Shown: one piece after another, positions 1 through 64,000 of the stretch
Layout: every line of letters begins with the position of its first letter
Position numbering within the stretch: the stretch's first letter is position 1
Origin: Taiwanofungus camphoratus
Lineage: Eukaryota; Basidiomycota; Agaricomycetes; Polyporales; Taiwanofungaceae
DNA: 64,000 nt
NCBI GenBank assembly: GCA_003999685.1
Contig: CP021231.1
Span: forward strand, 1,364,001-1,428,000
Reading direction: 5' to 3'
Made by a program: the position numbers and the translations under genes
The notes under the pieces: model-generated
The model's database searches: none
What the model saw: the letters and a program-made list of their open reading frames with translations, nothing else
Told to the model about the DNA's origin: nothing

Positions 1-235
1 AGCCAGTGGTTAGATCTCTGACGTAGCTGAATCTCTTGTATAGGTTCAGAATCGATTGATCGCCGAAATTCATTGTGTCTCTCCTGTCAAGCATATGTGT
101 CCTGAGCGGCTCCAAGAACGAACAACCATTATCTGTGAGGGATCCTTCACTTCCCAGAGCGCATGAATTTCGAAACTTGACGAATACAACAGACTGAGAC
201 GCGAAAAGAAACGCAATTTCCTCTCTATGAATAAC

Positions 236-1338
236 TCAGATTTTATGGTCGAATGAAATATCGGACTTGACCATGCCTCCCAAGCTAAGATTGACGGTAT
301 TGATATCGCTTATGTCTGCGTGATCAGAAGGCAGATATCTTGAGCGGCTGGGCAATTCGATTGCAGGCGTTGTCGACGGGTGTCTTTCTTGTGTCCAGGA
401 CCTCCCTGAAACCACTCGGAAGACAATCATCTGCGGAGAGATGCACTTTTGTGGGGATAAGTACGAGGAAATCAGAGCAGATTGCCAAAGCTCGACACAT
501 ACCGTCAACATCTGATAAAAAGATAGAAATAGAACGGAAATGCCACTCCCAATGCCTTGGGTCACCAGGAATGCAATACCGAACAGCGCGTAAGGGATCG
601 CCGCTTCAATGACGATAGACGCAACGCTGATATAGGTTCGCGACAATCTGTGATCGAGTTCCCTCCGCACGCGCCTGGCAATGAGAAGAATCCGAGCGCT
701 GATGAGGCACGTGAGAAGTGTGTTGAGGCCGATGGTGGTGGCGAAGTAGGCAATACTCAGTTTCGCCGCCAGTCCAGCAAAGAAGTTAGCGCTGGGCGCC
801 CCAGAGAAGTAGAGCTCTGTGACACCGAGACCTATCCGTTTGTATTAATGGCTGCGCCCCACAAGGTAACAACGATATATCTAGGCCAAATGAGTATGAC
901 GCATCGCAGTTAACTGAGAACTCACCATGAGCGCATCATTCAACAAGTTTAGGGCTACCGAAGCCGCTGTTCCCATAGTCTGATACCAGACAGAGGCTTT
1001 GGCGTCCAAGTAAGCAGCGGCACCTCCCGGATAATCTGCGTGAATAATCCACATCTCTTGTCCAAAGACAGCTTCGGTAGACAAGTATATTGTAATCAAG
1101 CACAGGAGGGCAGAGCTGAAGACCATGAAGAACTTGTCCGATCTTGTAAGGCTAGCCTTGTTCTTCAACAACGTGTACATAGTCATGAAGTACAGCACGA
1201 GCTCAACGCCTATCGTGGAAGTGGCCTGTAAGTCAGTTCCAGTATCTAAAGCAAATAGAGTAGAAAGAACTTGCCGTATAAGATGCCATTGATGTTAACG
1301 CCTATGTAGTAGGAGTTTTGGAACAGATCATTCGACAT
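236..1338 (-). pseudogene. Orphan multi-pass membrane protein of Agaricomycetes, internally deleted
   Basis: The protein starts MSNDLFQNSYYIGVNING and carries hydrophobic segments and the family signature SPQ-MIVFRV near its end. Function of this large mushroom-specific family is unknown. Exon 1 is 1275-1338 and exon 2 is 926-1209; the intron between (1210-1274) begins GCAAGT and ends AG, a GC-AG intron that restores ILYG-VELVLYF. After the next short intron (881-925) the frame reads IYRCYLVG and then meets TAA, and the text resumes at GLGVTELYFSGAPSANFF. Against the usual family pattern about one transmembrane helix between these points is missing. A later intron with a GTATGT donor precedes MIVFRVVSGRSW. 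The deletion plus stop suggests a recent pseudogene; an unrecognised intron is the alternative, but no plausible GT-AG pair removes the stop in frame. Confidence 0.65.
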
Positions 1339-4300
1339 TGCGTTCAATTGTCCTCGCCTATGAAATGAAGTCTGCGCCTTCAAAGTGTCTGGGTCTGGTC
1401 AGCGGACATGTGCACCAGTAAAAGCCGCACACAGGGCTCAAGTTTGGCTCGCGAATGACCTTGAGTTTTATAATGCGATACATGCCATATGCACACGCCT
1501 CTGCTACTTTAGACCAGGAACATGATGCACGTCCACATACTTGATAAGGTTATGATGGACGACTTCGAATCGCATCTTAGATGCATAGCCTTTTCGTCGT
1601 AGGCTGTGAAAGCCCTAGGATCAATCATGAATAAGTGCTCCAGACTTTCTTGTGAGATAAGGTGCTCTTGTCAAGAACAGTTATCCCAACGAGCGCTATG
1701 GGCCTGCCATTACCAACCGTATAATAGTCTACACACATCACGCAGCGCGAAGCTTGATATTCAGATGGGCGATCCAGAGAGCCCCTGATGCGAAGAATCG
1801 TAAGACGATATGATAGAAACACAGGTCTTCTGAATCAGACACGATATATACAACCTCTGATGAGCTAGATCAGAGATTACGGTGGGTGAGAACATATCGT
1901 GGGTTGCTTTGGCGCCAAGTGTCAATCACTGACCTCTCCAAACTATCACTGCTTTCCTTCTTGGAACACCAGAGGTCTTGACCAAACCAATGAAGTGCAA
2001 TTTGAGCACTTCAGTAGCGCGAGCTGACACCTTCTGTGGCTCCACCGTACGGTAGTACCTGCACTCTACCTGAGCGTTAAAGCCTTGGAGTGTGTAGCGG
2101 AGTCCGATTGGCTTTTCATGTTGACGCCGGTCACGTGAATATGTAGTTAGTCTGGCGTTGCATGATGGTGGCGAACTGGATGCGGTTTTGTCACACGACC
2201 GGCAGATAAGCTAGTATGAAGACGACCAGACTATCCATTGTTCTTATTTCTCGGACGACTTCGCGACCTTATGATCCTTTAAAGGGTCCGCGCTCCTGCA
2301 GTGGGCACTGTCCTCAGTGATAACAATTCTCTTGGACACCCTGGATCATTCACGGCCACTGATTTTTATCGTCAGCCAGATTCCGAGTCAGCAATGACCA
2401 TCTGCGCTGCTCACACGACCATTGACCAGAACAGTACAAATTCATGTACGCGGATGCATAGTTGAGGGAAACCTCAAAATTGGCAACCTAGACGAGGAGC
2501 GGGACGATTTAGTACAGTCAACCCCCTCTTGACCCGTACCTCTCAAAATCCATACTCCCTTTAAACATATAGGTTTTTCGATCCACCAAGTTGGTCCGCG
2601 GGGTGTGGCAGTCCTCCCCACAACCCATACTCCCTGATAACCCATAGCTTGCGGCATCCATCGAGGAGGTATAGGTTAAGAGGGAGTTGACTGTAGAGGT
2701 GCAGTGGTTCTCTATCATGAGGTTCCGAAGGCACCTATCATAAAAATTGTCATAAACCCACGTTTACATAGACCATGTTGTCAAGCTCAAAGCCAGACTT
2801 GTTCGGACGAGACACAAGCTCCCGCATGTTGGCATAGAACGGCGCTCGTGTGGCGTCGCCGTCGTTTCGGAACCGGTCTTTTCTGTCCACCTCTGTATAG
2901 AGGTTACGGCGCGCTAGTTCACGATGTTCATGGTCCTAACAACAAGAACCAATCCCCACTTCCGCAATTGAGCATGACAAGCGTGTAGAATGACGAACCT
3001 AGAAATACAGCATCTCCGATGATCTTATCACGTGCTCTGTCAGGCCAGCCCCGGTGAATAGTCTGCAAGTCTACTGTACAAGGAAACGTGTCGACTGGTT
3101 CATGTCAACTAGCCGACTAGGTCTGCATCGGCACAACACCGCAAAGAGCCCATTATTCGGTCGCTTCAAGAGGAACCCAGCCTTCTACGCCTCACAAATG
3201 AATCACTATATTGTCTAGACGTCCTCGGACTGAGGACCGCCACCCATTAGGAACCGGCGGTACGTCCTTGCGAATTGCATTCAAACATGACGAGCTTTGC
3301 AGGGGGCCTGACGGGATCCCCGTATGCGTCAGCGGCAGATGTCAAATATTTACCGCCCCCGAGTAGATCATACACGGCCGCTGAGGAGCCTGGTATTTCT
3401 ATATCTTTGCGAATCAGCCCCGCGATTTTGGTGTAGAAACAACGCATACACAAAGCTAAAGTATATGTCCGCATATGTTACTCAAGACCGAGCGTTTGCC
3501 CAAGAACGCGCTAAGGTTGGATGGCCAGGAAGAATAATGCCAAAAGCTAAGCTAATATGGAAGGTCACGGCTCTTTCAGCAACGTGTTGAACAGGACGCT
3601 TTGGGTACTGGCAATGGCATTCATTGCGAGGCTGTCGCAAAACTCAATGTCAAGCACATCCCCGAGCAGGAGTAGCAAGGATCTATTCATCGCATGCACT
3701 AGGCAGTATTTTGTGGGAGAGGCCAATAGAGGTGCATTCGGGAATCGGCCCCTATGATCATTACGTGAGGCGCGGAAAGATCATCCGCCACTGCTGGGAG
3801 CACGCGCATGCCGCGGTCGTGTTTGACGGTTGCTCTCGACATGATATGGGACGGTAAGTCTTCTGCCGCACGGTACTAATTTTTCGACGTTGACCGATTG
3901 AGAGAGTCATGCATTTCAGAACCAATATTTTGTTCTGGAGCAATCATCACTCGTCTTGGCTCCTAGTACCTCAACTTAACCGATTTCTTCGTTGTCACGT
4001 TGCACGCTATGCACCAAACTTTATCCATCGAAGGCTAATGAATATTCATGCAAACAACGACCTCTGATACGACAATGTATGCTCAAGTTCACTCTGGCCA
4101 TTATGACCAAGCGACTTGGAAATTCCACAGGTTTCTATGTGCTTGCCATTCGATGATTGCATGGCGTTTAGAGAGTTGAGTGGGCTAAGGAGGAGCAGAG
4201 TTCGTCATCTTCTGTTTTCCTGCAGGCGCAATATGGAGAATCGAAGCATACGTTTGATCCGCCGGTTTCTCATCTGTCTGGGACAATTCACAATCAAGGC

Positions 4301-4913
4301 CTTTCCGCCATTCCCATGCTCCATCGAGCGCATTTCGCCATCCTGGTGCGAACTCCTATGCAGCTTCTCGTGACTTGTACTCCTGATAAACAGGATTGCA
4401 CAGTATAATGACTAAAATAAACTTCGAGGATGTTCTTCTAAAGATGACGGACGTGCATTCCTATGGCGCTTCTCATATCTTGACCCTTTCCGTGTAGTAA
4501 CAGCCAACGAACCGAAGGCATGTCATTTTCCGGAACCATTTGGGTGTCAAGCAAGTGTTTTCACACCGAATGTCCATATGCCACGATTCAGGGCTCCCAC
4601 CGGCGGCTCGGCACGCCTTGGATGATTCTCACCAAATTCCCCTTAATGTCGGGATCCTCTCGCGCTCTTGAGTGCTGAGCTATAAGCCAATGTATTTGTG
4701 CACAAAGCAGGACCATGGACACACACGCCCAGGATGTGCTGTCTGATTGAGGCAGAAATCCCATATTCTAAGAATGCTTGTGTTGATGCTTGACCCCGGC
4801 AGATCATGGGCGCTAGACTCTGGAGGGAGTGGCTTATAACCGTTTCTCATCATCCGCTCGTTCCTTTGACCTCCATCCCCTAGACCATCGAATAGTGCAT
4901 CGCGCTATACAGC
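1339..4913. other. Gene-poor stretch
   Basis: About 3.6 kb with no gene I can recognise on either strand. Only short open frames occur. A few read like worn coding sequence, such as a minus-strand peptide near 3250-3470 containing YLTSAADAYGDPVRPP and a plus-strand piece near 3740-3850 containing HAAVVFDGCSRHDMGR, but neither could be assigned to a family or joined to further exons. It also holds the small inverted-repeat element at 2513-2695. Confidence 0.5.
2513..2695. mobile_element. MITE with Tc1/mariner-type ends
   Basis: A 183-bp non-coding element. Its left end reads TACAGTCAACCCCCTCTTG and its right end is the inverse, ending GAGTTGACTGTA; 20 of 22 terminal bases pair. The outermost TA on each side is the TA target-site duplication expected of Tc1/mariner and pogo/Fot1 transposons, whose ends typically start CAGT. 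The interior holds two copies of a CCATACTCCCT word and no transposase, so it would be a non-autonomous miniature element. No other copy is visible in the window, so mobility is inferred from structure alone. Confidence 0.65.
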
Positions 4914-5803
4914 ATGAGCATCATATTCGTCGCCAACCCGGATCCCACTGCGACTCTCACCGCTCTTCCGGAAACGTCGATGTGGACTCAGCGCCTGTCT
5001 GCCTCATTCGGTGCTCTTGCGGAGCAGATCACAGCTGCTTCCCATACGCTTGCATCTGTGGAGAGTCCTGCTAGCGAGGGATCGGCACCTGTAGAGACAA
5101 CAAGTGCATTGTCTGCACGGCTCAGCAGCATTGAAAGGACACAGGAGCGGTTGAGCGAGGAGCTAGAGACTATCAGGAACCAAATCGAGCGACTACAGGT
5201 GCATGAGAAGGAGCGCGAGAAGGGGAAACTGATTATTGAAGAAGAAAAAGTAGAAGGAAGCGAGCAGGACAGTACGGCGCGAGCCATGGAGGAGATGCAG
5301 AAGAAGGTGGATGGTATTTTGGAGACCATCAGGCTTGAGTGCGCTCGTTCGTTGTGCTGGGAAACCTCGGTTACGCTGATCTTGTCGCGAACCATAGTCA
5401 AGCGCGTTTGTATGCTCGACTTCTGAACGCGACCATCAAGGTTAACAAAATGGCGATACAACCGCTTGTAATGACAAATGGAAAGACTCCAGCAAACTTC
5501 CCTGCCACCAAGGGCGAATTTGAGTGCCTGACCAGTGCGTCTTGCCTTCATTTTTTGCCGACCGATTCCTTCGATATTCTTCATCTCTGCTTTCGAGACT
5601 GGCGGCTGATTGAACCCTTCATTCGATGCATGCGACACTTCTGAATCTTGTATATCTTTGTTGTCTTCAATATCTAATAGCCACATCTCACAGAGGAACG
5701 TTATGAACACCTGCTCAAGTCATACGACCAGCCCATCAAAGGCGACACAGCAGCCAAGAGAGAGGCTATTCGCGAATTCTTGGGCCTACCCCCTGCGTTC
5801 TGA
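4914..5803 (+). CDS. Coiled-coil orphan protein of basidiomycetes
   Basis: Three exons, 4914-5338, 5398-5534 and 5694-5803, sum to 672 nt (223 aa). The first intron joins TIRL-D-QARLYARLLNAT and has a CTGAT branch-like site; the second joins ECLT-K-ERYEHLLKSYDQP. The protein opens with MSIIFVANPDPTATL, has a long charged heptad-rich helix at about residues 60-140 (RLSSIERTQERLSEELETI), and ends with a compact module with NFPATKGEFECL and KGDTAAKREAIREFLGLP. This tail is widespread in mushroom genomes as a hypothetical protein, and I know no function for it. The coiled coil suggests self-association. Downstream lies about 1.5 kb without genes. Confidence 0.82.
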
Positions 5804-7313
5804 CCGATCATGTGGTGATTGCAAATCACTAGAGTTTTGGCGGAGAAGTGCAAGAGGGTGGTGAAGGCGAGTATGACAAGCACACCTTCCAGAGATAGGC
5901 AAGACCACGCAGTATGCAACCTGTCATCGAGGACCATGCTTGTTGGCTCCCGTTGTTACTCGAGACTTCTTGTGTTCATATACCTACCTTGAAGAGTAAG
6001 TGAACCAGTTAAGTAGTCACATACCGCCAGGACCAGGCACGGTTGGCGCTGAAAGTATTCCGTTTGAAAATACTCGCTAAAAGCGCCTTGGAGTCAGTTC
6101 CATATAAGATTTTAAACTTCCCACTTCCGATGGCAAGCCTACTCGAACTTGCCTCTGGGACCATCGCTACCGCTGTGTCTTGTGTGTACCGTTTTGGATT
6201 GGGGCTTCGGAAGAGTCGGATTGCAAAAGGTGGCTATTGAGAGGTGGCTTGACAAACAGCCGGGAAATTGCGCATTCAATTCACGATCACTGAACTGCAA
6301 ATCCTGGTTTCTTGCAAAGAATACCGTGACCCGACCTTCCTGTGTAATTGAGGAAGCTCTATACTCGAGACACGCATACCGTTGCTCGAGCTGTAGCATT
6401 GTCTCTATCAACTTCACTGGCTTGGTTTCCGGTGACCCGAAAAACCTAGACTGTACCGACAGACGCCGTCTCAGCAGGTTTAACAGTGTGTACATATATA
6501 TAACAGTAAGTAGACGAAATAAGACAATCTAGCTAGCTGTGAGTATAAGAGACGCCCTAGTTGAAATTCCCGATGAGTACGTTTGCGATAGGATTCACCA
6601 AAGCCGTCTAGAGATCGTGTGTTCCCGATGCCGCGGAGGCGAACCTTGCCAGTCCTTATCCCGGTGTACTGAACGTGTTATATTTCTCGAAACTCAAGGC
6701 TGTCAACAATTCTATCAACCATATGCCACATTAGTACCGTACTGGGCATCCTCTCACTCAGTCTTCTCGTTCCTGCGGCTCCCTTACTCTGTTCACTGGC
6801 AGTCTGCATTGTGATCGGAAGCATCTAAAGTCTTCGTACGTGGCTTGTGTTCATCATGATGTACATCTGAGTTTGTCAGCGAGGGGGACATGACACGCCT
6901 GCGTTCCTCAGTACGGTGCTCGTTGTTCGGGCGTGTACCTTCCTCATTAAATAATTTTTATCAGGTACCTGTGGCAATGTGCGTACCACCACTATTATGT
7001 AGGTAAGTTCTGTCAACCTGTCTGAGCAGACTGTGCGTCCCCATGATCCCTTCCATGAGGCTCCGTGACCGGAGGTTCTAGTCCATTGGTATCTTTGCTC
7101 AGGCTAGCGAATACTACATAGACGGACGTTTGCCTTTATCAGCGCGGCCCAACCAAGACTTTGTCAGAGTTATTTTGTGTACTCAGTAGCTATGGATACG
7201 CCCGCGCATCTACAACGTAATACTCCACGGATCTACCTGTTCTTGTATAAACTCTTTCGATTTGCATCAGGAGCTCAGCATTTGTCTGCTACCTACGTCC
7301 AAGATTATCATCA
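5804..7313. other. Intergenic, nothing recognised
   Basis: Short open frames only, the longest about 125 codons on either strand near 6140-6530 and overlapping each other on opposite strands. None shows a recognisable motif or supports splicing into a longer product. Confidence 0.5.
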
Positions 7314-8722
7314 ATGTCGCAGTATAGCCACTTGTCAGCCCTTGATCCTGAATTTGCGGCACTTGTTGCTCACATACCTCGTCCTCCTCTACCGGATGAT
7401 GTAACACCCATGCGGGAAATGCAGAAATCACAAATTCTTACCAAGAAGGAACGTCTTAGATCAAGCGTACCCGCAGGTCTGCCGGGGAAAGATTGAAGTC
7501 TGGTTGCGATCTCTATTGACATTTAGTCAGACACCGAGTACCGTATCGAAGACAATGAAGTACCTGTGGAAGGTGGAAAGATCCTCGTTCGATGCTTGGT
7601 ACCTCGCTCCTCAGGAGAGGAAGAGAGGAGGCTCCCACTCCTGGTTTGGTATCATGGAGGAGGTTCGTTCTATCTTATCATGCATTGTGATGTTTCCCGT
7701 GACCGTTCGCAATTGGTCTCCCAGGTTTTGTCATGGGAAGCGTCGACAACGATGATTTCTTCCTCAGGAGAATTTGTGTTGACCTTCAGATTTCAATTGT
7801 AAATGTTGGATACAGGTGCGGCCGCTCTACCTTGTATTCGCTCTTTGCACTATACTGACTATCACATATCTTCAGGCTTGCGCCAGAATATCCGTTCCCG
7901 ACTGGTCTGAATGACTGCTACGCGGCTTTGAAATGGGTCCGTCATTGTGCTATACCACGCCCCCTCGTCATTAATTTTCTATCCAGGCTGTGAATAATGC
8001 GCCCTCGCTATCCGTCTCTCTTTCCCATGGATTTCTCATTGGCGGCCTCTCCGCAGGGGGGAATATGACGGCAGTGATCGCACATCGTGCTCGGGACGAT
8101 CCTTTTTTCAAAGACCGTCACATAACTGGCCAACTACTCGGTGTCCCGCTTCTAGTACACCATGATGCTCATCCAGACAAGTACGTCACTACTTCGTATT
8201 GCGGTACAGTTCCGGTGACTGATGAATCTGATGGATCATAGGTATAAGTCAGAGTTGCTCTCTCTTGAGCAGAACAAAGATGCAGCTATGCTTTCTCGAG
8301 ACGTTGCTTATAAGTTCTCCGGTCTGTTTCACGATGTGCGTTGATGCTACATTGATACTGAACACGAGCACATCCTTAGGCTGGGTTCAAGGAGAACCCT
8401 TCAATCCGGAGTTCTCGCCTCTACTCTACCCATCTCACCAGGGGCTTCCTCCGGCCTACTTGCAGATATGTGGTGGGGATATACTACGCGATGAGGGCCT
8501 CCTGTATGAGAGACTGTTGAGAGAAGCCGAGGTGAAGACTAAGCTTGACATGTGAGTCTTTGGTTGTTCTATGTACCTTTGACACGTCCTGAATCACTAC
8601 ATGGAAGCTATCCTGGCTTACCGCATGCGTTCCACAACGTGTTTCCACAACTGAGTGCTAGTAAGAAGTTTGAGAAAGACTTCAGTGAAGGGATTCAGTG
8701 GTTGCTGAGGGGGAGTACGTGA
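7314..8722 (+). CDS. HSL-family alpha/beta-hydrolase (esterase/lipase-like)
   Basis: Predicted serine hydrolase of the hormone-sensitive-lipase (alpha/beta-hydrolase fold-3) family; the natural ester substrate is unknown. The protein starts MSQYSHLSALDPEFAAL, and the spliced product carries the oxyanion-hole motif HGGG (split by an intron after HGG), the nucleophile motif GLSAGG, the acid in GGDILRDEG and the histidine in LPHAFHNVF, in the right order and spacing. Introns follow NVGYR, LKW, PDK, KFSG and KLDM. The reading frame ends IQWLLRGST. The first intron boundary is less sure: a phase-0 donor after the codons for RLRSS gives the best join to DTEYRIEDNEVPV. No signal peptide is visible, so the enzyme is probably cytosolic. 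All catalytic residues are present and it looks functional. Confidence 0.88.
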
Positions 8723-10443
8723 TGGTGCTACTGTTGTGACGAAAGTTTTACGTCTGTGTATGTACTAACATGGTTGGAAGTTTCAACAGAATGTGGATGT
8801 ATATCTCGTTTTATATTTTTCCTGCTTAAGCTTGGCACGCAAAGGAGCGGTTTCTCTCACGGCATGAGGGTGTGTTGGATATACTGTCACTCCAATCTAG
8901 TTTCCGACAAGCTGAATAGAAGAGGAACTGAGGCTCGGTATCTCGCGCGTAAGTCGGTTTTGCTCGTCTGATGTGAATGCTCTATCTTCGATGGTTGTGT
9001 GACTTCACTATATTTAGTCAGAATTGACTGCTACCGATGCAGTTTTGCTTGTCAGATCTAATTATCACGGCGAAGGCGTAGCCAAAGCGCCTTTTCAACT
9101 GATTTTTAGAAAGGTACGAAGCCAACAACCGTTCACCGAGATAGATATGAGTTGATTCCAATGTATCAGGCCGAAATAGGAGAGACCCTGGCACTGGCTA
9201 CGGCCAACATCCGCAATGTAAGCACTACAACTCAAGATAGGTCGACGATCTGACTGAAATCTCTACACTAGGTCTCCATCTACGAATTCACAATGAAAAG
9301 CCACAAGGTCATGCCTTCACCATGGGGTGATTGGCCCACCCGGACATTTGCGAGAGACGCGAAGGTAAACTGAGTAAAGTCGCGCATAGGTACAAGAAAT
9401 GCAGAGAACTGCGTTCTGTCTTCATGCGTGCTATTCTGAGTGTAGCTTGGCAGCAGTGTAAGGTCCTGGAGTAAAGACTAGGAATGTCCATCTGCCTCGT
9501 ATTCGTATTCATTTTGCTTTCTCTATCAAGACGAGGAGCCAGCGATGAGCATTCCCTAGAATGATCGAAACGGTCAAATTTAAGGGGATCCTTCCGCAAT
9601 GAGACGCTACATTTGTCTTGAGACGCGCCAGTTCGGCACATAGGTCATTTTTGGCCCAGAGGGCCAACGTCCGTACGGCGGGCGGATTGTTGGAAAACAA
9701 ATGTTGGCTTGCCATAATCATCCACGCAGAACCCTGACAGTCCAATGTACAGATGATGTCAACCCAGCGGGTACACACTGAACGCAGAGGTTAGTAAGGT
9801 GCTGGAGGATAGAGGGTCGGGATTGGAGGAACAGAAATTTGCATCAATCATGCACAGTTGTACATGCATACCTTGATTTCTGGAGCGTTGCATAAGTCCG
9901 AATCGGCTGAGCTGCTTTCACTCTTGGTACACGATATGAAGTCTGCACGCTTGCGAAAGATGCGATTCATCACTTACCCAATATCCATTGACTGCATCTG
10001 AATCGCGGAATCACGCGCGAATTCCACTGGCATTGTTTGATCTTCAACTACTGCTTGCCAGTGGGATCATAGAGTGTTTGACGCATCAAGGTGTGCTTTC
10101 TTGGATAATACTCACACAGGACTACCGACAACTGCCCTTGAATGAAATGCCTTGTTTCCCTCATTCCGTTGTTGGTTGCATTGCGGGTCCTAGGGCATGG
10201 AAGGGCAGCGATGCTTATACTACAGCCGCGACCATGATAACGTTCCGTGCACTATGTGGTTCATTTATATGTTTCTAGGCCCCATGACTCGGTCCTTATG
10301 CACAGCCGTAATCCTTCTGAACCTCCAGGTCGTGTCTCGACAGCACTGCAACCGTGGGTGGTGCCGGGCCCGAGCGCCCAGATATCACAGCCTTCTACTC
10401 ATATACTTGTTCGTCTGTGATATCCCTTTCTTACTTTCCTACC
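8723..10443. other. Intergenic with two unassigned coding-like pieces
   Basis: No complete gene recognised. On the plus strand a frame around 9140-9370 reads MYQAEIGETLALATANIRN, then a canonical GTAAGC...AG intron, then VSIYEFTMKSHKVMPSPWGD before a stop. On the minus strand 9509-9778 encodes IICTLDCQGSAWMIMASQHL and further codon-like text. Neither matches a family I know, and neither could be extended with confidence. They may be remnants or exons of an unannotated gene. Confidence 0.4.
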
Positions 10444-13028
10444 ATGGCGACTGCACACGCCCACGATGTCTACGCGGAACAGCTCTTCAAACGTGGAGAG
10501 GGTTATCCTCTGTGGGCACCCGAAGCTACTGAAGATGGCGAGGTGCTCATCGGCGATGTTGGCTACGTACGTAGAGGCGCTTTCTACCGAATGTTTAATG
10601 CTATGCGTGAGGGCGACGACGAAATCAACAAAACATGGGGCGTACCAGATGGGTTCAAGGAGTTTACCAGCCAAAATTTTGGGAAAAGGCGACAAGAAGC
10701 TGCAATCGATGCGGGTGCTTTGTGCAGCAAGAGTGTCCGGAAGATCTCGGTTGATGCAAGTTTATCCATGTACGTAGCAGTTTCTCCAGTTTTACACCAG
10801 CAATGCCATCTGATCGCTTTGAGATCCCTCAGGCATGGTGGAGGAGCAGGCTTCCACTTCGAATGCACCGACGATCAAGGTGCTATTCTCGTTCTCAAGG
10901 ATTCCGCCACCCGAGAGGAGATGCATCCCAGTCGCAAAATGAAGAACTACATGTTCAAAAACATTCAAAGCTGGCATTCGTTCGCTGTTGACAAATTAGA
11001 CGTTGAGATCGAGCTGGAGGGAATCATGTTCGTGCGAGGATGGGTGAAGACGACTGAATGGGCTGTTGCGGCGGTCCTTCATGAAGGAAGGAGCGCAAAG
11101 GTTTCGTTCAATGGAGATTTCGGGCTCCCTGCGGAGGCATCCTTCGAATTCTCTGCATCTCAGGAAGTGTCGGCATCCTATGCACACCGCTCTGGCCCTC
11201 CACGCAAGAAGAAGGAAAAGGGTGAAAAATCTAAAGCAAAGAACAGCCTAGATGCTGAACCCTACAAGGCGGACCAGTGTGTCTTCTTGCATTACTACAA
11301 GCTGAAGAAGAGGCGCTTTTTTGGGCCCAAAAGGCTCGAAGCTGCGGCTGAACCACGAGATCCATCTCCTTCATCTGATGACGAGGGGAATGCGATCGAG
11401 GCGGTGCCGGCCGTTGAAAAGGTATGCAGATATAGCGTTACGATTATGTATGGAAATTAAAAAGTTACAGCCGTATGATCCTGTCCAATTTGTCCTTGAC
11501 TATATTCTCGACGTATGTCTCCGATTTATGACTACCCTGCATATTGACTTATGATCCATGCCATTAGCATTCTCAAGCGGATGCCGCCATTGCCAGCGAT
11601 CGGGATATCATTGATTTATGTAATGTATGGAATCGCACTATCCCATTATTGTGGTCGACCTGATTAAGTGGCATCAAGGGCTCAGACATCCCCGACAACA
11701 TACCAGAATTCCTTGAGAATATCCAGCCACACGTCGAAGTCAACGATGATGGATGTTAGTTGGTTTCACATAATGTTCAGAACGATGGCACTGACACCAT
11801 TCACCCAGTGGGCATGCTTTTGTTTGACGACGCTATTGCGGACCGACCCGTCACAGAGAATACGGAGGCTGTATCACAGACTGCCAATGAAAGGCCCTTG
11901 GGACCATCAGGATCGCCCCCCGATGTGGTTGTGCAGGCTGATGAAAAGGAGCCAAGTGACGATGACCCCGACAAGAAACCGCCGCTCAGTATGATAGGCG
12001 AAGCTTCTCTCTTGGATCTTCCTATAGACGACCATAGGGGTGGCATCTGTGCTCTTGCGTACTCACCAGATGGTCGATATATTGCAAGCGGATTTGAAGA
12101 TTCCACAATCATTATATGGGACCCCGTCACCCGGCAGCGTCGGAGTACATTGCAGGATCATTTCGACACGGTGTGCTCGTTAGCATTCTCTCCAGACAGC
12201 ACCCGACTGGTTTCTGGTTCCCGCGATAAACGGTTGATCATCTGGGATGTTGCCTCCGGCCAAAGAGTTAACATCCTGGAGGGGCATCAGGGCTTCGTAG
12301 ACTCTGTCGCCTATTCTCCTGATGGCAACACGATTGCATCTGCATCCGTCGACTTTACTGTCCGGCTTTGGGATGCACATACTGGCATTGTACGATCCGT
12401 GTCTGGTGGGCACAATGCCATGGTGATGCTCGTCACTTTTTCTCCAGATGGACGGCGCTTGGTTTCGGCTAGCGCAGACTGTATTGTACGTGTGTGGAAT
12501 ACGAGTGACGACACACAGACGGCCATTCTTGATGGGCACCAGGGCGTCATATACTCTATTGCCTTCTCCCCTGATGGTCGTCGCATTGTGACGGGCTCTG
12601 ACGACGCGACCTGCCGAATCTGGAGTGCAGAGACAGGCGAAGAATTCGCTACTCTACGCGAGCACATGGGTTCAGTATGGGCTGTGACGTTCTCGCCAGA
12701 TGGGAAGCGTATACTATCCGTAGCAAGTGACCGGACGGTCAAGATTTGCGATTCATTCAGCGGCAGCCAGATCTCCTCTATAGACGGCAGCGAGGGTTTG
12801 GTGAACGCTGCTGCGTTCTCCGCAGACGGTGAATTCGTCTGCGCGGGTGCGGAGGACCACTCTGTGCGCGTGTGGAATACAAGTACCGGTAAACACATCG
12901 TGAATTTCGAAGGACACACTGACAGTGTCAGTCATCTACGCTTCTCTCCTGATGGCAAGCATATTGTGTCTGCTTCCGATGACGGCACAGTCCGGTTGTG
13001 GAATTTGGGTGACATTGTTGTCGGATGA
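10444..13028 (+). CDS. WD40-repeat protein with Agaricomycete-specific N-terminal domain
   Basis: Six exons (10444-10769, 10833-11421, 11471-11512, 11568-11624, 11679-11754, 11809-13028) sum to 2310 nt, 769 aa. The N-terminal ~340 residues begin MATAHAHDVYAEQLFK and contain GYPLWAPE, VGYVRRGAFYRMFNAM and FHFECTDDQGAILVLKD; this module recurs in mushroom WD40 proteins but has no known function. After a linker (IPDNIPEFLENIQPHV) come eight WD40 repeats, each with an SPDG or close variant and a terminal WD, WN, WS or CD, enough for one beta-propeller. The propeller is a likely protein-binding platform. The first intron (63 nt) is a multiple of three and lacks stops, so retention would stay in frame; splicing gives the family-like S-M-H-GGGAGFHFEC. 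A broken scrap of the same N-terminal module lies near 23.7 kb. Confidence 0.88.
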
Positions 13029-13636
13029 TGTTTCCAGTCTTGAAGACTGAATAGGTGTTTGGTTTGAACTTGAACAGATGACTGTAGTATACGTGTGGAA
13101 CTACTTATCTTTCCTCGTCTTGTAGCGAGAATTGGACGTCTACGTACCATATGCGAACTCTCGAATTGAAATCAAAGGTCGAACCTTTTCTCTAATATTG
13201 AAGTAGTGTGGCTTCCACTCATGGTAGCTGAAAGATCCAAGACGTTAATTAACTGGATGGCTTTCGGAGCAGTGCCGGATGCCGTACGTGGTAGTTAGAG
13301 AACTGCTGTAAGTAGTATGGAACAGGCTATTTTCTTGTGAGATCTGCGCCGGTAATATACCTACCTACCTGATACTTTGCTGGCTATTATGCGCTCAAAG
13401 GTTACCTTCACAAAGAGTTTCCCTTTGGCTTCACCGTGCAAATTCATCAGTACAATGCATATCAAGCACTGGATGTGATTGACTTCGGGTATATATTACA
13501 GTACTTGGGTGCATTCAATACATTCACACCAGAGTTTTACAGCTTTTCAGAAAGGAGTACGTTCCACGATTCGACCAAGCTGTAGGTGAGAGGTAGCCAC
13601 ATGTACGTCTAGATAGATCAATAGCCGTATCAACCA
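13029..13636. other. Convergent 3' intergenic
   Basis: About 0.6 kb between the 3' ends of the WD40 gene and the first MFS transporter. No gene, repeat or RNA was recognised; presumably it holds both 3' UTRs. Confidence 0.55.
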
Positions 13637-16053
13637 TCAGAGAACGTATCTGAAATCGCGGTTTTGGATATCTGTTAGATCTAAGTATTCCTTCAAAAAA
13701 AGACGAGATATTAACATGCGGATACATCTCCGCGCTCGAAAGTATCAAAACGCATGGAGTGAATGAAACATACCTTCTCCACTTTCCGTTCAACTCGTGT
13801 CCCATCAGGCAGGGCCACCTCCATGTACACATCGTTGTATGTCGTGTCGGGAGGTTCTGCATCTCTACGCCTGTTCTCCAGGACAAGGTAGTACCTGATG
13901 ATAAGCAGGAGTATCATGCAACTGACATAACAAGCCCCAATGACAGCCCATGGGACATGGTTCCTATTTTGCCGGTAGAAAGGGTAAATTGTCATGGTCA
14001 GAAGAATTGTTGAGACGATTTTCGGCCTTACCGGGGAAGGTACCGGGCCTGCCACATGAACGGCCCCGCACAGTTTCCAATGCAGTAACCGATGAGCATC
14101 ATGGCATTTACGGTCACTTTCTTCGTGTGTCCTGCGGTGATATTCGTCACCCACGACAAGGACAGCACGAATGCGGTGACGTTGATATCTACCGCAGACG
14201 AAGGTATAAGCGGTGAATTGAGGATATCCATGATGATACGGTACAAGGGGAAAAATCGGACGTCTACGCACTGGTCAACCATTGCCCAAACAGAAGTCCG
14301 ACCTTGTCGGTCCACGGTAAGAGATTCACTAGCAGGATACCAAGCAACGTCGGTAGGTAATAACAAACGCCCACCCAAGCACGGGCGTTCTTCAGGCGCG
14401 TCGCTAGCTGGACGCCCGTGGAGATAGTGGTCAACTCGATGCAACCGCTTACAATTCCTAAGAGAGTCGTCTGCCCAGTGGTAAACCCAAAGGAGTCAAA
14501 TATGATCGTTGTCTGGTTCGTAAGACTGTTTGGCACGTTATCGAGAGCAGAAAATAGTGTGAAGAGCCATGTCTTTGGATCGCAGAGCGCCTCGTAGAAC
14601 CTAGGTTAATGAGGAATGAGTCAAGGATACACTTGGAGGGAATGAGCCAGCCTGACTGTTCTTTCTTGAAACGCTTGTTTTCGACACCAGTTTGATTTGT
14701 CTGTAAGGTGGATGCAGTCAACGATAGACAATCCTTTAGATCATTACTGAGGCATTTGCCTTGAGACGTAGCACAGCCGTGATACGCTCTCCCTTTGTAA
14801 GGAATACTGCGTTTGTAGGAGAATCCGGAAACAGGAGCCTACCAAATTGATTAAGGTCGTTCTTGCTTCTATAGGCTTATACTCACCAAAAAGCAACAGA
14901 AGTTATCAGGGTAAGCAGACCGGCGATGATTACCAGCCTGAGAAACCACGAAAGTGAGTGAAATGGATGCACTGTACGATCAAGTGCGCTACCATTGCCA
15001 CGGCCGAAAATGGGGCGTCTTGGCGTGCAGCGAGCCAAAACTGACCAAGGCCAGGATGATTTGTGCTGTCAAAAACTTCAAATTTCATCGGGAATATCAC
15101 TCGAACCTTGAGATCTCACCAGTGCCGTTCATCATGACTGGCCATTAACAAGCATGAGTATCACGTACTACTTTTAAGATGAAGAAACAACACTCACACC
15201 AGTAACCCACTCGCCGAGTCTGCTCGATACGCGTATAGAACATAGAAGTAACAATCATAAAGCCAGCTGTGATTGAGCCCTCACACATGCCCAGGATAAA
15301 GCGACATGCGAAAAGGCCCCCAAAATCCTTACAAGCAGCATGGCAGCACAGAGCAACGCCCCATACAAAGATGTTCCAGCTGTAGCAAGTATTGCGATGT
15401 CACCAATGACTGTCAATGCCCAGAACATGCTGAAGCTAAATTACGAACCTGAGCCATTTACCTACAGGGAGCCGCTGGAGAGCGAGATTCTGAGGGTACT
15501 CGAATACCAAATAACTCAAGTAGAATATTGTTCCGAGCCTTACAAGAGTCACGTTGAGTAATCAGGTGACCTCAGGATGTCAGGATTGGCATACCAGTTG
15601 TACCTACAAAACAATAAATGGCTTCAAAGGTGTTCGTAAGAAATATTCACGCACTGGTTGGTCGTAAGGTGCGTATCAGTTCTAAAAAGTGGCGTATCAG
15701 CCTTCCCCCTTATCCTGGAATTTAAGGCAAGCGAACTTGAGACCCAGGATTGCCGCATTACCAAGAGTAAGCTTGTCCATGTATTGAACCACGTAAATCA
15801 CTGGCGATAGGTGACTCATCGTTCATTCATGTCTTAACCTTGTAGATAGAAGGTACTCACTGCACATCAGCGGCATTATATGCCTGTCGATCTTCCTTCG
15901 GACCCGAAGAGCCTCTGCAGGATCCACTTCCGTTGTCGTACCAGCGACGAGCTGTGCCCCTGTATCGGCTTCTTCTGTCACGATAGCAATATGGACGTTG
16001 CCTTTCTTCTCATCGTCAATCGAACTATGGACCGAAGGCTCCCGGGTGCTCAT
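13637..16053 (-). CDS. MFS transporter, allantoate permease (Dal5/ACS) family, copy 1
   Basis: Twelve-helix plasma-membrane transporter of the anion:cation symporter family, which in fungi imports allantoate, nicotinate, biotin, pantothenate and similar organic anions; the substrate cannot be told from sequence. The start MSTREPSVHSSIDDEKKG matches the paralogue at 20028-22438, as do RKIDRHIMPLMC at the first splice junction, LVFEYPQNLALQRLP, the TM block LKNARAWVG, VTAGHTKKVTVNAMML and the last exon EYLDLTDIQNRDFRYVL. The gene is broken into about ten short exons by 50-70 nt introns, with all segments I checked in open frames. One donor (GTCAGG after KKEQ, near 14650) is weaker than its GTGAGT counterpart in copy 2. 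A minus-strand TATATAA lies near 16191. The product is about 500 aa and appears intact. Confidence 0.83.
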
Positions 16054-17585
16054 CTTGATTAGAGAGAAAGGTTCAGAAAAACTAGAGCTGGCCTAAGTTT
16101 GGTCATTTATATGAATTCCAGATGCCCTCGTTTATCGGTGCCGCTGCAAGAGGGGAGCCTGCGATATATCACGTAGCTGTCGTACCTGTTTTATATACAG
16201 TACCGAAGCCAAGAAGCTTCAGAAGCACAAAGTAAGACCGATAGGATGCAATTTTATGAGGGCTCTTATCTACGTATCCGCACAGTCGGAAGCACTCGGT
16301 ATCGTGATCAATCCGACAGCGGAAAGATAGTCCCAGACAAGAGCAAGCAAGTCACTAGACACTAAAGTGCATGAGATTCAAACAGGTTTGTAAAAGGGAC
16401 TTCTTGTCTCATAAACAGCGTCAAGGCATTGCCCGAGACATGAGACAATAGCAGCAGTGCAAGCTTGAAAGAGCGATGCGCCTCGCCATGTATTCCAAAG
16501 TCGAAGCAGTATCTAAGCTAGATACCGATGGTACATCAGGAACCGCAAGAGCACATAGGTCAATTGTTTCATATTTGTCTGAGGAGAGGGGGAAGAAGTC
16601 GGCGCAGGGAAGTGATGAACGAAATGACTCTATATAAGTGTTAGTGAGAGCTAATGCATCCAATCTGATCCTTCTTTTGCCGGCTGTATCCGCATGCACG
16701 CGGACCAAAAGATACACTCACAGTCTCTTCGTCCAAGTTTTTAAATCGGGTTGTCTGTGTTCGGTGCCTTGCGAAGGAGCGAGTATGTCGAGGCTAAGGT
16801 AACCAACAGTGAACACGGTTAGCCAATCACGATCGATAGGCCGCGTCATGATCACGTGTTTATCACGTGATATATAACCGACGCGTTCAGTCGCGGACAG
16901 AGCCGCTGGCGCTCTAGAAGTATTTGAGAATGACCACCATCCATCATGCATCATAACGCACTCGTATATCAGGGTCTAAGGCGATCCAGGTCAAGACAAA
17001 GTTTTATTCTTTTCATCAATCTTTGCGACGCTGCTATATGCTATTGTTATGCTGACAGCCCAATCCCCGAGCGGCAAGCCCCTGGAGGGCCAGGGAGAAA
17101 GTAGAAGAAAAGTGTGGATGCCCTTGTTCAATACAAGCAATACAGTCTCAATGGCTCAAGCTTCTCTAGAGCACTGGAACAAGTGGGCAAAGATTCTGGT
17201 ATATAAAACGCATCGACCTCTGCGTCTCCTTGACTTCATTAGGTCGGAATAACTGACGATGTATAATTTCTGCTATTTAAGTTGTGCTTGTTATCAGTCT
17301 CCAAGGAATTGTGAGTTCCAGCTTGGAGACGGCTCCCAATTTGCTCAAGGTGAACGTCAAAGTAGGCGCCCAAGCCTCTAGCACTGCTGCAACCAGGACC
17401 TTACGGCGAAACTCTAACTTCCTGTTTACAGATTTTGATCCTTTTTGATCCATCAGACGCAACTAATGTCATGACGTTTGGACCTCAAGCACGATCTTGA
17501 TTGTCGTCAGCACAAACTACCTTCATCACGGCGTACTGCAACTGCTGCCTATGCTACGTGGTGAACGAGAATACACTAGGATAGC
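16054..17585. other. Intergenic between MFS copy 1 and zinc-finger remnant
   Basis: About 1.5 kb. A minus-strand TATATAA at 16191-16197 suits the MFS copy 1 promoter. A promoter-like cluster lies at 16821-16877. The short open frames on both strands show no recognisable domain. Confidence 0.5.
16821..16877 (+). promoter_or_regulatory. CCAAT / double CACGTG / TATA cluster
   Basis: A CCAAT box (near 16822), two CACGTG E-boxes 11 bp apart (16853-16858 and 16864-16869) and a TATATAA (from 16871) line up in the order of a plus-strand fungal promoter. CACGTG is the site of bHLH factors of the Cbf1/Pho4 type. No intact gene follows; the nearest plus-strand coding sequence is the decayed zinc-finger copy from 17586. 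It may be that gene's old promoter, or drive a transcript I cannot see. Confidence 0.45.
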
Positions 17586-18375
17586 ATGGAAGAGACTCTT
17601 CCGATCGTCTGCTACAGGTGCCAAAGGAACTTTGCAAAGGCACGTAGTCTCACCCAGTACTATGTGTAGAGCCCGGCTCACCACTACTGTCGCCGTTGCA
17701 ACGCCCGTTTCGACTGCGCGCATGATCTTCTGAAAACGATTACTGTTATTGTCTGATATGTAATCCATTGTTTAATCTTCTCGAGGGCGTCCAATTAGCC
17801 TCACGTTTAGAATTTTGATTCTGACCTAGGTTTGCATGACCACAGTCTCCGGGAACATTCTTATTGCGTCTCGTGCAATTCAGTCTTTCTAAGCGAAAGC
17901 AACCCCAAAACGCATCTTCAATCTTCTATTCATCAATCTATCCGTGTTCCGGCCATTCTTACGAAAGAGCGGTCGTTTCGAATGAGGTGCTATATCACTA
18001 CTTTGAGTCCGGCTTCTGTCCCTCGGGTCACTCGCCACATCGTCAATAGGTCTATCGTTCGTACAGACACCAATGGATCAACGTCAATCTCGTTCGCCTC
18101 ATACTCTCTCAGGGTACGTCTTCTCCGGAATGACGGAGATGTGGGCTACAGATTGTTATGCTAATGGCCCTCAGTTTGAGTGGTTTTTGTGCCATCGAGA
18201 GTATGCCTTTCCAAGTATTTTGAATGAGCAATCCTGGAATCCTACGAACGCCAGGAATATGTACAAGTGCCCGATGTTGTGGGTCGGCTGCGGCGCGGGG
18301 TACGTCGAGAGCGAACACTGTAGCGTATGCAGCTTCAACGTACTGCGGAAGGCTGTTGGGCGACATCAGCACATC
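17586..18375 (+). pseudogene. Decayed C2H2 zinc-finger gene, paralogue of the downstream gene
   Basis: Segments in several frames match the intact gene at 18779-19719 in the same order. They are CYRCQRNFAKARSLTQYYV followed by a TAG stop and SPAHHYCRRCNARFDCAHDL; then REHSYCVSCNSVFLSES; then LYHYFESGFCPSG; then TEMWATDCYANG, FLCHREY and VESEHC. The intact gene has TQHYV-QSPIHHYCQRC, LLLHFESGSCPSG, TEMWATERAWNG, FLCHREY and VESEQC at the corresponding places. At least one in-frame stop and several frame changes break it, and finger histidines are lost. It is a tandem duplicate that has decayed while its neighbour stayed open. Confidence 0.8.
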
Positions 18376-18681
18376 GGTTCGCGGCAGACCATACCGGATA
18401 TCCCCAGGTCTTCAAGGCTCGTAGATGGGTACTGTTCAGATGATCACGAACCACCCCTTGTCCCCTTGTGTCACTTTTTGTGCCGAATTGGGAACCACAT
18501 TAGAATGATTTCTCGAGATCAAGGATTCCCATGTATTATTGATGCTTTTCGAGGAATCGTGAGCATCTTACAGCTAGGTAACTGTCACGGCATGCTCCGT
18601 CACTTTCAAATGTACGTGACAGGAGCGGAATGCATGTCTTTGTTCCTCCTTTGTGCAACCACGAGGAGGCAAGCAGGCGCA

Positions 18682-18688
18682 TATATAA
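18682..18688 (+). promoter_or_regulatory. TATA box of the zinc-finger gene
   Basis: TATATAA sits about 95 bp before the ATG of the zinc-finger gene, a normal distance for a fungal TATA element with a short 5' UTR. Confidence 0.45.
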
Positions 18689-18778
18689 ACCAAACGTTCC
18701 TCTTTCATCTTTATTCCCAAAGGCTCAGTACCTCTCCTCAGACTCTATCCGATTTGTTATACCGTTTGCGTCTTCGCC

Positions 18779-19719
18779 ATGGCTTATTGTGACCGCTGCG
18801 ATCGTTATTTCACCAACGACCGCGCGCTTCAGCAACATGAGGAGAACTCTTCCATGCACAATATCTGCCATCGTTGCCAGAAGGACTTCAGTAGTGAATG
18901 GGGCTTGACACAGCACTACGTGCAGAGCCCCATTCACCATTATTGTCAGCGTTGTGACGACCATTTTCGTTCCGCTCATGACCTTACCTCCCATTATGAG
19001 GATGTTCACTACTATTGCCAGATATGTAACTCAGTACGGGTTGGCAATGTGAGCGCCTTTGGCAGCTCGTTGATTTTCTATGATTGCAGATCTTCGACTT
19101 CGAATTGGGACTTCATGAGCATAATCGCCAGAAGCACCCTTATTGTACTTCGTGCAAGCGCGTTTTCCAAAGCCAAAACCATTTGAACACGCACCTCCGG
19201 TCCTCTATCCATCAACCCCTGGCATATACATGTCCCGGCCGCAAGTGCGGCAAGTCTTTCGTTTCGACAGCTGCGCTACTCCTCCACTTCGAGTCGGGTT
19301 CATGCCCTTCAGGCGTCACCCGCCACAGCGTCGACCGCTTCGCGATTCAATACGACAGTAGCAGAGTCATCACTAATCCCGCACGCCTGATCCGCGGTCC
19401 CGATGGATATGCCGGCCCGACCGTCACAGAAATGTGGGCAACCGAGCGCGCCTGGAACGGAAACAAGTACGAATGTTTCCTGTGTCACCGGGAGTACCGT
19501 ACTCTATCCGCCCTGAATCAGCATCTCGGGAGTGCAGCACACGCGGACAAGATATACAGGTGTCCGACGAGGTGGAATGGCTGTGGCACAGAGTTTCGGA
19601 CGCTCAGTGCACTTTGCCAGCACGTAGAAAGCGAACAATGTGGGGTGCGGAGGTTTAATGACGCAATGCAGAATGTTCTGGGCTCGTTGTCGAACGGGAT
19701 GAGGATGCTTACTCTGTAG
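18779..19719 (+). CDS. Multi C2H2 zinc-finger protein
   Basis: Two exons, 18779-19033 and 19090-19719, total 885 nt (294 aa). Fingers follow each other from the first residues: CDRCDRYFTNDRALQQH, CHRCQKDFSSEWGLTQH, CQRCDDHFRSAHDLTSH, CQICNSIFDFELGLHEH (completed across the intron), CTSCKRVFQSQNHLNTH, and CGKSFVSTAALLLH; two more lie toward the C-terminus (CFLCHREYRTLSALNQH and GCGTEFRTLSALCQH). Such closely packed fingers usually bind DNA or RNA, so a nuclear role is likely but the target is unknown. The gene lies between two minus-strand transporters and just downstream of its own decayed copy. The C-terminal LGSLSNGMRMLTL has no recognised motif. Confidence 0.87.
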
Positions 19720-20027
19720 AAAAATGGAGCAATCGGCTTCCAGGTCCCAGGCCGAATCAAGGCACGAAACATGGTCTTTACTGCATTACATTGTCGCGAT
19801 TCGGTCTCTGGCATCCAAGTTCATATGTTTCACCTTCGCCAAAAATGATCTCCTACTCCCTATTTTGCAACCCTGATCTTTCATCTTTTTCCTAATACAA
19901 GTTTGAATTTTCGATGACATCAGACTATTTATTTGCCAGCAATCCTTGAAGCAGAAATACTTAATTTTACACCTTATAAGTCTAGGTAAGAGATACATGC
20001 AACTCATGCAACCGTGTCGTATAAACG
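19720..20027. other. Convergent 3' intergenic
   Basis: About 300 bp between the zinc-finger gene and the 3' end of MFS copy 2; AT-rich in its second half, with no recognised feature. Confidence 0.5.
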
Positions 20028-22438
20028 TTAGAGCACATATCTGAAATCGCGATTCTGGATGTCCGTCAAATCCAGATATTCCTATACGTCGAACAGAAGA
20101 CATTAATTATGGCCGTTGTTACACCAGTACAGCGACGAGTGACAAACCTTCTCTACTTTACGCTCGACTCGCTTCCCATCAGGCAGAACCACCTCAATGT
20201 ATACATCATCGTAAGTCGTGTCTGGCGGCTCCGCGTCCCTGCGCTTGTTCTCCCGGGCAAGTATAAACCTGATTACGAGCAGGAGAAACATACAGCAGGC
20301 GTAGCATATGCCGATGATGGCCCATGGGATATGGTTGCTATTCGGGTAGGAGGCCAAAATTAAGTCATCGGCATCACGCAGGATACGATGTGAAAGTAGA
20401 TGAACTCACCGAGGTACGTATTTCGACTGCCACATGAACGGTCCAGCTGCGTTACCAACACAGTAAGCGATGAGCATGATGGCGTTGACGGTGACTTTCT
20501 TCGTGTGTCCAGCAGTGACATTCGTTAACCAGGAGAGCGCCAACACAAACGCAGTGACGCTAATACCTATTCGAGAGGAGGTCGGAGTAGAAGTCATCAG
20601 CTTAATGTCAACACATTAACCGCCTGAAACGAATTGCGGGCGCCGCAGACAAACCGACGCACCCGTCATCCACTGCCCAAACAGCAGCCCTACTTTGTCG
20701 TGCCAAGGTAAGAGGTTCACTAAGAGGATACCGAGAATCGTTGGAAAGTAGTAGAAGAAGCCGACCCATGCACGCGCATTCTTCAGGCGCGACGCAATCT
20801 GCACGCCCGTGAAGATCGTAGCGATCTCGACGAAGCCGCTCACAATGCCCAAAAGCGTCGTCTGCAGGTCGGTGAAACCGAACGAAGACATGATGATCTG
20901 CTGCTGGTTGGTAAGGCTGTTTGGCACGTTGTCAAAAGCGGAGAAAAGCGCGAAGAGCCACGTCTTGGGGTCGCGGAGAGCCTCGTAGAACCTTCACCAA
21001 TGAATGGTAAGCGGTAAACTACTGGAAGAACTTGCAATGACTCACTGCTCCTTCTTGAAGCGCTTGTTCTCGACACCTGTTTGGTTCGCCTACAAAGGCA
21101 GTAAGACCAGAACTTAAGCGACCTACCGCGATGTATTTTCCTACCTTGATACGTTGTACAGCTGTCACACGTTCTTCCGGAGTTAGGAACCATGCAGTTG
21201 TAGGAGAGTCCGGGAACATAAGCCTCAGAACTGACTTCAGCATTAGTGCTGTTATGCATTATCTGCATGCTCACCAGAAAGCGACAGCAGTGATCAGGGT
21301 GAGCAAACCAGTGATGATCACAAGCCTGTGGATTCACTTCACTCGATTGGCTGATCCGCGAGAGAAGGTACTTACCATTGCCAAGGCTGGAAGCGTCCTG
21401 ATTTGGCGTGCAGCACACCGAAGCTGATGAAGCCTATGACAATTTGCGCTACAAAGAGCATCTAGACGTGAATTATCTGTGCAAAACATGATACTGACCA
21501 GTTCCGTTCATCAAAACTGTAGCCGTTTCGATTATATGAGGGAAAAGAGTATCGAGAGGTTAGGATCAAATTCGCCCCAGTAGTCAACCTGACTTACACC
21601 AGTATCCAACACGCAGAGTCTGTTCAGCGCGCGTGTAGAACATAGACGTGACAATCATGAAACCAGCGGTAATGGAGCCCTCGCACATGCCCAAGAAGAA
21701 TCGGCACGCGAAGAGGCCACCAAAGTTCTTACATGCAGCATGGCAGCACAGAGCCACTCCCCAGACGAAAATGTTGGCGCTGAGTCGTGTGATCAGAGCT
21801 CGAGAGACTTGTTAACAGCTTTCCGTGCGTACCTCATCCATTTTCCAACTGGGAACCGCTGCAAAGCAAGATTCTGGGGGTATTCGAACACAAGATAGCT
21901 GAGATAGAAGATCGTCCCGAGCCTAGACATCGTCACAAGTACATTCAGCAGGTCGTCGTAACAGGTACATTGCGTTTGCATACCAGTTGTACCTGCGAAG
22001 TCGTCGCGTGAGACCAGTAAGATGATCAAATCAAATGCACATACTGGCTTGTCGTTAGGTGCGTCGCCTTCCTAGTAACACGGAATCAAGACTCGTTACC
22101 ACTGTAAGATAGGCTCTCAACGCACTTAATACCCAAGATGGCCGCGCTTCCGAGGGTCGTCTTGTCCATGAATTGTATCCAATACAAGACTGATCACGCG
22201 AGTAATCCTCAAAGTTTGACCGACGCTGCGCAGAACGGAACCACTTACTACACATGAGAGGCATGAGATGCCTGTCTATTTTCCTTCGGATCCGTAGGGC
22301 CTCCTTCGGGTCGACCTCCATCTCCGTACCAGCGACAAGCTGGGCACCCGTGTCCACCTGCTCCGTGACAACTGCAACATGGACGTTGACCTTCTCGTCC
22401 TCAAGGGACTCCTTGCCAACAGATGTCTGCGAGCTCAT
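20028..22438 (-). CDS. MFS transporter, allantoate permease (Dal5/ACS) family, copy 2
   Basis: Paralogue of the transporter at 13637-16053 with the same architecture and intron pattern. It starts MSSQTSVGKESLEDEK; a further in-frame ATG lies upstream but the alignment with copy 1 favours this one. Visible blocks are TGAQLVAGTEMEVDPKEALR, RKIDRHLMPLMC, LVFEYPQNLALQRFPVGKW, LRLMFPDSPTTAWFLTPEER, NQTGVENKRFKKEQ, the helix-rich stretch SFGFTDLQTTLLGIVSGF, VTAGHTKKVTVNAIMLIAYC and the final exon EYLDLTDIQNRDFRYVL. It should be a proton-coupled organic-anion importer in the plasma membrane. A TATA-like AATATAAG lies about 90 bp before the start. All exons checked are open, so it appears functional. 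Confidence 0.86.
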
Positions 22439-23656
22439 CGTGGACAGGGTAGACTGAGAAGCAGTGCAGCGCCACAAAAGGAAATGGCTAGGACGGTAGG
22501 CGCGAACAAATGCCAAGTGGTCCCTTATATTACACCCGCTTCTGCAGGAGGGGTTTACGAGATCAGGGGGTCGGCTCCATACACAGAACGGAAGATAAGG
22601 AGCGCTAGCTTCGGAAGTCCAGGGGACATAGAACGATAGGGTACAATTTTACGAAGTCTTATCTGCCTATCTTTGCTGTCGCAACCCTCGGGCTTGGGCG
22701 AACCAGCAGAGCTGGAGTCTGGACGATAGGTGTGTGGGACACAGGACTGACACCCGTAAGGACAGAGTTCGACCTTCATAAACCGGTTGCGAATACACCC
22801 TAAACCTCGTGCTCAAATTCCAGCGGAAGAGGAAGAGAACGTTACTCGCAGACAAGAATTTCCACAACCTGCCATGGTCACAAGACCGAGCAATTGGACT
22901 CGAAAGAATTAGCAGCCGTGGGAAAGTGGGGTGCTGCATAAGATCTGCCATCTGCTCACCTTAGCCGGATGCCTCACACACATGTATCTGTGTGTCCTCG
23001 ACCTTGGCGCTGCATATGTTGTACATATCTATGAACTGGGTTCCTGTCGCTGACCCTCAGTGGTGTTCCTGTCGATCCTGATAAGAGGAAATATGAACAT
23101 GTCCGGGTTATTCTACATAGTGCTCTTGAGCGCTGACCTACGAGATACTGCACATCCCCAGCGGCAAAGTCGATCTTGTTATCAGGATAGACGATGTGTT
23201 TGTATATCTCCACCGATCATCCGTTCGCAATCTCACGATTACACAGGTCAGCATGTACTTTGATCCATCGACTACAAGCTTTGGTAACAAGCCGTACATG
23301 TCGGTGCGCGAGTCAACGATAGCATCATTTCAAGGCCAATATACACGGTCAGCCCCGGCATCTATACTCGCCCATCATTTCATATGAGACGTGCTGAGAG
23401 TTACCAGATGAGCCCTGATGCAGTCATGTCTGTCCGATATACCAGTATGACTCGGCACTGGAGACGATCCGTGGTCGTTCAGCAAAGCCAAATGCGTAAT
23501 ACAACGCGACCGCGTCGCATCTTCCTAAAGACGCTTGGTTGCCGGCGTGTCTGCAACTAGTTGGACGGTGTCATCTTATCTCACATTTCACCCGCAATAC
23601 TATTGTCCGCCCTGGTCTGGTACTTATTCTGTCTGTTCTGAGTCTGGATAGCAAGT
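22439..23656. other. Intergenic, nothing recognised
   Basis: Upstream flank of MFS copy 2. Only short unremarkable open frames on both strands; no repeat or family match seen. Confidence 0.5.
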
Positions 23657-23763
23657 ATGGAATCTTCTCTTGTCTACGCCGAGGAACGGTCAGAATCAGG
23701 AGGAAAGAGGGGTACCCTTTGTGGACCCTTAACCCACGGTCCGAGGTGCTCACCGGTGATTAA
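23657..23763 (+). pseudogene. Fragment of the WD40-family N-terminal domain
   Basis: The first frame reads MESSLVYAEE; one frame shift later it reads EGYPLWTLNPRSEVLTGD and stops. The intact gene at 10444 has DVYAEQLFKRGEGYPLWAPE followed by GEVLIGDVGY. The spacing is conserved, so this is a relic of a second family member. Nothing resembling the rest of the domain or a WD40 propeller follows. Confidence 0.65.
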
Positions 23764-24899
23764 GCTACGTGCATCGGGTTGCCTCAAAGTGCCACTGGTG
23801 GGGAGGCATTGCGCCCGACTTGTGGAGTGAAAACCCACATGCAGGAGTATGGTCACTCCGACTTGTTCTGGCTAACCTACGCCTTGTGAGGGGCTGGTTG
23901 AAGACGTCGAATTAGGCTGCAGCACTTGTTGATGATGTGTAATGCGCATTTGGCGACTTCAAAAAGCACGGGAGACAAGGGGACTTGGAAGGCCATCCCA
24001 TCCACAACCAATATCACTCCGATGCTGCGAAGTAGGAGGATTGTATATCTCTGTGTTGCGTGAGTCAGAGCTAGACGAAACAACCGCAATGAGCTGAAAT
24101 GCACAGCAGCTGCTACGCCTTCCCGATATGTAATGGTCGTAGTCCATGTATGTTTGATCGCAAGCCTGACGATGAAGAGAGCAGCAGCTTAGGACACTTC
24201 AAATGTCTTGCTTCCTCTCGACGACAAACTTCAGGATTCTCCAATCAAAAAAATTAACTCGATTTAGAGCAAGTCTTCCTGCGGAAGAGCTGTGTGAGTC
24301 GCGAGTCGGCGTGCATTCTCGAGACCATGCCGATTCTCTGGAGCGGTGAAGGAGGACGCCATCTCCCGGAGTTCAGAAGACTTGGAAGAAACGAGTGTCT
24401 CTTCTCAGACAGAGTACAAGGGACGTCAGAGTGCAGAGGGCTCGGAAGAACCAGCCATCCCGGGAGGAGAATCTGCCTCCGAGTCACCGCATGTTGTGAA
24501 ATATCCGGCGTCGTCGTCATTGGTTCGCTTGCTGACGCCGGCGCACTCCTTCGTGGACTTTCCTTAGCCAGGGAAACAGCTTGCACTTGAGGTGGTATCA
24601 CCGGAGCTCGCCTGGCGCGAGCGCCCCACGTCATTGCTTCCATCGTAGCCTCCCAAAGACAGGCGGTGGATACTCTGCTTCAACCTTCGTATGTCAGGAT
24701 GCCCGCATTGCGCTCCTCCTTTCGTCGTCCAAACTTGTTTCAACGCTCAATACTTCTAGGCTCTTCCGCACTGTCACTTATGAATCAGTATCGTTCTGCA
24801 CCCCTTCCATTCAATCGTGGAACCAAGGCATGGTGCGGCCACTGCTCCGTGTCCCAAAACGCATCAAGGAGCCGATCCTCGAAAGCACAGGACAGCTGC
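23764..24899. other. Intergenic with unassigned open frames
   Basis: Two plus-strand frames stand out: an acidic Ser/Glu-rich one near 24346-24567 (SSEDLEETSVSSQTEYKG) and one at 24581-24949. Neither contains a recognised domain, and I could not join them by plausible introns. No gene is called. Confidence 0.4.
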
Positions 24900-27800
24900 C
24901 AATCTTGCAGACTCCCTGGATACGACCGCCCTCAGAGGACTGGCCCTAGGGTATGCTGGACAGCTCCTGATCCCAGTGGCAGTGGCTTCACACGACGCCG
25001 CCGGGCGCGCCTGCTGTTGGCAGCGACCGTCGAGTGCAGCCGTGGAGGTCGCCCCGACACAGATTCGGCCGAGTGGGGGCGCCAAGACAGACATTAGCCT
25101 CGCCACAGGAGGTGACGCCGGTGCACAATCGTCTCGGTAGAGTCCGTCGCCACAACGATCACCGCGCGGAGGGACAGCACAATGCCCGTGTGTGGCTAAC
25201 ACCCAGACATGCAACGAAGAGAGGCGGCGCGTAGAGGGTCGTGGCGCGATGCGCCGGGTTGCTCCAGCGGCCCCGCGTTTGATGCCGCGGCGCCAAACGA
25301 GATGGTCTCAGCCATGATCGGAATAGCGTAGACTGCGACACGAAAGCGAACGGGTGCGCGGATGCAGGCGTGCAGGCGAGCGATCCCTGCGGAAGCCTCG
25401 CTTTGCGCCTTGAATACAGATCCTGGGATGAGGAAGGGTTTCTTGGGCGGCGACCTGATGCCTGATGCCTGGTGCTTAGCAGGAGCGGGCGCGGGCGGGG
25501 CGGCAGGGTGTGGGGACAGGAAGGCCGGGAAAGGCGGGGCTGACGGGCGCCTTGAGCGAGTCTGATGCGAAGGAGGAGGCTCGGGGCGGGGATATGACAA
25601 GCAGGAGCGGAGGCGATGGTGTGGCGGGATGCAGGCAGGCCGAGAAAGCCGGAACGCGTCGCGAGCAGGTATGCATGATACGACGCGTGGTGTGTGTGTG
25701 CGGGGAAGTCAGAAATAGGCCGACGAGTAGCGGGTGGCAGCCCGGAGAGGCGACGCATCCGCGGTCAGGACGGCGGAGACGCCAGACTGAATCGCACGCT
25801 GCACGATGGTTGTCTACAGCTGCCATCTCGTGTCTAGTAAGTATCTGGGCAGACGCCCTTCGCGCGCGCGCGCGGTTCCGCACAGCACCCCGGAACAGCG
25901 AAGAGACACAGCAGCAGCACGCGAGCCGGCGCAGCCGCACCACAACGCCACGCTCCCGCCAGCAAGGGGCGGGAAGCTCAGAGGGACGGGCTGACAAGCG
26001 CCCCTCGCCACGACAGCGCGGGACAACGACACGCGCACGGCGCGCCGCACTCGGGAACGGGGTGGCGCAGGCGAGCAGTGCACCGCTGCGTCCCTGGGCC
26101 AGAGCAGCGCAGGACGTGCGCGCCAGCAGACGCGGGGCCGGCCAAGCGCGGCGTGGGGCGGCGCGCTGAAGCCGAGCAGCCCAGGATCCAGGGGCCAGTA
26201 TATCATACGATGCAGGCGAGAAGCCCGCGGGCGCAAGCGCGAGGACTGCCAGCGGGAATGCGGAGGTGCGCACAGGCACGAAGGATGCGCGGCCTGGGAG
26301 TCCGCGCGGCGCGCGGTGAGGGAGCGGCGAGCACGGCGGTGGGGTGGGCGAGGCTCGCTGGTAGCGGCGCGGGGAGGTCTGGACGGGCGACGTGGACGCG
26401 GTGTTTGCATGTGTCTTTTCCAGCCGGGGAGGATGTGATGAGGGGGGCGAGGGGGGCGAGGGAGGCGAGGGGGCGAGGGGGAGCGCAAGGGTGGGGGGAG
26501 CAAGAGGGAAGGGTACGAGTGGGACAGGACGGGGTTGAGGATACCGAGGAGATCAGAGGGGGAAGAAGGGGAGAGGAGCGCGAGCGCACGAGCAGCCCGC
26601 CCCGCCCGGGAGCTGTTCCTGGCGTCCCCGGTGGGAGGGGGGGCGGTGCCCGCGTGCAGTTCGAGGACGAGCAGTGTTGGCAGGGTCAAGCTTGACCCCC
26701 CGACTTTTGACGGGTCATGACCAGGTCCGGGGGTCTGGGGTCAGTGTCCAGAGGCCAGCACGTGATAATCGTCAAAGTCCCATGGCAGCCACTCGAGACA
26801 GACAACCCCGTCGATGTCAACCCTGAGCACCAGAGAACAACGAACGACGGCGGGCAGCCTGCGCGCGGTGGTGCGTGGCCAACGTCGGGGGTCAAATGTC
26901 AGCTGGCGGATGGCAAGTAGCGGATAATCGGAGTGAGGCGTGCGTGCACCGAGCGGGCACTCCGCACGCCGCGTGTACTCGATCATGTTTGCGTGAAGCA
27001 GGGGGGACGCACCTCCCGCGGTCGTCCCGTGCAGAGTCTGAGCCGCTGGAGGGCAGCGGCGAGCGCGCCGGGTGCATGTCGCCCGAGCACGGCCGTGTGA
27101 TTGTGCGATCGCGCGTCCGTACGGTGTTGCGATGGAGCACGCGTACAAGGTGCCACCGAGCGAACAAGCTTCGAGGTCTTGGCGGCCGACAGGAGACCAC
27201 AGGGAGACACGGCTGTGCTGACACCTTGTGGCAAATTGCTTGTAGGGCGACAGGGCCACTCTGTAAAAAGCGTAGTCAACGTGGGTGCAAAAATTGCCGG
27301 ACTAGATGCGCGACTGGCCTGGAACATATTCAGCCACCGAAAGGCAAGAAATTTGACTAGTTAATCACGTTGAGCAAATTTAGTACCAGAAGGCCGACTT
27401 TTATTTTTTTAAAGAGAGGGACAGGAGACGCGCCGTTTGCGTTACATTGTTTGCATCCGTACTTGGAATATTGTACGTACTAGAGCGCCAGTCGGACGCA
27501 AGGGCCGCATGTACCAATGAGGCAACCGGGCGTCTGGAATGCGAGCCAAGCACATAGATCCGGGGGAGATGGATTTCCGTGCGAACGTGTCAGGATGAGC
27601 GCCAGGCAGATAGGCACGCGCAGAAGAGAAGACGCGAAGCGGGGACCTGGCTGTGCGCTGTGGGCGGGGAGAAGCAGACACCTGAGAAAGAGCCTTTGCG
27701 CGCGGGCTGCGATTGGCCGCGGGTGGGGGGCGCTCGGACATGGCGCACAGGGAGCCCAGACGTGCGACAGGGAGCTGCACAGGCTGCTGCGATCGCCGCG

Positions 27801-28623
27801 GCCAAGGCCGAGGCCGATGAACGGGCAGTCGAGCGAGATCGTGGGCGTGAGACGGCGCGAGAGGGGAGACGCCGAGGCGCAGGGCCTGTGGTGCGACGGT
27901 GTAGCGGTGAAACATGGGGCGAAGGAGAACGGGGACACACGGGCAGAGTACGCGCGGGCCAAGGCAGCGGGCGTCGATAGCGCGCAAGTGATTGGACGCA
28001 GACAGGGCGAGGCCAATCGATGGTTCATTTTGTCCAAGCACTTGGGTCGGGCACGCGCCGTCGATGTGATCGGGCGATCGAGCACGCAGCGCCTGCGAAC
28101 GTGAGACGAATTCATCTCCCCCGCCGTCAGCGGGCGCAGGACGTCGACGTCGGTGCGGGGGGCGCATCCGGTGGACACGCTGGCGGGTGCCACGCGATGA
28201 CGCGTGCGCGCGTCATGGCAGCATCAGCACGATCACCGCTCGGCGCAGCCACAAGCGCCCGCTGCGCACAGCCCACGGCCGGCGGCACGCTTACCTAATG
28301 GTCGGGCGCGGGCAAGTCCCGGCCTGTTCCATTCGTTGCGCTGTTCTCGCCCATACTTATCTCCTCAGCTCTCTCTCGCCTGCTCGCCCGTCTGTCCTCC
28401 CACGTCCGACTGCTACGCACGCAAGGCCTCCGCCTCCTCTGGCCTACGACCGACCCCCACACGCCCGCGCCCCGCCACTCTGCGAGGCCCACGCCTGTAA
28501 CTCTACCGGCACACACCGCGCGCCTCGTTGCCTAGTGCACTGCTTCCGACTCTCAGCCAGCGCACCCTCAGTCCTTTCCCTACCCCCGCACGTCTCCACT
28601 TCCACGCCCACCCCGCTACGCCC
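24900..28623. other. Start of a GC-rich block, no supported gene
   Basis: Base composition rises sharply here and stays very GC-rich to about 31.8 kb. Long open frames occur on both strands and in several frames over the same bases (for example around 25.5-26.7 kb), the usual result of stop-codon scarcity in GC-rich DNA. Their translations are low-complexity Arg/Ala/Pro/Ser and show no domain. Purine-rich runs of GAGGGGGGC type lie at 26435-26520, and a perfect 16-bp palindrome GGGTCAAGCTTGACCC at 26685-26700. The last part is pyrimidine-rich and probably contains the rho2 promoter and 5' UTR. Confidence 0.5.
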
Positions 28624-30810
28624 ATGTCCTCTCAGAACCCCGTGCGTGCCGTCTCCCCTCACTGCTCCTGCACCCCCGCTCACGCTACCCGCTTTGTCCC
28701 TCCAGATCCGCAGGAAACTCGTCATCGTCGGCGATGGTGCGTCTCGCTCTCCCCCTGCTCCTGCTCCCTGTCCTTGTCCCATTGCCTCTGCCGTGCTCAC
28801 ATCTCGTTCTCCCATGCTCTCCCTTCCTGCCCTCCCACACGCGCGACTTCCACTACGTGCCGCACCCGCTCGCGCTCACGCTGTTATCCGCCACTCGGTC
28901 CCATACCGGACGGCGACACTCTACCCATCGACCAGGCGCGTGCGGCAAGACGTCCCTCCTCTGCTCCTTTGCGCTCGGCGAGTTCCCCAAGGAATACGTG
29001 CGTCCCTCTCCTCTCTTCCGCTCCTGCTCTTGTTCCACATTCCTGCTGCCTTTCTCCCTCACGAAGCGCACACGCCGCCCTTTCCCGTTTCCTTGGTGCA
29101 TTTCCGTTTCCATCCTCCCCCGCGTGCCTTCTCTCTATTTCTGCTTCCGCTTTCCCACTTCCGCTCCCACCGCTTGTATTCCCTTACCCCCGCACGTATA
29201 GCTAACCTTCTCTCGTTGTACTCACAGCAACCAAGTACGTGCCCTCGCAATCTCGCCCCCCTCACCATCTCCGCACACCCCTTCTGATCCCCCGCTCTCG
29301 CCGTCCACAGCCATCTTTGAAAACTACGTCGCCGAGATCCGGCTCGACGGCAAGCCCGTGCAGCTCGCGCTCTGGGATACCGCGTGCGTCCCCTCGTCCC
29401 TTCCTTCTCTCCGTCCCTCGCTGACCAGGTGATGTGATGATGCTGTGCGGTCGTGCTGGCGGGGTGATTTGTTTTCGTTTCGCTTCGTGTTCTTTGATTG
29501 GGCGCTGGTTCTGTTTTGGGTGGATTCGGGTTTGCGTTGGGCTTGATCTTGGGTCTGGGCGGTTGTACGTGCGTGCGTGCGTGGGTGGTTTCATGCGGTG
29601 TAGTGGGCAGGAGGAGTATGAGGTGCGTGCCCTCGGCGCGGTGTGAGAGCCTACGGCTGATTGTGTCCTTGTCTCTCTTCTTGCCGTTGCCTTCGTCGTG
29701 CTCTCGTCTCTCGGTGCTGTCCCGCTCCCCTCTTGGCGCACCTCTCTTTGTCTCACCGTCTGGCATGATGCCCGGTTGCCGGCATGCCTGACGCTCACCG
29801 TCTTCCCTACTCGCCCTCCCTGCCACCCTGCGAACGTCCCCCGACCTCACGGTACATTGTCGTGGCATATGCTGCGGACGAATTGCTGCGGACAGCGCCT
29901 GCGCCCGATGTCGTACTCCAAGTCGCACGTCATCCTCATCGCGTTTGCGATCGACACGCCGGACTCGCTCGACAACGTCACTGTCAAGGTGCGTTTTGGC
30001 TCGTTTTGCGTTGTTCGTCCGTCTGCTCTCGATTGTTTCGGGTTGGGTTGTGGGTCCGCCGGGTGCTTTTCGCGCTGCGGGCGCGAGCGTTCGCCGTGTG
30101 GTTCACAGTCCACTCTTCGCTCGTTCCATTTCGTTTCGTTTTCGCCGCGCGCGCACGCTGCTGACGACTTGCTTCCCTCTCGTGCGGTGCCCACGCCGGA
30201 AACTACGACTGCGGCCGCGACATTACAGTGGATAGAAGAAGTACGGTCCATTTGCGGGACGACGATCCCCGTCATCCTCGTCGGGTGCAAGTCGGACCTG
30301 CGCCCACCAGAAGGTGCGTCGGCTGTGTTGTTGTCGAGTGGGCGGACCGGCATGCTGACCCGCGTAACCCTTGTTCCTTCTTTGTCTACCCCCGCTGCTT
30401 TCACCCACCCTCGCCACTCCCGCCCTTCCGTCCCTCCGCGCTCTCCCCGCCCGCGTGCCCCTTGCCTCCCCCTGCTCTCCCTCCCCTCCCCCTCCCCCCC
30501 CCACACACACGCAGGCGCGGCCTCGTCGCGCGCCTTCGTCTCGCGCGCAGACGCGGAGCGCGTCGCGCAGGCGATCGGGGCGCGCGCGTACAAGGAGTGC
30601 AGCGCGCTCAAGATCGAGGGCGTCGACGACGTGTTCGAGGCGGCGACGCGCGCGAGCATGCTCATGCGCGAGGGCGTGCCTGCGCACGTGCCGAGCGCGC
30701 GGCGGGAGCGCCGGCGGAGCGGCGGGGTGGGCTGGCGGCAGGGGCAGGGGCTGGGGCTGGGGCAGGGGCAGGGCGCGTGGGAGGGCGGACGGTGTTGTGT
30801 GATTTGTTAG
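28624..30810 (+). CDS. rho2: Rho2-type small GTPase
   Basis: Membrane-bound Rho GTPase; in fission yeast Rho2 acts through protein kinase C in cell-wall alpha-glucan synthesis and polarity. Nine exons: 28624-28641, 28706-28736, 28936-28997, 29228-29234, 29311-29383, 29604-29622, 29896-29988, 30229-30313, 30515-30810; they sum to 684 nt (227 aa). The order is P-loop GDGACGKT (split by an intron), switch I EYQPTIFENYV assembled from three exons including a 7-nt one, DTAGQEEYE containing a 19-nt exon, SYSKSHVILIAFAIDTPDSL, the base-binding GCKSDL, and CSALKIEGVDDVFEAATRA. The match to fission yeast Rho2 is close. The C-terminus is extended by a basic patch (ARRERRRS) and Gly/Gln repeats before CCVIC, a CaaX box with an adjacent Cys for palmitoylation. 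Nearly all donors are GTGCGT, reflecting local GC content. Confidence 0.93.
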
Positions 30811-30839
30811 GGGTTGGTGGGGGGTTGCTTGGCGAGACT

Positions 30840-30887
30840 GGGAGGGAGAAGGGAGGGAAGGGAGGGAGAAGGGAGGGGGGGGTTGTG
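30840..30887 (+). repeat. G-tract repeat in the rho2 3' region
   Basis: Runs of GGGAGGGAGAAGGGAGGGAA follow the rho2 stop codon by about 30 bp on the sense strand. Many GGG runs separated by 1-3 bases meet the usual pattern for a G-quadruplex, in DNA or in the 3' UTR of the mRNA. A related G-rich repeat encodes the Gly/Gln stretch at about 30734-30775. Confidence 0.7.
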
Positions 30888-31532
30888 GATAAGGTGTTGG
30901 GGAGGGGTTTGGGGAGGATGGAGGGGGTTGTGATCCTGGAGGCTGGCTCCGTTGAGTTGTCCCGCCTCTGCTGCGTGCCCGGCTGACGTCGCCCGGCCGC
31001 GCTGACCGCCCATGCCCGCGCCCGCTCGCGCGCGTGCGCTGCTCGTTTCTGCTTACTCTCGTTACACGCGGACGGACCTGTCGGACCTGCTGTCTCCTTC
31101 TCTGTTTGTGCGGATGTGGTCGGATATGTCGCGTTCTTATTTTTTTCTTTCCCCCTTCCCGCTGCCTCCCCCCCTCCTTTTTTTTCTATTTTACGTTTTT
31201 GATTTTATCCACACGTTCTCTTGTCGTGCTTTTTTTTTTTTTTATTTCTGCGCTTTTTTTTGCTCCCGTTTCTCTGTGTTCTTGCATTATGGATATGGAT
31301 CCGGATCTGGCGCCCTACCCTCGCTTTGCCGCCCCCGCCCCACCCGCCTGTTTGTCTGCTTCCGCCGCACCCCAGCACCATCTCACGCATCTTCATGTGC
31401 CCGCTCATCTGGCCTGTCTCCCTCTCCGTCTCCGTCTCCGTCTCGTTTTCTTCGCATACGCCGTTAGAACTTAGCACGCCCCATGCAGTAGTAGGCCCGC
31501 ATCGCGCATTGTTTGTCTGGCGCCTGCGCACA

Positions 31533-31552
31533 CACGCACGCACGCACGCACG
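31533..31552. repeat. (ACGC)n microsatellite
   Basis: About five copies of a CACG/ACGC tetranucleotide in the 3' flank of rho2. Confidence 0.8.
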
Positions 31553-31654
31553 TACCGCCGCGCCGCCCGGACGCTATACATGTTTCGTCTCTGTGTCTCT
31601 CGTTTGTTCACGATCTGGACGTGGATTTGCACGGATGTGGATGGACGTGCCGCT

Positions 31655-31715
31655 GTGCTCGTGCTCGTGCCGGTGCTCGTGCTCGTGATTGTGATCGTGA
31701 ATGTACTCGTGATGG
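31655..31715. repeat. (GTGCTC)n imperfect hexamer repeat
   Basis: About ten copies of GTGCTC and drifting variants (GTGATC, GTGATT, GTACTC). Divisible by three and open in one frame, but no gene context supports translation. Confidence 0.75.
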
Positions 31716-33208
31716 CGGAAATCGACTGTGAGGCAAGAGCGGTCGATGCGCCCACGCTGGAACGCACTTTGGAGGTGCGCGTCGCATGAGGGAACGTGGA
31801 CGGCGCACACTGTACCAGCGAACGTCCACTCACTAAATGAGCGCCCGTCGACGCGTCTGGGTGTACGCGATGATCACATGATCGGACATGATCTGATACG
31901 AGAGCCCAAAGTGACTACTATCACGTGATGCCATTAGAAGACCCGATGTCTGAGAGTGGCTTATTGTGAACTCTCCGTGGGATGTTCCCAAGACCAGATG
32001 TCGTCTGAAATAGTCTAGAAAATCATGCAACACAACTGTCATTTTTTGATTTTTGAAAGAGGGGAACAAGTTCAATGAGAATGTCAGAAAATCTATTTAT
32101 TTGGTTAATCACTATTCTTCTATCCTTTTGTCTCATTTCAAACCATGGCTGCTTAGTTCTTGCACTTGTGTCAAACTCAAGCACACCATAATATGCAATC
32201 TCCCAAAAATTTTCAGAACTTATTACATCAGGAAAAATTGAAAATCCACTGAAAGGCATTTGTCAGTGATTTCAAAGGTCTCAGAAGCTTTCAGTAACCA
32301 TTAGAAGCAATCAATTAATCAGCTGTTAAAACTTGAAATTTTTGAGAATTTCTGGTGCTCAAATTTCTCAGAACCTGAACTTTCAATCTCACACTGTGCA
32401 ACTTCATGGACACATAGCATAGTAGAACTGGCACCAAATGTTTCAATAGTATATAAAACATATTCTTATAATAGCACTAAGAAAAACATTGAGATGCGCT
32501 CATGTGGGAGCCAAAAGAGTATATTTTGATCAGAGGCTTCAGATGGTCAGGTGATCAGCAATTTTCCTGATGCTACTATATAGGGGATGTCAGACCACTT
32601 CTTAGGTTAGCCTCAGGACTCTCTAGATTGTATCACCAGGTATCAGAGTATGTCTGGTATGTAGATCATTGTAGTGTACACAGCTAGTCTCTCCAGGCAG
32701 ATTCAACCTTCATGCCTCAGGATATCCGTATCTAACATCTGCTATATGATAGGGGCCCATATCAGGAGGTCAGAAATTTACTCCGCAAACGAGACTCTGT
32801 AGCAAACGTTTTCTTGTGTTAAATCTCCGCTCAAAGTCTCGGCAGATGCGCTCTACCAATACAGGCTCCGAACCAAATGGGGGACATGTTCGAAATACAC
32901 ACAGCTCATCCTGAATAAACAGCATGAAAATGAAAGGATAGCCCGGTCATCCTTAGCTTTAAGTCAAATGTGTCGATCCATAATGCATATGTCCTTAGTG
33001 GAGTACAAAAGGGCGGTTGACTCATCGAGTGTGGTGTCCCAAGATGATTGTTAGATAACCCATCACCAGCCTAGCCTACGTGGCGTCCCCTCTCCCTTCC
33101 ACACGCCGATCCCACCCCAGCGACCGTGGATCCACAATACGGAGCATCGTAGACTAGGCGTGTGTGCTGGGCTGGCCAATCGATGGGCTAAATCGAAGAG
33201 ATGGGTAC

Positions 33209-34385
33209 TCATGGTTTTACTGGAAGGGAGGCGTCAGGATATCCTGAGAAAGGGACCTCAGAATGTACAACCACACGCACTACATAGCGTCCTGTCGCAT
33301 AGCCTGTGCGAGTAAGCAACCTGGGCTCTCGCCCGTCCCTCGTCATCTCATGCGAGCACCTTGCGGCGAGCTTGTTCACGTAGACGATGAGCTCGCGCCA
33401 GCTGCCGTCGACGTCTAGCACGAGCGCCTGGCCGCCGTATTTGCTGTAAAAAGAGGCACTTCGTCAGCATGGGTACGCACGCGAGCATGCACCGAGACCA
33501 ACCCCTCCACCCCAACCTCACGACTGACACGGGTGAGCTCCTTCGCAATGCGGCTCATCTTATCTGCCTTGCCAGCCATAGGATCCAATCAGCACTGGCC
33601 ATCGGAGATGGGACGTAAATAAGGAACGAGGTACATACCAAGGAGTTGATGCGCTCTTTGATCTGGAAGGGCACGATGCCCAACACCTGGACCGTCATCC
33701 GCTGCGTGAAGTCGCCGCGGATAACGGCATTGCATACTCGGATAGCGTCCTGCACGACCGCCTTTAGCATCTGCAGCTCCTCCTCCACGCTGAACCGGTT
33801 GTTCGGCAGAGACACCTCAGACCGACGCAGGAACGTCAGGCGTAAACTGATCGGCTCGGCGAGCGGGGCAGCGACCTTAGCTAGCGTCTCGCTGTCCGTT
33901 ATCGGCTGCCCACAACTGGGGCAGGAGGCATAGTCACCGTGCGAGGCAAACACAGAAGCAGGCTCGTTCTCATCTTCGTGGAGGCTTCCAGTATGTTCAG
34001 GGCGATCGACATCCAGATCCGTTTGGGAAGGCACAGGCTGCGGGGAGGAAGACATCCGTACGTCGCTGCTATCGCTGTCGGTCGTGGGAGGATAGCTGCG
34101 TGCACTATGAGCTTGAAGAGCGTTGTCGCCGTTACGACGCTTCTTGTGCCCTGGACCAACAGTCTCAGACGCAGAGGGTGAGTCGAGGGCTGCCTCAGCG
34201 GAGTGCATACGGCGGGCTATATTCCCAAGCGAGCGCAGGATGGAGTCAGTCTGCGGGGTGGACGGGCCGTCATAGACGGGTAGGGTGGAAGTTGCTGGGC
34301 CCGACTCATAGAGGGCGAGTAGGGTAGCAAGGTGCTGTATGAAGGGACGTTCAACGTGCCCGGGATTGGCGGTGATGGCAGCCAT
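33209..34385 (-). CDS. Kinase-less Nik1-like HAMP protein, copy A
   Basis: Exons 33639-34385, 33503-33567 and 33209-33443 sum to 1047 nt (348 aa). The start MAAITANPGHVERPFIQHLA leads into TDSILRSLGNIARRMHSAEA, a Ser-rich linker with CPSCGQPITDSETLAKVAAP, then VCNAVIRGDFTQRMTVQVLG, ELTRVSREVGVEG and GGQALVLDVDGSWRELIVYV followed by NKLAA. In group III hybrid histidine kinases (Nik1/Os-1) the equivalent text is the first HAMP linker and the start of the next repeat, followed by further HAMPs, kinase and receiver. Here the frame runs into about 40 unrelated residues and ends, and no kinase exon lies in the 2.4 kb beyond. It is probably a soluble truncated paralogue. Expression and role in the HOG osmostress pathway are unknown. 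Confidence 0.8.
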
Positions 34386-35585
34386 TCGGAGATCGTAAAT
34401 AAGGACAAGACGGAGAATACGCACTGGGTGGGTTGGGGCTCGAGGTATCAACACAGCCAAAGTCAATCTCGCGATATAAGTGTGTATTGGCCCTGGGTGA
34501 ACGTGATTATCTACTAGATCACGACGGATCTCGCCGTCCGCTGCCGGCCGCCCATCCGTAGCAAAGAATTCCTGCTTGACCTCTCAAAATATGTGCTAAT
34601 ACTCCCCATCGGCTCATGTGCTGAACAGTCATAGCTGCAGGCATCGTCTAACGGACAAATCAGAACGTTGAGGGTGCTCAAAGGGCGTATAAACAGGCAT
34701 AAGATTCGAAAGGAGACCGTTAGGAATGTTCAAGATCAATATATACTCAGAGAAAGACATCACGTGCCAGGTGACCCGGTGACACCAGCCGGCGGCATGC
34801 CAAGAACAACTGGCTGGAAGCAGACGGAGATGAATAGATGACTGACCATGCAGAGACATTAGGGATAAAGTTAGACCTGGTGCCTTACAACGGACTCGTC
34901 AGCTCGCGGTATTGTGGAATGAAAGCAGGAGACTCTGCAAATTCAACTACACATCCTAGCGCGAGGATATTGGACCATGTATGTATTTTTCATCCCGCAA
35001 GTCTTAAAATCCACTATTGTTGCTTGAGACATGACACATGAACCAATCGATGTTCTACTGCTCGCCTCAGCAGCTCGAGATCACCGAGAGACATTCATGG
35101 TAGGCGAAAGGCTGCCTGTAGTTGCCGTTTCGACAAGTCGAAACGTCACCAGGTTCGTTTAATCTTCCTGTCAGATGTACTTGCTGTATGTAGTAGAGTA
35201 CGGGCAAACTATAAAGTTGACGATCTGGCGATAGATGATGGAGGTTAGTACCACAACGTCACAATTACAACCCTCGACTGGCGCAGGTTGTTCAGCATAG
35301 GCATTAAGAGGTTCTCTGAACCTACGTGATGATGTGAGAGGTACAGAACTATGACCATAGCAACTATCCGAATGCCGACCCAGGCCACCTCCTGCCTAGG
35401 CTTACCAGCATACTGGCTATCATCTTCTCCAAACCCCCTCGCTCGACTGCGGGAGATAGGAATCCCCGCGAACTCTCATACGCACCGTGCGCTGGCAGAC
35501 GCGTAAAGCTGGCTACACGACTGAATTGGTTCTCGTGTCTTCACTGACTTGGATCTGTTGAGAAGTAAACCAGAGAATACCTTGA
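34386..35585. other. Intergenic between the two HAMP genes
   Basis: About 1.2 kb. It should hold the promoter of copy A and the 3' end of copy B. No gene, kinase exon or repeat was recognised. Confidence 0.5.
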
Positions 35586-36675
35586 TCAGGCATACTCCGC
35601 ATAATGCCTTCGCGAACTCGGCCTCCGCTCACACCCATTTTTCTTCACCTGTGACAACCTTGCCGCGAGCTTATTCACCAAGACAATGAGGTCACGCCAG
35701 CTGCCGTCGACATCTAGAACGAGCGCTTGACCACCGTATTTGCTGCGAAAACAGCATCTTGTTAGCTGGGAGATAAAGGCGATCATTCACTCATACAGAC
35801 CCTTCCACTCCGACTTCCCGGCTAACACGAGTGATTTCCTTGACGATTCGGCCTATTTGATTCGTCTGCCAAGGATGTAAGGTCAAACCAGCACCGCTCA
35901 TAGAAAATGGATTCCGCGGAAGACGACATACCAATATGTTGATACGTTCCTTAATTTGGAAAGGTACGATACCCAATACTTGAACAGTCATCCTCTGCGT
36001 GAAATCTCCCCGTAGAATAGCGTTACAGACCCGCACGGCATCCTGTACTATTGCCTTTATCATCTGCAGCTCCTCCTCTACGCTGAGCTCGCCGTTCGGC
36101 AGAGAAACCATGGATTGTCGAAGGAAATGCAAGCGCAGGCTGACTGGCTCAGCGAGCGGGACAGCAACTTTAGCCAGTGTCTCGCTGTCCGTTACAGGCT
36201 TTTCGCAGATCGGACACGAGACGCGGTCAGAAGATGAAGGAAAGATGGATACAGGTCCACTTTTGTTTTCATAGGATGTCCCAGCATTCTCCGGCTGATC
36301 AGCAGCATCCTCGTATATCTGAGTGGCCGCAAGCCGTGCCCGGACATCATTGGCGCTCCCTCTCATGGAAGGATAGCTCTGCGGACTCTCTGCACTAGAA
36401 CTAGCGTGGGTTGCATTGAAGTTGCTGCGGCGTCTCTTGGTTTCTGGACCACAATCCTCGGATCCAGAGCCACTTGCAATAGCAGCCTCAGCGATATGCA
36501 TGCGGCGTGCGATATTCTCGACAGAGTGCAAGATAGAGTCGGTTTGTGGACTGGACGGCCCACTGTAAGTGGGTGGCGAAGTGATTGGGCCAGACTCGTA
36601 CAAGGCCAACAGAGTAGCGAGGTGCCGTATGAAGGGATATTCACCCGCTTCGCAGTTGTCGATGAAGGCAGCCAT
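35586..36675 (-). CDS. Kinase-less Nik1-like HAMP protein, copy B
   Basis: Paralogue of copy A with the same exon plan: 35932-36675, 35801-35865 and 35586-35742, 966 nt, 321 aa. The middle exon has exactly the same length (65 nt) in both. It starts MAAFIDNCEAGEYPFIRHLA; a longer in-frame start exists at 36696. Conserved blocks are YESGPITSPP, QTDSILHSVENIARRMHIAE, CPICEKPVTDSETLAKVAVP, VCNAILRGDFTQRMTVQVLG, EITRVSREVGVEG and LDVDGSWRDLIVLVNKLAAR. Like copy A it stops just after the first repeat (LSQVKKNGCERR), so truncation came before duplication. The Cys pair CPIC and the region around it are shared by both copies and may bind metal, but the second pair expected of a zinc site is not visible. 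A long palindrome begins about 100 bp before its start. Confidence 0.8.
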
Positions 36676-36776
36676 CCGAGGACCAATATTGGACAAGATG
36701 GGGGTTGAAAGTTGGAACTGCAGACTGGGTGTTCTGGACCAGCCAATCTATGTAAGAATGTACTTCCAGATGGCAC

Positions 36777-37555
36777 TTATTGCCGTTTGCAGTAAAGTTG
36801 GCACACGCGGCGGTGTCACGCATTTTGCTCGTTTTCGACAGTCAGGAAAGATGTATCTGTAGCTCAAGAACGAGAGACCGGAACACCCTACATAGGGGGT
36901 GATCGTTGAAGCTCTGAATGAGGGCTATTGAGCCCCATAGATATCATCGTGTTATGTGGTGATCCCATCAATGCCATTTTGGCCCTGCCCTGTGGGCAAA
37001 ACATTTCCTCTAGAGACAAATGAATGTACTTCAAAAATTGCCTATTATACCAAAGGGATCTGTTTGCATGTCTGAAGTGAGCCCTGGCAAAAAGAATGGC
37101 ACACAAGCAAGCATTGAAGGCTTGAAGCACAATTGAGAGATTATATGATATATACGACGCAGGTTTGGTCACATGATTAGTCTCGGATGTGGATTTGCAG
37201 CAAAAACCTCAATTCAGCTTCAACACTTGCTTATGTGTGCCATTCTGTTTTTGCCGGGGCTTGGACATGCAAACAGATCCCTTTGATATAATAGACAATT
37301 TTTGAAGTACATTCATTTGTCTCTAGAGGAAATGTTTTGCCCACAGGGCAGGGCCAAAATGGCATTGATGGGATCACCACATAACACGATGATATCTATG
37401 GGGCTCAATAGCCCTCATTCAGAGCTTCAACGATCACCCCCTATGCAGGGTGTTCCGGTCTCTCGTTCTTGAGCTACAGGTACATCTTTCCTGACTGTCG
37501 AAAACAAAATGCGTGACACCGCCGCGTGTGCCAACTTTACTGCAAACGGTAATAA
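36777..37555. repeat. Long near-perfect palindrome (foldback inverted repeat)
   Basis: The outer ~290 bp of each arm (36777-37072 and 37264-37555) are almost identical in inverted orientation, differing by a few bases and one 4-bp gap in the right arm. The repeat continues inward with more divergence to about 37137 and 37208, leaving a loop of about 70 bp. The ends read TTATTGCCG and CGGTAATAA. No coding capacity or clear target duplication is seen. It could be a foldback DNA transposon or a local inverted duplication. Transcription would give a long hairpin RNA. Confidence 0.85.
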
Positions 37556-37833
37556 TTGAAGATTGAATATTGAATATCGGACGCACATGAACTTGAGTTA
37601 TCAGTGCGGGCGCTAAGTTTCGCGATCACCAGACTTGAATCACGTGTGTTTGCGCCATTATGGTGAAGTGATCGTGGTATGCGGCAGTGGAGGTCGTCGG
37701 CAAGGACGCTGACCTTGGTGTACTACGAAAACTGTGAATGTTCAGCGCTATCAACCGTCTTCGCCTGCTGTTTCCGTCTTTATCTCCACTCTCCCAAGGC
37801 CAGTTGCATAACCGTGGTGTCAGTTCTTCAACT

Positions 37834-38621
37834 ATGTCAGGTACGCACTCACCAGAACCTAAGGCGGGTGAAATTAAATGGAATGTGTTTTACTGAGCAG
37901 GAGGCAATCCGGAAATCGCAACCTTTGCAGCTGGCTGTTTCTGGGGTGTAGAGCACATCTTTCTGAAGTATTATCCCATTGCGCAGAACAAAGGCATCCT
38001 CAAGACTAGCGTCGGGTTCACCGGCGGGAAGGATGATGCCAAGAACCCCAGCTACAAGCAAGTGTGCACAGGAACGACGGACCACGCAGAAGCTGTCAGG
38101 ATCGAGTTCGATCCTGACGTTGTATCTTACGATGAGCTCGTCGGTTCGTGAACGAGTTCATTGGACCAACGAGGACAGATATCGATGGCATGGTCATTCG
38201 TCCTGCAGAGTTCTTTTATCGGACACACGACCCTACGCAATTTAACAAGCAAGGCGCTGATACTGGGACTCGTATGTGCCATCAAATCATCCTTGCCTGA
38301 CCCCAGAGCTAACGTCTATTTGATTCCGAAACTCGAACAGAATACCGCTCTGCGATTTTCTACCAATCGCAGCAACAGCTCGAGATCGCCAAGCGTGTTA
38401 CTGAAGAAATTCAAAAGACGCGTTTCGATCCCAAAGGTAGTCTCAGTCATCGTCTTGGGGCTCAGTGGTGTTCAATACTCCCCTTACCGGATGCAGGCCA
38501 GAAAATCGTCACGCAGATCGCACCAGCAGGACCATGGTGGGATGCTGAGGAGTACCACCAGGAGTACCTCCACAAAAATCCTTCGGGGTACCAGTGCCCT
38601 ACCCATCGCTTGCATTGGTGA
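37834..38621 (+). CDS. msrA: Peptide methionine-(S)-S-oxide reductase
   Basis: Reduces methionine sulfoxide in proteins using thioredoxin. Five exons (37834-37840, 37901-38143, 38209-38271, 38341-38436, 38497-38621) sum to 534 nt, 177 aa. The first exon is only 7 nt: ATG TCA G. The active-site motif GCFWG lies at residues 13-17 ([13 protein letters not shown]), followed by [20 protein letters not shown], the family signature [55 protein letters not shown] and the C-terminal [20 protein letters not shown] then CPTHRLHW. Length and residues match eukaryotic MsrA. There is no targeting peptide, so it is probably cytosolic. Confidence 0.94.
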
Positions 38622-38982
38622 ATGAGCACCGAAGGACTAGTGTAACAGTATATGATGGCTTTTTAGACGGCATGTTGTGTATTCTCCTTGTACTAAACTC
38701 TTGTACCATGAACGTCTCAAGATGCATAGCGCTTGTAAACGATTGTCCGGTCATGGAGAAATGTAAGGCGACACTGCATGCATTCTGAAGCAATTTTGAT
38801 CAAAATATAGTTGAACATCAAACGTTATACAGTGCTGTGCATCGTCATCTACGAAGACAATTTATCCAAGACAAAGAATAAACATCGAAGACAACATTGT
38901 ATCAGGGCGACGTAAACAGATACAACACTGTCCTCGTACCAAGCCCAACCCAAACTGAGACCATGATCCCGATTTACCTAGT
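38622..38982. other. Convergent 3' intergenic
   Basis: About 360 bp between msrA and the F-box/LRR gene 3' ends; AT-rich, no recognised feature. Confidence 0.5.
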
Positions 38983-41155
38983 CTAGCGGAACTCTGCGGG
39001 ATGTCGCCATTCTGCATCTCCACATTCGTAACTCTCCAGCCATTCCTTCACGTTATACTGTGTTTTAGCCGCGGGCCACTCGTCGAGTTGCACCTCACCG
39101 TTGACTTGGGAGACCGTGTAGAAGTCATCATCGATGCGCGCAACACGCACCATGGGGAAGCCATGCTCGACCACCTTGTGTGGCTCCCTGATGTCGAACT
39201 GCGACAGCCCGATGAAGCGTAGTGAGGGCGGCAAGCCAGGGCGTAGTTGCTGTGCAGATGAGCGTTAACACATTGGCAGAAGATGGTCCTCAGCTGGCGG
39301 ATTCCATAGTAATAGGACAGTACTCACCGATACGAAGCCAACGGTGTCCATGGAAGAATCTGCCTGCAGAGACAGCGCATACACCCCACGTGGGACCAAC
39401 CACATCGCAACTGCGGCAGCAACATCCTTCGGTAGCGTCGCAGTGAGACTGCGCAAGCTCGTGAGCGATGGGAGCACGCCCCAAACTGTTGCATCATAGC
39501 CCAGGCGACGCTGAGCCCACTCAGCACTGGGGACTATTAGCTGTAGCGTCCGCAGCGATTTCCTATCCCGTAGGAAGTCAGCGAGGGCGGGGAAGAGGTC
39601 GTGGTCGTTCACACTGTATCCGAGGAGCGAGAACGCGAAGTGACGTAGGAAGGGCAGCGACTTGGCAAACTCCCTGAGCTGCGAGGACGCGTTACATTCA
39701 AGTACGCATTGCAGGCGCAGGGACTCTAGCTGGTGGCCGTTGGAGAGGATGTCCGCGAAGGCGCGCGACTCCGGCGGGAACAGACCAAGGAAGTCGAGAT
39801 GTGTGAGGTTGCGGATCGAGATGGCCTCTGTGGGAAACGTCCAGTTCAGATTTTGCAGGAGCACTGAGCGGATCGAGGTCTTATTTTGCATGAGAAACTC
39901 CTGGACTTGTGCGGGGCTTCCACCTTTTGAGACGAATGAGAATTGTGTGATATGTTTGAATCGGGGAAATCTCAGCTCGACCATTCCGTCTGAAGGCCTG
40001 CAAATTGTCTGGCAATAAGTAAAGAATTGTCACAGAATAGATAATCCTGACATTAGAGATAAGCCCCGCAATCGATGATTGGCCGTCTCAAGAATCCTCA
40101 GAAATGCGACCATGTCTCTCCATCTCATGGAACAGTGCACGTTTCGGAGATTGTTGAGCTTTGGTAGAGCATTAGACAGCATTCCTGTGTACTGCTTCAG
40201 TCTGAGCACGCGTGAGATAATACCTGTGACTCAACCTGTTTGGAATGTCATCGGAGAGATATCTCGTCCTTGAAAGAATACACGCATGGTCTTAACATGT
40301 TTTGCAAACTCAGCATCAGTGATGATACGGGTCAGGATGTCGGCACTACGTTGCGATTCCCACTTGTCTGACACTATAAATCATTCCATGAACACCACTC
40401 ACGGATAGCGCCCATCGCTCCTAGAGTGTCGACTCACCAAAGTGAAGGTCAATTTTCTGAAACAAGAGCTGACTAGCGATACGAGAGAGGATATGGGGGA
40501 CAAGAAGTAGGTTTTTAAGATCACGGGGCGGAAGCCATAGAGCAATTTCACGCCAAATTTCGGTAGAAAATCCAGGGGTGGTGTTTGGCTCCACTAGCGA
40601 CTGCAACGTCATCAATGATGTGATGAAGGATGGGTAAACGTCTGTACGAGGCAGTAACGAAGATAGGAAGATAGTGTACCTTCCCTGGATTTGCTACGTG
40701 GTGTAGCATGAGCGACTTGGCTTCCGGATGCTCAGGCTCAAGAACCATGATGGCCTGGAGGTCTGAGATTCCAAACATGAGTCAATTTGGGACCGTCTAG
40801 AACGGAGACCGCCTAGACCGCAACGGACCTTGGTGTGCGCCAACATGAAGTCCGGCGGCCAGTCTGGCCTTCGCGCGCATCAAGCGGGCTTTAGTAGTAT
40901 TTGCGGCCGACAATTTATTCAGTGACAAGCAGGACTGGACTGCATTCTCGATGAGCGTTCTGGAGCTACAAATTGCATTGACAAGCTCGCCATTAGGGTC
41001 CGAGTACAGTGTTCAAAAATCTAGATAACCAACCGCTCAAGGTGCAGGTGTCCCATCGCGTAAAGGAGGACGTCTGCCTTTTGCTCATCACCGAGACTAG
41101 ACGTCACATCGCGAATGCTGGCGTCAAGAATCTTGGGGTTGAAAACGTTGTTCAT
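38983..41155 (-). CDS. F-box/LRR protein with N-terminal TPR-like region
   Basis: Probable substrate adaptor of an SCF ubiquitin ligase. From the N-terminus: MNNVFNPKILDASIRDVTSS, then NGELVNAICSSRTLIENAVQ and LQAIMVLEPEHPEAKSLMLH (TPR-like), then the F-box FSTEIWREIALWLPPRDLKN, LLLVPHILSRIASQLLFQKI, then leucine-rich text (NLTHLDFLGLFPPESRAFAD, HQLESLRLQCVLECNASSQL, SLRTLQLIVPSAEWAQRRLG) and a last exon ending GDAEWRHPAEFR. Introns were placed after HFG, FQTG, LSLM and GFVS. The weak point is near 41000-41040: family text DPNGELV continues upstream in a frame with no in-frame acceptor, and a GTTATC-GCGAG intron is the only clean join I found. So the N-terminus is uncertain and may carry an indel. 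Confidence 0.72.
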
Positions 41156-42649
41156 GTTGGTCGAACGCGCGGGATGCTGGTGCTGGAATGGGTGTCAGGG
41201 GCGACCGGTGAATGCACACGGTGTCAATTTCGAAGGGGTTGCCCTGACTGCTAGTGCAAGTATTTCACTTCACAGCCAGTTCTTCGTGACGATTCGGGAG
41301 GCTGCTGGAGGCTATATATATCAATCAGAGCGCGTTGAGGTGTGGGAGCGGTAGCAAGTCGTTCACTTGGGCGCTCTTTTTCAGGCCTGAACGTAGATTC
41401 TGCTTGCGATCGTCAGTCATTCCACGCAACCAATCAGGTTGTAGATTGTCCACAAACATGGCTAGGCAAACTTGCAACGCCGTGAACGTGCTGAAGAGAG
41501 AAAGACGACAAAAAAGACAGGAGATGGTCGTCGCACGAGGTCTGCAGCTCGAGACTGGGCGGCTCTGGACATCTTCTAGCCGCTGAGGGTACCTTAACAG
41601 TGATGCGTGACCCATGTTCCCAGTCTCGTGATTCCTGATTGTAAGCGCGACCGTGTCAGACGTGAAGAATCTCCTTGCACTACCATATCTAGTCTGTGTT
41701 TACAACAGAGGTATCATCTTTTGCGCAACTCTCTTGCTGCAGCACATGAACATGAACAGTCGCATTCTGTCGGATGCCACCGGTTCGTAAAAAATATTAC
41801 TAACAGACACTAGTGATGTGCAGTGGACTGATGCCACCGGGGGGTCAAGGCGTGTGAACTCTCTGTATACAAGCTTATGCTCTCTAATGTATACCAGGCA
41901 TTGTAGTACCGTAAAAATCCAGAAGCATGACCACTCTGAAAATACAGAGAGTTGAGGCGCTTCGACCTTCAATGGCCTGCCGGAACTTGGGGTCTGGGGT
42001 CAAGCACATCACTGACAGATACAACTGGACGACGGCAAACGTCGCAAAAGACACCTATCTGCGGACACAGACAGATCACAAGTATAAGATCTACGCCTAG
42101 GAAGTGCCATATTCGGCCAGTGCTCAACAGAGATATTACCTTAAAGGATCCGGATTAAATACATTGGATGCGCACTCATCGGAACTGTACAGAGGTGACA
42201 TGAGCAAAGATAACAAGGAATGTTTAGCCTCTCACAGAACACTGATATTCCCAGCGGATGGATATATGTCACTTACACGTTGAGAGACCTTGATCATGAA
42301 AGGAAACACACTACGCCATAGTTTGGCTCACCATGTCACCAACTACCGTCTAGATGATCCAGTGCACCAGGCAGTCATGCAACTTTAAAGGACTGCTGGC
42401 AGCAAATCAGTGGAACTCTTCAACGATCTTTAGCAAGTGTGTTCCAACGAATGCACGAAACAAAGTCCCTATAGCAAGCGAAGCCATAAAAAATTATCAT
42501 TGCCAAGTGTGGTCGGTTCACATCAAGTAACAGAACCTCCAACAACTCCGTAGTCTGAAACGATGGATAATGTCAAATGAGACGAATAGTGCGAAATTCG
42601 GATAAGCCCTTCTCACCTAGCTCTAGAGCGAACATAGCGAGGACAAGTT
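41156..42649. other. Intergenic, nothing recognised
   Basis: About 1.5 kb between the starts and ends of two minus-strand genes. Short frames only; no domain, repeat or RNA gene recognised. Confidence 0.5.
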
Positions 42650-43274
42650 TTACTTCAGCTTTGCGAAGAGTTTGGGAGCGACGCAACCCTGATCACATTG
42701 TCAAGCAAGAATGGAGATACTGAGCTAGAGGCACATACATTGACACAGTGCATCATGCTATGCGGACGTAGTGTATCAGTGTTCACATCATAGTCATTCA
42801 AGAGACATGACTTACTGGTCTAAGGACCGCGGTGACCACGACAAGATTTATTAGCGACTGAAGAAGTGCAGAATTCAAAATACGTACAGCTGAATTTACA
42901 ATGATCAGAAATAGTAAATCGAAAAGAATTTGTGTACGTACAACTCCTCAGTGCAGTCTTCGTGCTGGTAGCCTTGACCTGCGTGAATTTTCTCCTCGCA
43001 ATGCTGGAAATGCTTGGTTGCAGCCACGCATTTCGCCGACTGCTCACACTCTTCCTGCAGAGCGGGAAGGAGCTGTTCACAGGAGGACAAGGGGCTATTG
43101 CTAAAGTTGCAAAATGAGACAGAATTCACGACATACGTCTTCGGGTTCCTCCTCTTCTGCAGGTTCCTCGGTTTCGGCTTCCTCCGCCAGTTTCTCCTGA
43201 GGCTCCTCCTTCTCCTCAGGAGCGTCGGCGTGCGCGACGGGGAATAGCGACGTCAAAAAAGACGAGAAACTCAT
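42650..43274 (-). CDS. qcr6: Cytochrome bc1 complex subunit 6 (hinge protein)
   Basis: Acidic hinge protein of mitochondrial complex III, which helps cytochrome c1 dock cytochrome c on the intermembrane-space side. Exons 43137-43274, 42942-43072, 42739-42757 and 42650-42688 sum to 327 nt (108 aa). The N-terminal third is MSFSSFLTSLFPVAHADAPE followed by a strongly acidic stretch (EEAETEEPAEEEEPED), then LLPALQEECEQSAKCVAATK, HFQHCEEKIHAGQGYQHEDC and the C-terminal CVAPKLFAKLK. The Cys pattern that forms the two disulfides is kept. The 19-nt third exon encodes MMHCVN. With the GTACGT donor the junction reads TEEF-MMHC, two residues shorter than usual; an alternative donor 3 bp downstream does not keep phase, so this junction needs transcript evidence. 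Confidence 0.88.
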
Positions 43275-43527
43275 GAAAACACTGGACCAGACTAAAGTTG
43301 ACGTTGGCAGTCTCGGTAGCGCACGGAAAGAGTCGCGTCTGTGTCAAGCTCCGACTCGGTCGTTGCCGGACACATGTGGCTGTTGCTCAACTCATTTGCA
43401 GTCGAACCTCGTTTCGCCACACCTTCGTGGGCTGTTACGCATACGAATTCCGCTGCGTGCGATTTGTCTTGTGACTAGATGTTTTTGTGATATATAAGAA
43501 CTGTCTTCTTCAGTACTTGAAGCTTCA

Positions 43528-45253
43528 ATGCTAAGCACCTCGCTCATGGCTAGACACAATATCTGGTCACTGGAAGACATCGATGATGATACCTTGATTG
43601 TCATATTTAGTTTCTTATCAGTCCCTTCTATACTTGCCGTGAGGCAGGTAGGTCTTGGACAAGATTATTCACGGTGCAGACAATGATGGAACAACAGACC
43701 TCCAGACGCATGCTGGCCGTTACCAAATTGCGATCTGTATGGCACAATGCTTACGTCCACGAGGTGCGCCACAAAGGCTACCCCTTCCCTCGTCGCTCTG
43801 TTACGTCTATGGACTCTATTGATCTCGAGCTTGCTGTACGCCGTGCCGTTTGTCTGGGAATTTTCTGGCACTCTCCCGTGGGTCATCCTCGGAAATTGAT
43901 TGATTTCCAGGCAAGCTCTGGAACTGGCGTATCGGATGTCCGTTTCTTAGCTGGGTACGAGGGAAGACGTCTCGTCACCGTTTCCAAGGGCATCTGGTCC
44001 ATCATTACGTGCTGGGAAGTCACGTCTGGCCATTGCTCTTCGGAAAGCACTTGCGCGCATAAGGTGGCGGAATGGTGTCCGAAGGGCATCATCTTCACTG
44101 GATTTATTGTCAATTCCGACCCAGATTCTGAGGGTATCATCGCGACCTCCGTGAACATTGGAGGGTTCGTCACTCATGTTTTTTGCACCAGACGGTGAAA
44201 CTGAGTTAGCATCTGCCAGTCGTCAAGGCATTGAGATTCTATCCCTTGTCAGTCAAGGAAAACAGCAACCTGCATTTCGGTCGATTTCTACTTTTGACAC
44301 CTCGTTCAGACCAGTCGCTCTACAGGGCGACCTCTTGGCTTTTAGCGATGATTCCTCCGAGACTGTAATCTTGAATTGGATGACTGGTACTACGGCTATC
44401 CTCCGCGGTTCCGAAGAGCCTATTGATCACCATTTCCAGGTGAATACCCGCATTCACCCCCTGACGATCAAATGACTCAGTATGACCACTAATCTCGAGG
44501 TAGTACAACAGATGTCTGCAAATCGTTTTCGCACACAAAAGCATTTTAGTCATCAGAGCTCGCTCCATCGAGCTATTCGCTGAACCTTCATTACGACCTC
44601 CTTCCGAACTCTGTTCTGCATATCGCCCCATCGCCTATCATTCCTTTGGCTGGATTGACGGTGTATCGGTCAAGACGCAAGTCAATATTTCGGAGGCCAA
44701 ATTTCCTTTTCAGCCGTTGTCGATACTCCTCCGAACTGAAAGTGATGACCCGTGGACATCGGATGTGCATAAACTGGACCTATTCATCTTGGAGCCCAAC
44801 TCATCGTTCACGAGCGATCCGCCGTGTTCCTCAACGGAGGCCACCGTAAACGTACCAGAGCTCAACCTCCTACCTTATCGGTTTCCTCCAGTCCATTCTA
44901 AGCTGACATCACCGTCTGTTCGCGGTTTTCTTCGCTGCACCGACATTAAACTCGGGTCCTATGGAACCGCTGTCTGGATTCAGCCACGCCCATCGAGAAG
45001 TGCCGACCTGACTGCTCTGGACGTCCATTCATCAGAGACGCAGGGACCAGAAGGACTTATGCTGAACGAATCACTTGTAGCAGCTGCTTTTGCCGGGCCG
45101 TTGCAGCGCCCCCATCCCGATCTCGGAGCACGGACATTATGGACGCAGACGACAGTTGGCAGTAATTGGACCACAATTGACTATGATGAAGAGCTTGGAC
45201 GCATTGCCATGGGCTCTACGCAGGGGAAGGTCACCCTCCTGGAACTTGGGTAG
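43528..45253 (+). CDS. F-box protein of Agaricomycete type
   Basis: Begins MLSTSLMARHNIWSLEDIDD and has an F-box LEDIDDDTLIVIFSFLSVPS-ILAVRQ, joined across an intron to TSRRMLAVTKLRSVWHNAYV. The rest is a ~450-residue region typical of mushroom F-box proteins, with weak WD40-like strands: FLAGYEGRRLVTVSKG, LMFFAPDGETELASAS, SLVSQGKQQPAFRSISTFDT and finally ELGRIAMGSTQGKVTLLELG. It probably brings targets to an SCF ubiquitin ligase. Introns were placed after VRQ, GFI (a weak GTCAAT donor at about 44109) and HHFQ. The gene is divergent from qcr6 with about 250 bp between starts, so the two may share a promoter region. Confidence 0.78.
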
Positions 45254-46349
45254 CATTTCGTCCTTGACTTGTCCTCACCATTTAACGACATAATACCGTG
45301 GTAGTACTCAATGTTTTGGCTGTAATTATTGCTTGCACAAATGCAGTTGCCTTTTGGCAGATGTTGCAGATCGGAAGTAACTTTCGCATGTGCACGTCCG
45401 TATCGTCACGTGTAGGGGTCCGTGCGCGGTTATCACGACCGGACGCATATAAATTCCGCCTTGCGGACAACTGCAATCTTCGATCTTTCCACTATCATAA
45501 ACGCCCATGACGAGACGTCTAGCAGCGAGATGAGCACGACAGTCGCAAGGCCCGTCGGCGTTGACATCGCTCGTTCGGCACCCAACCTTGTTACCACCTT
45601 GAAAGGGACGGGCTTCTTACAGATCTGAGGGCGTTTTTTGATGTGGAAATGATATTGTATATGTATGAATCCACTTTGTTCCTAGATTAATCAAGAATGT
45701 ATTTCTAAATTGCTGGTCTTCTCAGCAAGAGCTGATGGTTTTGCAGACTTAATGACCAGTTACTTATGCAGATAGAGAATGTGGATAGAAAGCAACTCAT
45801 TTGAAGAGTTTGGAACCTGATATCTTTTTTTCTGAGACCATTTCTGAATTCTGTTATATACATGCGAGAATGACAGTACAGCAATAGCAAAGTGCGAAAC
45901 TGCTCTTTGGTTTGAATCACAAAACTGAGTCCTTGCCATGTTGCAAGAGTCTCTAGTCCTAACCCTGAAACTCTAGACACTGTCCTCAGCGTCATATACT
46001 GGGAATATTCCAACACTCTTGTTCTACCTCTTATCTTTGAATAGCTTTGGTCCATCTTGCCCAGAACTGCACTAAGTTACGAGGCTCATTGTGGACAGAT
46101 TCTGATCGAAACATCCAAATGTGATGTAAGGTTGAGAAATTTCATCCGCGAGCCACCGCTGATCATGATTTCTGTGTCTACTTCTATTGATCGATTGTAC
46201 TCTCACAGGTGACTAAGGTATCAGCTGAAAAACATCATTTGTACAAATTGGAACAAGACAGGAAACGTTAGTAAAACCCTCTCTCACTTCCTTATAGGAA
46301 ATTGACAAGGGTAACTTACTGACATGCACTAGATCTAACTGCTATCCTG
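45254..46349. other. Intergenic with a TATA box and a tiny open frame
   Basis: A TATAAA near 45447 is followed at 45530-45628 by a 32-codon frame beginning MSTTVARPVGVDIARSAPNL. It has no known match, and no further exon could be attached, so no gene is called. The remainder to 46349 is AT-rich and featureless. Confidence 0.4.
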
Positions 46350-48330
46350 ATGGAGCCTGATGATTTTGTATGGATTCCACCACGATACAATCCCTCTGAG
46401 TCACCCGAGCTTGCGTGGTGCACCCAAATACTCTCTGATGAAGAATCGCCAAACAATTTTGCTCGCAAGGTGAAATGGTTCGTCGGCCCACTTCCAACGG
46501 TTTTCCTCGACGTAGGACTTGTTAATTGGATCAATCTTTGTCGTCAGGTGCCCAGACGGATCGATTGCACTCGCCCAATGCGAAAATGGGTCTTTTCAGT
46601 TTCTTGATCCGTATGCTTTTGTGGCACTGAGCATGCATGGCATCACACCTTAATTTATTTCGTTCGCTTCTAGACCTCCAAAACTGATGGGTCCAACAAC
46701 TTCCCTGGCTCTACATGAGGAACATCCAACCGTCCTTCGTCAACGACGATTTAGCCAGACATCTCCTATTTTAGATTTTGTGTGGTTCCCTACCGCTACT
46801 TCGAAAGATCCGGCTTCCTTCTGCTTTGTGGCGTCAGTACGAGAATGTCCGGTTAAACTAATAGACGGCAGCGATGGAAGGGTGAGTAAGGATCTGCGGC
46901 GCCCAGTATGCAATAATCCAAAAGACCTGCTGCTTGATTATGGTCTCACTGACTGTGGGAGATTATCTGACACGTTGGATTTCAATAGCTCCGTGCCTCG
47001 TATAAGATAGTAGATCATCGTGAACGCCAAGTAGCTCCTCATACACTCTCGTTCAATGCTACTGCGAACAAGTATGTAGGTTCATTAGCAAGATTTTCTC
47101 TGGTAGCTAAGCAAATACCTGCAGGTTGTACTGCGGCTTTGAAAATGCCATTGACGTATTTGATATCCATGTACCTGGTCAGGGTACTCGTTTGCATACG
47201 ACCCCTTCAAAGAAAAGTCGGGATGGACTAAAAGGCCTGTACCGGTTCTATTTTGATAGAGAGCAGAAAAGATATTGAGTTTCGTCCAGGAATAATTTCT
47301 GCTCTGTCATTCTCTGCGGATGTAACCTCGGGAGTGTATGCGGCAGGCTCCCTCAGCCCATCGGCACCTTCTTCTTCCAACATTGCCTTGTTTACTGAAG
47401 CAACAGGCGAAGCACCCGTGATGTTTGTAGGTGCCGAGAACTATACACACGGAACAGGATTTGGGGTCCAATCAGGCGTCACTCAAGTAAGCCTGTCTAT
47501 GAAGTAATCTCGTAGGTCGACCAGAAAAGACCGTTCACAATGATTGTCTAGTTGATGTTCAACCCTACTCAACCGTACTTGTTATATGCATCCTTTCGAC
47601 GGCACGAGACCCTTTACAACTGGGATTTGAGGGGCAACGTCAGTACACCGGTCTGCACTTACAGTAGACATGTGCCCGCTGCCTCGAATCGGATCAGCGG
47701 GAGGCCAGGCAAGGACATCGTGACGACGAACCAAAAGCTTATATTTGACATTGATATCGGTGGGCGATTATTGGCTGTTGGAGATCAGGTTAGCATAGAC
47801 TGCGTCTCGACTGGCTTACTCACACATACATCAACAGTTCGGGACTATGTCTGTTTTCGACTTGCATGCTGGCGATGCCAAGTCTCGAACCAGTTCTGAA
47901 GACCTGCAAGCACGGCTGCAAGGACCGGTCCTGCAGTATGAGGCACATGAAGGTGAGCAAAGTTCTCACGACGGTCTCATCGATGCATGGTAACCTCAGC
48001 TGTCACACAACGTGGTGATCTGCAGATGCAATAGGGTCGGCGGCCTTTCATCCCCTCCGTCCCATGCTTCTGTCTGTTTCCGGCTCGAGACATTTCCACA
48101 AGCATCGGCCTTCGTCAACGTGTAGATCAGAATCGTCAACAACGGAATCGGGATCGGAGTACGGTGACAGCGATAACGATGAGTCAGGCGACTGTAAAAA
48201 TAATTCGGTGGCGAAAATAAGTCGTGAACGTCCCCAGCCATTGACTCTGGATTCGACCGTAAAATTGTGGAATTGGGACCCGAATATAGACAATAACAGG
48301 CCGGAGAGTCATGGAGAAAATGTGACTTGA
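46350..48330 (+). CDS. WRAP53/TCAB1-like (Swt21-related) WD40 protein
   Basis: Nine exons (46350-46477, 46548-46610, 46674-46881, 46989-47071, 47125-47234, 47290-47486, 47552-47788, 47838-47952, 48026-48330) sum to 1446 nt, 481 aa. Recognisable blocks are KWCPDGSIALAQCENGSFQF, ILDFVWFPTATSKDPASFCF, HTLSFNATANKLYCGFENAI, VFDIHVPGQGTRLHTTPSKK, KGIISALSFSAD, YTHGTGFGVQSGVTQLMFNP, LYASFRRHETLYNWDLRGNV and QKLIFDIDIGGRLLAVGDQF. This order is that of human WDR79/TCAB1, which carries scaRNAs and telomerase RNA to Cajal bodies, and of the yeast splicing-related protein Swt21. Its role here, telomerase or snRNP assembly, is inferred. The C-terminus has a Ser/Asp-rich tail. The intron at 47235-47289 must be GC-AG to keep frame. 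Confidence 0.85.
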
Positions 48331-48464
48331 TCACCAGGGCAACGCGTGTTAATTGTTGTACGCTCTTCGCTACTGTACATAATAATGACTTCGACGTTGA
48401 GTAAAGAATACGTGCATAGGTTGTCGTCACAAATGGTATGGGCTAAAACATGTACAGACTTCGT

Positions 48465-50673
48465 TCAATCGAATTCAGCGAGAGCAGTCTGAATCAAACT
48501 CTCAGCAGCTCCTGAACGTGGCTTGAAGGCGCATTTAAATGGCAAGGGGTACCTTCGATGAAGGTGTTAGCCTTAAATCATAAGGTGGCAACAAAGGCTG
48601 GTCTTGCTCACGATACCAAACCAGTTGAGTATTCGTCTATAGGCTCAATTATATTGCCATCTCCATCGACGGCTTTCACAATGTTGTAAACTGAGAGTAC
48701 GGACGCCACAGAGATGAAGACAGATGCATGTGCCAGATATCTTCCAGGGCAGATCCGTCTACCGAATCCGAAGGCTACCAATTCAGCGTCGGTCATATCG
48801 GGGTTTAGCTGACCGTTGGCATTCAAGAAGCGTTCGGGAATGAATTTCTCTGGATCAGGGAAAGTCTTTTCGTTCTGTAATATTGCCCTACGCCGCATCA
48901 TGTTAAGCGACAGACCAGAAATTCGGGAGAGGTTAGTAAAATACCATGCATTGCCTACAATAGTTGTGCCGGCGGGGATGCGATATCCTTTATACACATC
49001 ATCGTGGGTGAGCCGATGCGGAACGGCTGAAAAAAAGGACGTATCAAATGATCATCCGAATGGTACACGTGGAAGTAAATGACCTAGCGGAGTAACTGGT
49101 CGCCATCTGCCGGTCACGATACGGATATGTTTATCAATCTCATGGAAGTACTCGAGGAGAAACAATCACCTAAGAACTTCTTTCACAACGGCAGAGATGT
49201 AAGGAAGGGAGGCTTCATCGGAAAACTCGGGAAGGCGATCATTTCCTATTACTTTATCTAGTTCCTTCTGTGCCTTATGTTGCACATCGGGGTAGAGCAA
49301 CATTGCCAGGAAGAACGATCCAAGGGCGGAGACCGTCTTCAGGCATGTCAGTCCTAGGAACCCTCACGACCGAACAGGGCGACCCACCGTGTCAGATCCA
49401 CCTGTAAGACGACGTTAGTTATAACACGTACATGCTGACATATATGAGACTGACCGACGTAGGCAGCAGCAGCGACTCCACTATACAAGCCCTCCTGATA
49501 TGAGTTGTCCTCGTCTTCGTTTAACTCATTGAGTCGCGAGACGATCAGGGAAGGGGAGGCTATGCCATCGGACTTCGAATTTGAACAATTTCTCAAATTG
49601 CAATCTCATCAAACCGCAAGGACTTCTGCTTACAATGGCCTTCTTGACCGCGGCAAAAGGGACCTCAAGCATGGCCCTACATGCTTTTCTCCATTCTGCG
49701 GCTTCGCGCTTAAATTTCGCTCCAGGGAACCAAGCTGGAACGTATTTCACTGAGAATGAAGACAAAATCATTTCTCCGTGCCCGCTCGAAACAATCGAAC
49801 ATACAAGTTGGGATAGAGTCCACCAAATAGGCACCAGCATTACCTGCCATTGATATAGCGTGGAGTGCCTTTTCTGCCGTCTCGACGTATGGATCATCCT
49901 TTGGCTTGACTTCTAAACCATAGGAAACCCCTACGATCAGAGCACCTGCCATACTACGAAAAGACGAGGCAGTTAGACCCTATATCCCTTTGATCGCCAA
50001 AGACATACTGGCGGAGGTGGCTAATAAAGTCTTCCGGCGCTTCCCGTAACCGGCGGACAAGTAACCGTGCACCCTTGATAACCCTGGTACGATGCTGGAG
50101 AGAAGCGGCAGCGTGGAAGTGTTGATGGAATATCCTTCGTCGTTCCCTCCACCTGTCACCATATGCCATAAAGACGAAGTGCCAATCGCATCCCACTCTA
50201 TTAGACAGTCAGTTGGACACCCCAATACACCGCGATTTTAAACTTACAGATCGTTCAGCATTGTCATCCGGGGCCTTCGAGACTAGCTGAGAACAAGTAT
50301 AGTGACGGTCAAACGGCAGACATACCTATCAGAATAAAGCGACGACCTCCTCTCGAAGAGTTCAAATGCGGCCTCAGTCGAATTGACAACGACGACAGGG
50401 GTACCGCAGAGATTCAGGTATATCACATCACTGTCTGCCAGCAGAGCATGAATTAGTGGTGGAACATTCACCAAGTATAGTCATACCGAAGTCTCGAGCC
50501 CACTGCTGATAAGCCAGCCACTCATGGGTCTTGGGAACATCATAAATGTTACCTAGTATCGGCAGGCCCGGAGGGCCAGGTGGTAGAGGAAGCCTCTTGC
50601 GTCTGGTCAAAAGGCCTGCGACCAGAACGATGGCCAAAAGGCCTGTCAAGACTTCTGCTGAGAATATACTCAT
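48465..50673 (-). CDS. Cytochrome P450 monooxygenase
   Basis: Membrane-anchored haem-thiolate monooxygenase. The N-terminus MSIFSAEVLTGLLAIVLVAG is a signal-anchor followed by the Pro-rich hinge LPLPPGPPGLPILGNIYDVP. Other P450 landmarks: DWHFVFMAYGDRWRERRRIF with the C-helix WRERRR, the I-helix region broken by an intron around GGSDT, an ExxR helix region after LPYISAVVKEVL, the PERF motif in DPEKFIPERFLNANG, and the haem loop FGFGRRICPGRYLA with its Cys ligand. The last exon reads YPLPFKCAFKPRSGAAESLI and ends in TGA at 48465-48467. It resembles the large mushroom families often annotated as O-methylsterigmatocystin oxidoreductase-like; the exact CYP family and substrate cannot be set by eye. 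It has about eleven short introns and all segments seen are open. Confidence 0.87.
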
Positions 50674-51370
50674 ATCCGAGGGCGGGTGGAAGTGGAGATT
50701 GAGGTCGTGCCAATTACAATCCTCAGCTTATTTATCTTCGGCTTGCCAAGTTTTGTCCCCCATTCGCCCATTCTTGGTCTAAGGTACACATGGTGGAAAG
50801 CACGATCAAGCCGAAGACAAGTTACGAGAGACTTCGTCAGGATCATACCCCATGCTCACAGAGTCGGAAAGAGCCAACTAGATTTAGTCAGTGGGATCCA
50901 AGGATCAGGCTGGAGCAAAGCTTCCACTCACAAAATATTAGGTAAAAGCGTCTCAAGCAGTTGCTCCAACCACCTCATGGGACTGACACTGAGGCCTTTC
51001 CGTTAATGTTAACGATCGTTACTGACAAATATGAAAAGAAGTGTTGTCAAGTCCTTGAGGCAAGTACTTTCCTTTGATCGCCGAGATTTGCTTCTTCCTT
51101 TAGAACTGGGACCGTACATGCTGATCGTGAGATAAGATGGTAGATATTCTGAGAATGCCAAATGTCGAAGACCACAAAATCCGTCCTAGCTCACAGAAGT
51201 ACCAGTGTTAGAGTTCTTTGATACCGATTATAGCACAAAGACGGTGAGGAAATTGGGAATGAAACATGAATCGGCTTGCGTTTTAGCTCGGACATAGGCT
51301 GACGAAATCCGAGAATGAAGGCGTAGTCACCTGAAACATCGATCCAATCGGTATTCTCGAAGAGTAAAAA
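50674..51370. other. Intergenic, nothing recognised
   Basis: About 0.7 kb between the P450 start and the dis3 stop; it should hold the P450 promoter and dis3 3' UTR. No further feature seen. Confidence 0.5.
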
Positions 51371-54300
51371 TTACAGAGAGCGAGAATCGACGGGGCTTAT
51401 CAACGTCATTTTAACACGGCCTCGCTGCGTATTCTTGTCTTTCTCGACCTCAATATTTACTGTTACCCTGTCGAAGATTGCGATAGTTGTCACGTTCGTT
51501 GACGAGGGGGAAGGCACTGTGATAGTGTAGTTGTCCGTGTCAAACCGAGATTCGCCTTTGAACATCACAAGGCCCTCAATTCCCAGCCTAGAATGGGATA
51601 GCAAGTAAGGATAAAGTATTAGCAAAGCGGTCGTGTCATTGGGCATATTATTGGACCCACTTTGATACATAGACAGCCAAGCCATTTCTAAAGGTCCTTA
51701 TCACAAACGCATCCTCCGTTGTCGCCTGTTTCTCCCCACGACCTTTGAGCGCCAATCCGACATAGAATTCAACGCTCGCTCGACCCGCCATCTGGGCCAT
51801 TCTATGTCGTCGATTTACAACATCAAGGACTCTTTCAACGTAAGATTTGGAGTGCAACGTTGCATGAAGAGGGACATATGCGATCGCTGCTGCAAGCTGC
51901 CGGTGGACAAGCACATCTGAAAGGTAAAGGACCATTAGACGCCTTAAGCGGTTAGGCTGGGCGTTTCTGCGGCTCACCGGCATATCGCCGGATAGGACTT
52001 GTGAAGTGGGTGTATATAGGGCTTGCCAGCCCGTAGTGTCCATATGTATCTCGCGAGACAGCGCCGGAACAGAAATATTCCGCAGCTAACATGCAGCGGG
52101 TAGCCATAATTCGAACAAGAGTGTTAAATGCTGGCTCTTTGGGATCCTGGATGCATAGACAATGTCAACACAAGGTGTGTGAACAAACAAAATGCTATCT
52201 AACCAAGCATTTGTCCAAAGAAGCCGCTAAAGTGCCTGAACTCGACACATCGAGAAATATGCCTTTGCGCTTCTGGAGAATATCCTGTAATTTCTCAAAA
52301 TTCGAACGAGGTGGTGGGAGATGCCGCCTGATTGTGACAACTGTCAGAGTCGCAAAAGGACTACATAAAGGTACTAACCTCAAAACAGCTGTCTGGGGGA
52401 AAGTCTCGTGAATCTTCTTCGCCACACTGATGTTGGCGAGAAGCATGAACTCTTCTACTAAGCTATTGGTCTCTCTCAACTCCTTTTGCTCAACATCGAT
52501 CGGATCAGATGATTCGGAACTATCGAGCTGAATCTTCACTTCCGGTGAGGCAAGATTGAGAGCACCCGCAGTCATCCTCCCTGCTTTAAGTTTTCGGGCC
52601 AGAGTGTTTAGAAGCCTGATACTCTTCGTAAGATCATCATTGAGATTTCTGGAAGAATCTTATGAGATAAAACCAGGGTGCTGAATGGTCTGTAGATACT
52701 TACGGGTCATCTTTACGGATCTGAGCTTCCTCGTACGTAAAAGCAGATTTGGACGCGATCACAGACTTGGTAAAGCGAGCGTTGACTATCTCCGCATCAG
52801 CTGTCAATTCCTGAACTTCACTATTAGTGCGAAGCCCACGCCAAGGCAGATGACCTTACCCAAATAACAGAGAATGCCAGACGCTCAACGTGAGGACGTA
52901 GAGAGCAGAGATTAGTACCCAAAAGAGCGGGTAACATGTCTATCCGTTTATCAACTAGGTACACAGTTGTACCGCGTGCGGCAGCCTCATTGTCCATCGC
53001 GTTGTCAGGGTGAACAAAAAATGACACATCGGCAATGTCTGGACGTTTGTCTCAGAGACAAGTGGACACAGCATAAGGTGAATAACTCACGAACACCAGC
53101 CTCGATGTTGCCGTTGGGGAGAAGCCGGGCATGCAAAGCGTCATCGATGTCCTGACAGCCTACCACGCAGCAATCGTCAGCACGTGCTAACAAATGAAAT
53201 AGCCGAAACATGGCGGAAATACCTGGTGGATCAATGCTGCAAATGAGGAGGTCCCTTAAGTCTTCTCTATCTCTCCACTCTGGACTAGTGGCGCATTTTG
53301 GCGGCACTACCCACCGATCACCCTCCGGAGGCAAACAATCTAAAATTGCTTTTCCAAAGGGTCTGTATGGCACCTCAAACTCGAGCAACAAGCTTTCCTG
53401 CTCTGCCTCCTTACTTTCCACCTTCCCAAGAGCACGTACAAAATGGCCATCTGGATACCGAGACGTGCTGTCCCACCTGTCGATTGTCACAAGAATCTTC
53501 TGTCCTAGTAAGGATGGCGCCTGACGCGTGCGAAGACGAATACGTGGAAGCAAGCGAGACACAGGTGTGGCGAAGACGGTTTGTTGAGATAGCGAGGTCG
53601 CATTCGAGGATGTTAGGGATGTGCTATCAATATGGCATACGTACCTATGAATAATGTTAGCCAGAATATCATTTCCATGAGCTATCAAACTCTTACGATC
53701 TCCAGTTCCTCTTGATGATTCCGACAACGCGTCCGGTTGGCTGCTTTGCAGACGTTTGCTTCTTGACAAGTTCTGCTTGCAGAACTCTTCGCTCGGCCAT
53801 CGCCTCTTCGTCATCACTTTCTTCTTCAGATTCCTCTGCATCATCATTTTTGAGCGTTGCTAGAGTAACATTCGTCAAAGTCATGGCTCAGGTACTAATA
53901 ATGGATACATACTCTCTTGATCAACTACTTCATCTAGAGGCGCTTTCCATTCTTTCTTGTCGAAGACTTCGACTGCGACAATGTCACCCTGCACGGCACG
54001 GTTCATGTTCTCCCGGCCGATTAGCAGAACTGGTTTTTCGAACGCCTGGACAGGAACGTTTCCCTGAAAAATCCCTCCTTACATCGTGTGGCATCAAGAT
54101 AATACAGTAAGTGACGAACCTCCAGATAATTATATTGATTCGCGTTGAAGTGGCCTTGATGCAGCTGCCCGGACTTGACACCAGCGAGTAGCATCGACAT
54201 CGGGAGATACTAAATTGCTGTTAACGCCATATCCACTGTCCACCTGTATGGCATACGTACTTCCGGATACAATGCCTGACGTGCGGAAACAGCCTTCGTG

Positions 54301-55404
54301 GGTTCGATCTCATCCGAACTTACTGTGGATAATAAATCCAAAAGTTGAGCAGACTCCTTTGTACCCCTGACGTAGTCGCGCACTGCAAATCGAATCATTA
54401 CACAGCGTCACCGCGCAGCTCTTTAAGGAATAACTTAATAGCCAGACGACTGGCTTACTTGAGGCACATCGAAGGCCTTCCATCTCCGCCTTTTGGCGGT
54501 TAGCAACATCATCTGTGAGTAGGACAACCATAGGCAAGGAACGTGGTGCCTGGCCACGAACGGGAGGACGGGATAGTGATATGTGCGAGTTGTACCATAA
54601 AGCGGCCCTTCGTATACCTCCACAAAATATCAGACAAATAATGCGGAGTACATCGTAGTAGCTACCTCTGTCGTTGCGATCATTTGGAGTCTCTCCTTCT
54701 TCGCGAATCACCGCTGTTTCTCTTCAAATACAACGTCAATGCACGTTTCAGTTACATTATGAGGAGCCGAACTCACGAACGATATTCGTTGTAGAATACC
54801 CATATTCGCTTTTCCTCGGCCCTGAGAAGTGCCTTGAGTCGGTTATAGAGCGGCAGAGATCGGTGGCGGACCTCCTCCATGACTGTTTGCAATAGAATCA
54901 TCGGAGGGGCGAACAGATTGGATTCCATGAGGTCCATCTGAATGATAGAATAACGTGAGTTACAAGAAATCAAACAAAATTTTACGGAACAAAAGGTATA
55001 TATGAGTCTAGACCAGATGGCGAATGACCCATACCGCAAGGACTCAGAATATGATGATAAAACCAGACGAGAAAAAAATGCACCAACCTGCGCGAGGAAT
55101 ATGTTCGTGTCTGGAAGTAAGAAGTGACCATCCGGAAACCCTTCATGATCGTGTGATCCGCCAGGAGGTAAAACGAAGTCCGCTGAAGCCGCGCAGATGC
55201 TACAACTGTGTATACCACAGCCGACGTCATCTCGGAGGTACCTCTCACGAAGGACTACAAACAACGCGATTAGCAGGTGAAGATAGGCGATGAGAAGCAA
55301 TTCACGCCTTTGATCACTTTGCCCCTGGCTGTCTTTTTGAGAAACTTGCGCTGCGTGATTATTGCCTCCGTGCGGGGGCGCTTTCTGATGGTGATGTTGA
55401 CCAT
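51371..55404 (-). CDS. dis3: Exosome catalytic subunit Dis3/Rrp44
   Basis: 3'-5' exoribonuclease and endonuclease of the RNA exosome. In order: [20 protein letters not shown] and [12 protein letters not shown], the three-Cys CR3 motif [15 protein letters not shown], the PIN domain start [36 protein letters not shown], cold-shock domains ([40 protein letters not shown]), the RNB active site [20 protein letters not shown] with its Asp cluster, [40 protein letters not shown] and a C-terminal S1 domain ending [14 protein letters not shown]. The first intron (55255-55307) starts GC, not GT, and phase leaves no alternative. Many short introns. The gene is divergent from the histidine acid phosphatase with 473 bp between starts. 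It is expected to be essential and nuclear/cytoplasmic. Confidence 0.93.
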
Positions 55405-55877
55405 GTTCTAAAGCAAGCAAGCTCGTTCAGCAATTAATTATTTTTCATCCCACTCTTACGACAGCTCTCAGGGACGAGGCAGGTAAATGTGATCGATGAA
55501 GGCCTTGCAATGTGGAAGTTGGAAAGAAAGTGCTTCCAAAACCGCGTGCGATCCATTATCGGAAGTATGCAACTGCCTGGGGTCCCGCTTCGCAAGTCCC
55601 CTAGGCATAACGGGGTCTTCCCGTATTTTCGACCGCGTTTCCCAGTCGTAGGCCTAGGTATGTACTTACAAGCTGTTGATGTTATTCCTTTCAACCCCTG
55701 ACTCCTCGGAAACGGTAAATATTCTTGCGCATGTTCGCAATTGAGGTTGTGATTCTTTTCCAGACAATGTATCGTTCTGATTACATGCATGGAACGACGA
55801 TCGCTACGCACGTTCCGCCTTGTGATTAGTGGACCACAGTACCGCCAATTCTCATAAGACCATATCTTTACAAGTGG
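55405..55877. other. Divergent promoter region
   Basis: Shared 5' flank of dis3 (-) and the acid phosphatase (+). No signal-peptide exon for the phosphatase could be identified here, though the family usually has one. Confidence 0.5.
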
Positions 55878-57644
55878 ATGAAAGCAGCACCGTCCCCCTT
55901 CCAAGCTCCCATACTATCCGCGATGGCTGACTTAGTGAATTATAGTAGCATTTCCTCCATCAGAGGTGTCTATAATTCTTCAATAACGCCTGCAAGCCTA
56001 CCTTGGAACACTTACAATTATTGCAATGCTCCGCATGTCAACGCTGCCCACTATTCCATGCCTGACAATGCATCAGATGCGGTTCTGGTGTATATCAATG
56101 CGGTGCTTCGCCATCACAAGGTACTCGAAGCTCATTATCTTCACTACACTAAGACGCTTTCTCACTTTCCTATAACCGTGGAGAGAACTCCCGATAATCT
56201 ATACCCAGATGAAAATGAATTAAATTCTGTGATCTGGAATTGCTCCGACTTCTTCCAGTTCAGTTATGGCGGCGGATCCACACGTATCTTCCACGAGACC
56301 GAAAGCCCCTCCTGGCACCCATTTCTCAGTCAAATATGGAATGGAACATGTGATGAAGGCCAACTCACACAAGAAGGCCTGGAAGATGCCATTCATCACG
56401 GCAAAGTGAGAGTTGCATATTGTTTTTTCAGGAACGAGTGCCGAAACGTCCGCAGGACTTTTGGTCGGTATACGCCCACAAGTTGGGGTTTTTGCAAACA
56501 ATAAACGAAGATGATATATACGTCAGGACATCGACCGAGACTAGAACGTTCCAAGTTGCAGGTGGATTGCTCACGGGAATGGATCCTGATATGGCTACAA
56601 AGACCTTTCCGGTGACCACGCAGCCGTCTGTGGTTAGTGTCTTTGAAACTCTACCTACTCCCTGCTAGATACTAGTGTTTGTCTTTAGATCGACTCTATT
56701 CCACCGAGCTATGCCTGCCCCAAAGCCGACAACATCCGTGATGCGTTCCAGTCAGTTCCGGCGTGGACAGACCACCTTACCCAGAATGCAGCTTTACAAG
56801 TGAGGCTAGATGAGACCCTAGGTACCACCGGACTCAGCGACTGGAATTCATGGTGTGCGCGTCTTTGTTCTAGTTCTCAACATTGAACTTTGGCTTATCG
56901 TGGATGCCGTCATCCTGCTATCAAATATTCGCATCAGACGACCACTTCTTCGACACGTTCTCTTCGCGGACTTGCCATGGACATCCTCTACCATGTAATT
57001 CCACGGGTGCATGTGTTTCTGAGCAAGACGCTGCTAGGGTATTTGCAATCGGCGACTTTGAATACAAGTATGCCGCGTGCTTGGTTGTCTTAGTGCTTCC
57101 TGACGTACAATTTCTCCGCAGCTACATATGGAACGCAGCAGCGAATGCAACAATGTATACTCAGCTGACTTTTGGTTAGTAATTATCGTCTCCTTATCTC
57201 TGTTTTGCAATTGCGACATGTTTGCTGAATGGCAGAGAGCCACAGGCGTGTTCTTTCTAGAGCTCGCACACAATTTCAGGCGATTCCGTGCCGGCGGAGA
57301 ATCACACAAGCTCAAGCTGTACGTTGGTCACGATGGAACGATGATCCGTCTAGCATCCCTGCTTGGATTGGGCAAGGTTGCTCCCCTTCGGTGGCCCGCG
57401 CTAGGCTCTGAAATCATCATCGAAGTAAGTGGATCAAGTCGTCATTCGGATAAAGCAGACCGGAAGTTTGACATCCGGTGCACTTGTCCAGGTCTGGCAG
57501 CCAAGCAATGGTGAGAACTTCGTCCGCGTGATGCACGAAGGAACACCAGTTTCTGGGCTAGAGTGGATGCCGCTTGACGATTTCATCGATACAATTGAGG
57601 CCCAAATTCCAGAGAATATCTTTGACGGGTGTATGGCGGATTGA
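55878..57644 (+). CDS. Histidine acid phosphatase family protein
   Basis: Eight exons (55878-56120, 56184-56405, 56456-56632, 56689-56854, 56938-57067, 57122-57174, 57246-57424, 57492-57644) sum to 1323 nt, 440 aa. The catalytic motif is split by the first intron: VLRHHK-RTPDNLYPDE, the RHxxRxP nucleophile motif of branch-2 histidine phosphatases (acid phosphatases/phytases). The proton-donor HD motif is YVGHDGTMIRL. Family text includes NTYNYCNAPHVNAAHY, WNGTCDEGQLTQEGLEDAIH, TCHGHPLPCNSTGACVSEQD and GKVAPLRWPALGSEIIIEVW. Cysteines and N-glycosylation sites imply a secreted or vacuolar enzyme, yet the chosen start MKAAPSPFQAPILSAMADLV gives no clear signal peptide, so an upstream exon may be missing. 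The substrate is a phosphomonoester, not known further. Confidence 0.85.
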
Positions 57645-58134
57645 GACAAAGCATCCCCGATCTACAGTCATTGATCGTTGTGCCTTGCTGTGGAAAGCGG
57701 GAGAACATCAAACTCAATCTTTTGTTAACTATTTCGACTTATACAGAACTTCTAGCGTGAGCGCTTGACATAGTATCTACGTCCTAGTGCGTTCTTCAAC
57801 CGCGTAGGTTCCCGATATAGATGCAGCCTAGAAAATGAACAGAGAACGGGGTGGATATACGTCCATAGCGGCGAGTGATTTGAAATTGCAGTGCCTACCC
57901 AAAGTATAGACTGGATATGCTCTGCTCTACGATGCACGCAGTGAACGCAGGTACAGCACCGGCTGGGAGATGGTCCGCCTAAGTGCGAGATCTCAGTGGT
58001 AGGCAATCACGTCTACCGCGCGTCTATATTAAATATTATTTATCGACCATACTTACCCGTGACGTGACGCGTCTGCTCGAAATACACCTCGTTCTCTGGT
58101 CTGCTCATCTGCTCAGCTTCTGATACCGACTTTC
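57645..58134. other. Intergenic, emc1 promoter
   Basis: About 490 bp between the acid phosphatase stop and the emc1 start. No distinct motif recognised. Confidence 0.5.
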
Positions 58135-61100
58135 ATGCGGTCTCTTTGGTTGTGGTTCATTGGGTTATATGTCGCACAAATATGGGCCCTTCATTTATCC
58201 GAAGCAGGTGTCGTAGACTGGCATAAGCCTTTTGTCGGTGTACCTTTGGTCAGCTCGCTGTCGACTGCGCCTACCTTCCACAGATTGGCCAAATCGGGGG
58301 CAGCGACTCAGAGTGTCATTCTGACGGCTACTTCAAGCAATGTACTTGCTGCGTTGAATCCTGTGGATGGGTCTATAGGTATGTATTCTCTGGTCGATAT
58401 TGAAGTCTCAGTGAAAAACACGCTCGATTGTAGTCTGGCGACACATTTTTGAGGACAATGAGCACATCATTGCTTATAAGGAACGCGACGATGGTACGTT
58501 CGTTGCGCTAACACGGTATGTATGTGCTATAATAGAGGCACTATAGTGGTTGCCGCTGTATCTGGACCTGGAGGTGCAACATTAAGGCTACTCGACGCAC
58601 TCACCGGTAATCTATTACTCGAGAGGAGGCTCCATCGGCCAGAATTCGGTCGTTCGTTTGAGCCAGAGGCGTTAGGTACTGCAGTGGAGTTTGAAGCTGG
58701 AAATAAGAGCAGTGATGTATTCGCACTCTCAAATGCCTACATTCTCCGCCGTATCGATGGGGAGACCGGAGAAATAAAATGGGAATGGACTTCACCTGAT
58801 CAAGCGTAGGTGTTCGACGAACGCTTGTCATCTCTGACAAGGTTGCTCATACCTTGACGGCAGTTCCTTGGTCGCTTACTCCAAGGTAGTTACTAGTCCG
58901 TTAGCGACCTATGTGATTGGGCTTGCGAAGTCCTTCGCATCGTATACATTGCACATCACCTCCCTATCCTCAACTACGGGCGAGCTTATTGCATCTGCCC
59001 ACATCCCCTCCAGTATCCACAATGGTCTCACCGACTTCCTGCTTCTCGGTAACACCAAACAGCCTCTTTGGAACCACCGCGTGGTCTGGCTTGAAGAGGG
59101 TGCAGTGAAGTCCGTCGCCTTGACACCTGAGCTCAAAGAGAAAACGACGGCTATGAAGGGCGCCGTTTTCAAACGGATAGTGGATGTGGGCCTTCGTGAC
59201 CACGGTTTGTTCGTTGCCCAAAAAGTCGATAATACCCGCCATGTTGTCAGGTTAGAAGAAAACGGCCCCAAGGATGTTTGGGAATTTTCAGAATCTGTAA
59301 TTACTTAAAAGATACCCTTATTACCATGCGATTTTACTGATGCGACATAATACAGATACCTTCTAACCATTACACCGATTCCTTGTACACGGGCGGCCTA
59401 GATAAGGACGGTTGGCCTTATGTGGTCCGCGTGTATTGGTCTCATACCTTCAAGGTAGGCCTTAGACAAATACATCATGTGCCAATAAGGTTTATATTTG
59501 TCTGGCTATCTCATGGCTTCTCAGCAAGCTTCCGTACATGTATTCGCCCCTCACCTTGCAGACGGCAAGGGTCTGGTGACTGGCTCCACATTTCCCTTCA
59601 AGACCAATAATGATGGCATTATCAAGCATGTGCGCATCTTTTCCCATGTAATAAGCTGCTCGGGTTTGAACCGTTGCAGGTCGCAGTTGATGTGGCGAAC
59701 CCGGAAGCCTACCAAGTGATCGCGCGGCTCGTTGTAACGACAAGTACGGGTGCCGTGCAGCTTTGGCAGCAGGATCACCTGCTGTGGAGCCGAGAGGAAG
59801 CTCTGGCCGACATCAAAGTCGCCGAGTTTGTAGAGTTGCAGGAAAGGCAGATCAACGCATCTCGCGTCGGCGAATTCAACGAGACGTATGGCGAGAGACT
59901 GCAAAGACAGCTTTCTGAAGCGCAGGTACGATCCTAACCACCTGTAGCATGTTTATTATTGAACACCCTGCAGGATTTCCCTCAATATGTTTTGAACTTT
60001 GTGAGACGATTTGTGACAGGGTCTTATGCCTCCATATCCTCCTCCGTTGCTCCACTCGCCAATGCCACGGATATCCTATCCCGTGACACATTCGGATTCA
60101 GGAAATTGATCGTCGCGGCGACGCCCTATGGTAAAGTCTATGGCATCGATTCTGCCAATGGCGAGATCGTTTGGAGTAGAGTATTTGGTCTCGGATGGGC
60201 GGCAGAAGTGGGCGGGCAGGTCATCCCTGTAAAGCTTTTTGTGACGCGAACCGTCAGCGATGGAGACGCTCCACAAGTTGTGTTGGTCACCCAACGCAAA
60301 GCGAACAATGTATGCTTGTTTCCAAATCAAACCTATGCTTGACTAACCACTGGTTTACGGCAGGGTCTCGTGGATACAGTACTGTTTCATATCGATGCTC
60401 TTACAGGTGGTGACGTCAGAGGAGTGTCTGCTACCGCTGATGTTCTCCAAGGTTTCGATGTGATTGCTGGTCCCATGATCGAAGCATACCTCGTGCGAAG
60501 CGGTTCAACCAAGGTTGTTGTCTTGCTAGATGAATTTGTTCAGGTATATTCCCAACGCCAGTTGCCTACATGTCGTATACGGGACTGATGTGCCTTTATC
60601 AGGTTCATATCTACCCTAGCACTCCGGAGAATGTGGATACCTTCAACAAGCTATTGCCTGCGATACACATACCGCTGCGCACGGGTCCTCCGGGACACAG
60701 ACAACTGACGGGACACCAGATATCACCTCATACCGAGTTCACTGGCAAACATGTCGCGCATTCCACGTGGTCTCTGTCTTTACCACCGTCAGAGGAGTTT
60801 CTTCAAGTGATTCCTCGTCCTCACGATCCTGTCGCTTCTCTCGGCAAGGTGCTAGGTAATCGTACCACGCTTTACAAGTATCTCAACCCAAATCTTGTCG
60901 CTGTGGTCACCGGGACCTCTACGTCATCGATGCCAAGGTGCTCGATTTACCTAATTGACGGTGCGAAGGGGACTATAATCTATCACGTCGTTCTGCCTAC
61001 GGTCGACGCTTCTTGTGATGTCAAGGCCGTGCTTACCGAGAACTGGCTCGTGTATCAGTACTACGACAGCGAAATGTCAGGCGTTGATCAAGCCAAAAGC

Positions 61101-61866
61101 TATCGAATCGTTTCCGTGGAGTTGTACGAGGGCTCAGGTATAGATGACAAGACTAAGAGGTAAGTGCTAACTTTTACCCCATCGTTGCTGTATCAGGCAG
61201 CTGAGTATGACCTAGTTCGGACCTGACATCTTTATCGAATGAGACATCGGCAGTGACTGTATTCGAACAATCTTACATTCTCTCTCATGGGATCACCACT
61301 CTATCTACTACATCCACGGCATATGGGATCACCATGAAGGATCTTATTGGTATTTTGTCTGCCTTGATCTACGCATGCACTATATTGAATGCCTCTTAAG
61401 TCGCCAATGAAAATCACCAAGTACGAGCAATCCCTCGACGATTCCTTGACCCTAGGAGACCAAAAAATAAACCAACCAATCAGGAAATGGAAGAGTGGCT
61501 AATACAGTATGATCCTCTCATTCCCGACGATCCCAAGCGGGTGCTATCACATACTTATGATGTGAGAGAAACCATAGTACATGATAGATTCATGATATAC
61601 TTATTGTTATATGGCATACGCATCAGGTCGCCGGTACCAGGCGTATCATAACATCACCGGCATTGCTAGAGTCCACTTCGTTGGTGTTCGCTTTTGGGCT
61701 TGACCTCTTTTCCACTAGGGTTGCTCCATCAAATACATTCGACGTTCTTAGCGAGAACTTCAACAAAGCGCAATTGGTCTTCACTGTTGCAGGCTTAGCC
61801 CTTGCGATCGTGATTGCGAGGCCTATGGTACAGAGGAAACGGCTACGCGAGAAATGGTATGATTAG
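58135..61866 (+). CDS. emc1: ER membrane protein complex subunit 1
   Basis: Largest lumenal subunit of the EMC insertase, which inserts tail-anchored and multi-pass proteins in the ER. A signal peptide MRSLWLWFIGLYVAQIWALH is followed by the mature start LSEAGVVDWHKPFVGVPL. The PQQ-like beta-propeller shows repeated strands such as VILTATSSNVLAALNPVDGS, LRRIDGETGEIKWEW, VVTTSTGAVQLWQQDHLLWS and LIVAATPYGKVYGIDSANGE followed by IVWSR. The C-terminal EMC1 domain includes MKDLIVANENHQVRAIPRRF and DPLIPDDPKRVLSHTYDVAG, with a final helix LVFTVAGLALAIVIARPMVQ and the tail RKRLREKWYD. About ten introns of 50-70 nt; joins such as KDLI-VANENHQ are in phase. Product about 1000 aa, intact. Confidence 0.93.
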
Positions 61867-61894
61867 TGTGTATTATTGAACAGGCCTTCTGGCA

Positions 61895-62215
61895 TTGGCG
61901 ACATATTCTATTACTGAGGCTTCTACGAGTGAGCAAGACCAGAACGTCGTTGCATTGTCGCATGGTGAGGTACATGATGGCAAAGCCACTCGTTACGTTG
62001 TGTCTATCCATTCTGATGGTACAGTACTCCATGGACCCAGATTGCACGCGACGCAACTGGACATCGATTCCTTACAATCGAGAGGACATACACCTTCATT
62101 TCCGGCTGGAGATTTGCAATTCCACCCGAAAGGTTTGGAAGTTGTCCCGGGAGACTGCAGGAGCAACTCAAAGTTCTCGCCGTTACTTGCAGTCCATGAA
62201 TGGCATTCCAAATGA
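61895..62215 (+). CDS. Doubtful 106-codon open frame
   Basis: Starts 28 bp after the emc1 stop: MATYSITEASTSEQDQNVVA and ends VHEWHSK. No domain, signal peptide or homologue recognised, and it lies where the emc1 3' UTR should be. It overlaps open frames on both strands, so it may be chance. Confidence 0.15.
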   Translation: MATYSITEASTSEQDQNVVALSHGEVHDGKATRYVVSIHSDGTVLHGPRLHATQLDIDSLQSRGHTPSFPAGDLQFHPKGLEVVPGDCRSNSKFSPLLAVHEWHSK

Positions 62216-62842
62216 CCGTAACGTTTAATTGAGTCCTCTCCAAAAAGTGATATGGAGCGGATACTCATTCTCGAGAGATAAACTGCGAATATAGACATGT
62301 TGACCCTTGGATGTACGAATGTCAGCCTCCAAAGCTCACCAATTGAATCGATAGATAATATATTTCGGGATGGCGAAGTCACGGTATACATCACGCCGTT
62401 CGACAATTGAGACCGGGGAGCGAAGGATATCTGAACGCGATCCTGGCAACGTCGGCGAACCCCCTTAGTATATCCAGAGACATTCAAGTTGCAGTCCTCT
62501 ACTAGAGTACATGTAGTGTATGCCGGCGATGTACAAAGCTCGGGCTTGCAATTGATCCACGGTCTATCAAATCGCAGGCGTTGGTTATTTTGATGTTCTT
62601 GGCAGTCAACGTCTATTTATCAAGTATTCAGGCACCAATTTATTGTCGTCAACATTGACAGTCTTCGGTACTTGCGGTGACAACAGTGTACTTCAAAATT
62701 CAGGTCCATGAGTCCATCAATGTGCCCAACAAAAAACAACTAACAAGGACAACAGGTACGCCATCCGGTAAAATACGATAGATCAAACCATGGAAACGCA
62801 CTACATGACCTAGAAGCGTCAACAAAGGCCAGCTCGACTCTA
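62216..62842. other. Convergent 3' intergenic
   Basis: About 630 bp between emc1 and the GPI-protein gene; no feature recognised. Confidence 0.5.
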
Positions 62843-63582
62843 CTATAGTAACGTCAATGCGCCACCCAATAGACACATCACCATCGCTCCGAAAACGCCG
62901 AAGAGTTGTAGTGTACAGCCTTCGATCGCTCTCCAGCCGGGGACGGAGACGCCGTTGGCCGATGGTGGAAACGTGGTAGCAAAAGCGTCGGTAGGATTTG
63001 GTCCACCAGATAGGGTAATGGTAGGTGCGCTGGCGACGGGCGTGGGCGAACTTGAATTGCTAGAATTGGCAATGGCGAAAGCCGCGGACGATGTATAAAG
63101 AATACCGTGTGTAGAATTGAGGAACATAAGGTAGTAATCATCAGCGGTAGGAACGCCTTGGATATAGAGATTGAGAGCGTTCAATGATGATGGCACTGTA
63201 CATCGTTTGCCAGTGGACGACGGGAGGTGGGGATCACGACAGAAGTGGCTTTCAGTTCGAATACGAAAAATGACGAAGTTAACACGTACCGCCCTGTGCT
63301 ATGTAACTGAGCCCGTCCACGCTCAATCTCTGCAGTTCGATATCGAAAGTATCGATCCCATCCAAGAGACCTTTTGACCACGAGACAAGATTTGACTGCC
63401 CATTAGCCCATTGTACTCCTGTTGTCGGCTCAGTGATGATGAAATCTACGCAGCGACTTAGCATAGTTTGCGAGGATAAACTCGAATTAGGACTGACAAT
63501 TGGCTTTAGCGAGAGGAACAAGACACCACGCGAGGAGAAGGCTAAGGACGCTCGTCGGGATCAGAGACAACAGTTTATGCAT
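62843..63582 (-). CDS. GPI-anchored Ser/Thr-rich cell-surface protein (Kre9/Knh1-like N-terminal type)
   Basis: Exons 63498-63582, 63290-63445 and 62843-63195 sum to 594 nt, 197 aa. The signal peptide is MHKLLSLIPTSVLSLLLAWC-LVPLAKA. The mature protein begins NYFIITEPTTGVQWANGQSN and LVSWSKGLLDGIDTFDIELQ, the immunoglobulin-like fold of the fungal Ser-Thr-rich GPI family, then QGVPTADDYYLMFLNSTHGI. A Ser/Thr/Pro-rich linker (ANSSNSSSPTPVASAPTITL) follows, and the C-terminal hydrophobic segment LQLFGVFGAMVMCLLGGALT suits GPI transamidase cleavage. It should sit in the plasma membrane or cell wall. Relatives are linked to beta-1,6-glucan assembly, which is only suggestive here. Confidence 0.85.
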
Positions 63583-64000
63583 GGCGTGCGAGTGGTGAGT
63601 GGGACCAGGTGTGTACAATTAGGCGTTTTGTCGACAAACGAGCGTTCTGGAGGTAGTTAACCCGTCAATGACGGCCTATGGGTGATGTGGAGGCCGAGGG
63701 TATGAAGCAGAAAGGGGGAGATCAAGGGGAAACCAGTGGGATATCAAGACCCTGTCGAGACCGTCGCTGGTCACGATGTTGCCGGACGGCTTTTCGTCGC
63801 CGCCTGAAAATTTGGCGTTATTTGGTACATGCCACAGCGACTGTGCGACGACAACAGACATCTTGTCAGATAGTAAATGGCAATAGCGTATGCCAATGAT
63901 GATGATCAAGGCATTGTATAGACACTGTCATGGCAATGAACACTGAGGAATCAGTTCAGTCTCAGACAACAATTCCATGTCACTTGCGACCTTCTTCTAG
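63583..64000. other. Upstream flank at window end
   Basis: Promoter side of the GPI-protein gene; no other gene recognised before the window ends. Confidence 0.45.

Follow-up and report, generated by a model that had tools for sequence, protein, structure and literature searches.

A 64,000-nucleotide window of genomic DNA (C12:1364001-1428000, from a genome of 15 contigs and 33.19 Mb) carries two tandem genes, T1 and T2, that retain the N-terminus and a single HAMP repeat of a group III (Nik1-type) histidine kinase. A third truncated gene, T3, is found with the full-length kinase, FL, on contig C14. Judged by their sequences, T1, T2, and T3 look like old selected genes, not debris. These kinase-less paralogues most likely act like microproteins, a reading to which we give about an even chance. 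Because the copies appear to have been preserved by selection, they probably encode short proteins that partner the full-length sensor, either competing with it or tuning it.

T1 (348 aa) and T2 (321 aa) are encoded on the minus strand, each with two introns, and both are open to a TGA codon after splicing. Their exons are as follows.

35932..36675, minus strand: T2 exon 1, encoding the N-terminus, a variable stretch, the CPxC...TDSETLAKV block, and HAMP1 helix 1 plus connector (248 codons, stop-free)
35801..35865, minus strand: T2 exon 2, 65 nt, encoding HAMP1 helix 2 (TNQIGRIVKEITRVSREVGVEG), with length and phase as in T1, T3, and FL
35586..35742, minus strand: T2 exon 3, encoding the HAMP-like linker KYGGQALVLDVDGSWRDL...NKLAA and a 24-residue tail, followed by TGA
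33639..34385, minus strand: T1 exon 1 (249 codons, stop-free)
33503..33567, minus strand: T1 exon 2, 65 nt, with an upstream AAG acceptor (CAG in T2, T3, and FL)
33209..33443, minus strand: T1 exon 3, encoding the linker to NKLAA and a 50-residue tail, followed by TGA

An earlier note on this DNA described a common exon plan with an identical 65-nt middle exon. The intron positions of T1 and T2 do agree with each other and with those of T3 and FL, and the middle exon has the same length in all four genes, but its sequence is not identical, since T1 and T2 share only 44 of the 65 bases. Intron 1 of T1 (33568-33638) ends in AAG, and use of a competing CAG 5 nt further on would shift the frame and give an early stop and a shorter protein. 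Donor sites include GTTGGT, GTCTGT, and GTCCGC, which look weak relative to the donor consensus. The GC content at third codon positions (0.67, 0.55, and 0.72 in T1, T2, and T3) exceeds that of the introns (0.53, 0.48, and 0.59).

Several other features lie in the window. A foldback (MITE-like) element at 36774-37558, with 242-nt arms that are 98% complementary and 54-nt outer arms, recurs, whole or in part, on many contigs (20 candidates scored, 48 matches). The element stops approximately 100 bp short of the T2 start codon, on the upstream side, and may affect the T2 promoter. Just past it is an exon for peptide methionine sulfoxide reductase (PMSR; 37900-38151, E value of 6.2e-25). A GC-rich island spans 24001-32000 (60 to 66% GC, versus 47 to 52% in the remaining window), with strong skew shifts at 26 to 30 kb; a Ras-family match falls within 29647-30807 (E value of 4.6e-11). 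A long open frame at 11760-13025 contains WD40 repeats in eight stretches and is, we presume, possibly Tup1-like.

When T2 was used to search the whole genome, 14 matches were obtained from 15 candidates, on C12 and C14 only, and T1 exon 1 matched the query with an E value of 2.0e-87. With T3 as the query and E values of up to 10, there were 22 matches from 22 candidates, and the 5 that fell outside the C12 and C14 loci had E values of 1.0 to 1.2. Chance similarity among T1, T2, T3, and FL is excluded by these E values. The inventory consists of three intact truncated copies, one disabled exon 1 relic, and one full-length group III kinase, the last of which the earlier note had presupposed and which a genome-wide check located on C14.

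C14, start at 931480 with exons down to ~926 kb, minus strand: FL, the full-length kinase (profile matches)
C14:935976-937097, plus strand: T3, an intact truncated gene of 327 aa (homology and open frame)
C14, ~935016-935599, minus strand: kinase exon 1 relic, disabled (matches spread over three frames, stops present)

T3 and FL are divergently oriented and ~4.5 kb apart on C14, and the relic sits between them, head to head with T3. Besides its HAMP repeats, FL contains HisKA and HATPase_c, as well as a receiver piece that scores under its Pfam cut-off. The truncated genes share 44 to 53% identity with FL over 321 to 345 codons and have the intron positions of FL, which shows common descent with the group III family. 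T1 and T2 match FL in the N-terminus, HAMP1, and the GGQALVLDV...NKLAA linker, and their frames terminate 24 to 50 residues after NKLA. The proposals that both genes keep only the group III N-terminus and HAMP repeat 1 and that they stop soon past NKLAA are thus borne out.

The HisKA profile gave two matches in the whole genome (4 candidates scored), one in FL and one on C6, with none on C12; the HATPase_c profile gave 10 matches (10 candidates scored), with none on C12. All 6 Pfam HAMP matches in the genome are within FL. T1 and T2 are therefore without the HisKA/H-box and HATPase_c combination of group III kinases, and in place of tandem HAMP domains they have one repeat, 83 residues from RVCN to NKLA[AS], whereas FL has a period of 93 residues and further repeats. 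Since HisKA and HATPase_c matches are absent from C12, no kinase exon was found for joining in cis. The earlier note had named transcripts joining these exons to a distant kinase domain as evidence against its proposal; such a cis transcript is refuted, as far as genome searches reach. That T1 and T2 are really full-length genes, with exons spliced to distant kinase exons and an apparent stop created by annotation, is accordingly very improbable; the stop-terminated tail common to the copies also argues against it, and nothing turned up in its favor.

Comparison of the three copies within one genome revealed constraint, not the neutrality that, together with disabled copies in close relatives, the earlier note had regarded as fatal to its idea. 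By the NG86 method, omega was 0.14 for T1-T2, 0.21 for T1-T3, and 0.11 for T2-T3, values that are rough because silent divergence is saturated (dS of 2.1, 2.0, and 4.0, respectively). This saturation excludes a recent T1/T2 duplication. The bootstrap ranges of the raw pN/pS ratio, a conservative measure, were 0.28 to 0.42 for T1-T2, 0.39 to 0.53 for T1-T3, and 0.37 to 0.50 for T2-T3, and no value across 3 x 2000 bootstraps exceeded 0.60. In neutral simulations that scored stops only and ignored indels, the number of runs (of 3000) in which T2 exon 1 stayed stop-free was 21 at 0.3 substitutions per site, 3 at 0.5, and 1 at 1.0. Identity between T1 and T2 varied along the protein, at 70% for residues 1 to 70, 33% for residues 71 to 150, 72% for the CPxC block, 81% for HAMP1, 93% for the 27-codon linker, and 38% for the tail. 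Because the linker lies in frame behind two introns and is so well conserved, in-frame splicing has presumably worked and mattered. With FL as the outgroup, unique residues numbered 58 in T1 versus 37 in T3 and 57 in T2 versus 31 in T3; with T3 as the reference, T1 and T2 were about equal (29 versus 24). From these counts, the C12 pair probably evolved faster than T3 and so may be less constrained.

The order of truncation and duplication was read from the C-terminal tails.

35586..35660, minus strand: T2 tail of the truncated family (RLSQVKKNGCERRPSSRRHYAEYA, stop); T2-T3 score of 43, reached by 0 of 2000 shuffles
33209..33361, minus strand: T1 tail of the truncated family (RCSHEMTRDGREPRLLTRTGYATG..., stop); score reached by 0 of 2000 shuffles for T1-T3 and by 70 of 2000 for T1-T2

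After NKLA(A/S), FL continues without an intron as NLTNQVRSIAKV..., and the truncated copies continue into tails with the common core (K/R)xG(R/C)ExR. We considered the tail as drifted FL sequence and rejected this, since the tails of T1, T2, and T3 match FL at chance in protein (scores reached by 1241, 1573, and 462 of 2000 shuffles); the DNA scores against FL were reached by 93, 555, and 853 of 1000 shuffles. Among the copies themselves, the direct T1-T2 protein match is weak, and tail DNA similarity was significant for T2-T3 alone (0 of 1000 shuffles), marginal for T1-T3 (76 of 1000), and no better than shuffles for T1-T2 (325 of 1000). The T1 tail is therefore placed by its similarity to the T3 protein. 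Because a tail common to T1, T2, and T3 is missing in FL, a single truncation probably came before the duplications. One truncated ancestor, with T1 linked through T3, is the simplest account, and the suggestion that truncation preceded duplication is, to that extent, probable.

HAMP domains pair in kinases, and HAMP1 is an interaction domain. The HAMP units of T1, T2, and T3 cover 83 of the 93 residues of the HAMP-pair period and, in a comparison that took in FL repeats 1 to 6 and left out the last HAMP beside HisKA, were 59 to 64% identical to repeat 1, versus 30 to 42% for the five following repeats. Positions that are apolar in FL HAMP1 are still apolar at 29, 28, and 29 of 31 sites in T1, T2, and T3 (raw counts), and 7, 9, and 5 of the other 59 positions have turned apolar. 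Across HAMP1 and the linker, 13 positions are invariant in T1 to T3 and different in FL. Neither T1 nor T2 matched the Pfam HAMP profiles (PF00672 and PF18947) at an E value of 1, the T2 query being taken minus 3 junction and 20 tail residues, and T3 scored under the Pfam cut-offs (18.6 bits versus 24.3 for HAMP_2 and 12.4 versus 25 for HAMP). By phmmer, the T2 HAMP unit matched the poly-HAMP histidine kinase structure 9trk_A in three stretches, with an E value of 4.8e-42. An AlphaFold2 model of T2 exon 1 with T1, built from a two-row alignment, had a mean pLDDT of 38 and was set aside. A lone HAMP unit may be too short for stable pairing. PMC3848655 describes the repeats of CaNik1p as 92-residue concatenated HAMP pairs and reports that deletion of every HAMP domain of CaNik1p led to Hog1p activation in the absence of stimulus. 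This finding indicates that the HAMP region holds the kinase at rest, and a disruptor of HAMP packing could shift signaling either way.

An NLS-like K[KR]RR motif occupies one alignment position in T1, T2, T3, and FL.

36427..36438, minus strand: T2 KRRR, NLS-like motif, aa 80 to 83
34134..34145, minus strand: T1 KKRR, NLS-like motif, aa 81 to 84

According to passages of a study of Aspergillus fumigatus TcsC (PMC11253588), nuclear targeting and retention of that kinase require its N-terminus, which also suffices for both. The same passages report that removal of the 208 N-terminal residues abolished the hyperosmotic response and nuclear localization and left fludioxonil action unaffected, that nuclear location of TcsC itself was dispensable for the osmotic response, and that a HAMP-free fragment, TcsC 1-208, was nuclear and excluded from the nucleolus, from which its authors infer binding to something unknown (PMC11253588). 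Reading T1 and T2 through TcsC assumes that the A. fumigatus N-terminus is equivalent to the N-terminus here. Since the TcsC N-terminus is needed for the osmotic response and not for fludioxonil, binding of an N-terminal partner or pairing through HAMP1 fits an osmotic or nuclear function better than the drug response. On the same passages (PMC11253588), the fludioxonil-response role that the earlier note had suggested is weak.

In the mechanism that we propose, a duplicate of the kinase gene would have lost everything past HAMP repeat 1, after which it would have gained a short tail and been copied, and purifying selection has maintained the truncated copies. The resulting proteins retain the N-terminus, with its NLS-like KKRR, and one HAMP-pair unit, without kinase and receiver. 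They would pair with HAMP1 of FL to form mixed, unproductive coiled coils or, alternatively, would occupy the partner bound by the FL N-terminus, and either route would lower or reshape FL output. Hetero-oligomerization of T1, T2, and T3 with FL and tuning of HOG signaling, as suggested in the earlier note, are plausible. The sequences themselves show homology, gene structure, the one full-length kinase, the shared tail, motif conservation, and purifying selection among the copies, whereas expression, nuclear location, binding, and inhibition by the T proteins are inferred.

The microprotein-like role was placed first, a function independent of FL second, and decay third. Independence from FL is possible, at well under an even chance. 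The N-terminal block (CPxC...TDSETLAKV) and the first 70 residues would then be the acting parts, and HAMP1 would serve for homodimers only, for example in nuclear scaffold or binding proteins. Conservation of both N-terminal segments between T1 and T2 and the nuclear location of HAMP-free TcsC 1-208, as given in the passages cited (PMC11253588), agree with such a function, and the 13 HAMP1 and linker positions that the copies share and FL does not are as expected for private pairing. However, HAMP1 and the linker make up the best-conserved stretch, of a domain type that pairs in kinases, and most sites that are apolar in FL HAMP1 stay so.

Decay, in which the genes are partial kinase-gene duplicates heading for loss like the C14 relic, is unlikely, though T3 does have a disabled exon 1 relic beside it, T1 has its AAG acceptor, and unique residues are more numerous in T1 and T2 than in T3. 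Against these observations stand three copies that are open despite saturated silent divergence, a pN/pS ratio that exceeded 0.60 in no bootstrap, the rarity of a stop-free exon 1 in the neutral runs, and an in-frame exon 3 linker whose conservation implies working splicing.

Judged against FL, the T genes resemble group III kinases (Nik1/Hik1/TcsC/Tco1 type) in their N-terminus, NLS-like motif, HAMP1, linker, and introns, but they are without HAMP repeats 2 onward, HisKA, HATPase_c, and receiver, and they have their own C-terminal tail. Like microproteins, they are derived from a larger multidomain protein, with an interaction domain retained and the functional domain gone. They are unlike them in descending from a fungal histidine kinase, in that interference is predicted only, and in their size, 321 to 348 aa being larger than most microproteins. 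The LRR-only relatives of plant SERK kinases, as discussed in PMC7318236, similarly combine an interaction part and a targeting signal with no catalytic domain. The TcsC 1-746 construct in the A. fumigatus passages (PMC11253588) also has the N-terminus and HAMP region without the signaling module and is nuclear; it is, however, a laboratory product with the full set of HAMP domains, where the T proteins have one repeat. The poly-HAMP-Gcn4p fusions in PDB entries 9trk and 9trj match the T2 HAMP unit and linker (E values of 4.8e-42 and 3.8e-23), although there the HAMP stretch belongs to a kinase.

The earlier note knew of no described system of this kind. That a truncated paralogue can act as an interfering regulator is a known idea (PMC7318236). 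For group III kinases, no description of kinase-less Nik1 paralogues was found among the matches listed (titles and abstract openings, with subscription literature mostly outside). The ambruticin-sensing proteins AskA to AskC were considered as a precedent for a HAMP-only partner and were rejected, as all three are called hybrid histidine kinases in the passages of PMC7643160. For Wallemia ichthyophaga, the passages of PMC4904012 report one WiNik1 and do not contain the string "truncat".

Passages of PMC4965123 state that the H-box, with N-terminal domains, defines histidine-kinase groups; the T proteins, without an H-box, would escape censuses keyed to it. We tentatively propose, as a possibility well short of an even chance, that fungi have evolved dedicated HAMP microproteins, maintained by selection, that set the threshold of the group III osmosensor by entering its poly-HAMP assembly or taking its nuclear docking site, and that H-box-keyed censuses have missed them. 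If such proteins are common, gene lists based on the H-box overlook a layer of regulators. For stress sensing by the group III poly-HAMP region, natural one-repeat proteins, if under selection, would reveal the part responsible for pairing or docking, and they would offer ready-made dominant negatives for work on the HOG phosphorelay.
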